From the NCBI RefSeq assembly GCF_027460265.1, contig NZ_JAPZBC010000001.1, positions 1,736,001-1,800,000 on the forward strand: a stretch of 64,000 bases of DNA, given 5' to 3'. This DNA comes from Streptomyces sp. WMMC940. GTDB taxonomy: Bacteria; Actinomycetota; Actinomycetes; Streptomycetales; Streptomycetaceae. Below the pieces are notes generated by a model. That model had not been told where the DNA came from. It ran no database searches and was given only the letters and a program-made list of their open reading frames with translations. Position 1 is the stretch's first letter. The number at the start of each line of letters is the position of its first letter. Below, piece by piece: positions 1 to 64,000 of this stretch. Made by a program: the position numbers and the translations under genes.

Positions 1-606
1 CCGTACGGCCGTGCGGTAGTCGGAGGCCGAGGCATGGAGGTCGCCTCGGTCGCGCAGGGCTTCGGCGAGGGCGGCCCGGGTCAGTGGCTGTCCCGCGTCG
101 TTGACGAGGAGCACACCGCCGGGACGGGCGATTCCGGAGCCGGTGGTGAAGTAGTCGGCGTGTACCCCGCTGGTGTGCACGCTCGCCTGCAGGCGCGCCC
201 CGCAGCCGAACCACTGCTCGGTGCCGTCGTCGCCGACGCGGCGGAACTCCATCCACACGTATCCGACGCGGGTCTTGCCGGAGGCGCCCTCGCCCAGCAG
301 GTTCCAGTGCATGGTGCGTTCCGAACCGCCGAACGTGGACAGGCGGTTGGGGCGGAGGCTGGCGTCGAAGAGGAACGGCAGCAGCAGTTCCAGGGCCTTG
401 GACTTGCCCGAACCGTTCTGGCCGCGCAGCAGCAGGCGGCCCTGGTGGAAGGTGAACGTCTCGTCGTAGTAGCGCCAGACGTTGAGGATGCCGGCGCGGT
501 GGGGCTGCCAGCGGCTGCCGATGGCATCGGCCGCTCGGGCGGCCCCTGCCACGGCCGGTCCGGTCGGCTCCGGCCGCCGGGGGAAGGGAAGCTCGGTCAC
601 GCTCAC
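1..606 (-). CDS. jetC: JetC-like SMC ATPase of a Wadjet type I system, N-terminal 202 residues (partial)
   Basis: The gene begins at GTG 606 and runs off the left edge, so only the N-terminal head of a very large protein is present. A Walker A P-loop, GQNGSGKSKA, lies at about residues 62-71, after the stretch ILNVWRYYDETFTFHQGRLLL that is typical of TIGR02680/JetC. In known Wadjet systems JetC is the SMC-like motor that loops and cleaves circular plasmid DNA with JetA, JetB and the nuclease JetD. GTG overlaps the TGA of jetB (GTGA), which suggests translational coupling. The coiled coils, Walker B and jetD lie outside the window. The family call rests on the P-loop context and the jetA-jetB-jetC order. 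Confidence 0.85.
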   Translation of the reverse strand, partial: MSVTELPFPRRPEPTGPAVAGAARAADAIGSRWQPHRAGILNVWRYYDETFTFHQGRLLLRGQNGSGKSKALELLLPFLFDASLRPNRLSTFGGSERTMHWNLLGEGASGKTRVGYVWMEFRRVGDDGTEQWFGCGARLQASVHTSGVHADYFTTGSGIARPGGVLLVNDAGQPLTRAALAEALRDRGDLHASASDYRTAVR

Positions 607-1946
607 TGCTGGTCTCCTTCTGCGGCGACACGCTCGGCAGCCGTGCCGCCTGCCGCCCTGGGGGCGGCGTCCCCATCCGGTCCGGGCTTGTCGTCCCGGT
701 CCGGACTCGTCGTCTGTGTCAGGCGGTAGCGGTAGGCGGCCGGGCACGCGACGACGCGGCCCCCGGTCCGGCGGGCCAGGCCGATGTCACGCAGGACGCG
801 TACGGCGTCGTCGGACAGCCGGGCCGCGCCGTCCTCGGACTGGTACGCCCTGGCCCACCGCGGGAAGCGCCGCAGCAGGTCCTCTCCGGCCTCGGCGAGC
901 TGCTCGGGCAGCAGTCCGGCGGGCGCGGCGCACAGCGGCTCCAGGAGGAGCAGCGCGGCGACCCGGGCGGTGGACGTGTCGTCGGGGAAGCGGACGTCGG
1001 TGGCGAGCCCGTCCGGGTCCACGAGCAGGAAGCCCTCGGCTCGTTCCTCCAGCAGGAAACCGGCCTGCTCGACGGAGCGGCGCAGGATCTGGCGTCCGGT
1101 CAGGGAGGTGACGTAGCCCAGCTCGTCGTCGGTGAGGTCCGTCCGGTACAGCACGGGGTCGTCGAAGAGGCGGCGCAGCACCGAGTGGCGCAGCCTCAGG
1201 TTGCGTTGCGCGTCCGTGGCGGCCCGCTCGCCGTGCTCCTCGTCCGCCGTGCCGTCGGCGACCGCGCCGCCGTAACGGCGCTCGCGCACCAGACCGGTGA
1301 GGAGTTCCCCGAACCGCGCGGGCACCTCGTCCGGGGGTACGGCGAGCCGGGAGGCGCCGACGGGCGCGGCGGGCAGCCGCATCAGCAGCGTGGTGTCCAC
1401 CCGGTAGAGGACCTTCGCCTCGGCTGACTCGACGTACGCCTCGGTGGTCCCGTCGACCGCGCGCAGCACGTCGTACGACTCCAGCAGTTTCAGGACGTCG
1501 ACGAACGCCATTCGCTCCGGCTTGTGCACCGGGTCGAACGCGGTGAGCGCCCGGTCGGCCGCCGTGGCCTGCACGACACGGTCGGCGAGCATGCCGATGG
1601 TCGTCATCGGCATGGACAGCAGCTCGGCGGCGGTCACGCACAGCAGCACGTAACGCCGGCGGTCGAACGGGGCCCGGCCGGAACGGGCCCTGCGGGCCGG
1701 CCGGGTGCCGTCCGGGTCGGCGCGGACCTTGGTGAGGCGGGCGTAGCCGCGGCGCGGTTCCACCACCAGGCTCCAGCCGCAGGTGTAGTCGAACCACTGG
1801 GCCAGCGGCTCGCGACGGCGGCGTACCAGTTCGAAGCCGGCCGGGTCGGTGGCCTCGGTCAGCAGGGGCCGGGCCAGCAGGAGACGGATGGCACGGGCGA
1901 CCTGCTCCCTTTCCGCGGCGGCGAGTTGGTTGGCGAGGGTGCTCAT
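603..1946 (-). CDS. jetB: JetB-like protein (TIGR02678 family), Wadjet type I
   Basis: A 447-residue protein starting MSTLANQLAAAEREQVARAI. It matches what I know of TIGR02678/JetB, the kleisin-associated winged-helix (KITE-like) subunit that binds the JetA kleisin. Recognisable parts are an early arginine-rich segment (PLAQWFDYTCGW), a central region (KPERMAFVDVLKLLESYDVL) and a C-terminal winged-helix-like part ending in a polar, proline-rich tail. It has no catalytic motif, as expected for a scaffold subunit. ATG 1946 overlaps the jetA stop (ATGA) and its own stop overlaps the jetC start, so the three genes read as one coupled transcript. An alternative name is simply TIGR02678 family protein. 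Confidence 0.83.
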   Translation of the reverse strand: MSTLANQLAAAEREQVARAIRLLLARPLLTEATDPAGFELVRRRREPLAQWFDYTCGWSLVVEPRRGYARLTKVRADPDGTRPARRARSGRAPFDRRRYVLLCVTAAELLSMPMTTIGMLADRVVQATAADRALTAFDPVHKPERMAFVDVLKLLESYDVLRAVDGTTEAYVESAEAKVLYRVDTTLLMRLPAAPVGASRLAVPPDEVPARFGELLTGLVRERRYGGAVADGTADEEHGERAATDAQRNLRLRHSVLRRLFDDPVLYRTDLTDDELGYVTSLTGRQILRRSVEQAGFLLEERAEGFLLVDPDGLATDVRFPDDTSTARVAALLLLEPLCAAPAGLLPEQLAEAGEDLLRRFPRWARAYQSEDGAARLSDDAVRVLRDIGLARRTGGRVVACPAAYRYRLTQTTSPDRDDKPGPDGDAAPRAAGGTAAERVAAEGDQQ

Positions 1947-3493
1947 CCGGCGGCCTCCCGCCGCGCGGCGCCCGGCCGTGGCAGGGCGCTCGCTCCGGCC
2001 GCTGTGACGAGCACGAGGTAGTCCGGTCCGGCGAGTGTGCCCTTCGTCGTGCGCAGTACGGCGGTGCGCTCGTCGGGAGGTGGGGACAGCGCGATCTCCA
2101 CCCGGCCGTCCCCCGTCGTGGCGCGGCGTGAGCCGGTCGTGTCCGGCCGGGCGGCCAGGGCCCGGCCCACCAGGTCGAGCAGCCGCTCGAAGACGGCGGG
2201 ATCCAGGGTGCCGAAGGAGGACAGGCGCACGGGGCCGTCCGTCTCCAACGCCTGCCAGGCACGCGCGAGTTCCGCCCGCTCCGCGCGGGCCCGCTCCGCG
2301 CGTTCGGCCCTGACGGCCGTGACGTCCCGGACCCTGGCCGTGCGGGTGAAGCGCTCCGTCCGTCCGCTGGTGCGCAGCAGCGCCGACACCTCCACGGGCG
2401 GGGCCTCGGACCAGGAACGGGACGACGGGATCAACTCCGGGTCCGGGTGGGCGAGGTGGGCGTGGCGCGCCGGGCCGAGTCCGAAGGCGGCCGACCACAG
2501 CCGGTGCAGGTCCTCCTCCGCCGGGGCGGCCGCGAACCAGCGCGCCAGTTCCCGGAAGTCCTGCACGGCGCTGGAGGAGCGGCGCCGTGACTCGTTGATC
2601 CGCTCCAGGACCTGCAGCAGCGAGACGATGGCGCGCCGGGCGATGTCGTGCAGCTGCTCGATCCGGGGCCGTGCCCCGTCGTCCGGCAGGAACCACGCCC
2701 GCAGGCCCGCCCAGCGCGCCCGCCTGCGCTCCAGCCAGCCGGCCGCGGGGTCCTCACCGGCGACCGGGGGCAGTTCGGCCCCGCGCAGGGCCCGCTCGCG
2801 CAGCACGGCGGTCCCCCGCTCCTCCACCCGGGCCACGGCGGCGGCGACCGCCTGCCCGCGCCGGTCGAGGTTGACCAGGAACTCCTGCAGATACGCGACA
2901 GTGGCGGCCTTGACCTCGCGGAAGACCTCCAGGTCCGCCCCCTCGGCGCGCAGGAGGCGCTGCAGTTCGCCGTTGAACGCCTTGGTGTTCTCCACCAGAG
3001 CCTCCAGATGGCCCTCCAGCTCGCGCAGCGTGCTGAAGATCCGCCGGTCGGCGGAGGCGGGTTCGCCGGACAGCAGGCACAGCTCGTCCAGCCGGTCGGC
3101 GATGGCCTCCAGCACGGCCGTCTGCAACGCCCCCGTGGAGGCCAGCACCTCGAGCGCGTGCCGCACTCCGGCGAGAGCCGCCTCACCCCGGCGGGTCAGC
3201 GAGTACTGGAGGTTGCGCCGCTCGTACTCCTCGGCCGTACGGTAGTTCTCCGCGTGGTTGTGCACGACGTCGAGGAGCTCCCACTTCACGAGCCGGGCGA
3301 GCGCGTCGTGCAGTTCCCCGTCGTCGACGTCCGCCACCCAGCCCACCGGGCGCAGTCGCTCGCGCACCGCGTCGGCCCCCAGCGTGGTTTCGAGGTGCTC
3401 GCCGGCCACGCCGAAGGCGTCCAGCACCGCCCCGTACAGGTCGGCCTTCTCCCCCGTCGTGAACCGGAACATCTCCGGTGGCACCCTGCGCAC
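1943..3493 (-). CDS. jetA: JetA-like kleisin (TIGR02677 family), Wadjet type I, first gene of the operon
   Basis: A 516-residue protein beginning VRRVPPEMFRFTTGEKADLY, the start typical of TIGR02677/JetA. The N-terminus resembles a winged helix (residues about 8-100). A long helical middle follows, rich in Glu, Arg and Leu (EGHLEALVENTKAFNGELQRL), consistent with a kleisin that bridges SMC heads. GTG 3493 was chosen because a GGGAGGGA ribosome site lies about 9 bases upstream. An in-frame ATG at 3526 has no comparable site. It is the first gene of jetA-jetB-jetC. The upstream region runs into a decayed kinase fragment on the other strand, so the promoter should lie in 3494-3680. Confidence 0.84.
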   Translation of the reverse strand: MRRVPPEMFRFTTGEKADLYGAVLDAFGVAGEHLETTLGADAVRERLRPVGWVADVDDGELHDALARLVKWELLDVVHNHAENYRTAEEYERRNLQYSLTRRGEAALAGVRHALEVLASTGALQTAVLEAIADRLDELCLLSGEPASADRRIFSTLRELEGHLEALVENTKAFNGELQRLLRAEGADLEVFREVKAATVAYLQEFLVNLDRRGQAVAAAVARVEERGTAVLRERALRGAELPPVAGEDPAAGWLERRRARWAGLRAWFLPDDGARPRIEQLHDIARRAIVSLLQVLERINESRRRSSSAVQDFRELARWFAAAPAEEDLHRLWSAAFGLGPARHAHLAHPDPELIPSSRSWSEAPPVEVSALLRTSGRTERFTRTARVRDVTAVRAERAERARAERAELARAWQALETDGPVRLSSFGTLDPAVFERLLDLVGRALAARPDTTGSRRATTGDGRVEIALSPPPDERTAVLRTTKGTLAGPDYLVLVTAAGASALPRPGAARREAAG

Positions 3494-3678
3494 GCCTGTC
3501 GTCCCTCCCCATCGCCCCGGCGGCATCGGCGATCTCCACCGTAGAGGGCGGCACCGACATCACGGGCCCGGTCACGGAAGAGGGGTGTGCGCCCCGGTCT
3601 GGGGAATGGGCGGCGACCGGCCTCCCGCGGGCACGGGCGGTGGTCTAGCGTGACCGTGGACACCGGTTCCGCCCGATT

Positions 3679-3895
3679 GTGAGGCCCTTCGTGCACATCG
3701 CGCCCCTCGGCCCCGACGACCCTTCCGAGCTGGGCGGATACGAGCTGCTCGGCCCGAACGGACCGAAGGTGATCGACTTCGGGCTCGCGGTGGTCGCCGA
3801 GTCGAGCGTGTCGCTGACCGTGCCAGGCGCGGCTCGACGCCGAGATCGCCGCGGGCCGCCGAACCCCGCCCGCCCGCGAGAAGGCGAAGGCGTAG
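3679..3895 (+). pseudogene. Remnant of a Ser/Thr protein kinase gene with internal deletion
   Basis: The reading frame from 3679 gives a protein with a kinase-type N-terminus (LGPDDPSELGGYELLG) joined directly to a DFG segment (PNGPKVIDFGLAVV). In Hanks-type kinases of Streptomyces these two parts are separated by more than 100 residues holding the glycine loop, the Lys and the HRD motif, and all of that is missing here. After VSLTVPG the frame turns into arginine-rich nonsense. A different frame reads QARLDAEIAAGRRTPPAREK and stops at 3895, and it may be the tail of another lost gene. It cannot be an active kinase. It lies just upstream of the Wadjet operon on the opposite strand. Confidence 0.6.
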
Positions 3896-3916
3896 TCGGC
3901 CAACGCGGCCTGACAC

Positions 3917-3952
3917 AGGTCCGCCCCCGGCATGAGAACCGGGGGCAGACCT
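3917..3952 (-). terminator. Hairpin after the DUF397 gene
   Basis: Arms of 14 bases at 3917-3930 and 3939-3952 pair with one G-U wobble around an 8-base loop. It lies 6 bases past the DUF397 stop in the minus direction, as expected for a terminator. Confidence 0.6.
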
Positions 3953-3957
3953 CTCGC

Positions 3958-4155
3958 CTACTGAGCAGCGAAGCCGACGAACGCCGCCCAAGCGGAAGCA
4001 GCGACCGAGAGAGCAGGTCGGCTTGTGTCCTTGGAGTCACGGACACGAACGACTCGGGCGCAGTCGGCGACCTCGACGCACTCTCCTCCGGCCCCACCGC
4101 TGTAGCTGCTCTTACGCCAGCGCAGTTCGCCCACCGCACTCAGGGTCTCGTTCAC
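3958..4155 (-). CDS. DUF397 domain protein (WhiJ-associated small protein)
   Basis: A 65-residue protein starting at GTG 4155, one base after the stop of the upstream Xre gene. It carries the DUF397 signature WRKSSYSGGAGGECVEVAD and then VRVRDSKDTSRPALSV. DUF397 proteins are small partners of Xre/DUF5753 regulators in the many WhiJ-like loci of Streptomyces. They are thought to antagonise or modulate the regulator, possibly as a toxin-antitoxin-like pair. The pair is tightly coupled, and the ribosome site GGAGAGG lies within the end of the regulator gene. A hairpin follows at 3917-3952. Confidence 0.88.
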   Translation of the reverse strand: MNETLSAVGELRWRKSSYSGGAGGECVEVADCARVVRVRDSKDTSRPALSVAASAWAAFVGFAAQ

Positions 4156-4156
4156 T

Positions 4157-5035
4157 TCACACCTCTCCAAGCAGCTTCTCAACGAAGGCCATTGACTCGC
4201 GCGGAGTGAGAGCCTGCGCACGGATGATGCCGTACCGCGACGCGATTCCCTGGACCTCCCGCCGGTCGCTGACCATTGTGCTGCGTCCCTGCGCTTCCAG
4301 GTAAGCCACTTGATCGCCACCAGCGCGGTACAACAGGGTAAACGGCCCGTCCACGCCTGCGTTGTCCTCACGGTCGAGCGGCATGATCTGAATCTCGACG
4401 TTCCGGTACACGCTGACCAGAATCAACTGCTCCAGTTGACCGCGCATGACCGGCCAGCCGCCCAACGGCCGACGCACAATCGCCTCGTCGATGACGAAGC
4501 TCAACAGAGGGGCTGGCCTGCGCTCGAAGACACTCTGGCGCGCGAGCCGGGCCACGACCCGCTGCTCCAAGGTCTCCTCGTCCAGCAACGGCCGCCACAT
4601 GCCGAACACCGCCCGCATGTACTCCTCAGTCTGAAGCAGTCCCGGCACCGCTTGAGTCGCGTACACCCACAGCTCGACCGCCTCCCCCTCCAACCGCGCC
4701 GCATCCCGGAAGAACGCCGGATACTGCGCCCGGGCCACCTCCTCCTTCATCTCCTGGAGGACCCCGCCCGCGTCCAGCACCTCGTCCGCCCGGTCGATGA
4801 ACCTCGGCGGCGGCACCCGCCGCCCCTGCTCGTACGCGGCGATGGTCGACACCGAGTACCCCGTCAGCGAGCCGAACTCGGGCCGCTCCAAGCCCGCCCG
4901 CAACCGGAACCGCTTCAACTGCCGCCCGAAGACCCGCAGGACCCCGGAGCCGGAGCCGGCGTCCGATTCCGGATGCCGCTCCTCACCCTCGCCGCCCCCG
5001 GACGCCCCGTCCACCAGCCCCGTAGGTTCACTCAT
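4157..5035 (-). CDS. Helix-turn-helix regulator with DUF5753 (WhiJ-like)
   Basis: A 292-residue protein if started at ATG 5035 (MSEPTGLVDG), which has GGAGG 12 bases upstream. A longer in-frame start at 5059 is less likely. Residues about 35-95 form an Xre-type helix-turn-helix (LKRFRLRAGLERPEFGSLTGYSVSTIAAYEQG...). The rest is a DUF5753 domain with the usual ATQAVPGLLQTEEYMRAVF, VDGPFTLLYR and ALTPRESMAFVEKLL segments. Such proteins repress or tune development and antibiotic production, working with a DUF397 partner (the next gene) and often with the divergent ATPase-type protein seen here at 5183. The exact target is unknown. Confidence 0.88.
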   Translation of the reverse strand: MSEPTGLVDGASGGGEGEERHPESDAGSGSGVLRVFGRQLKRFRLRAGLERPEFGSLTGYSVSTIAAYEQGRRVPPPRFIDRADEVLDAGGVLQEMKEEVARAQYPAFFRDAARLEGEAVELWVYATQAVPGLLQTEEYMRAVFGMWRPLLDEETLEQRVVARLARQSVFERRPAPLLSFVIDEAIVRRPLGGWPVMRGQLEQLILVSVYRNVEIQIMPLDREDNAGVDGPFTLLYRAGGDQVAYLEAQGRSTMVSDRREVQGIASRYGIIRAQALTPRESMAFVEKLLGEV

Positions 5036-5182
5036 CCCCGTACTACCTCCCTCGGCCAACGCGCCCCCGCGCCGACCGTCACGCTCCGTCCCGCCTACAC
5101 ACGCACACCAGCCACTTACAGCGACGCTCCGTGTGCGAGCCGTATCTGGTCACGCTAGGACGGCAGCGGCAGCGTGGGCCAC

Positions 5183-5653
5183 ATGAACAGCCGAATCTCC
5201 ACCCCCGGGGTGGACGCCCCCGGCGTCGAGGCCGAAACCGCCCATCCCCTGCACGAGTTCGAGATGGCGTTCACCTCCTCTCCGCGCGGCGCCCGCCTCG
5301 CCCGCAGACTGGTCTCGCACCGGCTCGACACGTGGGGGCACCCGTACGGCGGCCAGGTCAACGACACGCTCACGCTGATCACCGCCGAGCTGGCCGCCAA
5401 CGCCGTCCGGCACGGGCGTGTCGCCGGACGGGACTTCCACGTCCGGCTCACCCACGCCACCGGCACCGTGCGCGTCGAGGTCACCGACACCCGGACCGAA
5501 CGCGTGCCCGTGCTCACCGACACGGAACCGCCGGGCGACGCGGAGTCCGGGCGGGGTCTGCTGATCGTCGCGGGACTGGCGACCCGCTGGGCCGTGGCGC
5601 CGCGCGAGGGCGCGCCGGGCAAGACGGTGTGGGCGGAACTGCGCCTGGCGTGA
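5183..5653 (+). CDS. Anti-sigma-factor-like ATP-binding protein (HATPase, RsbW type)
   Basis: A 156-residue protein. An N-terminal FTSSPRGARLARRLV precedes a GHKL ATP-binding core with the N-box LITAELAANAVRHG and the G-box SGRGLLIVAGLATRWAV, near residues 69-82 and 115-131. This is the RsbW/SpoIIAB-like fold, which phosphorylates or binds partner proteins. The start at ATG 5183 is three codons inside an in-frame GTG (5174). It is divergent from the Xre/DUF397 pair and completes the three-gene WhiJ-type cluster common in Streptomyces. The partner is unknown; control of a sigma factor or of the Xre protein is inference from context. Confidence 0.85.
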   Translation: MNSRISTPGVDAPGVEAETAHPLHEFEMAFTSSPRGARLARRLVSHRLDTWGHPYGGQVNDTLTLITAELAANAVRHGRVAGRDFHVRLTHATGTVRVEVTDTRTERVPVLTDTEPPGDAESGRGLLIVAGLATRWAVAPREGAPGKTVWAELRLA

Positions 5654-5792
5654 GAAAGGCACGACTTGGCGGCCCGCTCAGCCGCCGGGCAAGCTCCGCA
5701 CGACGTACGTCATGTGCTGAAGGTTGCCCGCCCGCAGCCACTCCGTGGGCCCGTCGGCCGAGAGCGGGCCGTTCGCGCAGTCGCTGAGCCCC

Positions 5793-5835
5793 GTTCGCTC
5801 GACCCGGTGCAGGCAGCTAAACAGGTCGAGCGAAC
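5793..5835. repeat. Perfect 12-bp inverted repeat with 19-base loop
   Basis: GTTCGCTCGACC at 5793-5804 is repeated in inverse at 5824-5835. It lies between two convergent genes, so it may be a two-way terminator, although the loop is long and there is no T tract. Confidence 0.5.
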
Positions 5836-5857
5836 CATCCAGACCGCAATCCGCGGG

Positions 5858-7186
5858 TCAGGAGCCCTTTTCGGCAGGCTCAAGGATCGCCACGCACTCC
5901 ACATGATGCGTCATCGGGAACAGGTCGAACGCCCGCAGCGTCCGCGGCCGGTAGCCGTTCTCGCGGAAGTACGCCAGGTCCCGTGCGAGGGCCGCCGGGT
6001 CGCAGGCGACGTAGGCGATGCGGCGGGCGCCGAGGCCCGAGACGTACTCGACGGTGGAGCGGCCGGCGCCCGCGCGGGGCGGGTCGAGGACGACGAGGTC
6101 GGCGTCGGTGATGCCGGTGCGGGGCAGGACGGACTCGACCTTGCCCTGCTCGATGCGCACCCGCGGCAGGTCCTGGAGGTTGTGGCGGGCGTCCTCCACC
6201 GCGCGCTTGCCGGACTCGATGCCGAGTACCGCGCCCTTCTCGCCGACGCGTTGGGCGATCGCTCCCGCGAACAGGCCGACGCCGCAGTAGAGATCGAGCG
6301 CGGTGTCGCCCTTGCGCGGCAGCAGACCCTGCATCACGGCCTCGACGAGCATCTGGGCCGCCTTCGGGTGGACCTGCCAGAAGCCGCCCATGCCGACCCG
6401 GTAGGTGCGGTCGTCCGCACGCTCGCGGACGAAGGGGCGGCCGTGGACGCGGTGCACACTGCCGTCGCCTTCGTGGACGCGCAGGACGGAGACCGGCCGG
6501 TCCAGTTCCACGATCGGGAGCCGGGCACCGGGCCGCGGGGTGAGGATCACCTGGCGGTCCTGGGAACCCGTCGCGGCGATGGCCTCGATCGAGGCCATGC
6601 CCTTCCAGCTCCGCTCCTCGATGCCGAGTTCCGAGACCCCGGGCGCCGCGATCATGCAGTGCTCGACCGGTTCCACATCGTGGGAGCGGTGCCTGCGCAG
6701 CCCCGCGCGCCCCTCCGTGTCGACGGCGTACTGCACCCTCGTGCGCCAGGCCGGGACCTGGCCCGCGGGCAGCTTGTCGCCCTCCGCCGGAACGACGGTG
6801 CCGTCCCAGCCGGCCTCCTCCGGGGTGAGGCCCGCGAGCCGCTTCAGCTGCTCCGCGACGACCTCGCCCTTGAAGCGCCGCTGCGCACCCGGCTTGGCGT
6901 GCTGCCAGTCGCAGCCGCCGCACCGTCCGGGCCCGGCGTAAGGGCACGGCGCCTCGACGCGGTCCTTGGACGACTCCAGGATGCGCACGGCGTCGGCGCG
7001 CAGATAGCGGGAGCCCTCCTCACCCTCGGTGATCCGGGCCACGACCTTCTCGCCGGGCAGCGCGTGCCGGACGAAGAGGACCCGGCCGGCGTCGGTGCGG
7101 GCGATGCAGTGCCCGCCGTGCGCGACGGGGCCGACCTCGACCTCGTACTCCTCCCCGGCGAGCGAGGCATCGGAAGCGTTCGGCAT
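5858..7186 (-). CDS. Class I SAM-dependent RNA (uracil) methyltransferase, RumA/TrmA type with TRAM domain
   Basis: A 442-residue protein. An N-terminal TRAM domain (YEVEVGPVAHGGHCIAR...LPGEKVVARI) precedes a cysteine cluster (CPYAGPGRCGGCDWQH) that in RumA-type enzymes holds a 4Fe-4S cluster. The methyltransferase core has ALDLYCGVGLFAGAIA for SAM binding, VVLDPPRAG, and a C-terminal YVACDPAALARDL whose Cys is the catalytic nucleophile of m5U methyltransferases. It probably methylates a uracil of rRNA or tRNA; which base cannot be told. ATG 7186 was chosen because TRAM starts shortly after it. The KimA-like permease gene lies upstream on the same strand with a 116-base gap. Confidence 0.88.
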   Translation of the reverse strand: MPNASDASLAGEEYEVEVGPVAHGGHCIARTDAGRVLFVRHALPGEKVVARITEGEEGSRYLRADAVRILESSKDRVEAPCPYAGPGRCGGCDWQHAKPGAQRRFKGEVVAEQLKRLAGLTPEEAGWDGTVVPAEGDKLPAGQVPAWRTRVQYAVDTEGRAGLRRHRSHDVEPVEHCMIAAPGVSELGIEERSWKGMASIEAIAATGSQDRQVILTPRPGARLPIVELDRPVSVLRVHEGDGSVHRVHGRPFVRERADDRTYRVGMGGFWQVHPKAAQMLVEAVMQGLLPRKGDTALDLYCGVGLFAGAIAQRVGEKGAVLGIESGKRAVEDARHNLQDLPRVRIEQGKVESVLPRTGITDADLVVLDPPRAGAGRSTVEYVSGLGARRIAYVACDPAALARDLAYFRENGYRPRTLRAFDLFPMTHHVECVAILEPAEKGS

Positions 7187-7256
7187 GGCGGGATGACTCC
7201 AGGGATACGAGAGGGGGCCGTCGCCCGTCCGCGGACGACAGCCCCCCAGTCTACGT

Positions 7257-7278
7257 GGGCCGGAGGGTGCCCCGGCCC
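7257..7278 (-). terminator. Short hairpin after the permease gene
   Basis: GGGCCGG and CCGGCCC pair around an 8-base loop 25 bases past the stop at 7303. This is weak but placed as a terminator would be. Confidence 0.35.
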
Positions 7279-7302
7279 GTCCGGCCGGTGCCCGTACCCG
7301 TG

Positions 7303-9408
7303 TCAGCTCCGGCCGCTGGGCTCCTTGGTCTGGTCGCTCACCGGGCCACGGCGCACCGATCCGGGCGCGTTCCACTCCTGGCGCTTCCTGGCCCGCTTCT
7401 TGGCCAGCTCGGAGGACTGGAGCTGGTAGGGGACGGAGGTGACCATGACGCCCGGGGTGAACAGCAGCCTGCCCTTGAGGCGCAGGGCGCTCTGGTTGTG
7501 CAGCAGGTGCTCCCACCAGTGGCCGACCACGTACTCGGGGATGATCACGCTGACGGCGTCGCGCGGGCTCTCCCGCCGCAGGCTCCTCACATACTCGATG
7601 ATCGGCCGGGTGATCTCCCGGTACGGCGAGTGGAGGATCTTCAGCGGGATGTTGATGCCGCGCCGGTCCCACTCGTCCTTCAGCGCCTTGGTCTCCGCCG
7701 GGTCGACGTCGATGCTGAGGGCCTCCAGCTTGTCGGAGCGCATGAGCTTGGCGTAGGCGAGGGCCCGCAGGGTCGGCCGGTGGACCTTGGACACCAGCAC
7801 GATGGAGTGGACCCGGGAGGGCCGGACGCTGTCGTCGGAGGGCTCGACGGGTGCGGCGATCTCGTCGGACACCCGGTCGTAGTGGCGGCGGATCGCCGAC
7901 ATGGTCCCGTAGAAGATCACCATGCCCAGGAGCGCCACCCAGGCGCCGTGCGTGAACTTGGTGACGAGGACGACGACCAGGACGAGACCGGTGAAGAAGG
8001 CGCCGAAGGCGTTGATCGCCCGCGAGCGGATCATGCGGCGCCGTGCGGCCGGGTCCCGCTCCGTCCGCAGATGGCGGTTCCAGTGCCGGACCATGCCGGT
8101 CTGGCTGAGGGTGAAGGAGACGAAGACACCGACGATGTAGAGCTGGATGAGCTTCGTGGAGTCGGCGTCGTAGACCCAGACCAGCAGCATGGCCGCACCG
8201 GCGAGCAGCACGATGCCGTTGGAGAAGGCGAGCCGGTCGCCGCGGGTGTGCAGCTGGCGCGGCAGGTACCGGTCCTGGGCGAGGATCGAGCCGAGCAGCG
8301 GGAAGCCGTTGTACGCCGTGTTGGCGGCCAGGAAGAGGACGAGTGCGGTGGCCGCGGCGAGCAGGACGAAGAAGAAGGTCTGCTCGCCGAAGACGGCTGC
8401 CGCGACCTGCGAGATCACCGGGTCCTGGACGTAGTCGGGGCCGACCGGCTGTCCGTTCTGGATGAGGTCGTGGGCGGGGTTCTCGGCCATCCGCACGTCG
8501 CTGGCCATGGCCAGGCCGATGATGCCGCAGAACATGGTGACCGCGAGCATGCCCATGAGCAGCAGTGTCGTGGCGGCGTTCCGGCTCTTGGGCTTGCGGA
8601 AGGCGGGGACGCCGTTGCTGATGGCCTCGACTCCGGTGAGCGCGGCGCAGCCGGAGGAGAAGGCGCGCAGCAGCAGGAAGACCATGGCGAAGCCGGCCAG
8701 GCCCTGCTGCTCGGGCTTGATCTCGAAGTCCGCGGTCGGGGCGCGCATGGTGTCGTCGAGGACGAGGCCCTTGAAGGCGCCCCAGGCGATCATGGTGAAG
8801 ACGCCGAAGACGAAGACGTAGGTGGGGATCGCGAAGAGCTTCCCGGACTCCTTGACCCCGCGCAGGTTCATCAGGGTCAGCAGCAGGATGATGACGACGG
8901 CGCTGAGCACCTTGTGCTCGACCACGAAGTGGACCGCGGAGCCCAGGTTCTCCACTCCGGAGGAGATCGACACGGCCACGGTGAGGACGTAGTCGACGAG
9001 GAGGGCGCTGGCGACGGTGAGGCCGGCCCTCGGGCCGAGGTTGGTGTTCGCCACCTCGTAGTCGCCGCCGCCGCTCGGGTACGCGTGGACGTTCTGCCGG
9101 TAGGAGGCGACGACGGTGAACATCAGGACCACGACGGCGGCCGCGATCCAGGGGCTGTACTGGTAGGCCGACACACCCGCGATCGAGAGGACCAGCAGCA
9201 CTTCCCCGGGTGCGTAGGCCACCGAGGACAGCGGGTCGGAGGCGAACACCGGGAGTGCGATCCGCTTCGGCAGGAGCGTCTCGCCCAGCCTGTCGCTCCG
9301 CAGCGCCCGGCCGATCAGGATGCGTTTGGGCAGGTCGGTCAGTTTGGACACGGAGAGGATCGTAAGGGGTTCCTCTTGACGGCGCCCACCCGTGGGCCCC
9401 TCCGCCAC
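7303..9408 (-). CDS. APC-superfamily potassium importer, KimA-like
   Basis: A 701-residue protein with about 12 hydrophobic segments between residues 60 and 500, then a soluble C-terminal domain of about 200 residues. The start of the membrane part (LPVFASDPLSSVAYAPGE) and the segment AYPSGGGDYEVA are typical of the KimA/YdaO-type K+/H+ symporter family, often labelled amino acid permease. Divergent TrkA-type genes and nearby kdpDE support a potassium role. GTG 9408 has AGAGG 8 bases upstream; a shorter start at VSKLTDLPKR is possible. KimA in Bacillus is inhibited by c-di-AMP; I see no ydaO riboswitch in the leader of this gene. Confidence 0.75.
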   Translation of the reverse strand: MAEGPTGGRRQEEPLTILSVSKLTDLPKRILIGRALRSDRLGETLLPKRIALPVFASDPLSSVAYAPGEVLLVLSIAGVSAYQYSPWIAAAVVVLMFTVVASYRQNVHAYPSGGGDYEVANTNLGPRAGLTVASALLVDYVLTVAVSISSGVENLGSAVHFVVEHKVLSAVVIILLLTLMNLRGVKESGKLFAIPTYVFVFGVFTMIAWGAFKGLVLDDTMRAPTADFEIKPEQQGLAGFAMVFLLLRAFSSGCAALTGVEAISNGVPAFRKPKSRNAATTLLLMGMLAVTMFCGIIGLAMASDVRMAENPAHDLIQNGQPVGPDYVQDPVISQVAAAVFGEQTFFFVLLAAATALVLFLAANTAYNGFPLLGSILAQDRYLPRQLHTRGDRLAFSNGIVLLAGAAMLLVWVYDADSTKLIQLYIVGVFVSFTLSQTGMVRHWNRHLRTERDPAARRRMIRSRAINAFGAFFTGLVLVVVLVTKFTHGAWVALLGMVIFYGTMSAIRRHYDRVSDEIAAPVEPSDDSVRPSRVHSIVLVSKVHRPTLRALAYAKLMRSDKLEALSIDVDPAETKALKDEWDRRGINIPLKILHSPYREITRPIIEYVRSLRRESPRDAVSVIIPEYVVGHWWEHLLHNQSALRLKGRLLFTPGVMVTSVPYQLQSSELAKKRARKRQEWNAPGSVRRGPVSDQTKEPSGRS

Positions 9409-9644
9409 GAAATCGCCTCTGGTCGGCCACGCTGCGGCAACGCCCCGGCCACGGAGTGCTACGTCATCGGGTCTACCGGCGGTATCGGTACCTCGGATGA
9501 GGGCAACGCGCGGAGCGCGTCATAAGCTCGTCTGGGGCGGCAACCGCACTCTGAGCCCCGTCGTTGCCCGGCAGAGCCGAGAGAGAAGAGTGAGCAGGGT
9601 GTTTGCGCAGGTCATCGGGATGACCAGGACTGCGGGGTAGATAG

Positions 9645-10313
9645 GTGCACATCGTGATCATGGGCTGTGGGCGCGTGGGAGCCGCGCTCGCGCAGACCCT
9701 GGAGCAACAGGGGCACACCGTCGCCGTCGTCGATCAGGACCCCACCGCCTTCCGTCGTCTGGGCTCCGGGTTCGGCGGGCGCCGGGTCACCGGCGTCGGC
9801 TTCGACCAGGACACGCTCCGCGAGGCGGGCATCGAGGAGGCCGGTGCCTTCGCGGCGGTCAGCAGCGGTGACAACTCCAACATCATCGCCGCGCGGGTGG
9901 CCCGCGAGATGTTCGGGATCGAGAACGTCGCGGCCCGTATCTACGACCCGCGGCGCGCCGAGGTCTACCAGCGGCTGGGCATTCCCACCGTGGCGACGGT
10001 CCGCTGGACCGCGGACCAGATGCTCCGCCGGCTGCTGCCCTCCGGGGCGGAGGAGCTGTGGCGGGACCCGAGCGGCGCGGTACAGCTCGCCGAGGTCCAC
10101 ACCTCCCCGGCCTGGATCGGCCACAAGGTCAGCCGGCTGCAGGAGGAGACGGGCGTGCGGGTCGCGTTCCTCACCCGGCTGGGCGAGGCGGTCCTGCCGA
10201 CCTCGCAGACCGTGCTGCAGGAAGGCGATCTGGTGCACGTGATGATGCGCACGGACGAGATCGAGAAGGTCGAGGCGGCGTTCGCCCAGGGTCCCGAGGG
10301 GGGCGGTCACTGA
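9645..10313 (+). CDS. trkA: TrkA-type potassium channel regulatory protein, first of pair
   Basis: A 222-residue protein with an RCK_N Rossmann domain at the N-terminus (VIMGCGRVGAALAQTLEQQG...VVDQDPTAF), which binds NAD(H) or ATP, and an RCK_C domain (AWIGHKVSRLQEETGVRVAFLTR...LQEGDLVHVMM). Such cytosolic proteins gate Trk/Ktr K+ channels. The start is GTG 9645. The next trkA gene starts inside its stop (TGATG). No TrkH/KtrB channel gene is in the window, so the partner is either encoded elsewhere or is the divergent KimA-like permease. The role follows from the domains; the partner is inference. Confidence 0.88.
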   Translation: MHIVIMGCGRVGAALAQTLEQQGHTVAVVDQDPTAFRRLGSGFGGRRVTGVGFDQDTLREAGIEEAGAFAAVSSGDNSNIIAARVAREMFGIENVAARIYDPRRAEVYQRLGIPTVATVRWTADQMLRRLLPSGAEELWRDPSGAVQLAEVHTSPAWIGHKVSRLQEETGVRVAFLTRLGEAVLPTSQTVLQEGDLVHVMMRTDEIEKVEAAFAQGPEGGGH

Positions 10314-10996
10314 TGCGGGTCGCGATTGCCGGGGCCGGCGCGGTGGGCCGTTCCATCGCGGGAGAGCTGCTGGAGAACGGGCACGAGGTGCTCCTGATCG
10401 ACAAGGCGCCCACCGCCATCTCGGTGGAGCGGGTGCCGCAGGCGGAGTGGCTGCTGGCCGACGCCTGTGAGATCACGTCGCTGGACGAGGCGGCGCTGCA
10501 GCGCTGCAACGTGGTGATCGCGGCGACGGGTGACGACAAGGTGAACCTCGTCGTCTCCCTGCTCGCGAAGACCGAGTACGGCGTGCCGCGCGTGGTGGCC
10601 CGGGTGAACAACCCCAAGAACGAGTGGCTGTTCAACGAGTCGTGGGGCGTCGATGTCGCGGTGTCCACGCCGCGTCTGATGTCGGCGCTGGTCGAGGAGG
10701 CCGTGAGCGTCGGCGATCTGGTGCGGCTCCTCCGCTTCAGCCACGGCGACGCCAACCTCGTCGAGCTGACCCTGCCGCCGGAGTCGGCGCTCGCCGGCAC
10801 GCAGGTGGGCGATGTGGCCTGGCCCGAGGACACCTCGCTGGTGACGATCATCCGGGGGCCCCGGGTGCTCACCCCGCACGACGAGGAGACCCTGGAGCCG
10901 GGCGACGAGCTCCTCTTCGTGGCCGCGCAGGCGCGGGAGGAGCAGCTGGAGGACCTGCTGTCGGTCCGCCGCGAGGACCCGACGACGGCGGGCTGA
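10313..10996 (+). CDS. trkA: TrkA-type potassium channel regulatory protein, second of pair
   Basis: A 227-residue protein with the glycine-rich nucleotide loop AIAGAGAVGRSIAGELLENG at residues about 4-23, the acidic LLIDKAP that binds the ribose, and a C-terminal RCK_C domain (LAGTQVGDVAWPEDTSLVTII...LEPGDELLFVA). ATG 10313 overlaps the stop of the preceding trkA. Tandem RCK genes are usual in actinobacteria and the two products may form hetero-octamers. A strong hairpin follows at 11011-11068, shared with the convergent DUF3159 gene. Confidence 0.88.
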   Translation: MRVAIAGAGAVGRSIAGELLENGHEVLLIDKAPTAISVERVPQAEWLLADACEITSLDEAALQRCNVVIAATGDDKVNLVVSLLAKTEYGVPRVVARVNNPKNEWLFNESWGVDVAVSTPRLMSALVEEAVSVGDLVRLLRFSHGDANLVELTLPPESALAGTQVGDVAWPEDTSLVTIIRGPRVLTPHDEETLEPGDELLFVAAQAREEQLEDLLSVRREDPTTAG

Positions 10997-11010
10997 CTCC
11001 GCACGGACCG

Positions 11011-11068
11011 CGGAGGGCCGGTCGCCGGACGGGCCGGGGATCCGGTCCGTCCGGCGACCGGCCCTCCG
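11011..11068. terminator. Strong two-way terminator between trkA and the DUF3159 gene
   Basis: Perfect 22-bp inverted arms at 11011-11032 and 11047-11068 with a 14-base loop, between convergent genes ending at 10996 and 11119. Confidence 0.8.
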
Positions 11069-11118
11069 GCTGCCGGCGCCCAGGGAGTCGGTGCCGGGGG
11101 CCGTGTGCGTCCGGGCGG

Positions 11119-11862
11119 TTACGCCTCGCCCTCGCGGGTCGCGGCCGCCTTGCGGGCCTCCTCGGCCCGCTCCTGCTCCTCCATCTCGGCGAAGACATCG
11201 ATGGGCGGCGGGGCCTTCGCCAGGAAGACCCAGGTCAGATAGACCGCCAGCAGGAACGGCGGGATCTTGAGCGCGACCAGCACCCAGCCGAGCTGGGTCG
11301 TGTCCGCCCACCAGTAGAGCGGGAAGAGGATCGCGCACTTGGCGAGCAGGATCAGGCCCCATGCCCAGCTGGCCTTGGCGTAGGCCTTCTTGCGGCCGGG
11401 GTTGCGGGTGCGCCAGGAGAGGTTCTCCTTGAAGACCGGCCCGAGGATGAGGCCGATCAGGGGGACGCCCGCCAGGGTCGTGATGATGTACGTGAGGGCG
11501 AGGCCCAGCGTGTACAGCATGCCCGGCAGGTAGAAGTCCTTCGCATTGCCGGTCATCATCGCGAACACGACGCCGAAGGCCACACCGAAGACGCCGCTGA
11601 AGGCGTGCTTCACGGTGTCCCGGCGGACGAGCCGGACGGCGACGAGGACCAGGGACAGCCCGAGGGCCGCGATGGCCGAGAGGTGCAGGTCCTTGTTGAT
11701 CGTGTAGATCGTGACGAAGAGTAGTCCGGGCAGGACCGTCTCGACCGTGCCCCGGATACCGCCGAAGGCCTCGAACAGGGCCGCTTCCGTCACGGCCCTG
11801 GCGTGCCGGCCGTGGCCGTCTTCGTCCTGTTCCTGCGTGGTCGGCTTGTCGAGGGACGTCAC
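11119..11862 (-). CDS. DUF3159 integral membrane protein
   Basis: A 247-residue protein with about six hydrophobic segments between residues 40 and 220 (GLLFVTIYTINKDLHLSAIAA..., GVFGVAFGVVFAMM, GLILLAKCAILFPLYWW, LAVYLTWVFLA) and charged ends. This matches DUF3159, conserved in actinobacteria beside the OB-fold gene and trkA. Its function is not known to me; the location suggests a part in ion or osmotic balance, which is inference. The start at 11862 lies three bases after the OB-fold stop (11866), so they form one transcript. The C-terminus is a charged Glu/Ala tail. Confidence 0.85.
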   Translation of the reverse strand: MTSLDKPTTQEQDEDGHGRHARAVTEAALFEAFGGIRGTVETVLPGLLFVTIYTINKDLHLSAIAALGLSLVLVAVRLVRRDTVKHAFSGVFGVAFGVVFAMMTGNAKDFYLPGMLYTLGLALTYIITTLAGVPLIGLILGPVFKENLSWRTRNPGRKKAYAKASWAWGLILLAKCAILFPLYWWADTTQLGWVLVALKIPPFLLAVYLTWVFLAKAPPPIDVFAEMEEQERAEEARKAAATREGEA

Positions 11863-11865
11863 CGG

Positions 11866-12273
11866 CTACTCCTGTCCGAGCGGTCGGAGCTCGTATTTGG
11901 GATTGAACAGCACCCGCCGGCCCTGGCTCATGGAGATCCTGCCGGAGGCGATCATCTTGCGGCCCGGTTCTATGCCCACGATGGAGCGCCGGCCCAGCCA
12001 CACCACGTCCAGCGCCGCGGAACCGTCGAAGAGTTCCGCCTCCAGGGCCGGGACTCCGGCCCGCGGACGCAGGGTGACCGTGCGCAAGGTACCAGTCACC
12101 TTCACGATCTGCCGGTCGCCGCAGTCGCAGATCGGCGTGCAACCCGATGCCTCCGCGTCCTCCTTGAGCTCCGCGGACTCGAGTTCCTGCTGGGAGCTGG
12201 ACAGACGGTCGAGCATCCGCCGGAAGCGGCCCGCCGGCTTCTCGGCGTTCCCGGATCGAGGTACAGCACTCAT
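11866..12273 (-). CDS. OB-fold nucleic acid-binding protein
   Basis: A 135-residue protein starting at ATG 12273 (MSAVPRSGNAEKPAGRFRRM). Residues about 45-130 form an OB fold: DRQIVKVTGTLRTVTLRP, ALEAELFDGSAALDVVWLGR, then PGRKMIASGRISMSQGRRVL, as in RecG-wedge/aspRS-type OB domains. Cys44 and Cys49-Cys51 (GCTPICDCGD) precede it. It is co-transcribed with the DUF3159 gene. This small protein is conserved next to the trkA pair in Streptomyces. It may bind single-stranded nucleic acid, but no experiment is known to me. Confidence 0.82.
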   Translation of the reverse strand: MSAVPRSGNAEKPAGRFRRMLDRLSSSQQELESAELKEDAEASGCTPICDCGDRQIVKVTGTLRTVTLRPRAGVPALEAELFDGSAALDVVWLGRRSIVGIEPGRKMIASGRISMSQGRRVLFNPKYELRPLGQE

Positions 12274-12346
12274 GGTGAAAGCGTACCGGGGCGATGTACG
12301 GGCACCGTCAAGAGCCGTGTGGTGCGGACCGGCCGAAACGGTGGTC

Positions 12347-12380
12347 TCCGCCGTCCCACCCCGGGGGGTGCGGCGGCGGA
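12347..12380 (-). terminator. Hairpin after kdpE
   Basis: 16-base arms at 12347-12362 and 12365-12380 with two mismatches, directly after the kdpE stop at 12386. GC-rich with no T run. Confidence 0.5.
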
Positions 12381-12385
12381 GGCCC

Positions 12386-13072
12386 TCAGCGCTCGAAGCG
12401 GTAGCCCATGCCCGGCTCGGTGACGAAGTGCCGGGGGTGCGACGGATCGGCCTCCAGCTTGCGGCGCAGCTGGGCCATGTAGACCCGCAGGTAGTTCGTC
12501 TCGGTGCCGTACGAGGGCCCCCACACCTCCTGGAGCAGCTGCTTCTGGCTGACGAGTCGGCCGGTGTTGCGGACGAGGACCTCCAGGAGGTGCCACTCGG
12601 TCGGGGTGAGCCGGACGTCCCTGCCGTCCCGGTCGACCTTCTTCGCCGCGAGGTCGACGGTGAAGCCCTCGGTCTCGACGACCACGATCTCGTCCTCGTC
12701 CCCGCCGGCGGGCTCGGCACGGCGCACGGCGGCCCGCAGGCGGGCCAGCAGCTCGTCCATGCCGAACGGCTTGGTGACGTAGTCGTCGGCACCGGCGTCG
12801 AGGGCCTCGACCTTCTCGTCGGAGGTGTGCCGGGCGGAGAGGACCAGGATCGGCACTCGGGTCCAGCCCCGCAGGCCCTTGATCACCTCGACGCCGTCCA
12901 TGTCGGGCAGCCCGAGGTCGAGGACGACGACATCGGGGTGGCGCGCCGCGGCGACCTGGAGGGCCGTCGTGCCGTCGGGGGCGGCGTCGACCTCGTACTT
13001 GCGCGCCTTCAGGTTGATCACGAGGGCGCGTACGATCTGCGGCTCGTCGTCGACCACGAGCACTCGGGTCAT
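12386..13072 (-). CDS. kdpE: KdpE-type response regulator
   Basis: A 228-residue OmpR/PhoB-family regulator. The receiver domain has the acidic pair (VVDDEPQIVRAL), the phosphoacceptor Asp in VVLDLGLPDMDG, the Thr/Ser in VLSARHTSDEKVEAL and the Lys in DDYVTKPFGMDELLAR. The C-terminal winged helix includes LTPTEWHLLEVLVRNTGRLV, NYLRVYMAQLRRKLE and PGMGYRF. It lies 50 bases downstream of kdpD on the same strand. KdpE normally activates kdpFABC, which is absent from this window, so its targets lie elsewhere or among the Trk/Kim genes next door. Confidence 0.92.
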   Translation of the reverse strand: MTRVLVVDDEPQIVRALVINLKARKYEVDAAPDGTTALQVAAARHPDVVVLDLGLPDMDGVEVIKGLRGWTRVPILVLSARHTSDEKVEALDAGADDYVTKPFGMDELLARLRAAVRRAEPAGGDEDEIVVVETEGFTVDLAAKKVDRDGRDVRLTPTEWHLLEVLVRNTGRLVSQKQLLQEVWGPSYGTETNYLRVYMAQLRRKLEADPSHPRHFVTEPGMGYRFER

Positions 13073-13122
13073 GAGTGCCTTCCTTCCGTCTCTCGTCCGT
13101 TCGTCGGGGTTGGCGTGCGGGG

Positions 13123-15669
13123 TCAGCCGGCGACCCGCGTGGTGGGGGTCCCGGTGCCCGTCGCGGCGGTGCCGGATGCCGTCCGGAGGGTGAGGACCAT
13201 CGTCAGGCCGCCGCCGGGGGTGTCCTCCGCGGACAGTGTGCCGTCCATCGCCTCGACGAAGCCCCGGGCCACGGCGAGGCCGAGCCCGACCCCGGCGCCG
13301 CGCGGGGCGTCGCCGTAGCGCTGGAAGGGCTCGAAGATGCGGTCCTTGGCGTCGTCCGGGACGCCGCGGCCGCGGTCCACGACCCGTACCTCGACCCGGC
13401 CGCCGTGGGCGCTCGCGGAGACGACGACGGGGGTGTCGTCGGGGCTGTACTTGACGGCGTTCTCGACGATGTTGGCGACGGCCCGCTCCAGCAGGCCCTT
13501 GTCCGTGCGCACCATCGGCAGGGTCTCGGGGATGTCCAGCTCGACGCTGCCCTCCGGAACACCGACGAGGGCCATGGGGACGACCTCGTCGAGGTCGATG
13601 CCGCGGATGAGCGGGGTGACGGTGCCGGTCTGGAGCCGGGACATGTCGAGCAGGTTGCCGACCAGGTGGTCCAGCCGGTCGGCACCGGCCTCGATGCCTG
13701 CGAGGAGTTCGGCCCGGTCGTCCTCGGACCACTCGACGTCGTCGGAGCGCAGCGAGGAGACGGCCGCTTTGATGCCTGCGAGCGGGGTGCGCAGGTCGTG
13801 GCTGACGGCGGCGAGCAGCGCGGTGCGGATGCGGTTGCCCTCGGCGAGCTTGCGGCCCTCCTCGGCCCGGTGGACGAGCCGCTGCCGCTCGAGGACGACG
13901 GCGGCCTGGGCGGCGAACGCTCCGAGCACGCGCCGGTCCTCGGCGGGCAGGACGCGGCCGGACAGCGCCAGGGCCATGTCCTCGCCTACGGGCATGTCCA
14001 CGTCGGCGTCCTCGGGACGGCCGACGGGCCGGGGCCCGACGCTGCCCGCACAGGTCCAGGGGTCCACGTCGCTCAGGCGTTCCAGCAGGGCCACGGACTC
14101 CATGCCGAAGGTCTCACGGACCCGTTCCAGCAGGGCGTCGAGGGCCGTCTCGCCGCGCAGCACACTGCCCGCGAGGAACGACAGGATCTCGGATTCCGCG
14201 CGCAGGCGGGCCGCCTGCTGGGTCCGCCGGGCGGCGAGGTCGACGACCGACGCGACGGCGACTGCGACCCCGAAGAAGACCGCGATGGCGACGATGTTCT
14301 TCGGGTCCGAGATCGTGAACCGGTGCAGCGGCGGCGCGAAGAAGTAGTTCAGCAGCAGCGAGCCGAAGGCGGCGGAGGCCAGGGCCGGCAGCAGACCGCC
14401 GAGCAGAGCCGCGGTCACGGTCAGCGACAGGAACAGCAGCATGTCGTTGGCCAGCCCGAGGTCCGCGTCGGTGTGCGTGAGCAGCAGCGCCAGCAACGCC
14501 GGGCCCGCGACGCCGACCAGCCAGCCCGCGGCGATCCGTGCGCGGCCGAGCCGGGCGCCCCGGGCCACGGGCAGTCCGCGGCCCTTGGCGGCCTCCTCGT
14601 GGGTGACGATGTGGACGTCCAGGTCGGGGCCCGACTCCCGGGCGACTGTGGCGCCCACACCGGGGCCGAGGACGTACTGCCAGGCCTTGCGGCGCGAGGA
14701 GCCGAGCACGATCTGGGTGGCGTTGACCCCGCGGGCGAACTCCAGCAGCGCGGAGGGGATGTCGTCGCCGACGACGTGGTGGAAGGTGCCGCCGAGGTCC
14801 TCGACGAGCGTGCGCTGGACGGCGAGTTCCTTGGGCGAGGCGGAGGTCAGCCCGTCGCTGCGGGCGATGTAGACGGCCAGCACGACCCCGCCCGCGCCCT
14901 TCTCCGCGAGGCGCGCGGCGCGCCGGATCAGGGTGCGTCCCTCGGGGCCCCCGGTGAGGCCGACGACGATGCGCTCGCGGGCCTGCCAGGTGGAGCGGAT
15001 GTCGTGCTCGCCGCGGTACTGCTGGAGGTACTCGTCGACGCGGTCGGCGACCCACAGCAGGGCGAGCTCGCGCAGGGCCGTGAGATTGCCGGGGCGGAAG
15101 TAGTTGGACAGTGCCGCGTCGACCTTGTCGGGCTTGTAGATGTTGCCGTGTGCCATGCGGCGGCGCAGTGCCTGGGGCGACATGTCGACGAGCTCGATCT
15201 GGTCGGCACGGCGGACGACGTCGTCGGGGACGGTCTCCCGTTGCCGCACGCCGGTTATCGACCCGACCACGTCGCCGAGCGACTCCAGATGCTGGATGTT
15301 GACGGTCGAGATCACGTCGATGCCGGCGGCGAGGAGTTCCTCGACGTCCTGCCAGCGCTTGGTGTTGCGCGAGCCGGGCACATTGGTGTGGGCCAGTTCG
15401 TCCACGAGGGCGACGGCTGGCCGGCGGGCCAGGACGGCGTCCACGTCCATCTCGGTGAAGACGGCCCCCCGGTGATCGAGCTCGGCGCGGGGGACCTGCT
15501 CCAGACCGTGCAGCATGACCTCGGTCCGCGGCCGGTCGTGGTGCTCCACGAAGCCGACGACGCAGTCCGTGCCCCGCTCGACGCGCCGGTGCGCTTCGGA
15601 GAGCATCGCGTAGGTCTTGCCCACCCCCGGTGCGGCCCCGAGATAGATCCGTAGCTTGCCGCGCGCCAT
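13123..15669 (-). CDS. kdpD: KdpD sensor histidine kinase
   Basis: An 848-residue protein starting at ATG 15669 (MARGKLRIYLGAAPGVGKTY). The N-terminal KdpD domain carries the Walker A APGVGKT and the ELAHTNVPGSRNTKRWQDVEE segment. A Usp-like domain follows (RIVVGLTGGPEGRTLIRRAARL), then four DUF4118 membrane helices near residues 400-500, a GAF-like region, a HisKA domain with the phospho-His in AVSHDLRTPLAGIKAAV, and a HATPase with NIVENAVKYSP and GAGVGLGLAVARGFVEAM. It senses low K+ or turgor in characterised systems. It is paired with kdpE, but no kdpFABC pump genes are near. A terminator at 15908-15942 separates it from the DUF3710 gene upstream. Confidence 0.93.
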   Translation of the reverse strand: MARGKLRIYLGAAPGVGKTYAMLSEAHRRVERGTDCVVGFVEHHDRPRTEVMLHGLEQVPRAELDHRGAVFTEMDVDAVLARRPAVALVDELAHTNVPGSRNTKRWQDVEELLAAGIDVISTVNIQHLESLGDVVGSITGVRQRETVPDDVVRRADQIELVDMSPQALRRRMAHGNIYKPDKVDAALSNYFRPGNLTALRELALLWVADRVDEYLQQYRGEHDIRSTWQARERIVVGLTGGPEGRTLIRRAARLAEKGAGGVVLAVYIARSDGLTSASPKELAVQRTLVEDLGGTFHHVVGDDIPSALLEFARGVNATQIVLGSSRRKAWQYVLGPGVGATVARESGPDLDVHIVTHEEAAKGRGLPVARGARLGRARIAAGWLVGVAGPALLALLLTHTDADLGLANDMLLFLSLTVTAALLGGLLPALASAAFGSLLLNYFFAPPLHRFTISDPKNIVAIAVFFGVAVAVASVVDLAARRTQQAARLRAESEILSFLAGSVLRGETALDALLERVRETFGMESVALLERLSDVDPWTCAGSVGPRPVGRPEDADVDMPVGEDMALALSGRVLPAEDRRVLGAFAAQAAVVLERQRLVHRAEEGRKLAEGNRIRTALLAAVSHDLRTPLAGIKAAVSSLRSDDVEWSEDDRAELLAGIEAGADRLDHLVGNLLDMSRLQTGTVTPLIRGIDLDEVVPMALVGVPEGSVELDIPETLPMVRTDKGLLERAVANIVENAVKYSPDDTPVVVSASAHGGRVEVRVVDRGRGVPDDAKDRIFEPFQRYGDAPRGAGVGLGLAVARGFVEAMDGTLSAEDTPGGGLTMVLTLRTASGTAATGTGTPTTRVAG

Positions 15670-15907
15670 GGCCTCATCGTCCCTCACCGGCAGCCGGGCA
15701 CCGGCTGCTGCGCGCCCGCCGTGGACGCCTTGCCGAAACTACATCCAGGAAATCGGACATGTCGGACCGCATGCTCTGCCGAGGGACGTATTGATGCGAT
15801 TCTGACGCACCGGACCCCTGGTCGGGAGGGCCCTGACGGTCCCCCGCCCCGGGACGACGGACCGGTATCGGCCGGAACGGCCCCGGGGAGCGAGGAGGTC
15901 GAACGGC

Positions 15908-15942
15908 GGTGGGCCGCACCCCGCCCCGGGGTGCGGCCCACC
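15908..15942 (-). terminator. Strong hairpin between the DUF3710 gene and kdpD
   Basis: Perfect 15-bp arms at 15908-15922 and 15928-15942 with a 5-base loop. It ends the dut-DUF3710 transcript and isolates kdpDE, whose promoter must lie in 15670-15907. Confidence 0.78.
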
Positions 15943-15979
15943 GCACGCTGCCACGGCCCACGGCCGTGGAGGATCCGCC

Positions 15980-16756
15980 TCAGCGCACCTCGGTGATCTC
16001 CGGACCGCGCTGCAGCTGTCCCATGCCTCCGGAGAAGCGGGATGTCTCCTGCTCCTCCTGCTGGACGCCCTCGGGCACCATCTGCGCGTCGTTCGGCAGC
16101 TTCAGGACGATCGGGTCGCGGGGCGCCATCGGCCCCTCGCCGCGGACCACGACCGTGTCCCGGAAGATCTGCTCCAGCAGGCCCGCGGCCTGCGGCTGCA
16201 CGGCGCCCTGCCCGGAGATCACTCCGCGCAGGAACCAGCGCGGCCCGTCCACGCCGACGAAGCGCACCAGCTGCACGCCACCGGTACCGTCGGGCAGCTG
16301 GACCGGGACCTGGGCCCGGAGCTCCCAGCCCAAGGGGCCCTCGACCTCGTCGATGACGCCGCCCTGCTGGGTGATGCCGGAGGCGATCTCCTCCCGGACC
16401 TCGCCCCAGATGCCTTCCTTCTTGGGAGCCGCGAACGCCTGCAGCTGGATCGCGCTGTCGCGCAGCACGACGGTGGCCGCCACGATCGCGTCCCCCGCGA
16501 CCTCCACGCGCAGCTCCATGCCCTCGACCCCGGGCACATGGAGACCGCCCAGGTCCACGCGGCCCTCCTCGGGCCGGGAGACCTCGGAGACGTCCCAGGG
16601 GCCGTCGGGCCGCGGCGCCGGCGGAAGGTTCACCCGGCGGGGCTCGTCCTGCTCCGCCGCGTCGTCCGCGTCGAGCTCGTCGACGACCTGCTCGGCCTCG
16701 CCCGCCACGTCCGCTGCTTCTCCAGCGGGACTGCTCTTCTTGCGACGTCCGAACAC
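15980..16756 (-). CDS. DUF3710 domain protein
   Basis: A 258-residue protein starting at GTG 16756 (VFGRRKKSSPAGEA), with GGAAGGA upstream inside the end of dut. An acidic, disordered N-terminus (about residues 1-60) precedes the DUF3710 core with RPDGPWDVSEV, GLHVPGVEGMELRVEV, EGPLGWELRAQVPVQLPDG and RWFLRGVISGQGA. DUF3710 is conserved beside dut across actinobacteria, and its function is unknown to me. The gene starts one base after the dut stop. The C-terminus is Glu/Gln-rich, and a strong terminator follows. Confidence 0.87.
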   Translation of the reverse strand: MFGRRKKSSPAGEAADVAGEAEQVVDELDADDAAEQDEPRRVNLPPAPRPDGPWDVSEVSRPEEGRVDLGGLHVPGVEGMELRVEVAGDAIVAATVVLRDSAIQLQAFAAPKKEGIWGEVREEIASGITQQGGVIDEVEGPLGWELRAQVPVQLPDGTGGVQLVRFVGVDGPRWFLRGVISGQGAVQPQAAGLLEQIFRDTVVVRGEGPMAPRDPIVLKLPNDAQMVPEGVQQEEQETSRFSGGMGQLQRGPEITEVR

Positions 16757-16757
16757 G

Positions 16758-17279
16758 TCACTGTCCTTCCCGGTCGGATACGACCGAAGCGTATCGATTC
16801 CCACCCTGTGAGCCGCCCGGTCCGTCCACGGCGGCATGACCGCCGGTGGACCCGAAGCCCCCCTCGGCCCGCGCCGAGCCGGGAAGCTCCGCCACCTCGT
16901 GGAAGCGCACCTTCTCGACCTGCTGGACGACCAGTTGAGCAATCCGGTCGAACCGCTCGAACCGCACGCTCTCGCGCGGGTCCAGATTGACCACGATCAC
17001 CTTGATCTCCCCACGGTACCCGGCATCCACCGTCCCCGGGGCATTCACGAGCGCCAGTCCGCAGCGGGCCGCCAGGCCCGACCGCGGGTGCACGAAGGCC
17101 GCGTACCCGTCCGGGAGGGCGATGGACACCCCGGTCGGCAGCACGGCGCGCTCCCCCGGCGCCAGCTCGGCGGCCCGGGTGGTCACCAGATCGACACCCG
17201 CGTCGCCCGGATGTCCGTATTGCGGAATCGGCACCTCCGGGTCCACGCGCCGGATGAGTACGTCGACGGGTTCGCGCAT
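16758..17279 (-). CDS. dut: Deoxyuridine 5'-triphosphate nucleotidohydrolase (dUTPase)
   Basis: A 173-residue homotrimeric-type dUTPase, which turns dUTP into dUMP and pyrophosphate to keep uracil out of DNA and feed dTMP synthesis. All five motifs are visible: GDAGVDLVT (1), HPRSGLAARCG (2), PGTVDAGYRGEIKVIVVN (3), RIAQLVV (4) and the C-terminal RAEGGFGSTGG (5). The ATG at 17279 overlaps the stop of the thioesterase gene. The tail after motif 5 (about 20 residues, Gly-rich) is longer than in E. coli. Confidence 0.95.
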   Translation of the reverse strand: MREPVDVLIRRVDPEVPIPQYGHPGDAGVDLVTTRAAELAPGERAVLPTGVSIALPDGYAAFVHPRSGLAARCGLALVNAPGTVDAGYRGEIKVIVVNLDPRESVRFERFDRIAQLVVQQVEKVRFHEVAELPGSARAEGGFGSTGGHAAVDGPGGSQGGNRYASVVSDREGQ

Positions 17280-17854
17280 CAGGGGTTCACCTCGAAGGCG
17301 CGGGCGCGCCTGACCTGGTCGGGGTCGGCCATGGCCGCCTGGATCTCCTCCGGACGGCCGTTGTCGATGAAGTGGTCGACCTTGACTTCGATGAAGAGGG
17401 CCTCGGCGCGGACCGCGACGGGGCCCTCCGGGCCGCCGATCCGGCCGGTGGCCCGGGAGTAGATCTTGCGGCCGGCGACCGCCGTGACCTCGGCCTCCAG
17501 GAACAGCACCGTGTCCACGGGGACGGGACGGACGAAGTCGGTCTCCAGGCGTCCGGTCACCGCGATCACCCGCAGCAGCCAGTTGAGCGAGCCGAGTGTC
17601 TCGTCCAGCGCGGTGGCCAGGACGCCTCCGTGGGCGAGGCCCGGCGCTCCCTGGTGGGCGGCGGTCACGGTGAACTCGGCGGTGAGACTGACGCCCTCGC
17701 CGGCCCGCGCCTCCAGGTGCAGCCCGTGGGGCTGCCCGCCACCGCAGCCGAAGCAGTACTCGTAGTGCGCGCCCAGGAGCTCACCGGGAGCCGGCGCGTC
17801 GGGGTGCCGTACCGGCGCCGCGGCGTCGGCGGGAGGGGTCAGTGCAGTACTCAC
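17279..17854 (-). CDS. PaaI-family acyl-CoA thioesterase (hotdog fold)
   Basis: A 191-residue protein if started at GTG 17854 (VSTALTPPADAAAP); a longer frame to 17929 lacks a clear ribosome site. The hotdog core has HYEYCFGCGGGQPHGLHLEAR at the start and GAPGLAHGGVLATALDETLGSL, where the HGG and the Asp/Glu of the central helix are the usual PaaI-type catalytic elements. The substrate is probably an acyl-CoA thioester but cannot be named. The Cys pair CFGCG is typical of this subgroup. Its stop overlaps the dut start, so the thioesterase, dut and DUF3710 genes form one operon. Confidence 0.85.
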   Translation of the reverse strand: MSTALTPPADAAAPVRHPDAPAPGELLGAHYEYCFGCGGGQPHGLHLEARAGEGVSLTAEFTVTAAHQGAPGLAHGGVLATALDETLGSLNWLLRVIAVTGRLETDFVRPVPVDTVLFLEAEVTAVAGRKIYSRATGRIGGPEGPVAVRAEALFIEVKVDHFIDNGRPEEIQAAMADPDQVRRARAFEVNP

Positions 17855-17912
17855 AGCCGCAGACCTTACCCGCGGGGCAACCTGCTGGTCGCGCCGTGCC
17901 AAGCTTGGGTTC

Positions 17913-18395
17913 ATGCAGCCCTCCGCCACACCGTCCGGCTCCCCCGCGGCACCCCGTTACGACGAGCGTCTCACCGTCCCCCGCTCCTGGTGGCTGATCA
18001 CCGTTCTGGTGGCGGTCTCGGGCGGTCTGGTCCTGCTCCCGCTGGGCACGGTGCCGATGCTCGGCGGGCTGATCGCGGCGGGCGCGCTGACGGCGGCCGG
18101 TGTGAGCTCGTACGGCTCCGCCCGGATCAGGGTGGTGGCGGACTCGCTGGTGGCGGGCGACGCCCGGATCCCCGTCCCGGCGCTCGGCGAGCCCGAGGCA
18201 CTGGAGGCCGAGGACGCCCGGGCCTGGCGTTCGTACAAGGCGGATCCGCGTGCCTTCATGCTGCTCCGCAGCTACGTGCCGACGGCGGTGCGTGTGCCGG
18301 TCACGGACCCGGAGGACCCGACGCCCTACCTGTATCTGTCCACGCGGGACCCGAAGGGCCTGATCGCCGCGCTCGAGGCCGTCAGGGACCGCTGA
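17913..18395 (+). CDS. DUF3093 membrane protein
   Basis: A 160-residue protein. After a proline-rich start come two closely spaced membrane helices (WWLITVLVAVSGGLVLLPLG and a second around residues 48-65). A soluble part follows with RIRVVADSLVAGDARIPV and SYVPTAVRVPVTDPEDPTPY, which matches DUF3093, a PH-like membrane-anchored family of actinobacteria with no known function. It is divergent from the thioesterase gene, and the two starts lie about 58 bases apart. A hairpin at 18396-18415 follows its stop directly. Confidence 0.85.
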   Translation: MQPSATPSGSPAAPRYDERLTVPRSWWLITVLVAVSGGLVLLPLGTVPMLGGLIAAGALTAAGVSSYGSARIRVVADSLVAGDARIPVPALGEPEALEAEDARAWRSYKADPRAFMLLRSYVPTAVRVPVTDPEDPTPYLYLSTRDPKGLIAALEAVRDR

Positions 18396-18415
18396 CGGGC
18401 GGCGACGGCCGCCCG
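18396..18415 (+). terminator. Hairpin after the DUF3093 gene
   Basis: 8-bp arms (CGGGCGGC and inverse) at 18396-18403 and 18408-18415 with a 4-base loop, immediately after the stop codon. Confidence 0.5.
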
Positions 18416-18445
18416 CGAGCGCGGACGCGCGTCCCGTGCGTGGAG

Positions 18446-19417
18446 TCAGCGGTCGAGTTCGCGGCGGAGCTCGACGGGGATGGTGTGCGGCAGCTCTCCG
18501 GGCTGTTCCAGCCGGGGCTGCGGGGGCAGCGCGTCCCAGGGCACCTGCCTGGCGCGCAGGTCCTTGCGGATGCGCTCGGCCAGCTTCCTGGTGTCCCGCC
18601 GGTTCATCACGGCGCCGACGGCGGCACCGATCATGAAGGGCATCAGGTTCGGCAGATTGCGGACCGTGCGCTTCATGATCTGCTGCCGGAGCTCGCGCTT
18701 CATCCGGCCGCCCAGGGCTGCGTTGATCGTCGACGGTTCGGACACGTCGATGCCGCGCTCCTCCGACCAGCTGCCCAGGTAGGCGGTGGAGCGCTCCGTG
18801 AGGTTGCCGGGCGGGCGCAGGCCGTAGACCTCGTGAAGTTCGGCGATCAGCTTCAGCTCGATCGCCGCGACGCCGATGATCTCCGTCGCCAGCTCGGCCG
18901 GGAGTGCGGGCGGCACCGGCATCATGGCCGCCGCGCCGATCCCGGCGCCCACGGTCGACGTGCCGTTGGCCGCACCCGCGATCAGTTTGTCCGCGATCTG
19001 CTCCGGGCCGAGGCCCGGGAACTGGGCCCGCAGGGTGGTGAGATCGCGGACGGGAATCCGCGGCGCGTACTCGATGAGCCGGTCGGCGACGAAGCCCAGC
19101 GCGACCTTGGCGGCGTCGCCGCTCTTGCGCACGCCGGTCATGGCGGCCGCGCCGCTCCTGCGGACTCCCTGCCTGACGGCGTCCAGGCGCCGGGCCCTGG
19201 TCGGGGACCCCGCCTGAGCTGCGGCCTCGAGCGAGGCCGGCAGGCCTCGCTCGTCGTCACGCGTTTCACCGGGAGAGGGCAGGCGGGCAGGCTCGTCCCG
19301 CCCGTCCGACGGCTTCTCGCCGTCCCACGGGCCGGTACCGCCCGGATGTGCGTCCGGGGGACCCTTCCGGCGGAAGCGCCGCTTCGCCGGCCGGTCCGCC
19401 GGTCCGTCGCCTGCCAC
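18446..19417 (-). CDS. Conserved actinobacterial protein of unknown function
   Basis: A 323-residue protein. The first 75 residues are polar and low-complexity (Pro, Gly, Asp, Arg). A conserved core of about 220 residues follows (GFVADRLIEYAPRIPVRDLTTLRAQ, GAGIGAAAMMPVPPALPAELATEII, IELKLIAELHEVYGL). A region with two hydrophobic stretches, NGTSTVGAGIGAAAMMPV and NLMPFMIGAAVGAVM, might associate with the membrane. I do not recognise a characterised family; an EcsC-like relation is possible but not shown. It starts shortly after the DUF4193 stop on the same strand, with 13 bases between them, so the two are likely one transcript. Confidence 0.75.
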   Translation of the reverse strand: MAGDGPADRPAKRRFRRKGPPDAHPGGTGPWDGEKPSDGRDEPARLPSPGETRDDERGLPASLEAAAQAGSPTRARRLDAVRQGVRRSGAAAMTGVRKSGDAAKVALGFVADRLIEYAPRIPVRDLTTLRAQFPGLGPEQIADKLIAGAANGTSTVGAGIGAAAMMPVPPALPAELATEIIGVAAIELKLIAELHEVYGLRPPGNLTERSTAYLGSWSEERGIDVSEPSTINAALGGRMKRELRQQIMKRTVRNLPNLMPFMIGAAVGAVMNRRDTRKLAERIRKDLRARQVPWDALPPQPRLEQPGELPHTIPVELRRELDR

Positions 19418-19430
19418 GGCCGACCGGACC

Positions 19431-19727
19431 TCAGTCGCAGTCGCGGCAGATCGGCTGGCCGTTCTTCTCGCGGGCCAGCTGGCTGCGGTGGTGGACCAGG
19501 AAGCAGCTCATGCAGGTGAACTCGTCAGCCTGCTTGGGCAGCACCCGTACGGCCAGCTCCTCGTTCGAGAGGTCCGCTCCGGGCAGCTCCAGGCCCTCCG
19601 CGGCCTCGAACTCGTCGACGTCGACCGTGGAGGTCGTCTTGTCGTTCCGGCGCGCCTTCAGCTCTTCGAGGCTGTCGGAATCGATGTCGTCGTCGGTCTT
19701 GCGTGGGGTGTCGTAATCCGTAGCCAT
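19431..19727 (-). CDS. DUF4193 zinc-ribbon-like small protein
   Basis: A 98-residue acidic protein (MATDYDTPRKTDDDIDSDSLEEL). The C-terminal end holds two CxxC pairs, CMSC near residue 72 and CRDC at the very end, separated by VHHRSQLAREKNGQP, a zinc-ribbon pattern typical of DUF4193. It resembles other small actinobacterial proteins that bind RNA polymerase or nucleic acid, but no function is known to me. ATG 19727 follows a GGGGGAGAG ribosome site. The 420-base region upstream is long and holds two palindromes (19892-19909 and 20034-20047). Confidence 0.87.
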   Translation of the reverse strand: MATDYDTPRKTDDDIDSDSLEELKARRNDKTTSTVDVDEFEAAEGLELPGADLSNEELAVRVLPKQADEFTCMSCFLVHHRSQLAREKNGQPICRDCD

Positions 19728-19891
19728 GTCGCTCTCCCCCTCTGGGTGTTTGCGGTGTCTCCAGCGCACGTAACGCGTGAGAGGCCGGACTTGTGCCCGA
19801 CCTGAGGCGGAGATTTTGCCTCACATCAAGGTCTGTTACTCAATCGACACCCAACCCGACCCCTCATGAGTGATCAGCTTGGATGGCGATC

Positions 19892-19909
19892 AGGACCGTA
19901 CACGGTCCT
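19892..19909. promoter_or_regulatory. Inverted repeat AGGACCG-TACA-CGGTCCT, candidate operator
   Basis: Perfect 7-bp arms at 19892-19898 and 19903-19909. It lies 165 bases upstream of the DUF4193 start. The bound protein is unknown. Confidence 0.35.
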
Positions 19910-20033
19910 AATGTCGCACTTCACGGGCGCCACCCCGTGTACTTCCCGTCATTCCGACCCCCGGAAACCCGGACGTTCCCGGCGTTCCACAGGATCTTTG
20001 ACGACGGAGAGTACATGGCCGGAAATTCGCCTC

Positions 20034-20047
20034 TGTGATCGATCACA
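20034..20047. promoter_or_regulatory. Perfect 14-bp palindrome TGTGATCGATCACA
   Basis: It resembles a Crp/Fnr-type half-site pair (TGTGA...TCACA) but with a spacer of 4 instead of 6. It lies 103 bases past the cutS stop and 307 bases upstream of the DUF4193 start. Confidence 0.4.
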
Positions 20048-20149
20048 CAGCGAACCTCCGGGCGCGGGTCCCGAAAATTCCGCGTAAAGCGAACAGAGGC
20101 GTTTCCCTCGGCGGCCCTTCGGTGTCATCCGCGGCCCTGAAGCATGTCC

Positions 20150-21394
20150 TCAGAGCGGCAGGGTGACGCGCATGACGAGGCCGCCGCCCTCGCGCGGCTC
20201 CGCGATGATACGGCCACCGTGGGCCCTCGCGACGGACCGCGCGATCGACAGGCCAAGCCCGACCCCCCTGTCACTGCCGGTGCGCTCCTGGCGGAGCCTC
20301 CGGAATGGCTCGAAGAGATTGTCGATCTCGTACGCGGGCACCACCGGCCCGGTGTTCGTCACCACCAGCACCGCCTGGCCGTGCTGGACCTCGGTGGTGA
20401 CCTCGACCCAGCCGCCGTCCGCGACGTTGTACCGCACCGCGTTCTGCACGAGGTTCAGGGCGATCCGCTCCAGCAGTACGCCGTTGCCCTGGACGACCGC
20501 GGGAACTCGCTCCCCGCGGATCTCGACGCCCTTGGCCTCGGCCTCCGCCCTCGTCTGGTCCACGGCGCGGCCGGCGACCTCGGCCAGGTCGACGGGCTTG
20601 CGCTCCACGATCTGGTTCTCGCTGCGGGCGAGCAGCAGCAGCCCCTCCACGAGCTGCTCGCTCCGTTCGTTGGTGGCGAGCAGGGTCTTCCCGAGCTGCT
20701 GCAGCTCGGCCGGGGCACCCGGGTCGGAGAGGTGCACCTCCAGCAGGGTCCGGTTGATCGCCAGGGGCGTGCGCAGCTCGTGCGAGGCGTTGGCGACGAA
20801 CCGCTGCTGTGCGGAGAAGGCCCTCTCCAGCCGCTCCAGCATTTCGTCGAACGTGTCCGCGAGCTCCTTCAGCTCGTCGTCCGGGCCCTCCAGCTCGATC
20901 CGCCGCGAGAGGTCCGTGCCGACGACCCGGCGGGCGGTGCGGGTGATCTTGCCGAGCGGGGACAGGACGCGGCCGGCCATGGCGTAGCCGAAGGCGAACG
21001 CGATCACGCTGAGGCCGAGGAGCGCGAAGAGAGAGCGGGTCAGGAGCTCGTCGAGGGCGTGCTGGCGCTGCTCGGCGATGCACAGCTTCAGCGCCGCGTT
21101 CCGCTGGCCGTTGTCGACCAGGTCGTTGATGCGGGGGCACGTCGGGCTGGTGATGGTGACGTTCGCGCCGGGCGCCGCACCGACCTCGACGGACTGGCGG
21201 ATGCCGTCGTGCAGCGCCTGCGCCGTCAGCAGATAGATGATCGACAGCAGCAGGATGCCCGCGATCAGGAACATCCCGCCGTACAGCAGGGTGAGCCTTA
21301 TCCGGATGGTGGGACGCAGCAGCGGCCCGACGGGCTCTCTCGGGTCCCAGGTGGGCTTGGGGGGCGCCGTGGGGGGCGCGGGTGCCGTCGCCAC
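20150..21394 (-). CDS. cutS: CutS sensor histidine kinase
   Basis: A 414-residue protein. Two membrane helices (about residues 36-58 and 120-140) enclose an extracellular loop of about 60 residues that holds exactly two cysteines, Cys86 (TSPTC) and Cys105 (LKLC). A HAMP domain follows (MAGRVLSPLGKITRTARRVV), then HisKA with ANASHELRTPLAINRTLLE, then HATPase with NLVQNAVRYNVADGG and GVGLGLSIARSVARAHGG. This matches CutS of Streptomyces lividans/coelicolor, a conserved kinase linked to secretion stress and antibiotic control. It starts at GTG 21394, two bases after cutR. Confidence 0.93.
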   Translation of the reverse strand: MATAPAPPTAPPKPTWDPREPVGPLLRPTIRIRLTLLYGGMFLIAGILLLSIIYLLTAQALHDGIRQSVEVGAAPGANVTITSPTCPRINDLVDNGQRNAALKLCIAEQRQHALDELLTRSLFALLGLSVIAFAFGYAMAGRVLSPLGKITRTARRVVGTDLSRRIELEGPDDELKELADTFDEMLERLERAFSAQQRFVANASHELRTPLAINRTLLEVHLSDPGAPAELQQLGKTLLATNERSEQLVEGLLLLARSENQIVERKPVDLAEVAGRAVDQTRAEAEAKGVEIRGERVPAVVQGNGVLLERIALNLVQNAVRYNVADGGWVEVTTEVQHGQAVLVVTNTGPVVPAYEIDNLFEPFRRLRQERTGSDRGVGLGLSIARSVARAHGGRIIAEPREGGGLVMRVTLPL

Positions 21395-21396
21395 GC

Positions 21397-22050
21397 TCAG
21401 ATCCGGTAGCCGGAGCCCGGGACGGTGACGATCACCGGGGGCTCCCCGAGCTTGCGGCGCAGGGTCATGACGGTGACCCGGACGACATTGGTGAACGGGT
21501 CCGTGTTCTCGTCCCACGCCTTCTCGAGCAGCTGTTCGGCCGAGACGACCGCGCCCTCGCTGCGCATGAGGACCTCCAGCACGGCGAACTCCTTGGGGGC
21601 GAGCTGGATCTCCCGGCCCTCGCGGAACACCTCGCGCCGGTTGGGGTCGAGCTTGATCCCGGCGCGCTCCAGGACGGGCGGCAGCGGTACGGTCGTGCGC
21701 CGGCCCAGCGCGCGCACACGCGCGGTGAGCTCGGTGAACGCGAAGGGCTTGGGCAGGTAGTCGTCCGCCCCGAGCTCCAGTCCTTCCACACGGTCGCTGA
21801 CGTCGCCGGAGGCGGTCAGCATCAGGACGCGCGTGGGCATGCCGAGTTCGACGATCTTGCGGCAGACGTCGTCGCCGTGGACGAAGGGGAGGTCGCGGTC
21901 GAGGACGACCACGTCGTAGTCGTTCACGCCGATGCGTTCGAGGGCGGCGGCGCCGTCGTACACGACGTCGACCGCCATGGCCTCCCGGCGCAGTCCGGTG
22001 GCCACCGCATCGGCGAGCAGCTGCTCGTCCTCGACGACGAGTACGCGCAC
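21397..22050 (-). CDS. cutR: CutR response regulator
   Basis: A 217-residue OmpR-family regulator, the length of known CutR. GTG 22050 starts VRVLVVEDEQLLADAVATGL. The receiver has ED at the start, the Asp in VVLDRDLPFVHGDD, Thr in MLTASGDVSD and Lys in DYLPKPFAFTEL. The DNA-binding domain has LAPKEFAVLEVLMRSEGAVV, NVVRVTVMTLRRKLGE and PGSGYRI. It is paired with cutS two bases downstream. A TTACG direct repeat with 11-base spacing lies about 120 bases upstream and could be an autoregulatory site. Confidence 0.94.
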   Translation of the reverse strand: MRVLVVEDEQLLADAVATGLRREAMAVDVVYDGAAALERIGVNDYDVVVLDRDLPFVHGDDVCRKIVELGMPTRVLMLTASGDVSDRVEGLELGADDYLPKPFAFTELTARVRALGRRTTVPLPPVLERAGIKLDPNRREVFREGREIQLAPKEFAVLEVLMRSEGAVVSAEQLLEKAWDENTDPFTNVVRVTVMTLRRKLGEPPVIVTVPGSGYRI

Positions 22051-22167
22051 GAGGCTGGTCCTTCCTGTGTGACCGCCCGGTACCGTGACCGGGCAGGTCG
22101 GCGGTGACCTCGGGCGGGTCGGTGGTCGAATGATGGTTCGTTCTGTCTCCATCCTGCCCCTTACGCG

Positions 22168-22183
22168 CGTAAACCGGCCGTAA
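22168..22183 (-). promoter_or_regulatory. Direct repeat TTACG-N6-TTACG upstream of cutR
   Basis: On the minus strand TTACGGCCGGTTTACG has two TTACG copies 11 bases apart, the spacing typical of tandem OmpR-family binding. The adjoining 22161-22172 is also a 12-bp palindrome, TTACGCGCGTAA. A CutR site is inferred from position. Confidence 0.4.
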
Positions 22184-22311
22184 GACGGAGAAGGCGCACC
22201 CCGGGGGCACCAGGAGTGCACCGGGAATTCACGCGGTTCCCGGTGGAGTTGAGGTTTCCCTGAGGATGGCCCTGGGGAGGACGACTGCACACCCCGCGAT
22301 CACGCCGTGTA

Positions 22312-22325
22312 TGTGGCATGCCACA
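22312..22325. promoter_or_regulatory. Perfect 14-bp palindrome TGTGGCATGCCACA
   Basis: It lies in the divergent region between cutR and the small gene at 22400, 75 bases upstream of the latter. It is a candidate operator for an unknown repressor. Confidence 0.4.
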
Positions 22326-22399
22326 CCCCGTCTCTCTGTCCCCCAGAGGGTGCGCGTGATCCACCACCCGCCACCGACCCACGACGAGGGGGCGCGACC

Positions 22400-22573
22400 A
22401 TGGACGCATTCACCGCAGGTCTTCTGCAGCGCATCAAGGCCACGGAGACCGACCTCACGCGGGCCCGTGAGGACGGCGACGACTTCCTGGCGGAGGTCGA
22501 GCAGGCCGAGCTGGAGGACCTGCACCGTCTCGCGGCGGAGCACGGCGTGAAGTTCGGCGCCGTCAGCGCCTGA
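22400..22573 (+). CDS. Small conserved hypothetical protein (57 aa)
   Basis: MDAFTAGLLQRIKATETDLT continues into an acidic, fully helical-looking sequence ending LAAEHGVKFGAVSA. ATG 22400 follows the ribosome site GAGGGGG. The frame has strong Streptomyces codon bias and is closed by a 19-bp terminator, so I regard it as a real gene. There is no cysteine, membrane segment or known domain. It is divergent from cutR across a 349-base region. Its function is unknown. Confidence 0.75.
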   Translation: MDAFTAGLLQRIKATETDLTRAREDGDDFLAEVEQAELEDLHRLAAEHGVKFGAVSA

Positions 22574-22579
22574 CCGGCC

Positions 22580-22620
22580 CGTGGGGGCCCGGTGCCGTGG
22601 GACGGCACCGGGCCCCCACG
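22580..22620 (+). terminator. Very strong hairpin after the 57-aa gene
   Basis: Perfect 19-bp arms at 22580-22598 and 22602-22620 with a 3-base loop, starting 6 bases after the stop. Confidence 0.8.
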
Positions 22621-22666
22621 CATGTGCGGACCCGTGCCGGCGCCGTGGTCGGCCGCCCGGCCCGCC

Positions 22667-23467
22667 TCAGTCGTGCCAGGCGCCGAGCTCGTCGAGCAGG
22701 CGCTGGAGCGGGGTGAAGACGCCCGGCGACGCCGCGACGGCCAGATCGCGGTTCGGCGGTTCTCCCGGGCGGGACCCGGTGAGGGCCCCCGCCTCGCGGG
22801 CGACGAGGTCGCCCGCCGCGAGGTCCCAGGGGTGGAGGCCCCGCTCGTAGTAGCCGTCCAGACGGCCGGCGGCGACGTCGCAGAGGTCCACCGCGGCCGA
22901 GCCGCCGCGCCGGATGTCGCGGAACCGCGGGATCAGCTGCCGTGCCACTTCCGCCTGGTGACGGCGCACGGACTGGACGTAGTTGAACCCCGTCGAGACC
23001 AGTGCCTGGTCCAGCGGCGGTGCGGGGCGGCACCGGAGCGGGCGGTCGCCGCAGAAGGCGCCGCCCCCGCGCACGGCCCGGTACGTCTCGCCGCGCATCG
23101 GCACCTCTACGACGCCCACGACGGTCTCCCCGTCCCGCTCCGCCGCGATGGAGACGGCCCACGTCGGCAGGCCGTAGAGGTAGTTCACGGTGCCGTCGAG
23201 CGGGTCCACCACCCAGCGGACACCGCTCGTCCCCTCCGTGGAGGCCCCCTCCTCACCGAGGAAACCGTCGTCCGGCCGGGCACCGGTGAGGAAGCCGGTG
23301 ATCAGCTTCTCGGCGGCGATGTCCATCTCGGTCACGACGTCGATCGGGCTGGACTTGGTCGCGGCGACGGCGAGATCGTCGGGCCTGCCGTCCCGCAGCA
23401 GCTCACCCGCCCGGCGCGCGGCCTCCAGCGCGAGGGAGAGCAGTTCGTCGAGCAGAGGGTCGGTCAC
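22667..23467 (-). CDS. Inositol monophosphatase family protein
   Basis: A 266-residue protein starting at GTG 23467. Family metal-binding motifs are present: DGFLGEEG (motif 1 Glu-Glu), WVVDPLDGTVNYLYGLPTW (motif 2, Asp-Pro-Leu-Asp-Gly-Thr) and ERGLHPWDLAAGDLVAREAGA (motif 3, Trp-Asp). It should remove phosphate from inositol-1-phosphate or a related sugar or nucleotide phosphate with Mg2+. Substrate choice within this family (including histidinol phosphate and PAP) cannot be settled from sequence. It lies 171 bases from the ferrochelatase gene on the same strand. Confidence 0.9.
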   Translation of the reverse strand: MTDPLLDELLSLALEAARRAGELLRDGRPDDLAVAATKSSPIDVVTEMDIAAEKLITGFLTGARPDDGFLGEEGASTEGTSGVRWVVDPLDGTVNYLYGLPTWAVSIAAERDGETVVGVVEVPMRGETYRAVRGGGAFCGDRPLRCRPAPPLDQALVSTGFNYVQSVRRHQAEVARQLIPRFRDIRRGGSAAVDLCDVAAGRLDGYYERGLHPWDLAAGDLVAREAGALTGSRPGEPPNRDLAVAASPGVFTPLQRLLDELGAWHD

Positions 23468-23638
23468 GGAATGGCTCCCAGGATGCGTGGCTGTGTCATG
23501 TGCCGGGACGTGCGGGCAGCGACCGCACCCCCCTTCCGTACGACGGCTCTCCGTCCGTACGTACGGGTCCGCCCGCTCCAGTGCCGCGTCGGGCGACGCC
23601 CGCCCCGTCGCGACGGGCGAACCCTGCCCGACGCGGCA

Positions 23639-24781
23639 CTACGCGTACGGGCTGTCCGCGCCGGCCGCCGCCGGGCGCTCCGACCGCGCCGGGCAGCATC
23701 CGATCGGGCAGAGGTCGTGGGACGGCCCCAGCTCACCGAGCGCACACCGCTCCACCACCTTCCCCCGCTCGGTCGCCGCCCGCTCCAGGAGCAGGTCGCG
23801 GACCGCCGCCGCGAAGCGCGGGTCCGCCCCGACCGTCGCCGACCGACGGACCGGGAACCCCAGTTCGGCGGCCCTGGCGGTGGCCTCCGTGTCCAGGTCG
23901 TACAGGACCTCCATGTGGTCCGACACGAAGCCGATCGGCACCATCACGGCGGCCGGGACCCCCTCGCCGTGCAGCTCCTCCAGGTGGTCGCAGATGTCCG
24001 GCTCCAGCCAGGGGATGTGCGGGGCACCGCTGCGCGACTGGTACACGAGACGCCAGGGGTGGTCGGTGCCGGTCTCCTCCCTGATCGCGTCGACGATCAC
24101 CCTCGCCACGTCGAGGTGCTGCTTCACGTAGGCCCCGCCGTCGCCGTGGTCGGCGACCGGACCCGAGCTGTCCGCGGCCGCGTCCGGGATCGAGTGGGTG
24201 GTGAACGCCAGGTGCGCGCCCGCCCGCACGTCCTCGGGCAGGTCGGCGAGCGACGCGAGCACGCCCTCCACCATCGGGGCGAGGAAACCGGGGTGGTTGA
24301 AGTAGTGCCTCAGCTTGTCGACGCGCGGCAGCGGCAGCCCCTCCGCCTCCAGCGCGGCGAGCGCGTCCGCGAGGTTCTCCCGGTACTGCCGGCAGCCCGA
24401 GTACGAGGCGTACGCGCTGGTGGCGAGCACGGCCACCCGGCGGCGCCCGTCGAGGACCATCTCGCGGAGGGTGTCCGTCAGGTACGGCGCCCAGTTCCGG
24501 TTGCCCCAGTAGACCGGCAGATCGAGGCCGGCGCCGGCGAAGTCCTTGCGGAGCGCGTGCAGCAGCGCCCGGTTCTGGTCGTTGATCGGGCTGACCCCGC
24601 CGAAGAGGAAGTAGTGCCGGCCGACTTCCTTCAGGCGCTCCTTGGGGATGCCGCGGCCGCGCGTCACGTTCTCCAGGAACGGGACCACGTCGTCCGGTCC
24701 TTCGGGACCGCCGAAGGAGAGCAGCAGCAGGGCGTCGTAGGGGGCTGGGTCGCGCGGGGCGGGATCGTGCTGTTCGGCCAT
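23639..24781 (-). CDS. hemH: Ferrochelatase (coproporphyrin III type in actinobacteria)
   Basis: A 380-residue protein starting [19 protein letters not shown]. The catalytic domain has [52 protein letters not shown] with the metal-site His, [17 protein letters not shown] and [15 protein letters not shown]. Actinobacterial enzymes insert iron into coproporphyrin III, so the name cpfC also applies. The C-terminal region carries Cys in [10 protein letters not shown] and in [10 protein letters not shown], and GCRQY has another, matching the 2Fe-2S cluster reported for actinobacterial ferrochelatases. It is divergent from the MFS gene at 24889. Confidence 0.92.
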
Positions 24782-24888
24782 GGTGCGATCCTCCCACCAG
24801 CCTCGGACAGCGGAAAAACCGCACTGGAGTAAGGGTTGCCTCACCAGTAAGCTGTACCGGCCACTCACATTCCTTACGGAGCGCCGTC

Positions 24889-26133
24889 TTGCCCAGTCCC
24901 TACCGCGCCCTTTTCGCGGCCCCCGGCACCCTGGCGTTCTCCGCCGCGGGCCTCTTCGGGCGCATGCCACTGTCCATGATGGGCGTCGGCATCGTGGCCA
25001 TGGTCTCCCAGCTGACGGGGCGCTACAGCCTCGCCGGTTGGCTCTCCGCGACCCTGGCGCTCTCGGCGGCGGTGCTCGGCCCCCAGGTGTCCCGGCTGGT
25101 CGACCGGCACGGGCAGAGCAGGGTGCTGCGCCCCGCCCTGCTGATATCGGTCGCCGCGGTGGGGGGACTGCTCGTCTGCGCCCGTCAAGGGGCGCCGAAC
25201 TGGATGCTGTTCGCGTTCACCGCCTGCGCCGGATGCATTCCGGCCGTCGGCGCGATGACGCGGTCGCGCTGGGCGGCGATCTACCAGGGTTCGCCCCGCG
25301 AACTGCACACCGCGTACGCCTTCGAGTCGATCGTCGACGAGGTGTGCTTCATCGTCGGCCCGATCATCTCCATCGGTCTGTCCACGGTCTGGTTCCCCGA
25401 GGCGGGCCCGCTGCTGGCCACCGCCTTCCTGGTGATCGGCGTGCTCTGGCTCACGGCGCAGCGCGCGACCGAGCCCGCGCCGCACCCGCGTACGTCCGAC
25501 AGCGGCGGTTCCGCGCTGCGCTCCCCCGGTCTGCGGGTGCTGGTCGTGACCTTCGTCGCGACGGGCGCCATCTTCGGCTCGATCGACGTGGTGACGGTGG
25601 CCTTCGCCGAGGAGCAGGGCAGCAAGGCCGCGGCCAGCCTGGTCCTGGCGGTGTACGCGCTGGGCTCCTGCCTGGCAGGAGCGGTCTTCGGCCTGCTGCA
25701 CCTGAAGGGCGAGCCGGCCCGCAGGTGGGTACTGGGCGTGTGCGCGATGGCCGTGAGTATGATCCCCCTCCAACTGGCCGGGAACTTGGTGGTCCTGGCC
25801 GTGGCGCTCTTTGTCGCGGGCCTGGCCATCGCGCCCACCATGGTGACGACCATGGCCCTCGTCGAAGCGCACGTACCGCGCACCAAGCTGACCGAGGGCA
25901 TGACCTGGACCGGTACCGGGCTCGCGGTCGGCGTCTCGCTCGGCTTGTCGGCCTCAGGATGGGTGGTTGACGAGTACGGGGCCGGTGCCGCGTACGCGGT
26001 GCCCGCGGTGGCGGGAGCGCTCGCGGTCGTGGTCGCGTTCCCGGGGTACAACCGGCTGCGCAGGCCGGTGCCGACGCGGGAGGGGCGGGATGACGAGCAC
26101 ATCCGGGACCACGACGAGGAACGCGTGGCGTAA
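24889..26133 (+). CDS. MFS transporter, probably an exporter
   Basis: A 414-residue protein with about 11-12 hydrophobic segments. The start is TTG 24889 with GGAG upstream. Signature pieces include [20 protein letters not shown] and [20 protein letters not shown] (the conserved loop 2-3 Arg/Asp region of the MFS) and [20 protein letters not shown]. The substrate is unknown; similar genes sit next to ferrochelatase genes in Streptomyces, but a role in haem or metal export is only a guess. Its end overlaps the start of the FAD oxidase gene by 44 bases, so the two are co-transcribed. Confidence 0.85.
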
Positions 26134-27421
26134 CTGGGCGGGCACGGTGACCGCCCGTCCGGTGCGGGAGGTCACTCCGGCCTCGGCGGGGGAACTGGCC
26201 GAGGCCGTGCGCCGCGCCGCGGAGGACGGTCTGCGGGTGAAGACGGTCGGCACCGGCCACTCGTTCACCGCGATCGCCGCGACGGACGGCGTGCTGGTGA
26301 GGCCCGATCTCCTCACGGGCATCCGGGAGATCGACCGTACGGCGATGACGGTGACCGTCGAGGCCGGCACCCCGCTGAAGCGGCTCAACGCCGCGCTCGC
26401 CCGCGAGGACCTGTCGCTCACGAACATGGGCGACATCATGGAGCAGACGGTCGCGGGTGCCACGAGCACCGGGACGCACGGCACCGGCCGGGACTCCGCC
26501 TCGATCGCCGCGCAGATCCGGGGGATCGAGCTGATCACGGCGGACGGTTCGGTGCTGACCTGCTCCGAGAAGGGGACCGGCGAGGAGCGCGAGCTCTTCG
26601 CCGCGGCCAGGATCGGACTCGGCGCACTGGGCGTGATCAGCGCGATCACCCTCGCCGTCGAGCCGATGTTCCTGTTGACGGCCCGCGAGGAGCCGATGTC
26701 CTTCGACCGGGTGACTTCGGAGTTCGACGAGCTGCACGCGGAGAACGAGCACTTCGAGTTCTACTGGTTCCCCCACACGGGCAGCTGCAACACCAAACGC
26801 AACAACCGCAGCTCCGGTCCCGTCGCCCCGCCCGGAGCGGTCAGCGGGTGGATCGAGGACGAATTCCTCTCCAACGGACTGTTCCAGGTGGTCAATTCAC
26901 TCGGACGTGCGATACCGGCCACGATTCCGGCGATCGCGAAGGTCTCCAGCCGCGCGCTGTCCGCTCGCACGTACACGGACATTCCCTACAAGGTCTTCAC
27001 AAGTCCCCGCCGGGTGCGCTTCGTCGAGATGGAATACGCGCTCCCGAGGGAGGCCGCGGTCGCCGCGCTGCGTGAGCTGAAGGCCATGGTCGACCGTTCG
27101 CCGCTCCGGATCAGCTTCCCCGTGGAGGTGCGGACGGCACCCGCCGACGACATCACGCTGTCCACCGCGTCCGGGCGCGAGACCGCGTACATCGCCGTGC
27201 ACATGTACAAGGGCACGCCGTACCGCTCGTACTTCACCGCGGTGGAGCGGATCATGACCGCGCACGGCGGCCGGCCGCACTGGGGCAAGATCCACACGCG
27301 CGACGCGGAGTACTTCGAGAGCGTGTACCCGCGGTTCGGCGAGTTCCTGGCGCTGCGCGACCGGCTGGATCCCGACCGGGTGTTCGGCAACGACCATCTG
27401 CGGCGGGTACTGGGCGCCTGA
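26090..27421 (+). CDS. FAD-linked D-arabinono-1,4-lactone-type oxidase
   Basis: A 443-residue protein starting at ATG 26090 with AGGGGCGGG upstream. The N-terminal FAD_binding_4 domain has VREVTPASAGELAEAVRRAA, VKTVGTGHSFTAIAATDGVLV and NMGDIMEQTVAGATSTGTHGTG, typical of the VAO/PCMH fold. The C-terminal ALO domain ends GGRPHWGKIHTRDAEYFESV and DRLDPDRVFGNDHLRRVLG, where the HWGK segment is characteristic of aldonolactone oxidases and alditol oxidase. It oxidises a sugar lactone or alditol with O2 or another acceptor. The gene overlaps the MFS gene by 44 bases, and a hairpin follows at 27421-27462. Confidence 0.88.
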   Translation: MTSTSGTTTRNAWRNWAGTVTARPVREVTPASAGELAEAVRRAAEDGLRVKTVGTGHSFTAIAATDGVLVRPDLLTGIREIDRTAMTVTVEAGTPLKRLNAALAREDLSLTNMGDIMEQTVAGATSTGTHGTGRDSASIAAQIRGIELITADGSVLTCSEKGTGEERELFAAARIGLGALGVISAITLAVEPMFLLTAREEPMSFDRVTSEFDELHAENEHFEFYWFPHTGSCNTKRNNRSSGPVAPPGAVSGWIEDEFLSNGLFQVVNSLGRAIPATIPAIAKVSSRALSARTYTDIPYKVFTSPRRVRFVEMEYALPREAAVAALRELKAMVDRSPLRISFPVEVRTAPADDITLSTASGRETAYIAVHMYKGTPYRSYFTAVERIMTAHGGRPHWGKIHTRDAEYFESVYPRFGEFLALRDRLDPDRVFGNDHLRRVLGA

Positions 27422-27462
27422 GGGCCTGCAGGGGACCGAGGTCTTGTTTCCCTGCATGCCCT
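27421..27462 (+). terminator. Hairpin after the lactone oxidase gene
   Basis: 13-base arms at 27421-27433 and 27450-27462 with one mismatch and a 16-base loop, at the stop codon and 20 bases from the convergent gene end. Confidence 0.5.
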
Positions 27463-27481
27463 CGGGGCGCCGGCGCCTGCG

Positions 27482-28372
27482 CTAAGGGGCGTCCGGCGCC
27501 GTCCCTCGCGTGGATCCGGCCGGCGCGGGCGCGGAGGGCGCCGAGTCCTGCGGCGCCGCCGGGGCCTCGTCATCGGCGGAGGCGGAAGGGCCGGAGGACG
27601 GCCGGTCCCCTTCACCACCGTCATTCCCCGGACCGGAGCCCGACGCGGAGCCGGAGCCGCCCCGACCGTCGCCCTCGGTGCCGCTCCCACCCCGGTCGCC
27701 CGCACCGCTGCCCGCTCCGGAGCCGTCGTCCGTTCCGGAAGTGCCGTCGTGTTCACCGCCCCGCTGCCCGTACCGCCCGCCGTCCCGGCTCTGCTGTGGG
27801 CCCGGCGGCGAGGGCGACTCGTCTCCGGCCGAGGACTCGCCTCCGCCGCGGACGGCCGTACCCACCGTGGTGCCCCGCCCGCCGCCGAGGTCCCGGCCGG
27901 ACGCGAGTTCGTACCCGGTGATGCCGAGCATCGCGACGGCGAAGACGACGGCGGCGGCGAGCAAGCACCGCTTCCGGCCGCGGGCGCGAGTGCCGTGGAC
28001 GGTCGCCGCGCCGAACTCCCCGTGACCGCGCGGCTCACCGTACGCGGCGGGCTCCGGTTCCGGGGAACCGGCGGGCGGCCGGCGGCCCTTGGAGCCGGTT
28101 TGCCGCGTGACATCGCGGATCTGTTCGCCGGTCCGCCGGAACAGGTGCTGGAAGAGAGAGCCGCCGCAGGTGGCCACCACACTCATCACTCCGGCGCCCA
28201 GAATCGTTCCGTAGACGCCGAGTCGAGAGGCGAGGACGGCCGCCGCGACCGCCGCGAGGGCACTGCCCGCGACCTGCGGAACGCTCAGGTCCAGTCGCCG
28301 CTCCTTCCGCTCCGCCGCGCCGTCGTCCCTCGTGTGATGCATCTCCGGCCTCTGCTTACCCATCTGTCCCAC
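27482..28372 (-). CDS. Membrane protein with long Gly/Ser/Asp/Pro-rich tail, unknown function
   Basis: A 296-residue protein if started at GTG 28372 (an ATG at 28363, MGKQRPEMHH, is equally good, after GGTGGG). Two hydrophobic segments can be seen, at about residues 35-62 (VAGSALAAVAAAVLASRLG...) and 137-155 (CLLAAAVVFAVAMLGITGYEL). Between them lies a basic cytosolic loop. After residue 160 the sequence is low-complexity Gly/Ser/Asp/Pro, likely disordered and outside the membrane. I do not recognise the family. It is convergent with the lactone oxidase gene and divergent from sepH across a 459-base gap. Confidence 0.65.
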   Translation of the reverse strand: MGQMGKQRPEMHHTRDDGAAERKERRLDLSVPQVAGSALAAVAAAVLASRLGVYGTILGAGVMSVVATCGGSLFQHLFRRTGEQIRDVTRQTGSKGRRPPAGSPEPEPAAYGEPRGHGEFGAATVHGTRARGRKRCLLAAAVVFAVAMLGITGYELASGRDLGGGRGTTVGTAVRGGGESSAGDESPSPPGPQQSRDGGRYGQRGGEHDGTSGTDDGSGAGSGAGDRGGSGTEGDGRGGSGSASGSGPGNDGGEGDRPSSGPSASADDEAPAAPQDSAPSAPAPAGSTRGTAPDAP

Positions 28373-28831
28373 CGTGCACCAGGTAGGGACATATGGGCGA
28401 ATCGAATAGTTCCGATTCTGTGGATTCTGTGAAGCTTGCCACCCCCGAATCCGGGGTAGAGGAACGGAACTTGCGGCCTACGCGACAAGTTCGGCGGCGC
28501 GCCGGTCCACCCCGATGGCCCGAATGGAGTACTGTGACGAGCCCTGGGTCCGGTCTCTCTCACGGGTGCACGGCCCCGGGGACAGGGGGCCGAAAGCGGC
28601 ACTCGAACCGGCGGCGCCGTGGCACCGCGCGGTCGCCTGCTGTAAAGGGTGGCGATGCTCGTCACCCTGCGTTGCAAACAGGTAACCGTGCCATAACGGC
28701 GGTCCAGGGCCCATGCCCGACACGCCGGGCAACTCGGCAAGGTTGTGGCAGGCTGCACCCGGGCAGGCCACACTCGACTAGCGGAAGCAGCGACGCACGT
28801 GACGTCGGCAGGCACCACCCGGGAGGTCCCC
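28373..28831. other. 459-base divergent region upstream of sepH
   Basis: No credible gene on either strand. It holds the promoters of sepH and of the membrane-protein gene. I see no strong palindrome or RNA structure apart from short GC-rich repeats. Confidence 0.5.
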
Positions 28832-29869
28832 ATGCCCGAACTGCGTGTCGTGGCCGTCTCAAACGACGGCACACGACTGGTGCTGAAGGCTGCGGACAGC
28901 ACGGAGTACACGCTTCCGATTGATGAACGGCTGCGCGCCGCCGTCCGCAACGACCGCGCGCGCCTCGGCCAGATCGAGATCGAGGTCGAGAGCCACCTCC
29001 GCCCGCGCGACATCCAGGCGCGCATACGAGCAGGCGCGTCCGCGGAGGAGGTCGCCCAGCTCGCCGGCATTCCCGTGGAACGGGTACGCCGGTTCGAGGG
29101 ACCCGTCCTCGCGGAGCGCGCGTTCATGGCGGAGCGTGCGCGCAAGACGCCCGTCCGCCGTCCCGGGGAGAACACCGGGCCGCAGCTCGGCGAGGCCGTG
29201 CAGGAGCGCCTGCTCCTGCGGGGTGCCGAGAAGGACACCGTCCAGTGGGACTCCTGGCGGCGCGACGACGGCACTTGGGAAGTGCTGCTGGTCTACCGGG
29301 TGGCGGGAGAGCCGCACTCGGCGAGTTGGACGTACGACCCGCCGCGCCGGCTGGTCCAGGCCGTCGACGACGAGGCCCGGGCGCTGATCGGGGAGACGGA
29401 CGACGCCATCGGCGTCACCCATGAGCCGAGCTTCCCGTTCGTACCGCGCATCGCCCGGCTTCCCCGGGACCGGCCGCTCGACCGCGCCCCGGACCGCCCC
29501 GCGCAGCTCCCGGCGCCGGAGCCCGAGGCCGACGAGACCGGGCGGGACTCGCTGACCAGCCTGCTGGAGGCGGTCCCGAGCTTCCGCGGCGACCTCGTCG
29601 TGCCGGAGCGGCCGGCGCCGGAGACGCCGGCCGCCGAGCCCGTACAGGAACCCGAGGCCGAGGAGCCCCCCGCGCCCGCGGCGTCCGCCGGCGCCGGCTC
29701 GGCGTACGCGGACGTCCTGATGCCGCGTTCGGTCACCGGCCACCGTGATCGCCTCACCGGAACCACGGACCGGCAGGCCGAGGCCGACGGCGTCCGCCCG
29801 GGCCGCCGCGCGGCGGTTCCGAGCTGGGACGAGATCGTGTTCGGCACCCGCCGGAAGAAGCAGGAGTAG
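28832..29869 (+). CDS. sepH: SepH cell-division protein (DUF3071)
   Basis: A 345-residue protein starting at ATG 28832 with GGGAGG upstream. The N-terminal DUF3071 domain (MPELRVVAVSNDGTRLVLKA) contains a helix-turn-helix-like segment, RDIQARIRAGASAEEVAQLA, and WDSWRRDDGTWEVLLVYRVAG. A long acidic, proline-rich linker follows (residues about 220-310), and the end is a conserved basic C-terminal motif, SWDEIVFGTRRKKQE. SepH directly stimulates FtsZ assembly in Streptomyces and Mycobacterium. Its full length and the end motif match the characterised protein. A terminator at 29886-29927 follows. Confidence 0.94.
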   Translation: MPELRVVAVSNDGTRLVLKAADSTEYTLPIDERLRAAVRNDRARLGQIEIEVESHLRPRDIQARIRAGASAEEVAQLAGIPVERVRRFEGPVLAERAFMAERARKTPVRRPGENTGPQLGEAVQERLLLRGAEKDTVQWDSWRRDDGTWEVLLVYRVAGEPHSASWTYDPPRRLVQAVDDEARALIGETDDAIGVTHEPSFPFVPRIARLPRDRPLDRAPDRPAQLPAPEPEADETGRDSLTSLLEAVPSFRGDLVVPERPAPETPAAEPVQEPEAEEPPAPAASAGAGSAYADVLMPRSVTGHRDRLTGTTDRQAEADGVRPGRRAAVPSWDEIVFGTRRKKQE

Positions 29870-29885
29870 CCCCCTCCGGCCATCG

Positions 29886-29927
29886 CGGTGGAGGGCTCAT
29901 ACGGGTTTCCGTATGAGCCCTCCACCG
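29886..29927. terminator. Strong two-way hairpin between sepH and the sulfurtransferase gene
   Basis: Perfect 19-bp arms at 29886-29904 and 29909-29927 with loop GTTT, 17 bases after the sepH stop. Confidence 0.8.
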
Positions 29928-30030
29928 TTCTCCGGTGCCGCATCAGGCGAGTTCGCCCCGTCGCGAGGCCCGGCACGGCGAACCGCGGCGTTGCCGAACC
30001 AGCCGAGCGTGTCGGTCCGGCCCCTGCCCG

Positions 30031-30885
30031 CTATCGCGGGTCGGGGCCCGTGGCGACCGGCCGGGTGGGATCGGAGGACCACTCCGACCAGGAACCGGCG
30101 TAGAGCGCCGCCGGGATTCCGGCGATCGCCAGAGCCAGGACCTCGTGCGCGCCGGAGACGCCGGAGCCGCAGTAGACACCGACCTCGCGAGCGTCCTCGG
30201 CGCCCAGTCGCTTGAAACGGGCGGCCAGTTCCTCGCGGGACAGGAAAGTGGTGGCGCCCTCCGAGACGTTCTCCGTGGTCGGAGCCGAGACCGCGCCGGG
30301 GATGTGCCCGCCGACGGGGTCGATCGGCTCGACGTCGCCCCGGTAGCGCTCGGCCGCCCGGGCGTCCAGCAGCAGTCCGGACCGGGCGAGGGCCGCCGCG
30401 CCGTCCGCGTCGAGCAGCGGCAGTCCGCCGGGCACGGGCGTGAAGTCACCCGGAGCCGTGGGAGGGACGTCCGTGCTCAACGGGCCGTCCCATGCCGCGA
30501 GACCCCCGTCCAGGACACGGACATCCGGGTGTCCGGCCCACCGCAGCAGCCACCACGCCCGCGCCGCGCCCCAGCCCTGTCCCCCGTCGTAGACGACGAC
30601 CGGGACGCCACCCGACACGCCCGCGCGGCGCATCGCCGCGCCGAAGGTCTCCGTGTCCGGTAGCGGATGCCGCCCGCCCCGCCCGGGCGGTCCCGCCAGT
30701 TCGGAGTCGAGGTCGACGTACACGGCCCCGGGGATGTGACCGGCCTCGTAGGCGGCCCGGCCGTCGAAGGGTGCGGAACCGGCGGCCTTGGCCAAGGTGA
30801 GCTGCCAGCGGACGTCGAGCAGCACCGGAGGCCGCTGACCGGCTGACTCGCCGGCGAGTTCGGTAGCGGTGATGATGGGCTTCAT
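30031..30885 (-). CDS. Thiosulfate/3-mercaptopyruvate sulfurtransferase (two rhodanese domains)
   Basis: A 284-residue protein (MKPIITATELAGESAGQRPP) at ATG 30885. Two rhodanese domains are visible. The N-terminal one has the structural motif FDGRAAYEAGHIPGAVYVDLD and carries an Asp, VVVYDGGQGWGAARAWW, where the active one has Cys. The C-terminal one carries the catalytic loop VGVYCGSGVSGAHEVL. The loop CGSGVS fits 3-mercaptopyruvate sulfurtransferase (SseA) better than strict thiosulfate rhodanese, which has CRxGxT or CRKGVT, but this is not decisive. Confidence 0.88.
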   Translation of the reverse strand: MKPIITATELAGESAGQRPPVLLDVRWQLTLAKAAGSAPFDGRAAYEAGHIPGAVYVDLDSELAGPPGRGGRHPLPDTETFGAAMRRAGVSGGVPVVVYDGGQGWGAARAWWLLRWAGHPDVRVLDGGLAAWDGPLSTDVPPTAPGDFTPVPGGLPLLDADGAAALARSGLLLDARAAERYRGDVEPIDPVGGHIPGAVSAPTTENVSEGATTFLSREELAARFKRLGAEDAREVGVYCGSGVSGAHEVLALAIAGIPAALYAGSWSEWSSDPTRPVATGPDPR

Positions 30886-31123
30886 GACGCCATCCTCGCG
30901 CAAGGGCCCGTCGTGCCCTCGGCAGCGACGTCAATGGCCGCACCGAGGATGGAAGGTGCGGGAACGGGCATCCTTCCCCGGGGGATCCCCGGGAAGAGCG
31001 GCGCGGCCGTGACGCGCGGCGCGCCCGGTGGTGCGAGCATCTGCACGGGGTGGGGCCGTCCCGTACGACGGCCGCCGGTCCCCCGCACGGCCACGACGAC
31101 GATGGTCCGAGGAGAGAGTGACG

Positions 31124-31903
31124 ATGACGACCGAGGCGACTCGGCGCAGACCCGGCGAGCCCTGCTGGGTGAGCCTCATGGTGCACGGACTCGACGCGAC
31201 GCAGGACTTCTACCGGGAGCTGTTCGGCTGGGACTTCCTCCCCGGGCCGCAGCAACTCGGCCCGTACGTCCGGGCGCTGCTCGACGGCAAGGAGGTGGCC
31301 GGCATCGGCCGACTCCCGGCGGACCGCCATCTGCCGATCGCGTGGACGCCGTACATGGCCTCGGACGACGTCGACGAGACCGCCGAGCAGATCAGGATGT
31401 GCGGCGGCACGATCGGGGTCGGGCCGCTCGACGCGGCGGACGCGGGACGGCTCGTCATCGCCGCCGACCCGGAGGGCGCGGTCTTCGGCGCCTGGCAGGC
31501 CGCCGCGCACACGGGCACCGCCCTCTTCGGCACCCACGGCACGCCCGTGTGGAACGAGCTGATGACGCGGGAGACGTCGGCGGTCGGCAAGTTCTACGAG
31601 TCGGTCTTCGGCTACGACCTCGAGCCCTCTGTCCCGGCCGGCTCCGACCGGCTGACGCTGCGCCTGGACGACCGCCCGGTGGCCTCGATCCACGGGGTGG
31701 GCCACGCGCTGCCGCGGGACAGGGGCTCGCACTGGATGACCTACTTCGAGGTCGAGGACCCCGACGCGATCGCGGACGCGGTGGTGGGGCTCGGCGGCCA
31801 CGTCGTGCGTGAACCGCACGTGGGCACGAGCGGCCGGCAGGCGACTGTGGCCGACCCCGAGGGCGCGGTCCTCACGATCGTGCGGACCCCACGACGGGCC
31901 TGA
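31124..31903 (+). CDS. VOC-family protein with two glyoxalase-like domains
   Basis: A 259-residue protein starting at ATG 31124 after GGAGAGA. Two VOC domains are present: residues about 10-125 (PCWVSLMVHGLDATQDFYRELFGWDF ... ADPEGAVFGAWQ) and about 140-255 (WNELMTRETSAVGKFYESVFGYDL ... VADPEGAVLTIVRTP). Each has the usual beta-alpha-beta-beta-beta unit with its Glu/His metal positions only partly kept. The substrate is unknown; such proteins are often called glyoxalase/bleomycin-resistance/dioxygenase family. It stands alone between a convergent tk gene and a divergent sulfurtransferase gene. Confidence 0.87.
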   Translation: MTTEATRRRPGEPCWVSLMVHGLDATQDFYRELFGWDFLPGPQQLGPYVRALLDGKEVAGIGRLPADRHLPIAWTPYMASDDVDETAEQIRMCGGTIGVGPLDAADAGRLVIAADPEGAVFGAWQAAAHTGTALFGTHGTPVWNELMTRETSAVGKFYESVFGYDLEPSVPAGSDRLTLRLDDRPVASIHGVGHALPRDRGSHWMTYFEVEDPDAIADAVVGLGGHVVREPHVGTSGRQATVADPEGAVLTIVRTPRRA

Positions 31904-32230
31904 CCCGGGCGTCGGCCGTCGCGGGCCGAGCCGGCCTCCTCCGGGGGCGTTGCCCGCGGCCGCCCCGCCTCTACCTGGTCGTCGGACGTGCCGTGGGACC
32001 CGTGGCCGTGGGAGACCCCGGAGCCGACCCCCGCCGGTCGACGCCGGGACCGCGGCGCGGCCCGTCGCCGTCGGGCCTGCCGGGAGCCCGCTCCCCCACG
32101 GACGCCATGGCGCACGTCCCGGCTGGGGTTGGCCCGTCCCGGAGCCCGTTGCCACTCCATGGGACGGCGCGCGTCCCCGGCGGGGTACGGCCCCGACGGC
32201 CCCGACGGGAGGCGCCGTGGGCGTCCGCGC
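31904..32230. other. 327-base GC-rich gap between the convergent VOC and tk genes
   Basis: I see no supported gene; the frames in it lack codon bias and homology cues. Several short CGTGGGAC/GTCCCA-type repeats occur, and any terminator for the two genes must lie here, but no long stem stands out. Confidence 0.4.
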
Positions 32231-32881
32231 TCAGTCGGCGGCCACGGGAAGCACGTCGGGCGACAGCGCCGCGGCCCGCGCGGAAGCGGCGGTCGTGCGC
32301 CGCCGGTGATGCAGCCGGCACAGCACCTCGTAGCCGATCTCGTCCAGCGACTGGTTCACGTCGCCGACGACGACCTGGGCGCCCTCGACGACCATCTCCC
32401 CACCGATCGTACGGGCGTTGTGGGTGGCGCGGGCCCCGCACCAGCACAGTGCCTCGACCTGCAGCACCTCGACCCGGTCGGCCAGCTCCACCAGCCGCTG
32501 CGATCCGGGGAACAGCTTGGACCGGAAGTCCGTCGTGATGCCGAACGCGAACACGTCGAGCCGGAGGTCGTCCACGACCCGCGCCAGCTGGTCGATCTGC
32601 TCCGGGGCGAGGAACTGGGCCTCGTCCGCGATCACGTAGTCGCAGCGTCCGCCCCGGGAGAGGTGGGCGACGAGGTAGGCGTAGAAGTCGAAGCCCTCCG
32701 CGGCCTCGATGGCGTCCGTCACCAGTCCCAGCCGGGACGACAGCTTGCCCTCGCCTGCCCGGTCGTCACGGGTGAAGATCATGCCCTGCAGTCCCCGGGC
32801 GGACCGGTTGTGCTCGATCTGAAGAGCGAGGGTGCTCTTTCCGCAGTCCATCGTTCCGGAGAAGAACACCAGCTCGGGCAT
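32231..32881 (-). CDS. tk: Thymidine kinase, type II (TK1-like)
   Basis: A 216-residue protein starting MPELVFFSGTMDCGKSTLAL, which carries the P-loop GTMDCGKST. Walker B-like VIADEAQFL and the lasso with zinc ligands follow: Cys in ALCWCGARATHN (two) and Cys/His near EVLCRLHHRR. It phosphorylates thymidine to dTMP with ATP in the salvage pathway. A C-terminal Ala/Arg-rich tail (about 20 residues) extends past the family core. The phosphatase gene lies 56 bases upstream on the same strand, and the two may be co-transcribed. Confidence 0.93.
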   Translation of the reverse strand: MPELVFFSGTMDCGKSTLALQIEHNRSARGLQGMIFTRDDRAGEGKLSSRLGLVTDAIEAAEGFDFYAYLVAHLSRGGRCDYVIADEAQFLAPEQIDQLARVVDDLRLDVFAFGITTDFRSKLFPGSQRLVELADRVEVLQVEALCWCGARATHNARTIGGEMVVEGAQVVVGDVNQSLDEIGYEVLCRLHHRRRTTAASARAAALSPDVLPVAAD

Positions 32882-32937
32882 GAGGACGTGACAGCCTTTC
32901 AGTTGTTGCCGGGGGACGCGGTCGGGGCGGTCGGACG

Positions 32938-34128
32938 TCAGGAGCGTACTTCGAGCAGGGGGACGAGCTGTTCGACGGGGGTCATCGAACCGTGCATGCC
33001 GACCATGGCCGACTCGTTGGGCTCGTTCACCGAGGCGGTGATCACGACGTCGTCGTGGGCCGCGGCGACCACGTCCCCGATGCGCCGGTAGACGCGCTCG
33101 TCGGTCTGCGGGCCGAACCAGCCCGCCGCGATGGCCTCGTCCCGGCTCGCGATCCAGAACCGGTCGCCGAGCACCTCGCGCCAGACGGCGAGCACATCGG
33201 CCTCGGCGCCGGGGACGGCGTAGACGTGGCGGGCGCGGCCCTCGCCGCCGAGCAGGGCGACGCCCGCGCGCAGCTCCCAGTCCTCGTCGAAGTCGATCCG
33301 CGACTCCTCGCCGAACGGGATGTCGATCATGCCGTGGTCGGCGGTGACGTACAGGGCGGCGCGGGGCGGCAACTGCTCGGCGAGGCGCTGGACGAGACGG
33401 TCCACGTACATCAACTGGCCGCGCCAGGCGTCGGAGTCGATGCCGAAGCGGTGGCCCTTGCCGTCGAGCTCGCTGTAGTACGTGTACACGAGCGACCGGT
33501 CCCCCGCGGCGAGTTGCTCCGCGGCGAAGTCCATCCGCTCCTCGCCGGTGAGCCTGCCGTGGAACGTTCCGCCGCTCAGCGCGATCTTGGTGAGCGGGGT
33601 GTCCCGGAACGTGGGGGACGACACCTGGGCGGTGTGCACCCCGGCCTCGTCGGCGAGCTGGAAGACCGTCGGGTACGGCTGCCAGACGCGCGGCGAGGTC
33701 CACGGCTTCCAGCGCAGCTGGTTCATCAGCTCACCGGTCTCCGGATTGCGGGCGGTGTATCCGGGCAGGCCGTGGACGCCGGGCGGCAGTCCGGTGCCGA
33801 AGGAGGCCAGCGAGGTGGCCGTCGTGGCCGGGAATCCGGCCGTCAGCGGCCGGCCGGTGCCGCCGAGGGAGCCGGCGAGGAGTGAGGTGAGGTACGGCGC
33901 GTCCTCGGGATGGGCCCTCAGTTGCTCCCAGCCGAGGCCGTCGATCAGGAAGACGCAGTTCCGGTCCGCGGGCGTGAGCTCCTCGATCGCGGCGTGCAGC
34001 CCCGGTACGCCCTGCCCGGCGGCGAGCGTCGGCAGCAGATCTGCCAGCGAGGCCGTGCCGTAGGCGGGGACGGGAGCCGTGTCGAGGCCGAGCGGAACGA
34101 CGTCCTCGGGCCAGTCGGGACGGACCAT
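32938..34128 (-). CDS. Alkaline phosphatase/nucleotide pyrophosphatase superfamily protein
   Basis: A 396-residue protein. It has the metal-binding Asp in NCVFLIDGLGWEQLRA, a Thr nucleophile in TSLASFGTGLPPGVHG, and the second metal site in YTYYSELDGKGHRFGIDS and LYVTADHGMIDIPF. The superfamily splits phosphodiester or pyrophosphate bonds. There is no signal peptide, so it is likely cytosolic. The start codon ATG 34128 overlaps the stop of the DUF5998 gene (TGATG), so the two are coupled. The substrate is unknown. Confidence 0.87.
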   Translation of the reverse strand: MVRPDWPEDVVPLGLDTAPVPAYGTASLADLLPTLAAGQGVPGLHAAIEELTPADRNCVFLIDGLGWEQLRAHPEDAPYLTSLLAGSLGGTGRPLTAGFPATTATSLASFGTGLPPGVHGLPGYTARNPETGELMNQLRWKPWTSPRVWQPYPTVFQLADEAGVHTAQVSSPTFRDTPLTKIALSGGTFHGRLTGEERMDFAAEQLAAGDRSLVYTYYSELDGKGHRFGIDSDAWRGQLMYVDRLVQRLAEQLPPRAALYVTADHGMIDIPFGEESRIDFDEDWELRAGVALLGGEGRARHVYAVPGAEADVLAVWREVLGDRFWIASRDEAIAAGWFGPQTDERVYRRIGDVVAAAHDDVVITASVNEPNESAMVGMHGSMTPVEQLVPLLEVRS

Positions 34129-34730
34129 CAGCGGGTGGCCGCCGTGGCGGCCGTCGCCTCTGACAGGGCCTGGGCGAAGGCGAGCGTCTGACGGACCGCC
34201 TCGGGCCCGTCGCCGGCCTCGCTGACCCGCAGGCTGAGGTCGTCCGCGGTGGAGCTGCCGGTGTAGCCGTGGTCGGCATCGCAGTTGGGGTCGCCGCAGG
34301 CGGCGGGCTCCAGGTCGATCCGGGAGACCGCGCCCCAGCCGATGGTGAGGACGACCTCGCGGGGCAGGGTGCCCGGGGTGTACGACTCGGGGTTGGCGAC
34401 CACGCGGCTGACCACCACGGACGAGATCCTCGGGAGCTTCACCGACTCGGTGGAGGTCGTCGCGTAGGGGGTCGGGGAGCTGCTGTCGGCCGCCTGCTCG
34501 TCCGTGTGGCTCACGATGAAGCGGGCGCCGGTCAGCACGAGGACGGTCACATGGCGGCGCACCTCGTTGGAGTCGAAGGTGGTCTCCTGGTGGACCAGGT
34601 ACGACGAGATCTGCTCGCCGCCCACCGCGGCCTCCACCGCTTCGGCCACGAGAGCCGGGTAGTAGCCGCTGCGCTCGATCGCCGCGCGCAGCCCCTGGGT
34701 CGTCGTACCGGTCTTCGCCATGGGCTCCAT
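34128..34730 (-). CDS. DUF5998 family protein
   Basis: A 200-residue protein; start ATG 34730 (MEPMAKTGTTTQ), or ATG 34721 three codons on, which has GGAG just before it. It contains YYPALVAEAVEAAVGGEQISSYLVHQETTFDS, RRHVTVLVLTGARFIVSHTDEQ and the segment CGDPNCDADHGYTG. I recognise it as a conserved actinobacterial family with no known function. It is coupled with the downstream phosphatase, which suggests a common task, perhaps in envelope or nucleotide metabolism (inference). Confidence 0.8.
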   Translation of the reverse strand: MEPMAKTGTTTQGLRAAIERSGYYPALVAEAVEAAVGGEQISSYLVHQETTFDSNEVRRHVTVLVLTGARFIVSHTDEQAADSSSPTPYATTSTESVKLPRISSVVVSRVVANPESYTPGTLPREVVLTIGWGAVSRIDLEPAACGDPNCDADHGYTGSSTADDLSLRVSEAGDGPEAVRQTLAFAQALSEATAATAATR

Positions 34731-34800
34731 CCTACGGGGCCCGGGGACCCTGGAGTGCGCTCCGTGACCGCCCGGCCCGCGACCCCGGGGCCCGCCGGGT

Positions 34801-37800
34801 TCAGTAGCTCGGGAGGGTCCTCGGGCCCAGGTCGGTACGGGGCGGCGGCGGGGCGAGCCGTACGGAGGCCCCGAGCACGGAGAGGCCGTGCTGGGCGACC
34901 ACGACGGGTTCGAGGCCGACGCCGACGACTTCCGGGTGGTCGTCGACCAGCCGGGAGACGCGCAGCAGCAGCTCTGCCAGCGCGGCGGTGTCGACGGGCG
35001 CGGAGCCGCGCCAGCCGAAGAGGAGCGGGGCGGTCCGGACGGACCGGATGAGGCCCGCCGCGTCGCGGTCGGTGACGGGGACGAGACGGTGGGCCGTGTC
35101 GCCGAGCAGGTCCGTGGCGGGGCCCGCGAGCCCGAAGGACAGCACGGCGCCCACGGCCGGGTCGATCGCGGCCCGCACGACGGTGTCCACCCCTCGCGGG
35201 ACCATCGGCTGCACCACGGGCTGGAGCTCCTCCGGCTTGCCGAGGCTCTCCGTCAACTCCGCGTAAGCCTGGCGGACCTGCCGCTCGTCGGCCAGGTCGA
35301 GACGTACGCCGCCGAGGTCGGGGCGGTGGCGCAGGTGCGGCGCGGTCGTCTTGAGGGCGACCGGATGGCCGAGCCGGGCGGCAGCCCGGGCGGCGGCTTC
35401 CGCGTCGGGGGCGGGCAGCACGGGGACGACGGGGATGCCATAGCGCTCCAGCAGCCTCCGCGCGTCGTCCTCGGGCAGAGTGACGCCGCGCTCGCCGGGG
35501 GCGGCGTCGAGCAGGCCCTGGATGAGTCCGGCCGCACCGCCCTCGTCGATGTCGTCGTACTCCGGCACCTTCCCGGGCTCCGCCGCGTCCCGGCGCCACT
35601 GGGCGTACCGCACGGCCTCGGCCAGGGCGCGCACGGCCCGTTCGGCGGCGGGGTAGGCGGGGATGCGGGCGGCCTCCCCGCGGGCCGCCGCGGGGTCGCC
35701 GTCCCCGGCGGTCCGCGCGGCTCCGTCGCGGGGGTCGGTGCGGGCATGCGCTCCCGGCACCGGCGCCGGTACCCCGGGCGCCGCGGTGGCGGCCGCCGCC
35801 GCGGAACCTCCCGTGGCCGGGCCCACTCCGTCCGGACCGGCCGCGGGGGCCGGACCGGGCCACGGTCCCCGGGCGGTCGTGGAACCACTCGCACGGGCCA
35901 CGACGCTCGGCGCCGACGCGGTGCCCGTGCCGGCGCCGGACGCTGTGCGCGCGCCGGGGTGCGGCGCGGCGCCCGCGGGCGCCGGTCCCGGGTCCGCACC
36001 CGGCCCGGGGTCCCCGGCGGTGTCGGGGCCGCGGTGCGGGGAGGCCGGGGCCGAGCTGCTCGCCGCGGCGAGGGCGTCGGCGAGTCCGCCGAGTTCGACG
36101 TGGACGACGAGCACGGGCTTGGCCGGTGCGGAGGCCGTCGCGGCGCGGAGGGCCGCCGCGAGGACCTCGCCGTCGCCGGACTCGGTGACGCCGTTCTCCC
36201 CGACCCACGGGATCGCGTTGACGACGACCGCGTCGCACGCCTCGTCCCGCAGCGCCCCGGCCAGCGCCTCGCAGAAGTCGTCCGGCGTCGCGGCCGTCGT
36301 CAGGTCGCGTGGGCGCAGTGGTCGCAAGCCTTCCGTCAGGCAGGCGTCGTACGTCAGCAGGCCCAGGGACTCGGAGTTGCCCAGGATCGCCACCCGCGGT
36401 CCCGCGGGCAGCGGCTGGCTCGCCAGCAGCGCCCCGGCGTCGACGAGCTCGGTGACGGTGTCGACGCGGATCACACCGGCCTGCCTCAGCAGCTCCGAGA
36501 CCGTCGCGTACGGCACCCGGGTCGTCGGCACCGCGTGTCCCGGCGGAGCACTGCCGGTGTGCCGGGCACCCTTCACGACGACCACGGGTTTCACCTCCGC
36601 CGTGCGCCGTGCGAGCCGGGTGAACTTCCGCGGGTTGCCGATCGATTCGAGGTAGAGCAGGACGACGTCGGTGTCCGGGTCGTCGTACCAGTACTGGAGG
36701 AAGTCGTTGCCGGACACGTCGGCACGGTTGCCCGCGGAGATGAACGACGACAGCCCGGTGCCCCGCCGGTGCAGTCCGCTGAGGAGTGCTATGCCGATGG
36801 CGCCGGACTGGGTGAACAGCCCGGTCCGGCCGCGCGCGGGCGACTCCGGAGCGAGTGAGGCGTTGAGCCGCACCCCGTCCGCGGTGTTGATGATCCCGAA
36901 CGCGTTCGGCCCGATGATCCGCATCCCGTACGAGCGCGCCTGGCGTACCAGTTCGCGCTGCCGTTCCAGCCCCTCCGGGCCGCTCTCCGCGTACCCCGCG
37001 GCGAGCACGACGAGTCCCTGCACGCCGTGCTCGCCGCAGTCCTCGACGACCTCGGGCACGCGTTCGGCGGGGACGGCGACGACCGCCAGGTCGACGGGCT
37101 CGCCGGTCGCCGCGACGATCTCCCCCACCGAGCGGTGGGCGGGTACCCCGTCGATCTCGTCCATGTCGAGGACGAGCGAACGGTTCACCGCGTACGTCCG
37201 CCCGGTGTACCCGGCGTCGATCAGATTGCGCAGCACGGCTCGCCCCACCCCGCCGGGCGCACGGCCGGCGCCGACCACCGCCACCGAGCGGGGTGCCAGG
37301 AGTCGCTGGACGGAGCGGGCCTCGGCCCGCTGTTCGCGGGCGCGCTGGACCGCGAGGGACCGGGCCGTCGGTTCGAGGTCGAGCGTGAGGTGGACGGAGC
37401 CGTCCTCGAAGCTGCGCCGCTGGGTGTACCCGGCGTCGGTGAACACCTTGATCATCTTGTTGTTGGCGGGCAGCACCTCCGCCGCGAACCGTCTGATCCC
37501 GCGCTCCCGCGCGACGGCAGCGATGTGTTCCAGCAGGGTGGAGGCGACACCCCGACCCTGGTGGGCGTCCTGCACCAGGAAGGCGACCTCGGCCTCGTCC
37601 GCCGGTGCGGACGCCGGCAGGCCCTGCGCGTCGATGCGGTCGAAGCGGACGGTCGCGATGAACTCGCCGCCGACGGTCACCGCGAGTCCCACCCGGTCCA
37701 CGTAGTCGTGGTGCGTGAACCGGTGCACGTCCTTGGCCGACAGCCGTGGGTAGGGTGCGAAGAACCGGTAGTACTTGGACTCGTCCGAGACCTGCTCGTA

Positions 37801-37923
37801 GAAGCTGACGAGCCGCTCGGCGTCCTCGGTGGTGATGGGCCTGATGTGCGCGGTGCCACCGTCACGCAGCACCACGTCGGCTTCCCAGTGGTCGGGGTAC
37901 GCGTGATCCGACGGGGTCTGCAT
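34801..37923 (-). CDS. Protein/small-molecule lysine acetyltransferase fused to an ADP-forming acyl-CoA synthetase-like module (Pat-type)
   Basis: A very large protein of 1040 residues starting MQTPSDHAYPDHWEADVVLR. Residues about 15-185 form a GNAT domain with acetyl-CoA loop VAFLVQDAHQGRGVASTLLE. Residues about 215-600 form the CoA-binding and ligase-CoA part of ADP-forming acyl-CoA synthetases (VAVVGAGRAPGGVGRAVLRN; GLFTQSGAIGIALLSGL). The C-terminus from about 760 is the ATP-grasp part (YGIPVVPVLPAPDAEAAAR; HPVALKTTAPHLRHRPDLGG). This is the architecture of SlPat of S. lividans, which acetylates acyl-CoA synthetases. An Ala/Pro/Gly-rich linker of about 140 residues (about 618-757) sits in the middle. 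Confidence 0.88.
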   Translation of the reverse strand: MQTPSDHAYPDHWEADVVLRDGGTAHIRPITTEDAERLVSFYEQVSDESKYYRFFAPYPRLSAKDVHRFTHHDYVDRVGLAVTVGGEFIATVRFDRIDAQGLPASAPADEAEVAFLVQDAHQGRGVASTLLEHIAAVARERGIRRFAAEVLPANNKMIKVFTDAGYTQRRSFEDGSVHLTLDLEPTARSLAVQRAREQRAEARSVQRLLAPRSVAVVGAGRAPGGVGRAVLRNLIDAGYTGRTYAVNRSLVLDMDEIDGVPAHRSVGEIVAATGEPVDLAVVAVPAERVPEVVEDCGEHGVQGLVVLAAGYAESGPEGLERQRELVRQARSYGMRIIGPNAFGIINTADGVRLNASLAPESPARGRTGLFTQSGAIGIALLSGLHRRGTGLSSFISAGNRADVSGNDFLQYWYDDPDTDVVLLYLESIGNPRKFTRLARRTAEVKPVVVVKGARHTGSAPPGHAVPTTRVPYATVSELLRQAGVIRVDTVTELVDAGALLASQPLPAGPRVAILGNSESLGLLTYDACLTEGLRPLRPRDLTTAATPDDFCEALAGALRDEACDAVVVNAIPWVGENGVTESGDGEVLAAALRAATASAPAKPVLVVHVELGGLADALAAASSSAPASPHRGPDTAGDPGPGADPGPAPAGAAPHPGARTASGAGTGTASAPSVVARASGSTTARGPWPGPAPAAGPDGVGPATGGSAAAAATAAPGVPAPVPGAHARTDPRDGAARTAGDGDPAAARGEAARIPAYPAAERAVRALAEAVRYAQWRRDAAEPGKVPEYDDIDEGGAAGLIQGLLDAAPGERGVTLPEDDARRLLERYGIPVVPVLPAPDAEAAARAAARLGHPVALKTTAPHLRHRPDLGGVRLDLADERQVRQAYAELTESLGKPEELQPVVQPMVPRGVDTVVRAAIDPAVGAVLSFGLAGPATDLLGDTAHRLVPVTDRDAAGLIRSVRTAPLLFGWRGSAPVDTAALAELLLRVSRLVDDHPEVVGVGLEPVVVAQHGLSVLGASVRLAPPPPRTDLGPRTLPSY

Positions 37924-38045
37924 GGGGCAAGGGTAAGGCTCCGGCACGGGTCGCGTTCCCCGAAGTGCGGGGGCAGGCTGGGAGGGCCGGCCCCGGCCCC
38001 GCACGGGCCGGGGCCGGTGGCCGGGTGCTCCGCACCTCATGAGAG

Positions 38046-38061
38046 ACTGGTCTAGACAACC
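38046..38061 (+). promoter_or_regulatory. DasR operator (dre) upstream of ptsH
   Basis: ACTGGTCTAGACAACC matches the DasR consensus ACTGGTCTAGACCACT at 13 of 16 positions, including the core TGGTCTAGAC. It lies 38 bases upstream of the ptsH start, and ptsH is a known DasR target in Streptomyces. Confidence 0.78.
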
Positions 38062-38098
38062 CGCCAACGCTTCCCGCTGAGACTCGAAGGGCACCACC

Positions 38099-38380
38099 AT
38101 GGCTGAGCGCCGCGTCAATGTCGGCTGGGCCGAGGGCCTGCACGCCCGCCCCGCGTCCATCTTCGTTCGTGCCGCCACGGCTTCCGGCGTTCCGGTGACG
38201 ATCGCCAAGGCCGGTGGCACCCCGGTCAACGCCGCCTCGATGCTCGCGGTGCTCGGCCTCGGCGCCCAGGGCGGCGAGGAGATCGTGCTCGCCTCGGACG
38301 CGGAGGGCGCGGATGCCGCCCTGGAGCGTCTGGCGAAGCTCGTCGCCGAGGGCCTCGAGGAGCTTCCCGAGACCGTCTGA
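38099..38380 (+). CDS. ptsH: HPr phosphocarrier protein of the sugar phosphotransferase system
   Basis: A 93-residue protein. His15 in the conserved GLHARPAS is phosphorylated by Enzyme I, and Ser47 in PVNAASMLAVLGLGA corresponds to the regulatory serine (Ser46) of other HPrs. It passes phosphate to sugar-specific EIIA components. Nearly the whole protein is one HPr domain, of the usual length. A DasR operator sits 38 bases upstream, so expression should fall when DasR binds and rise with glucosamine-6-phosphate. A 20-bp terminator follows at 38395-38440. Confidence 0.96.
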   Translation: MAERRVNVGWAEGLHARPASIFVRAATASGVPVTIAKAGGTPVNAASMLAVLGLGAQGGEEIVLASDAEGADAALERLAKLVAEGLEELPETV

Positions 38381-38394
38381 AACCGATGAATTCA

Positions 38395-38440
38395 TGTGCG
38401 GGCCGCGGTGCCGGAGAATTCCGGCACCGCGGCCCGCACA
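38395..38440 (+). terminator. Strong terminator of ptsH
   Basis: Perfect 20-bp arms at 38395-38414 and 38421-38440 with a 6-base loop, 14 bases after the stop. Very stable and GC-rich. Confidence 0.82.
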
Positions 38441-38528
38441 TTCCCCCCGGAATTTGCCCTGGTTGCTTTTCCGGCAGCAGTAAAGACCCCCGGGCGCGCA
38501 ATTGCTCTCTTTGTATACGGCGCGACTG

Positions 38529-39206
38529 TTAAATGCGGTCGCCCGCCGTGTTTACGGAATGTTGCGAAACCCTCACGCCTGCGGGAATCCGCAGCCGGTG
38601 CGCGCCGGTCGTCCGCTCCGCGTGCAGCGCCGTGAGCGCGCGGGCACGCTCCGCGTCGCCGCGTGCCACCGCGTCCACGATCGCGCCGTGCTCGGCCCAT
38701 GCCTCGACGGGACGGGCGGGCCGCTCGATCGCGTACATCCACGCGATCTTGTGCCGGAGCTGGGTCAACAGCGCGGTGAGCCCCGGACTCCCGCACGCCT
38801 GGGCCAAGGTCTCGTGGAACCAGGCGCCGAGCGAGCGCAGATCCTCGCCCTGACCGCGCCGGGCCCGGTCCTGACCGAGTCTGACCAGCCCGCGCAACAC
38901 CTTGAGGTGCGCCTCGGTGCGCCGCTGGGCGGCCCGGGCGGCACCGAGGGGCTCCAGCAGCAGCCGGATCTCCAGCAGGTCGGCGGCCTCCTGCTCGGTG
39001 GGCTCGGCCACGCACGCTCCGGCGTGCCGGCGGGTGACGACGAAACCCTCCGACTCCAGGGTCCGCAGCGCCTCCCGGACCGGGACGCGTGAGACGCCGT
39101 AGCGTCGCGCCAGCTGTTCCTCGGTGAGGCGACTGCCGCGCTCGAACACACCGGAGACGATGTCGTCGCGGATCGCCGTGCATACCGAGCGCGCGGGAAT
39201 GCGCAT
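38529..39206 (-). CDS. GntR-family regulator (FadR/VanR-like)
   Basis: A 225-residue protein at ATG 39206 with GGAGG eight bases upstream. The N-terminal winged helix has VCTAIRDDIVSGVFERGSRL, TEEQLARRYGVSRVPVREAL and RTLESEGFVVTRRHAG, typical of GntR. The C-terminus is an FCD-type ligand domain with EIRLLLEPLGAARAAQRRTE and GAWFHETLAQACGSPGLTAL; the His of WFH and other metal-type positions are kept in part. The effector is unknown. A mirrored CCATGG pair near 39297-39312 lies upstream and might be its operator. It is convergent with ptsH. Confidence 0.85.
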   Translation of the reverse strand: MRIPARSVCTAIRDDIVSGVFERGSRLTEEQLARRYGVSRVPVREALRTLESEGFVVTRRHAGACVAEPTEQEAADLLEIRLLLEPLGAARAAQRRTEAHLKVLRGLVRLGQDRARRGQGEDLRSLGAWFHETLAQACGSPGLTALLTQLRHKIAWMYAIERPARPVEAWAEHGAIVDAVARGDAERARALTALHAERTTGAHRLRIPAGVRVSQHSVNTAGDRI

Positions 39207-39332
39207 ACCGAACCTCCGCTTTAATCGCCGCGAAACCCCGTCGAGCGACGTCTGTTTCGGTGACTCTATGGCAGGTGGCCGGAATTTCCGAAGACCCATG
39301 GTAATCCATGGATATCTTTTGGCCTGAATACG

Positions 39333-39365
39333 CCGAGGCCCCCGCTCGGAGAGCAGGGGCCTCGG
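39333..39365 (-). terminator. Terminator of the M23 peptidase gene
   Basis: CCGAGGCCCC and GGGGCCTCGG pair, with four more inner pairs beyond one mismatch and a 3-base loop. It lies 18 bases past the M23 stop. Confidence 0.65.
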
Positions 39366-39382
39366 GCGGAAGGGTCTGTGCG

Positions 39383-40156
39383 TCAGACGCGGACGCCGTG
39401 CGAGCGGAGGTACGAGACCGGGTCGATGTCCGAACCGTAGTCCTCACCGGTGCGGGCCTCGAAGTGGAGGTGCGGACCGGAGGAGTTCCCGGTCGACCCG
39501 GAGAGGCCGATCTGCTGGCCCGGGGCGACCTGCTGGCCGACCGAGACGCTGATCGAGGACAGGTGGCCGTACTGCGTGTACGTGCCGTCGTGCATGCGCA
39601 GGACGACGTTGTTGCCGTAGGCGCCGCCCCAGCCCGCCTCCACGACGGTGCCCATGCCGACGGCGACGACCTCGGTGCCGGAGGCGGCATGGAAGTCGAC
39701 GCCGGTGTGGCTGCCGGAGGACCACTGGGCGCCCCCGGCGTGGTAGTCGGTGCTCACATAGGAGCCGGCGACCGGGAGCGTGTACGTCATCAGCCGCTTG
39801 CGCTCGGCCTCGCGGGCGGCACGCTCCGCGGCGTCACGAGCGGCCTTCACCCGGAGCTCGGCCTTGCGCTTGGCCTCTGCCTCGGCCTTCTCCTGGGCCG
39901 CGACCAGGGCGGCCTCCTGCTGCTGGGCCTCCGCCTGCGCGTCGATCTGCTCGGCGAGCGAGTCGGCGGCGACGGCCTGGGTCAGGCCGGTGTCCTCGAC
40001 GGGGGCGGAGACCTCGGCATCGGCCGCGAAGGCCGGGGAGGCGAGGGTACCGACGACGCCGGTGGTGGCGATGGCCGCGACGGAGGCGACGCCCGCGCTC
40101 TTGCGCGACAGGCGGCTCGGACCACGGTGCTTCCCGGTGGCACGGGTGAACGCCAT
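39383..40156 (-). CDS. Secreted M23 peptidase (lysostaphin-type, cell-wall)
   Basis: A 257-residue protein starting at ATG 40156. The signal peptide runs to about residue 46 (GVVGTLASPAFA before ADAEV). A coiled coil rich in Ala, Glu and Lys follows (about residues 65-125). The C-terminal M23 domain has the zinc ligands His and Asp in SSGSHTGVDFHAASGTEV and His in GPHLHFEARTG, with a further His in YGHLSSI. It is expected to cut peptide bridges in peptidoglycan outside the cell. A ydaO-type c-di-AMP riboswitch fills its leader (about 40175-40320), which is the usual arrangement for Streptomyces wall hydrolases. Confidence 0.9.
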   Translation of the reverse strand: MAFTRATGKHRGPSRLSRKSAGVASVAAIATTGVVGTLASPAFAADAEVSAPVEDTGLTQAVAADSLAEQIDAQAEAQQQEAALVAAQEKAEAEAKRKAELRVKAARDAAERAAREAERKRLMTYTLPVAGSYVSTDYHAGGAQWSSGSHTGVDFHAASGTEVVAVGMGTVVEAGWGGAYGNNVVLRMHDGTYTQYGHLSSISVSVGQQVAPGQQIGLSGSTGNSSGPHLHFEARTGEDYGSDIDPVSYLRSHGVRV

Positions 40157-40174
40157 CAAGTGGCTGATCCTTTC

Positions 40175-40320
40175 CTTCCTTCTCGCCTACCGGGTTAGCT
40201 GACGGGTTCGGAGCAGGAAGGTCTCCTACGGGCCCCTCCGCGCGGCGGCGAAGGCACCCGATTCACCCCAGGGGACATATGGGTCCCCGGCTCCCCAGGC
40301 TCGCGCCGGACGGGGACTCG
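40175..40320 (-). ncRNA. ydaO-type c-di-AMP riboswitch in the M23 peptidase leader
   Basis: On the minus strand the leader contains the conserved ydaO elements in order: GGGGACCC..., GGGGTGAATCGG, GAACCCGTCAGCTAACCCG and GTAGGCG just before a purine-rich stretch. The end of the element is about 15 bases upstream of ATG 40156. Binding of c-di-AMP turns gene expression off in known cases. The 5' limit near 40320 is estimated from the GGGAGCCGGGG stem region and is not exact. Confidence 0.85.
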
Positions 40321-40496
40321 GCGATGGCTGCCCGATGCCGCGGGTGCGGCGCGTGCAACTGGCGGACAGCGCAGAAGACGCTAAGCCGATCTTCGCTCAA
40401 TCACCAAACAGACACGGATATTTGTAGTGCACGCCACAGGGCAGACACCACTCCTCCCCATCAAACCGGACATAGGGGAGGGTCGTTCCGGGTACG

Positions 40497-40537
40497 CGAA
40501 AGGGCCCCGTCGGCGCGAAACCGACGGGGCCCTTTCG
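40497..40537 (-). terminator. Terminator of the M16 peptidase operon
   Basis: Perfect 17-bp arms at 40497-40513 and 40521-40537 with a 7-base loop, 27 bases past the stop at 40564. The 176 bases from 40321 to 40496 hold the M23 promoter and no gene. Confidence 0.78.
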
Positions 40538-40563
40538 TGCGCGCCGGAGGCGCCGGCGGTCAA

Positions 40564-41967
40564 TCAGCCCGTGACAACGGTCACTTCACCGATTCCGAGC
40601 GCCCGGACGGGCTCCTCGATCTCGGAGGCGTCCCCCACGAGGACCGTGACGAGCCGGTCCACGGGGAAGGCGTTGACGACCGCGGCGGTCGCCTCCACCG
40701 TGCCGGTCCCGGCCAGCCGCGCGTACAACTGGGCCTGGTAGTCGTCCGGGAGACCCTGCTCGACCTGGTCGGCCAGCGTGCCCGCCACGGAGGCGGCCGT
40801 CTCGTACTTCAGCGGCGCCACGCCCACCAGGTTCTGCACGGCGACATCGCGCTCCGCGTCGGTCAGGCCCTCCGCGGCGAGGGTGCGGAGCACCTTGAAG
40901 AGGTCGTCGAGCGCGGGACCGGTGTGCGGGGTGTCGACCGAGCCGCTGATGGCGAGCATCGAGGCGCCGGAGACCCCGCCAGGCGACGCCGGGATGTCCG
41001 AGCGCAGCACCTGACCGAAGGCCCGCACGCCGTAGGTGTAGCCCTTCTCCTCGCGCAGCACGCGGTCCAGGCGCGAGGTGAGCGTGCCGCCGAGGCAGTA
41101 CGTACCCAGGACCTGGGCGGGCCAGACCCGGTCGTGGCGGTCGGGGCCGATCCGGCCGATCAGCAGCTGGGTCTGCACGGCGCCGGGTCGGTCGACGATG
41201 ACGACGCGGCCCGTGTCGTCGGCGGTGATCGGTGGCATCGGGCGGCTCTCGGCCGAGTCGCCCGTCCAGGCGCCGAGCGTGTCGGTCAGCACGGCGTCCA
41301 GGTCCACCCCTTCGAGGTCACCGACCACCACGGCCGTGGCCGTGGCCGGGCGGACGTGCGACTCGTAGAAGGCCCGGACCGCGGCGGAGTCGATGCGCTC
41401 GACGGTCTCCTCCGTGCCCTGCCGCGGCCGCGACATCCGGGAGGACGCCGGGAACAGCTGCCGGGAGAGCTCCTTCGCCGCCCGGCGTGCCGGGTTCGCC
41501 GTCTCATGGGGGATCTCGTCCAGCCGGTTGCGCACGAGCCGCTCGACCTCGCTGTCGGCGAACAGCGGGGCGCGCAGCGCCTCGGCGAGCAGGCCGAGGG
41601 CCTTCGGCAGCCGCGAGACCGGCACCTCCAGGGAGATCCGCACCCCCGGGTGGTCGGCGTGCGAGTCGAGCGTGGCGCCGCAGCGCTCCAGCTCGGCGGC
41701 GAACTCCTCGGCCGAGTGCTTGTCCGTGCCCTCCGACAGTGCGCGGGCCATGATCGTGGCGACGCCGTCCAGCCCCTCGGGCTCGGCGTCGAGCGGCGCG
41801 TCGAGGAAGATCTCCACGGCCACGACCTGCTGGCCGGGACGGTGGCAGCGCAGCACGGTCAGCCCGTTGCCGAGCGTGCCGCGCTCGGGCGCGGGAAAGG
41901 CCCAGGGCCTGGCCTCGCCGGGCCGAGGCTGCGGATGGAGGTCCATGGTCACGGCAGCGTCGGTCAC
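40564..41967 (-). CDS. M16-family peptidase, non-catalytic partner subunit
   Basis: A 467-residue protein starting at GTG 41967. It has the M16 fold (RGTLGNGLTVLRCHRPGQQVVAVEIFLDA; GLDGVATIMARALSEGTD) but no HxxEH, so it cannot bind zinc. The Arg/Tyr pair of the second-subunit active groove is kept in YTYGVRAFG (residues about 310-320). Such proteins form a heterodimer with a catalytic M16 subunit, as in the mitochondrial processing peptidase. Its start overlaps the stop of the catalytic gene (GTGA), which supports a 1:1 complex. Confidence 0.88.
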   Translation of the reverse strand: MTDAAVTMDLHPQPRPGEARPWAFPAPERGTLGNGLTVLRCHRPGQQVVAVEIFLDAPLDAEPEGLDGVATIMARALSEGTDKHSAEEFAAELERCGATLDSHADHPGVRISLEVPVSRLPKALGLLAEALRAPLFADSEVERLVRNRLDEIPHETANPARRAAKELSRQLFPASSRMSRPRQGTEETVERIDSAAVRAFYESHVRPATATAVVVGDLEGVDLDAVLTDTLGAWTGDSAESRPMPPITADDTGRVVIVDRPGAVQTQLLIGRIGPDRHDRVWPAQVLGTYCLGGTLTSRLDRVLREEKGYTYGVRAFGQVLRSDIPASPGGVSGASMLAISGSVDTPHTGPALDDLFKVLRTLAAEGLTDAERDVAVQNLVGVAPLKYETAASVAGTLADQVEQGLPDDYQAQLYARLAGTGTVEATAAVVNAFPVDRLVTVLVGDASEIEEPVRALGIGEVTVVTG

Positions 41968-43319
41968 TGGTCCGTCCCTTCTGCGTCGTTGTCCTCGGCG
42001 TTCCCGGCGTCGGCTCCCGCGACGGGCTCGTACACGAGCACGGCCCTGTTGTCCGGGCGCAGCCGGGCCTTGGCGACGGCCTGCACCTCGTCGGCGGTGA
42101 CGTCGAGCACCCGCTTGACGGCGGTGAGCGCCAGCTGCGGGTCACCGAACAGCACGGCGTACCGGCACAGCTCGTCGGCGCGGCCGGCGACGGTGCCGAG
42201 GCGGTCCAGCCACTCGCGCTCGAGCTGGGCCTGGGCGCGCTCCATCTCCTCCGCCGTGGGCCCCTCGGCGGCGAAGCGGGCCAGCTCCTCGTCGACCGCC
42301 GCCTCGATGTCGGGGACCTCGACGCCCGCGGACGTCTTCACGTCCAGCCAGCCCAGCGAGGGGGCGCCGGCCAGGCGGAGCAGGCCGAAGCCGGCGGCGA
42401 CGGCCGTGCGGTCGCGGCGGACCAGCCGGTTGTGCAGCCGGGACGACTCGCCGCCGCCGAGGACCGTCAGAGCCAGGTCGGCCGCGTCGGCCTCGCGGGT
42501 GCCGTCGTGCGGCAGGCGGTACGCGGCCATGAGCGCCCGGGCCGGAACCTCCTCCTCCACGACCTCGCGCAGCTGTTCGCCGATGACCTCCGGGAGCGAA
42601 CCGTCGCGCGGCGGCTGCTTGCCGTCGTGCATGGGGATGGATCCGAAGTACTTCTCGATCCAGGAGAGCGTCTGCTCCGGGTCGATGTCTCCGACGACGG
42701 ACAGCACCGCGTTGTTCGGCGCGTAGTAGGTGCGGAAGAAGTTCCGCGCGTCCTCCAGCGTCGCCGCGTCCAGGTCGGCCATCGAGCCGATCGGGGTGTG
42801 GTGGTAGGGGTGCCCCTCGGGGTAGGCGAGCGCGGTCAGCTTCTCGAACGCGGTGCCGTACGGAACGTTGTCGTAGCGCTGGCGACGCTCGTTCTTGACG
42901 ACGTCCCGCTGGTTCTCCATGGACTCGTCGTCGAGGGCGGCCAGCAGGGAGCCCATGCGGTCGGCCTCCAGCCAGAGCGCGAGCTCCAGCTGGTGGGCGG
43001 GCATGGTCTCGAAGTAGTTGGTGCGCTCGAAGCTCGTGGTGCCGTTCAGCGAGCCGCCGGCCCCCTGCACCAGCTCGAAGTGGCCGTTGCCCGGCACCTG
43101 GGCGGAACCCTGGAACATGAGGTGCTCGAACAGGTGGGCCAGGCCGGTGCGGCCCTCGACCTCGTGGCGGGAGCCGACGTCGTACCAGAGGCACACCGCG
43201 GCGACCGGGGTCAGGCGGTCCTCCGAGAGCACCACGCGCAGGCCGTTGGCCAGGCGGTGCTCGGTCGCTGTCAGGCCTCCGGAGCCGGCCCGGGCTGTGG
43301 CCGTGTGACCCATGGGCAT
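41964..43319 (-). CDS. M16-family zinc peptidase, catalytic subunit
   Basis: A 451-residue protein from ATG 43319 (MPMGHTATARAGSG) with AGGGA six bases upstream; ATG 43313 is also possible. The inverted zinc motif is HLFEH (residues about 64-68: GRTGLAHLFEHLMFQGSAQV), and a downstream Glu that would act as third ligand falls in the family region NQRDVVKNERRQRYDN. No signal peptide is seen, so it is probably cytosolic. The gene is coupled with its non-catalytic partner and divergent from parC. Substrates are unknown. Confidence 0.9.
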   Translation of the reverse strand: MPMGHTATARAGSGGLTATEHRLANGLRVVLSEDRLTPVAAVCLWYDVGSRHEVEGRTGLAHLFEHLMFQGSAQVPGNGHFELVQGAGGSLNGTTSFERTNYFETMPAHQLELALWLEADRMGSLLAALDDESMENQRDVVKNERRQRYDNVPYGTAFEKLTALAYPEGHPYHHTPIGSMADLDAATLEDARNFFRTYYAPNNAVLSVVGDIDPEQTLSWIEKYFGSIPMHDGKQPPRDGSLPEVIGEQLREVVEEEVPARALMAAYRLPHDGTREADAADLALTVLGGGESSRLHNRLVRRDRTAVAAGFGLLRLAGAPSLGWLDVKTSAGVEVPDIEAAVDEELARFAAEGPTAEEMERAQAQLEREWLDRLGTVAGRADELCRYAVLFGDPQLALTAVKRVLDVTADEVQAVAKARLRPDNRAVLVYEPVAGADAGNAEDNDAEGTDQ

Positions 43320-43505
43320 GTGGTCCCTTCGATCGCGTTGCAGGATGTCCTGCCACTGTATGCAAACCGTGCAGGTAAGCGGCGAAGTTCCCGCGGCTTC
43401 CACTCCCTGTTCCGGGTCGCGGTCCGCGTTGTCGGTGCGACGGTCCACAATGGTCGGCGTCAGATCCCGTTCATGGTTCATGTTGGTGAAGGAGCCGCAG
43501 CAGCG

Positions 43506-45953
43506 ATGGCCCGCCGCAGCACGAAGACGCCGCCGCCCGACGACTTCGAGGAGAGGATCCTCGACATCGACGTCGTCGACGAGATGCAGGGCTCCTTCCT
43601 CGAGTACGCGTACTCGGTGATCTACTCCCGCGCCCTGCCCGACGCCCGCGACGGCATGAAGCCGGTGCACCGCCGGATCGTGTACCAGATGAACGAGATG
43701 GGGCTGCGCCCCGACCGGGGCTATGTGAAGTGCGCCCGTGTCGTCGGCGAGGTGATGGGAAAGCTCCACCCGCACGGTGACGCGTCGATCTACGACGCTC
43801 TGGTGCGCATGGCCCAGCCCTTCTCCATGCGACTGCCGCTGGTCGACGGCCACGGGAACTTCGGTTCGCTGGGCAATGACGACCCTCCGGCGGCGATGCG
43901 TTACACCGAGTGCCGGATGGCCGACGCGACGAGCCTGATGACCGAGTCCATCGACGAGGACACGGTCGACTTCGCGCCGAACTACGACGGCCAGGAGAAG
44001 GAACCCCTGGCGCTGCCCGCCGCGTACCCGAACCTGCTGGTGAACGGCGCCTCCGGGATCGCGGTCGGGATGGCGACGAACATGCCGCCCCACAACCTGG
44101 GCGAGGTCATCGCCGCCGCCCGTCATCTGATCAGGCACCCGGGCGCGGACCTGGAGACGCTGATGCGTCACGTGCCGGGTCCGGATCTGCCGACAGGCGG
44201 CCGGATCGTCGGTCTGTCCGGGATCAGGGACGGGTACGAGACCGGCCGCGGCACGTTCAAGATCCGTGCCACGGTCACGGTGGAGGACGTGACGGCGCGC
44301 CGCAAGGGACTCGTCGTCACCGAACTGCCGTTCAGCGTCGGCCCGGAGAAGGTGATCTCCAAGATCAAGGACCTGGTCGGCCAGAAGAAGCTGCAGGGCG
44401 TCGCCGACGTCAAGGACCTCACGGACCGCGAGCACGGGCTGCGCCTGGTCATCGAGATCAAGAACGGTTTCATCCCCGAGGCCGTCCTCGAGCAGCTGTA
44501 CAAGCTGACGCCGATGGAGGAGTCCTTCGGCATCAACAACGTGGCGCTGGTCGACGGCCAGCCGCTGACCCTGGGCCTCAAGGAGCTGCTGGAGGTCTAT
44601 CTCGACCACCGCTTCGACGTGGTGCGCCGCCGCAGCGAGTTCCGCCGCGGGAAGAAGAGGGACCGCCTGCACCTGGTCGAGGGCCTGCTCGTCGCGTTGG
44701 TCGACATCGACGAGGTCATCCGCCTCATCCGCTCCAGCGAGAACGCGGCGCAGGCCAAGGAACGGCTGATCGAGCGCTTCTCCCTCAGCGACGTCCAGAC
44801 CCAGTACATCCTGGACACTCCGCTGCGCCGGCTCACCAGGTTCGACCGGATCGAGCTGGAGGCCGAGCGCGACAAGCTCAAGGCCGAGATCGCCGGACTG
44901 ACGACGATCCTGGAGTCGGACGCGGAGCTGCGCAAGCTCGTCTCCTCCGAACTGGCCGCGGTGGCCAAGAAGTTCGGCACCCCCCGGCGCACGGTCCTGC
45001 TGGAGTCCACCGGCACCCCGGCTCCGGCCGCCTCGCTGCAGGTGGCGGACGACCCTTGCCGGGTGCTGCTGTCCTCCACGGGCCTGCTGGCACGCACGGT
45101 CACCGGCGAGCCGCCGGCGGACGGGGGGAGGCGTACCAAGCACGACGTGATCGTCTCCTCGGTGGGGGCGACCGCACGGGGCGAGGTGGGCGTCGTCACC
45201 TCGGCGGGCCGGCTGCTCCGGCTGTCGGTGATCGACCTCCCGCAGCTCCCGGAGACGGCCCAGGCGCCGAACCTCTCGGGCGGTGCCCAGGTCTCGGAGT
45301 TCCTGTCGCTGGAGGCGGACGAGACGGTCGTCTGTCTGACCGGTCTGGAGGAGTCCTCCCCGGGTCTTGCGCTGGGCACGCTGCAGGGCGTGGTCAAGCG
45401 GGTGGTGCCGGACTACCCGGCCAACAAGGACGAGCTCGAGGTCATCGCGCTCAAGGAGGGCGACAGGGTCGTCGGCGGCGCCGAACTGCGCACGGGTGAG
45501 GAGGACCTGGTCTTCATCACCTCCGACGCACAGCTGCTGCGCTTCCAGGCGTCGCAGGTCCGGCCGCAGGGCAGGCCGGCGGGCGGCATGGCGGGCATCA
45601 AACTCGCGGAGGGAGCCGAGGTGATCTCGTTCACCGCGGTGGACCCGGCCGCGGAGGCGGTGGTCTTCACCGCCGCGGGTGCCGCCGGGACGCTGGACGA
45701 CTCGGTGACGACGGCGAAGCTGACGCCGTTCGACCAGTACCCGCGCAAGGGCCGGGCGACCGGCGGTGTGCGCTGCCAGCGCTTCCTGAAGGGTGAGGAC
45801 AAGCTGGTCTTCGCCTGGGCGGGTGCGACCGTGGCGCACGCGGCGCAGAAGAACGGCTCGCCGGCCGAGCTTCCGGAGATCGACCCCCGCCGGGACGGTT
45901 CGGGCACGCCGCTGGCCAAGCCGGTCGCGGCGGTCGCGGGCCCGCTGCCGTAG
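43506..45953 (+). CDS. parC: DNA topoisomerase IV subunit A
   Basis: An 815-residue protein. The breakage-reunion domain has MKPVHRRIVYQMNEMG, HPHGDASIYDALVRMAQPFS and the catalytic Tyr in AAMRYTECRM. The C-terminal beta-pinwheel lacks a clean GyrA box, which together with parE at 52140 favours topoisomerase IV. Decatenation of sister chromosomes is its role. The position equal to Ser83/Ser80 of E. coli GyrA/ParC is Ala (HPHGDA), the natural state in actinobacterial enzymes, where it lowers fluoroquinolone affinity. It starts at ATG 43506 with GGAGC upstream and is divergent from the M16 pair. Confidence 0.93.
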   Translation: MARRSTKTPPPDDFEERILDIDVVDEMQGSFLEYAYSVIYSRALPDARDGMKPVHRRIVYQMNEMGLRPDRGYVKCARVVGEVMGKLHPHGDASIYDALVRMAQPFSMRLPLVDGHGNFGSLGNDDPPAAMRYTECRMADATSLMTESIDEDTVDFAPNYDGQEKEPLALPAAYPNLLVNGASGIAVGMATNMPPHNLGEVIAAARHLIRHPGADLETLMRHVPGPDLPTGGRIVGLSGIRDGYETGRGTFKIRATVTVEDVTARRKGLVVTELPFSVGPEKVISKIKDLVGQKKLQGVADVKDLTDREHGLRLVIEIKNGFIPEAVLEQLYKLTPMEESFGINNVALVDGQPLTLGLKELLEVYLDHRFDVVRRRSEFRRGKKRDRLHLVEGLLVALVDIDEVIRLIRSSENAAQAKERLIERFSLSDVQTQYILDTPLRRLTRFDRIELEAERDKLKAEIAGLTTILESDAELRKLVSSELAAVAKKFGTPRRTVLLESTGTPAPAASLQVADDPCRVLLSSTGLLARTVTGEPPADGGRRTKHDVIVSSVGATARGEVGVVTSAGRLLRLSVIDLPQLPETAQAPNLSGGAQVSEFLSLEADETVVCLTGLEESSPGLALGTLQGVVKRVVPDYPANKDELEVIALKEGDRVVGGAELRTGEEDLVFITSDAQLLRFQASQVRPQGRPAGGMAGIKLAEGAEVISFTAVDPAAEAVVFTAAGAAGTLDDSVTTAKLTPFDQYPRKGRATGGVRCQRFLKGEDKLVFAWAGATVAHAAQKNGSPAELPEIDPRRDGSGTPLAKPVAAVAGPLP

Positions 45954-46002
45954 GCGCGCGACCGCCCGCGGTCGTGTGCCGGTTGGTCCCCGAGTGGGGC
46001 AA

Positions 46003-46037
46003 CCGCCCCCCTTCCACCCGAGAGCGGAGGGGGGCGG
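46003..46037. terminator. Two-way hairpin between parC and the cobW gene
   Basis: Perfect 9-bp arms CCGCCCCCC and inverse at 46003-46011 and 46029-46037. A second, imperfect stem at about 45980-46005 precedes it. Confidence 0.55.
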
Positions 46038-46065
46038 ATCGGCCGCGGGCGCCGACCGGCCCGGA

Positions 46066-47148
46066 TCAGTCCCCGGGCGGTTCCTCCGGGGCGTCCCGCT
46101 GCTCGGGCACGTAACGCAGCACGCCCCACATGCTGTGCTCCTCCGGGCGGTCGTCGGCGCCGGTGGTTCTGGCCGCGCCGAGCCGGCCGAGCAGCGCCCC
46201 CGTGTCGGTGCCCGAGCCGATGAGCACGAGCCGGGTGGCCTTCTCGGTTCCGTCGGCGGGCCAGGGCTCCGGGTGGAAGCACAGGAAGCGGCCCACCGCG
46301 TGGATCGCGTAGCGGTTGCGGGGGTCGGCCTCGCCGAAGTCCACGAACCCCTTGATCCGGTACAGCCCTTCGGGCCGTGAGTCCAGGAAGTCCAGCAGCC
46401 TGCGCGGGTGCAGGGGCTCGGACGTCTCGAACGACACCGTGTCGTAGGCCGCGTGCAGATGCTCGTGGTGACCCCCCGCGTCGATGTCGCCGTGCTCGCC
46501 GTCCTCGTGGAGGTCGTCGAAGGACAGTTGCCCCACCCGCTCACCGGGTGGACGGCATTCGAAGAGCAGCTCGGGGTCGACGCGTCCGTACGTCGCCTCG
46601 ACCACGGCGGAACCGCGGGCCAGTGAGGTGATCCGCTCCCTCAGTCGCTGCCGCACTCCCGGGCCGACCCGGTCCGCCTTGTTGACCACGACCAGGTCGG
46701 CGATCCCGAGGTGCCGCTCGATCTCGGGGTGCCGCTCGCGGGTGGCGTCGAACTCGGCGGCGTCGACGACCTCGACGAGGCCGCCGTACACGATCCGCTC
46801 GTTCTCGCTGGCGAGGACCATCCTGACCAGTTCCTGGGGCTCGGCGAGCCCGCTCGCCTCGATGACGATCACATCGAGGCGAGCGGCGGGCCGGGTGAGC
46901 CTTTCCAGGAAGACGTCCAGCTCGCTCGTGTCGACGGCGCAGCACAGACATCCGTTGCCGAGGGAGACCGTGGAGTCGCCGAGCTGGCCGGCCACGGTCA
47001 TGGCATCGATCTCGATGGCCCCGAAGTCGTTGACGATCGCGCCGATCCGGGTACCCCGGCTCGCTCGCAGGAGATGGTTGAGCAGCGTCGTCTTGCCCGA
47101 TCCCAGGAAGCCCGCGAGGACGACGACGGGGATCTGCGGACTGCTCAA
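46066..47148 (-). CDS. CobW/COG0523-family GTPase, metal chaperone type
   Basis: A 360-residue protein. The start is TTG 47148, chosen because AGGAGG lies eight bases upstream. Motifs are Walker A VLAGFLGSGKTTLLNHLL, the metal site NGCLCCAV (CxCC, residues about 73-80), Walker B VIVIEASGLAEP and NKADR for guanine recognition. The C-terminal part has a His-rich stretch (GGHHEHLHAAY) and the CobW C-terminal domain (LYRIKGFVDFGEADPRNRYAIHAVGR). Such proteins deliver zinc, cobalt or iron to partner enzymes. No Zur box was found upstream and the metal is unknown. Confidence 0.88.
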   Translation of the reverse strand: MSSPQIPVVVLAGFLGSGKTTLLNHLLRASRGTRIGAIVNDFGAIEIDAMTVAGQLGDSTVSLGNGCLCCAVDTSELDVFLERLTRPAARLDVIVIEASGLAEPQELVRMVLASENERIVYGGLVEVVDAAEFDATRERHPEIERHLGIADLVVVNKADRVGPGVRQRLRERITSLARGSAVVEATYGRVDPELLFECRPPGERVGQLSFDDLHEDGEHGDIDAGGHHEHLHAAYDTVSFETSEPLHPRRLLDFLDSRPEGLYRIKGFVDFGEADPRNRYAIHAVGRFLCFHPEPWPADGTEKATRLVLIGSGTDTGALLGRLGAARTTGADDRPEEHSMWGVLRYVPEQRDAPEEPPGD

Positions 47149-47843
47149 GACGGGACCTCCTGGGGCGTTCGTGCGTCGGCCCCAGGATATGGGCACGACA
47201 CGGGCCGTTCAGGAGGCCTTCGGGAGCGGCTGCGGCGGCTGCCGGTCCCACACAGCGCGCGGCAGGTCGGATGATCGCGCGCACCTCGTCGGGCAGCCGG
47301 CGCAGGGCGGCCGTCCCGGCGCGGAACGCCCCCGTCGTTACCGACGAGGAGATCGCCGACTGGCTCTGGCGGCACCCTGGAGCGTGGGATCCGGTTCACC
47401 GCCCCGTCCGAACCCCTCGCCGCGGCCCGTCGGGCCGTCGAGGCCCTGCCCGCGCACAGCGGTTCCACGGATCGGCTGCGGGCGGCCGCCGTCGCTGCGG
47501 CGGCAGCCGACCCCTCCGCTTCGACCTCGGTCCGTCCGCCGCGACCGGCGTCGGGCGCACACTCGTCCCGACGTTGGTCGACGCCCTGCCGGTGGCCGGC
47601 ACCGCCCTCCGCGGCGAGAGCCGGCTCGCCGGGCGGCGGCCTGCCCGCGGCATCGGACACGTGGCCGGAACGCCTCCGCCTGCGCAGATCCGGTCCGCTC
47701 GGACCCGTGGCCGTACCGCCGTGTCGGGGATGCGGTCCGCCGGGCCGGCGACGGCGGGCGAAGCTCTCGGAATCCGTCGGCCCACCCCGCGGGCGGCACC
47801 GGGAGGGGGAGTTCCCGAAGGCCGTCCCGGACGCTTACCGTGC
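47149..47843. other. 695-base region without a supported gene, possibly decayed coding DNA
   Basis: Frames here are interrupted or arginine/proline-rich. A few pieces look once-coding, for example TDEEIADWLWRHPGAWDP at about 47340-47393 and FTAPSEPLAAARRAVEALPA near 47397-47460 in another frame, but I cannot assign a family. No transposase remnant or repeat was seen. Confidence 0.35.
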
Positions 47844-47849
47844 ATGCGT

Positions 47850-49493
47850 ATGAGCCCCGCATCGACCGGCCCCGCCGACGTGACCCCGAGATGGCGGCGG
47901 TTGGGCCGGCCGCGGCGGGTCTTCGCACAGGTCCTGCTGATGCAGTTGGCCGTCGCCACCGGTGTCACCGTCCTGGCCACCGGCCTCTTCCTGGCACCGC
48001 TCAGCTCCCAGCTGGACGACCAGGCGATGCGCCGCGCGCTGGCCATCGCCGAGACGACCGCGTCACCGCGGGTGGCCGCGGGCCTGCTCGCCTCGGAGCC
48101 GTCCGCGAGCGGCCCCGTCCAGGCCGAGGCGGAACGGATCCGGCGCAGCACCGGTGCCGAGTACGTCGTGATCATGGATCGGCGCGGGGTGCGCTGGTCC
48201 CACACCGAGCCGGCGGCCATCGGCGAGGTCGTCTCCACCGACCCCAGCCAGGCGCTCGCCGGCAGGCATGTGATGGGTATCGAGAGCGGGACGCTCGGCC
48301 GCTCGGCCCGGGGCAAGGTGCCGCTGCGCGACGACGACGGACGGATCGTCGGCGCGGTCTCCGTCGGCATCGAGTACGACAGCGTCCGCGAGCGGCTGCT
48401 CGACGCGATCCCCGGGCTCCTCGCCTACGCGGGCGGCGCCCTCGCCGTCGGCGCCCTGGTCGCCTACATGATCTCCCGCCGGCTCCAGCGGAAGACCCAT
48501 GACCTCGCCTTCTCCGACATCTCGGCGCTGCTGGCCGAACGTGAGGCGATGCTCCACGGCATCCGGGAAGGGGTGGTCGCCCTCGACGGGGCGGGCCGGA
48601 TCCGGTTGATGAACGACGAGGCCCAGCGACTGCTCGGGCTCGGCCGGGAGGCCGGCGGCAGGCTGCTCGAGGACGCGCTCGGTCCTGGCCGCACCGCGGA
48701 CGTGCTGGCCGGCCGGGTCATGGGCGAGGATCTGGTCACGGTACGGGGCCATCGCGTCCTGGTCGCCAACCGGATGCCGACGGACGACGGCGGCGCCGTC
48801 GCGACGCTGCGCGACCGCACCGAACTGGAGCAGTTGGGCCGTGAACTGGACTCCACCAGGGGACTGATCGACGCCCTGCGCGCCCAGGACCACGAGCACG
48901 CGAACCGGATGCACACCGTGCTCGGGCTGCTGGAGCTGGAGATGCACGAGGAGGCGGTCGCGTTCGTGACCGAGGCCGTGGGCGTGCACCGGGCCACGGC
49001 CGAGCAGGTCACCGAGAAGATCCACGATCCCCTCCTGGCGTCCCTGCTGGTCGGGAAGGCTACGGTGGCGGCCGAGCGGGGCGTCTCGCTGCGGATCGCG
49101 TCCGGCACGCTGCTGCCGGACCGGCTCGTCGACCCGCGCGCTCTGGTGACCGTCGTCGGCAATCTCGTCGACAACGCGCTGGACGCGGCAGCCGTGTCCG
49201 AGGACCCGCGCATCGAGGTCGGGATTCGCGTCGAGGACCGCACGATCGTCCTGCGGGTCTCGGACAGCGGACCGGGCGTACCCGACGGCAGCCGCGAACT
49301 GATCTTCACCGAGGGCTGGTCCACGAAGGAGCCGCCGGTGCACGGCAGGCGCGGGCTCGGACTGGCACTGGTCCGGCGCTTCGCGGAACGGCAGGGCGGC
49401 AGCGTCCGGGTGGCCGAGGCCGGCCCGTCGACGGGCGGCGGCGCGGAGTTCACCGTCGTCCTGCCCGAGGCGCTGGCCGAGCAGCGCCTCTGA
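47850..49493 (+). CDS. CitA/DcuS-family sensor histidine kinase
   Basis: A 547-residue protein from ATG 47850 (ATG 47844, MRMSPAST, is also in frame). Two membrane helices (about residues 24-48 and 186-207) flank a PAS-like extracellular sensor domain (GAEYVVIMDRRGVRWSH...GRSARGKVPLRDDDGRIVGAVSVGIEYDSV). A cytoplasmic PAS domain follows (VVALDGAGRIRLMNDEAQRLLG). The Spo0B-like dimerisation part has DHEHANRMHTVLGLLELEM with the phospho-His, and the HATPase has VVGNLVDNALDAA and GRRGLGLALVRRFAERQ. The next gene, its response regulator, is broken (49523-49690), and an actP-type transporter follows. Likely ligands are acetate, citrate or C4 dicarboxylates. Confidence 0.88.
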   Translation: MSPASTGPADVTPRWRRLGRPRRVFAQVLLMQLAVATGVTVLATGLFLAPLSSQLDDQAMRRALAIAETTASPRVAAGLLASEPSASGPVQAEAERIRRSTGAEYVVIMDRRGVRWSHTEPAAIGEVVSTDPSQALAGRHVMGIESGTLGRSARGKVPLRDDDGRIVGAVSVGIEYDSVRERLLDAIPGLLAYAGGALAVGALVAYMISRRLQRKTHDLAFSDISALLAEREAMLHGIREGVVALDGAGRIRLMNDEAQRLLGLGREAGGRLLEDALGPGRTADVLAGRVMGEDLVTVRGHRVLVANRMPTDDGGAVATLRDRTELEQLGRELDSTRGLIDALRAQDHEHANRMHTVLGLLELEMHEEAVAFVTEAVGVHRATAEQVTEKIHDPLLASLLVGKATVAAERGVSLRIASGTLLPDRLVDPRALVTVVGNLVDNALDAAAVSEDPRIEVGIRVEDRTIVLRVSDSGPGVPDGSRELIFTEGWSTKEPPVHGRRGLGLALVRRFAERQGGSVRVAEAGPSTGGGAEFTVVLPEALAEQRL

Positions 49494-49522
49494 CCGGGGC
49501 CCACGACGGCGGGTGGGACGCG

Positions 49523-49690
49523 GTGACGACGGGGTCCGAGAGGCGGATCGAGGTTCGGGTCGTGGACGACGACACCGAGTCGCCGAGATCAACGGGCATA
49601 TGTGGCCGAGGTGCCCGCGTCCGCCCCGGCGCACTCGGCGGCCGAGGCGATGGCGTGATCGCCGCGAGCTCGGTCGGCCTGATCCTGCTG
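49523..49690 (+). pseudogene. Decayed CitB/DcuR-type response regulator
   Basis: Pieces of a receiver domain occur in successive frames. RIEVRVVDDD from GTG 49523 is the N-terminal acidic pocket. VAEINGH at 49579 is in frame -1. YVAEVPA continues at 49599 in a third frame and runs to TGA 49658 (AHSAAEAMA). GLILLGH at 49676 is again in the first frame and resembles the strand before the phosphoacceptor Asp, here replaced. In intact family members this reads about VVDDDFRVAEINRAYVAEVPGF. At least three frame changes and a large deletion make it non-functional. The HTH half is not visible. It lies between the sensor kinase and the symporter. Confidence 0.7.
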
Positions 49691-49850
49691 GGCCACTGCC
49701 CGCCGCCCACGTCCGACTCAGCCTCCGCCAGGGCGAGACGAGTCGCCCGGTGCACCGCCGCACCTGGACGACGAGCGGGGACGGCGATGGGACGGCCGGA
49801 GCTGACCCCCGGACACCCGGCCGCTGATGCGGTCGGCACCCCGGACTTGC

Positions 49851-51443
49851 TCAGACCGCACCCGCGCCCGTCAGCGACCGGACCTCCGTCTCCGCGTGCT
49901 TCGCCTCGTCCGGCTCCTCCGAGGACGTCACGGTGCCCAGCCAGCCGGCGAGGAAGCCGAGCGGGATGGAGACGAGGCCCGGGTTCTGCAGCGGGAAGCA
50001 CCGGAAGTCCAGATCGGGAAACAGCGACTCGGGGCTCCCCGACACCACCGGTGAGAGCAGCACCAGCAGGACCGCCGGGATCAGGCCGCCGTACACCGAC
50101 CACACGGCGCCGCGGGTGGTGAACTTCCGCCAGAACAGCGAGTAGAGCAGCACAGGGAGGTTCGCCGACGCGGCGACGGCGAAGGCGAGCCCCACCAGGA
50201 ACGCCACATTGAGGTCACGGGCGAGCAGGCCGAGCGCGATCGCCGCGGCGCCGATGACCGCGGCGGCGACCCGTGCCACCGCCACCTCGCTGTATCCCTT
50301 GCCGTGCCGCCTGCTCAGCGACGCATACAGGTCGTGGGCGACCGACGCCGACGAGGCGAGCGTGATGCCGGCGACGACGGCGAGGATCGTCGCGAAGGCG
50401 ACCGCGGCGACGACGGCGAACAGCACCGTGCCTCCGGTGGAGCCCGCTCCACCGCCGAGGTCGAGGGCGAGCAACGGGACCGCCGTGTTCCCCGCGGCGT
50501 TCGACGAGCGCACCTCGTCGGTGCCGAGGATCGCCGCCGCGCCGAATCCGAGCACGATCGTCATCAGATAGAAGCTGCCGATGAGCCCGATGGACCAGAC
50601 GACCGAGCGGCGGGCCGCCCGGGCCGTGGGCACGGTGTAGAAGCGGGACAGGATGTGCGGCAGACCGGCGGTCCCGAGCACCAGGGCGAGCCCGAGGCTG
50701 ATGAAGTCCAGACGCGCGGTCCAGTCCGTGCCGTACCGCAGTCCCGGCGAGAGGAAGTCCGTGCCGTGCCCGCTCTGCGCGGCCGCGGTGTCCAGCAGTT
50801 CGTTGAGGTCGCCGTGGAAGCGGGTCAGGACCAGCACGGTGAGCGTGGTGGCGCCGGCCATCAGCAGTACGGCCTTGACGATCTGGATCCAGGTGGTGGC
50901 CCGCATCCCTCCCATCGACACGTAGACGACCATCAGCGCGCCGACGCCGACGACGGTCCACGAGCGCGCGGCCTCGCTCGTCCCGCCGAGGAGCAGGGCC
51001 ACCAGGCTGCCCGCCCCCACCATCTGCGCGACCAGATAGAGCACGGACACGGCGACCGAGGAGGTTCCCGCCGCGATGCGGACGGGGCGCTCGCTCATCC
51101 TGCTGGCGACGACGTCGGCGAGAGTGAAGCGGCCGCAGTTGCGGACCAGTTCGGCCACCAGGAACAGCACGACCAGCCAGGCGACGAGGAAGCCCACGGA
51201 ATAGAGCATGCCGTCGTAGCCGTAGAGGGCGATGAGCCCGGAGATGCCGAGGAAAGAAGCGGCCGACATGTAGTCGCCGGCGATGGCGAAGCCGTTCTCC
51301 ATCGGTGAGAAGAGCCGTCCGCCGGCGTAGAACTCCTCCGCCGAGCCGTGCCGGTTGCGGCCGACCCAGGTGGTGATGGCCAGTGTCACCGCGATGAACG
51401 CGCTGAACAGCACGAGGGCCAGGGTCTGGTGATCGCCCGTCAC
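49851..51443 (-). CDS. Cation/acetate symporter (SSS family, ActP-like)
   Basis: A 530-residue protein with about 13 hydrophobic segments. The SSS signature includes the N-terminal WVGRNRHGSAEEFYAGGRLFS and GFAIAGDYMSAASFLGISGL, where the Na+ site lies. It imports acetate or another short carboxylate with sodium. It starts at GTG 51443 inside the end of the DUF485 gene (GTGA overlap). The ActP-DUF485 pair is standard. The neighbouring sensor kinase and broken regulator probably once controlled it; that link is inference. Confidence 0.9.
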   Translation of the reverse strand: MTGDHQTLALVLFSAFIAVTLAITTWVGRNRHGSAEEFYAGGRLFSPMENGFAIAGDYMSAASFLGISGLIALYGYDGMLYSVGFLVAWLVVLFLVAELVRNCGRFTLADVVASRMSERPVRIAAGTSSVAVSVLYLVAQMVGAGSLVALLLGGTSEAARSWTVVGVGALMVVYVSMGGMRATTWIQIVKAVLLMAGATTLTVLVLTRFHGDLNELLDTAAAQSGHGTDFLSPGLRYGTDWTARLDFISLGLALVLGTAGLPHILSRFYTVPTARAARRSVVWSIGLIGSFYLMTIVLGFGAAAILGTDEVRSSNAAGNTAVPLLALDLGGGAGSTGGTVLFAVVAAVAFATILAVVAGITLASSASVAHDLYASLSRRHGKGYSEVAVARVAAAVIGAAAIALGLLARDLNVAFLVGLAFAVAASANLPVLLYSLFWRKFTTRGAVWSVYGGLIPAVLLVLLSPVVSGSPESLFPDLDFRCFPLQNPGLVSIPLGFLAGWLGTVTSSEEPDEAKHAETEVRSLTGAGAV

Positions 51444-52006
51444 TGGTCCTTCTCCCGCGCCGCGTCGGCCTGTCCGGGCAGGGGGAGCCCTTCGGCGGGA
51501 CCCGTCTGCCGGAAGTCGTCACCGGGCTCCGCTTCCGCGTCCCGTGTCCGGTCGAAGACCGCCCAGCGGAGATCCAGTGCCGCACGGTCCCTGCGCAACC
51601 GGGCGTGACGGGCATAGGCCCAGGTCAGCAGGAAGGTGCTGAGGAACTGGCCGAGCCCCGCCACCATCGCCACGTTCACGGCGCCGATCACCGGCCGGGC
51701 CATCAGCGCGGGTGCGGCCGTGGCCGTGACCACGTACGCCACGTACCAGATGAAGAACGCAGTGGTCGCCGGCACGACGAACCGCCGGTAGCGGCTGCGG
51801 ACCTGCTGGAAGGCCGCGCTGCGGTGCACTTCCAGATAGATGTCGCTCGCCCGGTGACGGTGGCCGCCGGCGCCCCCGGCCGCTGCCGCCGAGGGTACGG
51901 ACGCCTCGTCCGCACCGCCCGGCTCACCCCAGCCGGAGGCCAGCGCGTCGTACCACGGGTCGTCGATGCGGACCGCACCGTCGTCCCGGCCTTGCTGCTT
52001 CTCCAC
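51440..52006 (-). CDS. DUF485 membrane protein, partner of the symporter
   Basis: A 188-residue protein starting at GTG 52006. After a polar N-terminus comes the DUF485 part with SAAFQQVRSRYRRFVVPATTAFFIWYV and two membrane helices (about residues 76-98 and 108-130: VNVAMVAGLGQFLSTFLLTW). DUF485 proteins (YjcH-type) always go with actP-type symporters and are presumed accessory subunits. The C-terminal 50 residues are charged. The stop overlaps the symporter start. Confidence 0.88.
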   Translation of the reverse strand: MEKQQGRDDGAVRIDDPWYDALASGWGEPGGADEASVPSAAAAGGAGGHRHRASDIYLEVHRSAAFQQVRSRYRRFVVPATTAFFIWYVAYVVTATAAPALMARPVIGAVNVAMVAGLGQFLSTFLLTWAYARHARLRRDRAALDLRWAVFDRTRDAEAEPGDDFRQTGPAEGLPLPGQADAAREKDQ

Positions 52007-52139
52007 GCTCAGTTCTCCTTGTCAGCAACCGTTACGGCCGCGTGCCCAAGGATGGACAGAACGGGGGGATCCCGGACTCTTCTCTTGTTCTCTTCACCCC
52101 ATCAGGTGACGGAGGCCGGCGCTCCGCCCGGGCGGGGTG

Positions 52140-54257
52140 TCACGCGTCGATGCGCGAGCGGTCCAGGGTCGCCGCGGAGCTGGTGATGAACTCCTTGCGC
52201 GGTGCGACCTCGTTGCCCATGAGCAGGTCGAAGATCTGCTCCGCCGCCTCCAGGTCCCCGATGTTGATCCGGCGCAGCGTGCGGTGGCGCGGATCCATCG
52301 TGGTCTCCGCGAGCTGGTCGGCGTCCATCTCTCCGAGGCCCTTGTAGCGCTGGATGGAGTCCTTGAAGCGGATCCCCTTGCGCTGGAACTCCAGCAGCGT
52401 GGTGCGGAGTTCGTTGTCAGAGTACGTGTACACGTACTTGTCCTGGCCCTTCTTGGGCTGGACCAGCTCGATCCGGTGCAGCGGCGGGACGGCGGCGAAG
52501 ACCCGGCCGGCCTCGACCATGGGCCGCATGTAGCGCTGGAAGAGCGTGAGCAGCAGACAGCGGATGTGCGCACCGTCGACATCGGCGTCCACAAGCAGGA
52601 CGATCTTGCCGTAGCGGGCGGCGTCGATGTCGAACGTACGGCCCGAGCCCGCCCCTATGACCTGGATGATCGAGCCGCACTCGGCGTTCTTGAGCATGTC
52701 GGAGACCGACGACTTCTGGACGTTGAGGATCTTGCCGCGGATCGGCAGCAGCGCCTGGAACTCCGAATTCCGGGCGAGCTTGGCCGTACCGAGTGCCGAG
52801 TCGCCCTCCACGATGAACAGTTCGCTGCGCTCGACGTCGTCGCTGCGGCAGTCCGCGAGCTTGGCGGGCAGCGAGGAGGACTCCAGGGCCGTCTTCCGAC
52901 GCTGCGCCTCCTTGTGCTGGCGGGCGGCGATCCGTGTGCGCGCGGCGGCGACGGCCTTCTCCAGCACGGCCCGTGCCTGCGCCTTGGCGTCGCGCTTGGT
53001 CGAGGTCAGAAAGGCCTTGAGCTCCTTGGCGACCACATTGGCGACGATGCGGTTGGCCGCGGAGGTGCCGAGGACCTCCTTGGTCTGGCCCTCGAACTGC
53101 GGCTCGGCGAGCCGGACTGTCACGACGGCGGTCAGTCCCTCGAGGGCGTCGTCCTTGACGATGTCGTCCTCGGCCACCCGCAGCAGCTTGGCGGAGCGCA
53201 GCACCTCGTTGATCGTCTTGGTGACGGAGCGCTCGAAGCCGGTGACATGGGTGCCGCCCTTGGGGGTGGCGATGATGTTCACGAACGACCTGAGGGTCGT
53301 GTCGTAACCGGTGCCCCAGCGCAGCGCGATGTCGACGCCGAGTTCACGGGTGACCTCGGTCGGGGTCATGTGGCCCCGGTCGTCGAGGACCGGCACGGTC
53401 TCCTTGAACGTGCCGTGACCGCTCAGGCGCAGAACGTCGCAGACCGCCTTGTCCTGGGCGAGGTACTCGCAGAACTCGCTGATGCCGCCGTCGAAGCGGA
53501 AGATCTCCTGCGACTTGCCCTCGCCCTCGAGGTCGCGCTCGTCGCGCACCACGATGGTGAGGCCGGGCACGAGGAACGCCGTCTGGCGGGCGCGCTGGTG
53601 GAGCGTCTCCAGCGAGAGCTTGGCGTCCTTGAGGAAGATCTGTCGGTCCGCCCAGTAGCGGACCCGGGTGCCGGTGCGGTTCTTGGGCACCCGCTTGCCC
53701 TTGATCAGCCCGTTCGCCGGGTCGAACGGCGCGTCCGGGCCGGACTCCGTGAAGATGCCGGGGACTCCGCGGCGGAAGCTGATCGAGTGGGTCGCGCTGC
53801 CCCGGTCGACCTCGACGTCGAGGCGGGCGGAGAGTGCGTTGACGACGGAGGCGCCCACGCCGTGCAGACCACCGGACGCCGCGTACGAGCCGCCGCCGAA
53901 CTTGCCGCCGGCGTGCAGCTTGGTCATGACGACCTCGACGCCGGACAGCCCGGTCTTGGGCTCCACGTCGACCGGGATGCCGCGACCGTTGTCGCGGACC
54001 TCGACCGAGCCGTCGTCGTGGAGGACGACCTCGATGTGGTCGCAGTGGCCCCCGAGGGCCTCGTCGACCGAGTTGTCGATGATTTCCCAAAGGCAGTGCA
54101 TCAGGCCACGGCTGTCGGTCGACCCGATGTACATGCCCGGCCGTTTGCGAACAGCCTCGAGCCCCTCGAGGACGAGCAGGTGCCGCGCGGTGTAGTTGGA
54201 ACCGTCACGGTCTGCGGTCAGCAGCGCACTGGACGGCACGGACGTCTCGGCGGTCAC
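52140..54257 (-). CDS. parE: DNA topoisomerase IV subunit B
   Basis: A 705-residue protein from GTG 54257. The GHKL ATPase has RPGMYIGSTDSRGLMHCLWE, EIIDNSVDEALGG with the catalytic Glu, VRDNGRGIPVD, and GGKFGGGSYAASGGLHGVGASV. The transducer and the TOPRIM domain follow with EGDSALGTAKLARN, PIRGKILNV and the metal-binding DADVDGAHIR. It pairs with parC at 43506, and together they decatenate chromosomes. The C-terminus ends at PRKEFITSSAATLD, the usual type II end. The 435-base region upstream is gene-poor. Confidence 0.95.
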   Translation of the reverse strand: MTAETSVPSSALLTADRDGSNYTARHLLVLEGLEAVRKRPGMYIGSTDSRGLMHCLWEIIDNSVDEALGGHCDHIEVVLHDDGSVEVRDNGRGIPVDVEPKTGLSGVEVVMTKLHAGGKFGGGSYAASGGLHGVGASVVNALSARLDVEVDRGSATHSISFRRGVPGIFTESGPDAPFDPANGLIKGKRVPKNRTGTRVRYWADRQIFLKDAKLSLETLHQRARQTAFLVPGLTIVVRDERDLEGEGKSQEIFRFDGGISEFCEYLAQDKAVCDVLRLSGHGTFKETVPVLDDRGHMTPTEVTRELGVDIALRWGTGYDTTLRSFVNIIATPKGGTHVTGFERSVTKTINEVLRSAKLLRVAEDDIVKDDALEGLTAVVTVRLAEPQFEGQTKEVLGTSAANRIVANVVAKELKAFLTSTKRDAKAQARAVLEKAVAAARTRIAARQHKEAQRRKTALESSSLPAKLADCRSDDVERSELFIVEGDSALGTAKLARNSEFQALLPIRGKILNVQKSSVSDMLKNAECGSIIQVIGAGSGRTFDIDAARYGKIVLLVDADVDGAHIRCLLLTLFQRYMRPMVEAGRVFAAVPPLHRIELVQPKKGQDKYVYTYSDNELRTTLLEFQRKGIRFKDSIQRYKGLGEMDADQLAETTMDPRHRTLRRINIGDLEAAEQIFDLLMGNEVAPRKEFITSSAATLDRSRIDA

Positions 54258-54692
54258 GCGGTTCGCTCCTCGCTGAATTTGAATGTGGCCGTGTGGGGGT
54301 AACGGCCCGGCGTCGGTCGCCGGTCAGAGGGTACCGAGGCCTGGTAGAGCCGATGTAACGCCACCCTCATGATTCAACATGCTAGTCCAGAGTCGCATAC
54401 ATGTTCGATCCCTCGATGGAGTGACGCGCACATCACGTTCCCTTCCAGGCATGAACCATTTAGGCTCCGGGCACGTCCTCATGAACAACCGGCAACCCAG
54501 CCGGGAGGATCCAATGCCCAGAGAAGCAAGCGAAACCGTAAAGCTAAGCAATACGGCACATTCGCCGCCAACCGGCAGCAGACAGCCACCTTGACGAAGA
54601 AGTTTCAGGGACAAGGCGCGAGCGGGAACGTTTTCGGCCTGGTTGGATGTTGACCCTGGTACGACAGCTCGTCGAGCTAGAGAAGAGGCGAC
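54258..54692. other. 435-base region between parE and the DUF7455 gene
   Basis: GC is markedly lower than in flanking genes. It holds the divergent promoters. One frame (about 54514-54653) encodes the basic segment RSKRNRKAKQYGTFAANRQQ but has no in-frame start with a ribosome site; see findings. Nothing else is supported. Confidence 0.45.
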
Positions 54693-54923
54693 GTGACTAC
54701 TGTTCTGACCCCCGCGAGCCCGCTGACGGCCGCTGACCGCTGCGACCGCTGCGGCGCCCAGGCGTACCTGCGCGTCGTCCTGACAAGCGGCGGTGAGCTG
54801 CTCTTCTGTGCCCACCACGGGCGCAAGTTCGAGCCGGAACTCAAGAAGATCGCCGCTGAGATACAGGATGAGACGGACCGCCTGACGGCCGTACCGGCCG
54901 GCGCCGGAGACGACGAGCGCTGA
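54693..54923 (+). CDS. DUF7455 small zinc-finger-like protein
   Basis: A 76-residue protein from GTG 54693 with AGAGGCG upstream. MTTVLTPASPLTAADRCDRC introduces a CxxC pair, and ELLFCAHHGRKFEPEL supplies a Cys and two His, so a zinc-binding site is likely. It is conserved in Streptomyces next to parE and hrdB. Function is unknown to me; the size and zinc pattern suggest binding to nucleic acid or protein. It is divergent from parE. Confidence 0.85.
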   Translation: MTTVLTPASPLTAADRCDRCGAQAYLRVVLTSGGELLFCAHHGRKFEPELKKIAAEIQDETDRLTAVPAGAGDDER

Positions 54924-55150
54924 GGTCGCATCCCACGACGAGCCAGGGGCCGGTCCAGGACCGGTCGACGGGCGGCCACTCCCTCCGGGGGTGGCCGCCC
55001 GTTCTCGTTCTCGCGTGCCGTACCCGGTGACGCGGGGTGCGCACGCAACCACGCCTGGCGACAGGGTCGACCTTCGAGCCGGTCAGCAGGGCGGGATTCG
55101 CGTCGCTCCATGGCCGAAATCATTCGGTCCATCACCAACTGGCGCACGTC

Positions 55151-55984
55151 TCACTGTTTGTCGGCCACCGTCGGCAGTACCTCACCGACCCGCGTGTAGA
55201 CCCCGGGAGAGTCCGCCCGGCCGCATCCGCTGCCCCAGGAGACGATCCCGATCAGCCTGCCCCCCGCCACCAGCGGGCCGCCGCTGTCACCCTGGCAGGC
55301 GTCGTGACCGCCCCTGGCGTCACCGGCGCACATCATCGTGGCCGGCAGGTAGCGGCCTCCCATCACGCTGCCGGGGTACGCCTGCGCGCACACCGAGTCC
55401 GGCTGCACCTGCACCTGCGCGGCGCGCAGCGTCCGGGCGTACGTACCGGCCCCCGTCGTGTCGCCCCAGCCGTAGACCGTCGCCGCCGTGCCGGGCCGGT
55501 ACGCCTCGTCGCCCCGACGGGCCGTCGCGATGGCGTACTGCGCGGGCAGGGCGCTGCCGAGCGTGAGCACGGCCAGGTCCGAGGAACTGGTCACGGGATC
55601 GTACCCGGGTGCGAACCGGACCTTCCTCACGGGGATCTCCTGGCCGCCGGTGCCGCGCAGGTCCTCACGCCCCGCGATCACCCGTAGATCGCGCACCTCG
55701 CCCACCGGCGCCCCCAGCACCTCTCGGCTGAGGCAGTGGGCCGCGGTGAGCACCTTCGTCGGTGCCACCACCACGGCGCCGCAGAACTGCCCGGCTCTGG
55801 TACCCCCGAACCGGTCACGGCTGGCCAGGGCGACGACCCAGGGGATCTCCGAGGACCGCACCGCCGACCCTCCGATGATCACACTGTCGGCGGCCGCCGG
55901 AGCCAGGGAGACGAACGGGGTCAGAGCCGCCGCGGAGGCCAGGGCCAAGGCCGCCGTCAAGGGTCGGGTGATGGGACGTCGCAT
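55151..55984 (-). CDS. Secreted trypsin-like serine protease (S1 family)
   Basis: A 277-residue protein from ATG 55984 with GGAGAG upstream. The signal peptide is about residues 1-33 (TAALALASAAALTPFVSLAPAAA). The mature start may be VIIGGSAV, in place of the usual IVGG. The catalytic triad is visible: His in VLTAAHCLS, Asp in SSDLAVLTLG and Ser in CQGDSGGPLVAGG. Cys pairs (FCGAVV...AAHC; CAGD...ACQGD; CGRADSPGVYTRV) fit the trypsin fold. Asp six residues before the active Ser (DACQGDS) predicts cleavage after Lys or Arg. The N-terminus is membrane-exported, presumably by Sec or Tat. Confidence 0.9.
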   Translation of the reverse strand: MRRPITRPLTAALALASAAALTPFVSLAPAAADSVIIGGSAVRSSEIPWVVALASRDRFGGTRAGQFCGAVVVAPTKVLTAAHCLSREVLGAPVGEVRDLRVIAGREDLRGTGGQEIPVRKVRFAPGYDPVTSSSDLAVLTLGSALPAQYAIATARRGDEAYRPGTAATVYGWGDTTGAGTYARTLRAAQVQVQPDSVCAQAYPGSVMGGRYLPATMMCAGDARGGHDACQGDSGGPLVAGGRLIGIVSWGSGCGRADSPGVYTRVGEVLPTVADKQ

Positions 55985-56209
55985 GCGCTCTCCTGACTCT
56001 CCGGTGCTCTCCGTCCACTCAGCGTCGACCAACCGGACGCGGTCCGCACCCGCGCGGGTGCGGCGCGCGAGCACCCGGGGAGCCGATGGGCGGACTCCCG
56101 ACCGGAAGAGGCCCGGACACGCCGGCGGGCAGGCGGCGCGGGCCGGGCGAGGAGACCGGTCGACCACCGCCTCCGGGCCCGGAGAACGCCCGGGGCAGCG
56201 GACAGGCGA

Positions 56210-56240
56210 AGGGCCCGGCTCCACCGGGATACCGGGCCCT
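56210..56240 (-). terminator. Terminator of hrdB
   Basis: AGGGCCCGG at 56210-56218 and its inverse at 56232-56240 with a 13-base loop, 27 bases past the hrdB stop. Confidence 0.65.
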
Positions 56241-56266
56241 CCGCCTGTGCGAGTGTCGTCCTCGTC

Positions 56267-57838
56267 CTAGTCCAGGTAGTCCCGCAGGACCTGGGACCGG
56301 GACGGGTGCCGCAGCTTGGACATCGTCTTGGACTCGATCTGGCGGATGCGCTCACGCGTCACGCCGTAGACCTTGCCGATCTCGTCGAGTGTCTTCGGCT
56401 GGCCGTCGGTGAGGCCGAAACGCATGGAGACGACACCGGCCTCACGCTCCGAGAGCGTGTCGAGCACCGAGTGCAGCTGCTCCTGGAGCAGCGTGAAGCT
56501 GACGGCGTCGGCCGGCACGACGGCCTCGGAGTCCTCGATAAGATCACCGAACTCGCTGTCGCCGTCCTCACCCAGCGGGGTGTGGAGCGAGATCGGCTCG
56601 CGACCGTACTTCTGGACCTCGATGACCTTCTCCGGGGTCATGTCGAGCTCCTTGGCCAGCTCCTCCGGAGTGGGCTCGCGGCCCAGGTCCTGGAGCATCT
56701 GGCGCTGCACGCGCGCGAGCTTGTTGATGACCTCGACCATGTGCACCGGGATGCGGATGGTGCGTGCCTGGTCGGCCATGGCACGGGTGATCGCCTGACG
56801 GATCCACCAGGTGGCGTACGTGGAGAACTTGTAGCCCTTGGTGTAGTCGAACTTCTCGACTGCGCGGATCAGACCGAGGTTGCCCTCCTGGATCAGGTCC
56901 AGGAAGAGCATGCCGCGGCCGGTGTAGCGCTTGGCCAGCGAGACGACCAGCCGGAGGTTGGCCTCCAGCAGGTGGTTCTTGGCACGGCGGCCGTCCTCGG
57001 CGATGATCTCCAGCTCGCGCTTGAGCTTCGGGGCCAGCTTGTCGGAGTTCGCCAGCTTGTCCTCGGCGAACAGGCCCGCCTCGATACGCTTGGCCAGCTC
57101 GACCTCCTGCTCCGCGTTGAGCAGGGGGACCTTGCCGATCTGCTTCAGGTAGTCCTTCACCGGGTCGGCGGTGGCGCCGGCCGCGGCGACCTGCTGCGCG
57201 GGGGCGTCGTCCTCGTCCTCGTCGGACAGCACGAAACCGGCGCTCTCGGCGCCCTCGGGCTCGTCGCCGCCCGCCTTGCCGGCCTGCGGCTCCTCGAGCG
57301 CCTCCTCGCCCTCGATCAGCTCCTCGGCGTCCTTCTTGGCCGCCGTCGTCTTCTTGGCCGCCGTCGTCTTCTTGGCCGCGGTCTTCTTCGCGGCGGTCTT
57401 CTTCGCGGCCGTCGTCTTCTTGGCCGCGCTCTTCTTGGCGGGCGCGGCGGTCTCGCCGGCGGGCGCCGCGGTGCTCTCGTCGTCGGCGGCGGCCGACGCC
57501 GCGGTGGAGGCGGCGACGGTCTTGGCCGTGGCCGTCTTGGCCGCGACGGTCTTGGTGGCGGTGCGCTTCGCCGGGCTCTTAGCTGCGACGCTCTTGCGGG
57601 TGCGCTTGGGCGACTCCGCGGCACTGACCATCAGCGTCACACCCTCTTCCTCGAGGATCTGGTTGAGGCTGCGCAGAACATTCTTCCACTGGGTTGGCGG
57701 AATCTGGTCAGCCTCGAAGGCCCGACGCACGTCATCGCCGGCGATCTGCCCATCAGCCTTTCCCCGCTCGATGAGCGCCATCACAGACTCGGACTCGGCG
57801 ATCTCCGGCGGGAGCGTACGGGATGTGCTGGCCGACAC
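56267..57838 (-). CDS. hrdB: Principal RNA polymerase sigma factor HrdB (sigma-70 family)
   Basis: A 523-residue protein from GTG 57838, with GAGAGG nine bases upstream. Region 1.1 lies at the N-terminus ([20 protein letters not shown]). A long Ala/Lys-rich insert at residues about 85-165 carries AAKKT-type repeats. Region 1.2 begins [21 protein letters not shown]. Region 2 has [19 protein letters not shown] and [20 protein letters not shown], region 3 [18 protein letters not shown] and region 4 [20 protein letters not shown]. It directs housekeeping transcription. An ECF-type promoter is seen upstream at 58004-58031. Confidence 0.97.
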
Positions 57839-58003
57839 GAACAACCTCTCGGAACGATGGAAACGGCTTCCGGCCCCGCCCATGATCGGGCCGGAGCCGA
57901 CGACCGTCGGCTGGGGATGTACCGACGGCGCGGGCTGGACCTCGGAGAGTGAACAGCGCCGCGATCGGCGCCCGTATTCCCTCCTCGGCTGTCACCTCTT
58001 AGG

Positions 58004-58031
58004 TCATCGCACTGTCTCGAGGAGTGTTACG
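58004..58031 (-). promoter_or_regulatory. ECF-type promoter of hrdB
   Basis: On the minus strand CGTAAC (58031-58026) and CGATGA (58009-58004) are 16 bases apart, an arrangement typical of ECF sigma promoters, about 165 bases upstream of the GTG. I recall hrdB of S. griseus being read by the ECF factor ShbA with such elements. The rest of 57839-58183 holds no gene. Confidence 0.5.
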
Positions 58032-58113
58032 CCCAATCCGCGTGGCCCGAGTCACACCCCATTGACGACAAAACGACCAAATGGGGGTTCAATCAGCATT
58101 CGGCTCCACAATC

Positions 58114-58143
58114 GTGTCGCCGGACCCCAGGGTCCGGCGACAC
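58114..58143 (-). terminator. Terminator of whiH
   Basis: 14-base arms GTGTCGCCGGACCC and inverse at 58114-58127 and 58130-58143, 41 bases past the whiH stop. Confidence 0.65.
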
Positions 58144-58183
58144 ACGATGGGTACGCCTCGAACGCCCCGGCCGCAGCCGCGGA

Positions 58184-59071
58184 TCAGTGCTCGCGCGGAG
58201 CCGGGACCACGCGCTCCACCTCGGGGTGGGTCGTGAGAAGTTGCCGCATGGCCGATTCCGCACCGTTCGCGTCGCCGGCGGCGAGGGCGTCGACGATCCG
58301 CGCGTGGTGCGCGAGGGAGGCCTCGGAGGGGCGGTCGCAGCCCGCGGCGGGCCCTCCCGAGACCTGGAGGGCGGCGGCGACGATGCCGGACAGGTGCTCG
58401 AGCATGCGGTTGCCCGCGACCTGGATCAGGAGCGAGTGGAACTCGGCGTCGGCACGGGTGAAGGTGATCCCGTCGCCCTGCGCGAGGGAGTGGCTCATGA
58501 TCTCCACCATGTCACCGAGGCGCTGCTGCACGTCCTCCCTGCCGTGCCCGGCCGCCAGCCGGGCGGCGAGCGGCTCGATCGTCCAGCGGAGCTCGGCCAG
58601 CTCACGGCGCTGGTCGTCGCGCTGAGGGCCGAAGGCGCGCCACTCGATGATGTCGGGGTCCAGCAGGTTCCAGTCGCTGACCGGACGGACCCTGGTGCCG
58701 ACGTTCGGGCGGGCGCTGACGAGACCCTTGGCCTCGAGGACCCGCAGCGACTCGCGGACCACGGTGCGGGACACCTCGAAGCGCTGGCCGATCTCCTCCG
58801 GCACGAGCGGACGGTCGGCCCCGAGGTCCCCGGAGACGATCATCTGGCCGAGCTGCTGGACGAGTTGACCGTGGAGCCCGCGGCCCCGGCTGCCCGCGGC
58901 ACGGCGGCCGGCGCGGCCCAACTCGCTTTCCGCGGTGTCCCAGGCCGGAGGGCCGACCCGGTCGACGCCGGGCACCTCCGGGTAGGGGTATCGGTCGAGA
59001 TCGCCCGGGCCGGCGAGGCCGGACTCGACGGGGCGGGCGGCGGTCATCATGGTGTGCGCAAGGGTACTCAC
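58184..59071 (-). CDS. whiH: WhiH, GntR-family sporulation regulator
   Basis: A 295-residue protein from GTG 59071 (MSTLAHTMMTAARP). After a polar N-terminal extension of about 65 residues comes a GntR winged helix (GLHGQLVQQLGQMIVSGDLGADRPLVPEE, RFEVSRTVVRESLRVLEAKG). The C-terminal FCD domain follows (ELRWTIEPLAARLAAGHGRED; RADAEFHSLLIQVAGNRM). Position next to hrdB and length match whiH of S. coelicolor, needed for sporulation septation. A candidate sigma-WhiG promoter lies at 59164-59190. The alternative is a metabolic FadR-type regulator; synteny argues for WhiH. Confidence 0.88.
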   Translation of the reverse strand: MSTLAHTMMTAARPVESGLAGPGDLDRYPYPEVPGVDRVGPPAWDTAESELGRAGRRAAGSRGRGLHGQLVQQLGQMIVSGDLGADRPLVPEEIGQRFEVSRTVVRESLRVLEAKGLVSARPNVGTRVRPVSDWNLLDPDIIEWRAFGPQRDDQRRELAELRWTIEPLAARLAAGHGREDVQQRLGDMVEIMSHSLAQGDGITFTRADAEFHSLLIQVAGNRMLEHLSGIVAAALQVSGGPAAGCDRPSEASLAHHARIVDALAAGDANGAESAMRQLLTTHPEVERVVPAPREH

Positions 59072-59163
59072 GCATCCTTTGTCGGCGCGCCCTCAGCCAC
59101 CCTTGAGGTCTTTGGTGAAAAGCACACGAAAGGGTGATCGGCGCCCGCCCTGCAATTGACGCC

Positions 59164-59190
59164 TTATCGGGAAGAAACGGTCATTCTTCG
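59164..59190 (-). promoter_or_regulatory. Candidate sigma-WhiG promoter of whiH
   Basis: On the minus strand CGAA-N15-CCCGATAA resembles the WhiG consensus TAAA-N15-GCCGATAA in the -10 element and spacing; the -35 is poor. whiH is a known target of sigma-WhiG. The element lies 93 bases upstream of GTG 59071. Confidence 0.45.
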
Positions 59191-59230
59191 GGGAGTTACG
59201 GGCAGCTCATCGCATCGTGATCGAATTTGG

Positions 59231-61222
59231 TCAGCAACGAACTCTGTCGCGAAGACCGATGATCAGATACGAGCAGAACAGAATAGAGAGCGACAACGCC
59301 AGCGCCGTTCCCACTGGTTGGACGAGCGCCCGCAGCGCCGTGAGCAACCAGCGGTCCACCTCATACGGCCACTGCAGCCAGGTCAGCTCCCTCAAGCGCC
59401 CGGGAAATCCCGCTACCGAGCGCCCGGACGGCCTCGCGTACGCCTGCTGCACGAGGGGGACCACCGCCATCGGGACGGCGAGCACGGCGGCCACGCCGGC
59501 TGCCGTGAGGCGGAAGGTGCCCGCTGCGAGCAGGCCCGACCATGCGCAGCCGACCAGGAGTCCGACCCAACTGAGGCCGAGGGCGGGCCAGTTCCGGAAC
59601 ACGGGCAGGGGGTCGGACCCGTAGAGGAGCCACAGCGCCTGGGCGTCGAGCACGACGACGGCACCACCGATCACGAGAGCCGCCACGGCCGTCACCGTGA
59701 GCTTGGCGAGGAGCAGGCCCAGCCTGCGGGGGACTGTTCCCCGCGCGGCCGCCAGCGCGGGATAGCGGAACTCGTCCCCGAAGGAGAGAGCGCCGAGGAC
59801 ACCCGCCCCGAAGGCGGCGGGCGGCAGGGGCCATGCCTCGGGCCAGGCCGCGAGCAGGTCCCGCAGCGGGGTTCGGCCCGCGTACGCGAGCAGGACGGAG
59901 AGAACGGCGGACGAGACGAGAACGGCCGCCGTGATCAGATGCGTCGTCCGGACCCCGAGGAAGCGGCGCAGCTCGTACCGCAACGGCTGGAGCGGCTGCG
60001 ACGGAACCCGCCCGGCGCGGGACGGGCCGCGGCCCGCACGGGAAAGGGGCGGGGTGGCCGGGGCCGGGCCGGCGGAGCGTTGCCCGGCCGGGGAGAAGGA
60101 GCCCACCCGGTGCGGCGCGGCCGAGGGGTGGTCGAGGGCGTTCGGGGCCGCGGATCGAGGGACCGGATCGTGCGCCGCCGCATGCTCCTGGGCGCCGTCG
60201 GGGCACGCCCGAGGGGCGGCGTTGCCCTGTTCGGTGCCCCCTCGGCCGACGGCACCTCCCGGGGCGGAGGCCGCGCCGGTTGCGGGCAGGTCGAGGACGG
60301 CGCCGGTCGCTTCATCGGCCCCCTGAGCGCGAGCGGGTACCGCGCGGGGTCCCGCGTCACCGATCTCGTCGGCGAGTTGGTGGACGAGAACGCCGTGGCG
60401 GAAGGCGGCGTCACCGATCTCCGCGCAGCTGCTTCCGTACACGGAGAGCCGGTTGCCGCCTTCGGCGACGACCTCGACGGAGCGGCGCGCCGCCCGCGAC
60501 TCATGACTCAGCGCAGCGGCGAGCCGGACGGCGTGCGGGCTCAGGACGGCGACGCGCGGCCGGAGCCGGGTCCGGGCGAAGTCGGCCACGTCCTGATCGG
60601 CGACGAGCCGGCCCTTGTCGACGGTGACCACGCGATCCGCGGTCCTCGCGGCCTCCTTGGGGTCGGCGGTCGTGTAGAGGACGGTCCCGCCGTGCGCGGC
60701 GTGAGCACGCAGCAGGCCGAACAGCCAGCTGTGCTCACGCGGTGACAGCCCCCGGGAGGGGGCGTCGAGCAGCAGGGTGTGCGGATCCCCCAACAGCGCG
60801 GAAGCCAGGCCCAGTCTGCGGTCCATGCCGAGGGACAGCGAACCGAGGCGTGCGTCCCGCAGCGCGGCGATGCCCACGAGGTCGAGCATGTCGTCCGCGC
60901 GGGACACGGGCACTCCGGCGGCGGCACAGAGCATCCGGAGCTGGCCTCGCGCGGTACGGGCGGGGTGCCCGGGCACATCTCCCAACAGCACGCCCACCTC
61001 CCGGGCGGGGTTCGCGATGGCATGGAGGGGACGTCCGCGGAAGTACGTGATGCCACGGCCCTCCTCGAGTCCGAGCATCAGCAGCAGGGCCGTGCTCTTG
61101 CCCGAACCCCGTGCTCCGAGGAGGGCGGTGACGTCGCCCGGTCTTGCCTCGAAGGTCAGATCGTCCACGGCGGGCGCGAGGTACCGGCGGGAGGTGCTGG
61201 TGAGTCCGATGGCCTGGAGCAT
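59231..61222 (-). CDS. ABC transporter fusion: degenerate ATPase domain joined to an ABC-2-type membrane domain
   Basis: A 663-residue protein from ATG 61222. Residues about 1-225 are an ABC ATPase with Walker A GARGSGKST (36-44) and signature SLSLGMDRR (128-136). The Walker B LLLDAPS (150-156) has Ala154 where the catalytic Glu is expected, and the switch position in VLYTTADP is Ala186 instead of His. A Pro/Ala/Gly-rich stretch spans about 290-410. The C-terminal part has about six membrane helices (HLITAAVLVSSAVLSVLLAY, LTVTAVAALVIGGAVVVLD, LSLSILFCSYLIIGL). Without the Glu and His, ATP hydrolysis should be weak or absent. Its partner and substrate are unknown. It is next to whiH on the same strand. 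Confidence 0.82.
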   Translation of the reverse strand: MLQAIGLTSTSRRYLAPAVDDLTFEARPGDVTALLGARGSGKSTALLLMLGLEEGRGITYFRGRPLHAIANPAREVGVLLGDVPGHPARTARGQLRMLCAAAGVPVSRADDMLDLVGIAALRDARLGSLSLGMDRRLGLASALLGDPHTLLLDAPSRGLSPREHSWLFGLLRAHAAHGGTVLYTTADPKEAARTADRVVTVDKGRLVADQDVADFARTRLRPRVAVLSPHAVRLAAALSHESRAARRSVEVVAEGGNRLSVYGSSCAEIGDAAFRHGVLVHQLADEIGDAGPRAVPARAQGADEATGAVLDLPATGAASAPGGAVGRGGTEQGNAAPRACPDGAQEHAAAHDPVPRSAAPNALDHPSAAPHRVGSFSPAGQRSAGPAPATPPLSRAGRGPSRAGRVPSQPLQPLRYELRRFLGVRTTHLITAAVLVSSAVLSVLLAYAGRTPLRDLLAAWPEAWPLPPAAFGAGVLGALSFGDEFRYPALAAARGTVPRRLGLLLAKLTVTAVAALVIGGAVVVLDAQALWLLYGSDPLPVFRNWPALGLSWVGLLVGCAWSGLLAAGTFRLTAAGVAAVLAVPMAVVPLVQQAYARPSGRSVAGFPGRLRELTWLQWPYEVDRWLLTALRALVQPVGTALALSLSILFCSYLIIGLRDRVRC

Positions 61223-61382
61223 CGCTTCCCCTGCGGAGGTGAGACCGCTCGGCGACCGGGCGGGTGCACGGCGGGTGCGGATACCGCAGCACGATAACGC
61301 GATATTTCGGACTTTCTCGGCAGCCTCGTGACGCCGGGTGTCAGGGCGAGGGCACGGCTCACGAGCACAAGCCGCCCGGACG

Positions 61383-62141
61383 TCAGACCTCGGGGCGCAG
61401 CATCGGCGGATTGAGCAGGGTCGCGCCGCCGGCCCGGAAGAGCTGCGCCGGGCGCCCGCCCTGGCGGGTCGTCGTGCCGCCGGCGGGCACCAGGAAGCCG
61501 GGGGTTCCGGTCACCTTGCGATGGAAGTTGCGCGGGTCCAGGGCGACACCCCACACCGCCTCGTACACCCGCCGCAGCTCGCCGACCGTGAACTCCGGCG
61601 GACAGAACGCCGTGGCCAGCGACGAGTACTCGATCTTGGAACGGGCCCGTTCCACACCGTCCGCCAGGATCTGCGTGTGATCGAAGGCCAGCCGACCGGA
61701 CTGGTCCTCGTCGCGCGCGCCCCCCTCCGGGCTCAGCAGCGTCCCGACGGGCGCCCAGCGCGCGTTGCTCGCGTCGCCTCCGGCCCGCGGCGCCGGGAGG
61801 TCCGGCGCGAGCGCCAGATGCGCGACGCTCACCACACGCATCCGCGGGTCCCGCTTCGGATCGCCGTAGGTGGCGAGCTGTTCGAGGTGGGCGCCGTTGT
61901 CGGGCGCGGGTGAGTGGGGGTCGTGCACGCAGAGCCCCGTCTCCTCGACGAGTTCGCGCGCCGCCGCGGCCGTGAGATCCTCGTCCGCCCTGACGAAACC
62001 CCCGGGCAGCGCCCACCGGCCCTGGTACGGCTGCTCGCCGCGTCGTACGACCAGAGCGCACAGAGCGTCGCGCCGCACGGTGAGCACGACCAGGTCGACG
62101 GTGACAGCGAAGGGCGGGAAGGCCGACGGGTCGTAGGGCAT
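61383..62141 (-). CDS. NUDIX hydrolase with C-terminal winged-helix region (NrtR-like)
   Basis: A 252-residue protein from ATG 62141 (MPYDPSAFPPFAVTVDLVVL). The Nudix box is GGFVRADEDLTAAAAREL...EETG, matching GX5EX7REUXEEXGU. The last 80 residues (DGVERARSKIEYSSLATAFC; FTVGELRRVYEAVWGVALDP; NFHRKVTGTPGFLVPAGG) are the usual winged-helix end of NrtR/NUDIX regulators, so it may be a DNA-binding regulator of NAD metabolism, or an ADP-ribose pyrophosphatase. The pseudo-palindrome TCGTC-AGGAA-GACGA (62152-62166) just upstream could be an operator (weak). Confidence 0.85.
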   Translation of the reverse strand: MPYDPSAFPPFAVTVDLVVLTVRRDALCALVVRRGEQPYQGRWALPGGFVRADEDLTAAAARELVEETGLCVHDPHSPAPDNGAHLEQLATYGDPKRDPRMRVVSVAHLALAPDLPAPRAGGDASNARWAPVGTLLSPEGGARDEDQSGRLAFDHTQILADGVERARSKIEYSSLATAFCPPEFTVGELRRVYEAVWGVALDPRNFHRKVTGTPGFLVPAGGTTTRQGGRPAQLFRAGGATLLNPPMLRPEV

Positions 62142-62643
62142 GCCGCGATCATAGTCGTCTTCCTGACGATAAACACTCCCTTCCTGATCGGAACCGCGAC
62201 TTCTTGGTGCTCCGGATCGGCGGCCGCTCCGTGCGCCGACCGGTCCTCGTCCCCCCTCAACTTCGCCCCCTGGGGAGGCTCTCCCCTCCTCCTGGCCCGG
62301 CTCCCCCGATGCCCGGAGGACCGAGCCGTGCCGGGCCTTCGCCGGCCCCGCCCGGACGAGTCCGGGGCGAGTCCGGGCCCTGTCCGACCGGGGCCCGGAC
62401 CGACCCGGGTCCGACGACGGCTCCGAAGCGGACGCAGCCGGTGAGGCGTCGGCACGGGACCGCGCCAGGAACGGAGCCGGGAGGAGTGAGCCGGCACCGG
62501 GCGGTGAGGGGCCGGGCTGTGATGGACCGGAACAGCGACGGGACGGAACCGGGCGGTTCGGCCGCGCGGACCGGGCGCCGGGTCACGCGGCCCTTACGAG
62601 GCACCGCTTCCCAGGATGGAGCGCCTGCGGCGAGGCCGGCCGA
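62142..62643. other. 502-base GC-rich gap between the NUDIX and DUF4192 genes
   Basis: I see no gene; the frames are proline/arginine-rich with no homology cues. A perfect 10-bp hairpin (62371-62380 with 62391-62400) could end the DUF4192 transcript. The promoter of the NUDIX gene lies near 62142-62220. Confidence 0.45.
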
Positions 62644-64000
62644 TCACGCTCCGCCGCCGGTTCCCCTTTCCGCCGTCCCCCGACCGCCCGGGCGGGCCGG
62701 GCTCGGTGACGTGGCGTCGCCCTCGACGTTCGAAGCGCGCCGCCTGGTGGCCGAGGCCGCTCCCGGAACGGCCGGACCGGGTGCGCCCCTCTTCCGGCCT
62801 GCCGGACGCACGTGAGCCCCCGGCCGCGACAGTCCGGGGCGGGGCCGGGGCCGCCGCGTCCCCTCGGTCCGGTGACGCGGGGAGTGCGCGGGGGCGGCTG
62901 CGGACACGTCCTCCGCCGCCGCCGCGTCCGCAGCCGGCCCCGGACGAGCGGGCGGACCGGCCGTTGTGTCCTGGCCCGGCGCGGAGAGCCCGACCGCGGG
63001 TGCGGTGCCCGGCGCCGAGGCCGCCGCGGGCGTGGGATCCGGTGCGGCCGCCCGTGCAGCGACCGACTCCGTGGAGGGTCCTGCGGAAGCCGGCTCGCCC
63101 CCGACCGTGGGCTCCGCGGCGGCCGGCCCACACCCCGCGGAACCGGCCGTGAGCTCAGCGGTATCCGGCCCACACCCCGCGGAACCGGCCGTGGGCTCCG
63201 CGGCAGTCGATGCGCTCCCCACCGAACCGCCCGCGGAACCGCCCGAGGACATCACCGGTGCCGGAGCGCCCGGCACCGGCATCGTGCCGTGGGTCCGCAG
63301 GCAGCGGCGCAGTTCCTCGGGGTCCAGCCCGTCGTTGCACGCCTGGTGGAGGAGGCGCGCGAAGACGTACTCCGGATCCGAGCGGAGAGCGAGGCTGAGG
63401 GCGACTCGGGCGCTCGGCTCGTCGCCCGTGGACCAGGAGACCCAGCCGGCCAGCGAGAGCGGGGCGGCCGCATGCTCCGCGTAGGGTCCGACGCAACGAC
63501 GGGCCAGCGCCCGCCACAGCCTGAGCGCGCGGTGGGCCTGCGGACCCTCCATCCACGCGGCGGCCCGGTCCCGGGTCTCGCGGTCCTGGATCCCGAGAAT
63601 CACCGCGGCCGCCTCGGCGTGGGAGATCAGCCCGTCGTCGCGTGCGTCCGCCGAGGACGGGTCCATGTCGAGCGTCGCCCTCTCCCCCAGGCGCTTCATC
63701 AGCCGGCGGGCGAGCCTCAGGGTCTCGGTCCCGACCTGCTCCCTGCTCCCTCCGTGCAGGATCCTCGGGAGCAGGGCCGCGCCCGCGGAGTCCAGGGCCC
63801 GCTCCTGGTCGGCCATGGACGGGGTCCGCAGCGGCTCGAGGCGCGACTCCATCTCCCGCAGCGAGCCCCGGACCTGGATGCCCGCGTACGCCGCGGCCGC
63901 GGCCATGACCGAGGTGCCGGAGATCGCCATCGCCGTCCCCTCCGCCGGGCAGCAGCGGGAATCGGGGCAGCAGTAGCTCCAGAAGCGGCCGCCGGAAACG
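62644..64000 (-). CDS. DUF4192 domain protein, 5' part cut by the window edge
   Basis: The frame enters from the right edge (WSYCCPDSRCCPAEG, then SGTSVMAAAAAYAGI...) and ends at TGA 62644, so at least 451 residues are present. CCPDSRCCPAEG and GTSVMAAAAAYAGI followed by VRGSLREMESRLEPL are typical of DUF4192. So is the C-terminal HAEAAAVILGIQDRETRDRA ... PLSLAGWVSWSTGDEPSARV. After about residue 230 of the visible part comes an Ala/Pro/Gly/Arg-rich tail of 200 residues with a 14-residue repeat. An internal ATG at 63930 is not the true start. Function is unknown. Confidence 0.8.
   Translation of the reverse strand, partial: VSGGRFWSYCCPDSRCCPAEGTAMAISGTSVMAAAAAYAGIQVRGSLREMESRLEPLRTPSMADQERALDSAGAALLPRILHGGSREQVGTETLRLARRLMKRLGERATLDMDPSSADARDDGLISHAEAAAVILGIQDRETRDRAAAWMEGPQAHRALRLWRALARRCVGPYAEHAAAPLSLAGWVSWSTGDEPSARVALSLALRSDPEYVFARLLHQACNDGLDPEELRRCLRTHGTMPVPGAPAPVMSSGGSAGGSVGSASTAAEPTAGSAGCGPDTAELTAGSAGCGPAAAEPTVGGEPASAGPSTESVAARAAAPDPTPAAASAPGTAPAVGLSAPGQDTTAGPPARPGPAADAAAAEDVSAAAPAHSPRHRTEGTRRPRPRPGLSRPGAHVRPAGRKRGAPGPAVPGAASATRRRASNVEGDATSPSPARPGGRGTAERGTGGGA
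63125..63208 (-). repeat. 42-bp tandem repeat inside the DUF4192 tail
   Basis: Two near-identical 42-base copies start at 63125 and 63167, giving the repeated peptide AEPTAGSAGCGP / AELTAGSAGCGP, and a shorter third piece follows. Confidence 0.75.

Follow-up and report, generated by a model that had tools for sequence, protein, structure and literature searches.

One actinobacterial point of comparison for the locus described here is EptABCD of Mycobacterium smegmatis, reportedly described by Panas in 2014. Two sources present EptABCD as a JetABCD-homologous SMC system that restricts plasmids (PMC10586767, PMC12287153), and a further report states that the Wadjet type II complex of Neobacillus vireti (nvJET) cleaves naked circular DNA (PMC12647877). 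The operon from Streptomyces sp. WMMC940 resembles EptABCD, by these descriptions, in being a JetABCD-homologous SMC system of an actinobacterium. Likeness to nvJET could be followed through the PDB entries 9qe0 and 9qe1, which, as judged from a reference list, probably represent that complex: JetA residues 22-502 matched the JetA chain of 9qe0 (E=1.6e-26), JetB residues 21-187 its JetB chain (E=3e-6), and JetC its JetC chain with the best stretch at residues 78-397, while a PDB sequence search with JetD returned nothing at E<=1. Unlike nvJET, the present operon is actinobacterial, and its JetB is only weakly similar.

By extension from assayed relatives, we infer that the operon restricts plasmids, the encoded machine being predicted most likely to recognise and cut those that are small and circular. 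JetA (kleisin), JetB (KITE) and JetC (SMC ATPase) would form a dimeric loop-extruding motor, and once a small closed circular molecule had been fully extruded, the Toprim nuclease JetD would be licensed to cut it, with small plasmids being lost and the chromosome spared.

The window, by which is meant the whole 64,000 nt stretch analysed (NZ_JAPZBC010000001.1, positions 1,736,001-1,800,000, forward strand; GC = 72%), holds jetA and jetB whole together with the start of jetC, and the remainder of what is a real and complete jetABCD operon lies just to its left. Coordinates prefixed G000:C1 refer to the strain's own genome, of which 18 kb to the left of the window was read, its overlap with the window start being identical; gene calls outside family matches came from a crude GC-position script and are approximate. 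The features are collected in Table 1.

Table 1. Features of the Wadjet operon, the rumA site and the intervening segment (window positions unless prefixed G000:C1)
Feature	Position	Strand	Family or remark
jetA (type II, kleisin-like)	1943..3493	-	DUF2397/TIGR02677
jetB (type II, KITE-like)	603..1946	-	DUF2398/TIGR02678; ATGA overlap with jetA
jetC 5' part (type II SMC ATPase)	1..606	-	Walker A GQNGSGKS; GTGA overlap with jetB
jetD (Toprim nuclease), outside window to left	G000:C1:1731178-1732470	-	DUF3323+DUF2399/TIGR02679
rumA/RlmD, 23S rRNA (uracil-C5) methyltransferase, conserved anchor	5858..7252	-	TIGR00479, 205.6 bits (cut-off 183.55)
amino acid permease, conserved anchor beside rumA	7303..9408	-	AA_permease_2
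proximal repeat, attachment-site-like: rumA 3' end plus first downstream bases	5848..5927	-	
distal rumA 3'-end copy, outside window	G000:C1:1731038-1731102	-	57.4 bits
open frame, segment cargo	3958..4371	-	DUF397 domain
XRE helix-turn-helix regulator, segment cargo	4157..5059	-	DUF5753; in stretch common to G271 (91% nt)
anti-sigma-like kinase, segment cargo	5174..5653	+	HATPase_c_2; in stretch common to G271

Profile searches with the window frames gave 616 bits for JetA against TIGR02677 (3493-1943; cut-off 166) and 444 bits for JetB against TIGR02678 (1946-603; cut-off 125). The JetC fragment (606-1) matched the first 170 positions of TIGR02680 at 282 bits, truncation at the window edge putting this below the cut-off set for the whole protein; the full protein of 1379 residues, reaching G000:C1:1732467, scored 1462 bits across positions 1-1354 of 1356. 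JetD, whose gene start overlaps the jetC end by ATGA, scored 436 bits against TIGR02679, and the three successive overlaps thus join four coupled genes into one operon. The likely start of jetA is GTG 3493, the open frame reaching an ATG at 3526. Internal stops were absent from all four frames, and a broken or partial operon is excluded by those frames together with the complete JetC and JetD left of the window. An earlier note made from the window had recognised the three families, the A-B-C order and the ATGA and GTGA overlaps, and had predicted JetD to the left; all of this was borne out, the search it proposed left of position 1 recovering both the JetC C-terminus and JetD. Neither of the outcomes it named as contrary, a missing JetC coiled coil or JetD gene and membership of another SMC family, came to light.

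The catalytic motifs are likewise in place. JetC bears Walker A, signature and Walker B motifs: the Walker A Lys is kept in 49/50 relatives, the S and last G of LSGG in 49/49, and the Walker B-adjacent Glu, present in this JetC, in only 38/49. A Glu and a DxD of JetD, acidic residues which we take to belong to the Toprim fold, are kept in all 49 relatives compared.

Pfam assignments comprised PF09660 (DUF2397, 528 bits) in JetA, PF09661 (DUF2398, 351 bits) in JetB, PF13558 (SbcC-like Walker B, 75 bits) in JetC, and PF11796 (186 bits) plus PF09664 (169 bits), the DUF3323+DUF2399 pair, in JetD. The best PADLOC models were JetA2 (934 bits), JetB2 (456), JetC2 (1462) and JetD2 (487). By these models the operon is Wadjet type II, because the type I models reached at most 27.5 bits (JetB1 26.7, JetC1 27.5, JetD1 16.2, and no JetA1 match) and JetD combines DUF3323 with DUF2399. 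The earlier note had instead called it type I and expected a DUF3322 JetD. The A-B-C-D order and gene overlaps, which were counted towards type I, are not by themselves diagnostic of type, and with each of the four genes fitting type II by both PADLOC model and Pfam domain, against a best type I score of 27.5 bits, for JetC, type I membership can be considered vanishingly improbable. A housekeeping MukBEF-like condensin, as opposed to a defence system, is a very improbable identity too: JetC is indeed SMC-like, with a TIGR02168 match of 21 bits that is far below cut-off, but the operon includes a coupled gene for a nuclease, jetD, the distribution is patchy (46/150 genomes above cut-off, this one included), and the cassette travels separately from the core.

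rumA has the operon on its 3' side, and the final ~65 nt of rumA are found again, directly oriented, 76 bp past the jetD stop, such that direct copies of the target gene end bound both ends of a 10.8 kb segment; the two copies are not the same, having 92.5% identity over 40 nt. It is very probable that the complete Wadjet type II operon is cargo of this segment, acquired and inserted at the rumA 3' end; what was observed directly comprises the genes present, their order and overlaps, the motifs, the direct repeats and how the site is occupied in relatives. Integration there by a single crossover would produce just such an arrangement, with the proximal copy closing the rumA reading frame and the distal copy being followed by downstream sequence; the sequence after the distal copy is that which directly adjoins rumA in several other species. 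Recombination at the repeat is the presumed route of entry.

Comparison with relatives accords with acquisition. In G034, the closest of the 150 genomes by rumA, a match of 93% nt runs as far as the rumA stop and ends there; G034 is without the segment and holds other content at the spot, which is not, then, a clean empty site. Vertical inheritance at a fixed place was ruled out by G133, in which the jet cassette is 95% identical (nt) as against 82% for rumA/permease, and was further disfavoured by four genomes (G040, G108, G080, G090) having related cassettes and neither rumA nor the permease in the fetched flanks. Homology with G355 stops at the end of the distal copy. Counting against insertion at the repeat, in G149, G139 and G270 Wadjet stands beside rumA and the stretch read contained no distal copy. 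Across related bacteria the rumA spot is occupied by different Wadjet-II lineages and by other defence genes. The supposition in the earlier note, a guess from the sequence, that this was an accessory site by a conserved region is in this way backed by both synteny and the duplicated rumA 3' end.

Extra rumA 3'-end copies were recorded in 98/150 genomes of the genus (191 copies), as compared with 19/150 (21 copies) for a control, the adjoining block of rumA matched in information content. Among the matches listed for the control block just upstream of the 3' end, only rumA or a rumA fragment in G063 appeared, further matches being weaker; the repeats are therefore specific to the 3' end, and their identity as rumA paralogues was ruled out. 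On the assumption of an even spread of copies, 0.15 Wadjet windows would be expected to hold a copy >50 bits by chance, and 7/53 did so, or 5/51 (0.15 expected) once this genome and G133, which prompted the idea, were removed. On the same assumption, 63 named Wadjet loci yielded 10 copies outside rumA that scored 45 bits or more (0.18 expected), all on the operon strand; the named loci overlap the genome set in part (L183, L192 and L238 are G355, G196 and G063), and 7/10 of the copies lie outside those three. Conversely, 46/53 Wadjet windows had no non-rumA copy >50 bits (G139 being judged from the stretch read at its site), and 48/63 named loci had no match of at least 23.9 bits. Copies thus adjoin Wadjet operons far above chance, yet are absent from most Wadjet loci. 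At nine loci (this genome, G063, G040, G017, G355, L190, L197, L202 and L227) the JetD stop is followed 71-114 bp later by the copy, in every case on the strand of the operon, and the Wadjet-II of G017 is just 39% identical in JetD.

The rumA 3' end is read as an attachment-site-like defence hotspot, and the rumA-end copies flanking the operon suggest how defences get swapped. A wider proposal, a little less likely than not, is that it serves as a genus-wide Streptomyces attachment site for small, mostly recombinase-free defence cassettes, with cargo such as Wadjet II of several lineages, type IIG restriction, Fic and caspase-type proteins. Every cassette would end in a rumA-end copy, the cassettes would stack in tandem, and a recombinase whose gene lies outside them would move them in trans, giving an actinobacterial counterpart of the SCC arrays that would make anti-plasmid immunity exchangeable. 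It is rather unlikely that the operon is Wadjet type II as described while the copies are unrelated to transfer, having been left by other elements, with ordinary homologous recombination acting in a variable region. The Wadjet windows devoid of a copy would fit such an origin, as would the G133 cassette homology, which starts about 0.25 kb upstream of jetA and not at rumA, and the lack of any PF00589 (phage integrase) or PF00239 (resolvase) match, the two families searched, within about 0.7 Mb of the site in this genome; between rumA and a distal copy, only G122 among 12 genomes searched had such a match, a tyrosine recombinase. Against it stand the 71-114 bp spacing and the shared strand at nine loci including the divergent G017, the G355 homology ending with the distal copy, and numbers far exceeding chance under an even spread.

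The wider proposal has recognisable parallels. In staphylococci, SCC elements form cargo-bearing arrays where rlmH, a gene for an rRNA methyltransferase, has its 3' end, and every element closes with a copy of that end; the present site is alike in its 3'-end arrays on an rRNA methyltransferase gene, but SCC elements differ in carrying ccr recombinases and shorter repeats. Streptococcal ICEs integrate in rumA, the same gene family being a mobile-element insertion site, and they have a serine integrase, 2-21 bp repeats and an altered rumA C-terminal part (PMC4701971), whereas the repeat found here takes up the final ~65 nt of the gene and has no PF00589 or PF00239 match nearby.

As a defence operon the locus is ordinary, adding a Wadjet type II to a genus for which relative abundance of Wadjet has been reported before, as has its enrichment near the ends of the chromosome (PMC10482375); greater interest attaches to the site. 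Should defence cassettes indeed attach at the rumA 3' end, the site shows where undescribed actinobacterial defence genes might be sought, offers a possible reason why Wadjet is distributed patchily in Streptomyces, and suggests a practical deletion locus for transformation-resistant strains.

A second complete jetABCD set was not found in this genome (one search scored 3/19 first-look candidates). Other Wadjet-like pieces were seen at several places: next to an IS21-type transposon near C1:20 kb (a JetC C-terminus plus JetD), at C1:759 kb (the C-terminus of a JetD), and around C1:5.23 Mb (JetD pieces), with a JetA piece at 5.265 Mb. Two further contigs were considered as candidates for co-resident plasmids: C2 (19.7 kb) carries FtsK-, Prim-Pol- and integrase-type genes, a set like that of an integrative element, and C3 (14.5 kb) carries chromosome-like genes.

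Addition of 18 kb to the left of the window, with an overlap identical to the window sequence, confirmed that the reverse-strand jetABCD operon at this edge is complete. Profile searches matched three overlapping frames to TIGR02677, TIGR02678 and the start of TIGR02680, as the earlier note had assigned JetA, JetB and JetC, and the remainder of JetC and the JetD predicted to lie further left were both present: JetC comprises 1379 residues in all, covering TIGR02680 positions 1 to 1354 of 1356 (1462 bits), and is followed directly, with an ATGA overlap, by JetD (TIGR02679, 436 bits). None of the four frames contained internal stops. The designation Wadjet type I in that note was, however, wrong and had to be rejected, since PADLOC type I models peaked at 27.5 bits, with no match to JetA1, against 456–1462 bits for type II (JetA2 934, JetB2 456, JetC2 1462, JetD2 487). 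Because these were the best models for all four genes, and given their Pfam domains (DUF2397, DUF2398, SbcC_Walker_B and DUF3323 plus DUF2399), the operon is Wadjet type II. Which domains characterise each Wadjet type was reportedly set out in Doron's original description of 2018.

All 49 of 49 aligned JetD sequences have the glutamate and DxD that are presumably the acidic residues of Toprim; in JetC, the lysine of Walker A was present in 49/50 and the glutamate adjoining Walker B in 38/49. PDB relatives were the chains named JetA, JetB and JetC in 9qe0/9qe1, besides which the sequence search gave one ABC transporter (E = 0.08); JetD had no match among PDB sequences at E ≤ 1. A passage of PMC12647877 refers to a structure for the type II complex from N. 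vireti and reports that this complex cleaves naked circular DNA; 9qe0 is, we infer, the structure in question. If the operon works like the assayed Wadjet systems portrayed in passages of PMC10586767, PMC12287153 and PMC12647877, JetABC would extrude loops of DNA, JetD would be licensed once extrusion has run to completion on a small circle, and the licensed JetD would cut the plasmid. Both the kind and the type of this system are already known; what is new is its location.

TIGR02680 was matched in 58/150 genomes of the genus, WMMC940 (G000) included, and above cut-off in 46/150; a passage of PMC10482375 places Wadjet in 42% of Actinobacteria and describes Streptomyces chromosome ends as enriched in it. 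Records of JetA relatives were mostly from Streptomyces, others being from Kitasatospora, Amycolatopsis, Nonomuraea and further genera. The 7.67 Mb WMMC940 genome comprises three contigs, the window being C1:1736001–1800000, and a single complete jet set was found in it, the remaining matches being pieces. One, a second and incomplete Wadjet-II piece near the end of contig C1, combines a JetD-like gene (DUF3323 plus DUF2399) with a C-terminal part of JetC and adjoins an IS21-type transposon, the JetA and JetB families not being matched there. Separate JetD and JetA pieces on C1 are probably remnants of another Wadjet-II.

The operon is bordered on its right by genes with DUF397, XRE/DUF5753 and HATPase domains; beyond them come rumA, the 23S rRNA uracil methyltransferase gene (TIGR00479, 205.6 bits; cut-off 183.55), and a gene for an amino acid permease. 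The permease adjoins rumA in 20/20 rumA sites taken from congeners, and the sequence beyond the rumA 3' end differs among these. With G034, the closest of the 150 genomes (G numbers) by rumA identity, 93% DNA identity extends as far as the rumA stop and is followed by divergence. In G133 the same cassette occupies the same place (8.6 kb, 95% nucleotide identity, against 82% for permease-rumA). A different Wadjet-II lineage, with JetA ~35% identical, lies 1.2 kb 3' of rumA in G149, 8.9 kb in G139 and 14.4 kb in G123, each time in the same orientation. An operon less than 9 kb from rumA was also found in G270, G271, Streptomyces sp. DHE7-1 (L182), where the rumA match is split in two pieces, and S. 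albus NRRL F-4971 (L203); in G063 the operon is separated by 5 kb from a fragment of the rumA 3' end (residues 405–463), the remainder of rumA matching on another contig. Because related operons in G040, G108, G080 and G090 lie 0.14–2 Mb from rumA, the rumA 3' site is a preferred place for the operon, not the sole one.

Just after JetD, WMMC940 carries a repeat of the rumA end (37/40 nt, 92.5%), which scored 57 bits with R1, a sequence-only model built from the final 70 nt of rumA and 12 more. By eye, this distal copy is followed by GTGCGCATTATGTGC..., the sequence directly after rumA in many relatives, which does not come next after the proximal copy. Further distal copies (E < 1e-13), every one directly oriented, were recorded in G133, G196 (two), G027, G123, G013, G122 and the Wadjet contig of G355 (two); weaker matches fell on both strands. 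Across the 150 genomes, R1 gave more than one match in 98 (191 extra copies), against 19 (21 extra, by hand tally) for R2, a control model of an 82-nt stretch of rumA immediately before it that is equal in information (0.692 against 0.691 bits per position), no extra R2 match being among the matches listed. Among the R1 matches listed, only the best having positions, 20 extra copies by hand count share a contig with a rumA end, the G063 fragment being counted as such an end; 19 are on its strand, 17 of these on its 3' side.

Stretches of ~20 kb around JetC, a few shorter, were compiled from 53 loci (WMMC940, sets of 20 and 31, and G139), 52 being scanned with R1 and G139 with an nhmmer model. 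A non-rumA copy above 50 bits was present in seven (WMMC940, G133, G063, G040, G123, G017 and G142), against 0.15 expected from genome-wide density, a figure that takes genomes to average 8.7 Mb and copies to be evenly spread, an assumption weakened by their clustering near rumA; removal of WMMC940 and G133, which both prompted the idea, left 5/51 against 0.15. G080 had a weak copy (27.6 bits). The copy is 76 bp from the JetD stop in WMMC940, 114 bp in G063, 91 bp in each of G040, G017 and G355, and farther away in G271 (1323 bp) and G133 (3351 bp); the G123 copy is found upstream of JetA instead, at a distance of 368 bp, and that of G142 overlaps the extended JetD frame. In 63 named Wadjet loci, at least five of them (L181, L183, L192, L214, L238) from strains already in the genome set, R1 gave 18 matches of at least 23.9 bits, all on the operon strand, and a single 16.8-bit match on the opposite one. 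Five of the 18 are rumA or its fragment, as judged with R2; ten of the remainder reached at least 45 bits, against 0.18 expected, six of them 71–114 bp after JetD. None of the 18 matches fell in 48/63 named loci. The association is thus strong, although only a minority of Wadjet operons take part in it.

We conclude with good confidence that WMMC940 acquired the segment at the 3' end of rumA, and with moderate confidence that the rumA end works as an attachment site for a putative recombinase. A passage of PMC4701971 names rumA as an insertion target of streptococcal ICEs; among the papers listed by searches that had most subscription journals outside their range, none, judged by title and abstract start, dealt with integration into rumA or another RNA methyltransferase gene in Streptomyces or linked Wadjet with rumA.

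Other genes accompany the operon at such sites (see table). The G063 segment with the type IIG enzyme is closed by a rumA-end copy, and the G133 DUF6119/TIGR04141 protein, to which PADLOC gives no match, is possibly an unrecognised defence gene.

Genes at rumA-end sites and Wadjet-II pieces in WMMC940
Feature	Genome	Coordinates	Position
Type IIG restriction enzyme-methyltransferase	G063	L049:833-4312	Between rumA 3' fragment and Wadjet operon
Fic protein	G133		Between rumA end and Wadjet, or adjoining; a frame in G063 starts with similar sequence
DUF6119/TIGR04141 'sporadically distributed' protein	G133	L047:14165-15961	Between JetD and distal rumA-end copy
Caspase/Mko-like protein	G271		Between rumA end and Wadjet, or adjoining
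PDC-S27-like ATPase	G355		Between rumA end and Wadjet, or adjoining
Tyrosine recombinase frame (PF00589), 186 aa	G122	L077:4362-4922	Between rumA and distal rumA-end copy
Incomplete Wadjet-II piece	G000	C1:19415-22092 (L039:7415-10092)	Near contig end
JetD pieces	G000	C1:5232506-5233696	
JetA piece with internal stop	G000	C1:5265404-5265652	

Among 12 genomes searched, a phage-integrase-family gene between rumA and the distal copy was found in G122 only, and its product is a candidate for the enzyme acting at the rumA-end site. In WMMC940, a search of the genome placed the closest PF00589 and PF00239 matches ~0.9 and ~0.7 Mb from the site. Contig C2 of this genome (L042, 19.7 kb) encodes FtsK/SpoIIIE, Prim-Pol and integrase proteins together with trypsin/FG-GAP and ALF-repeat ones. 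The integrase match there equals in score one at C1:3380465. This contig may be an integrative element, or else a repeat left unplaced in the assembly.
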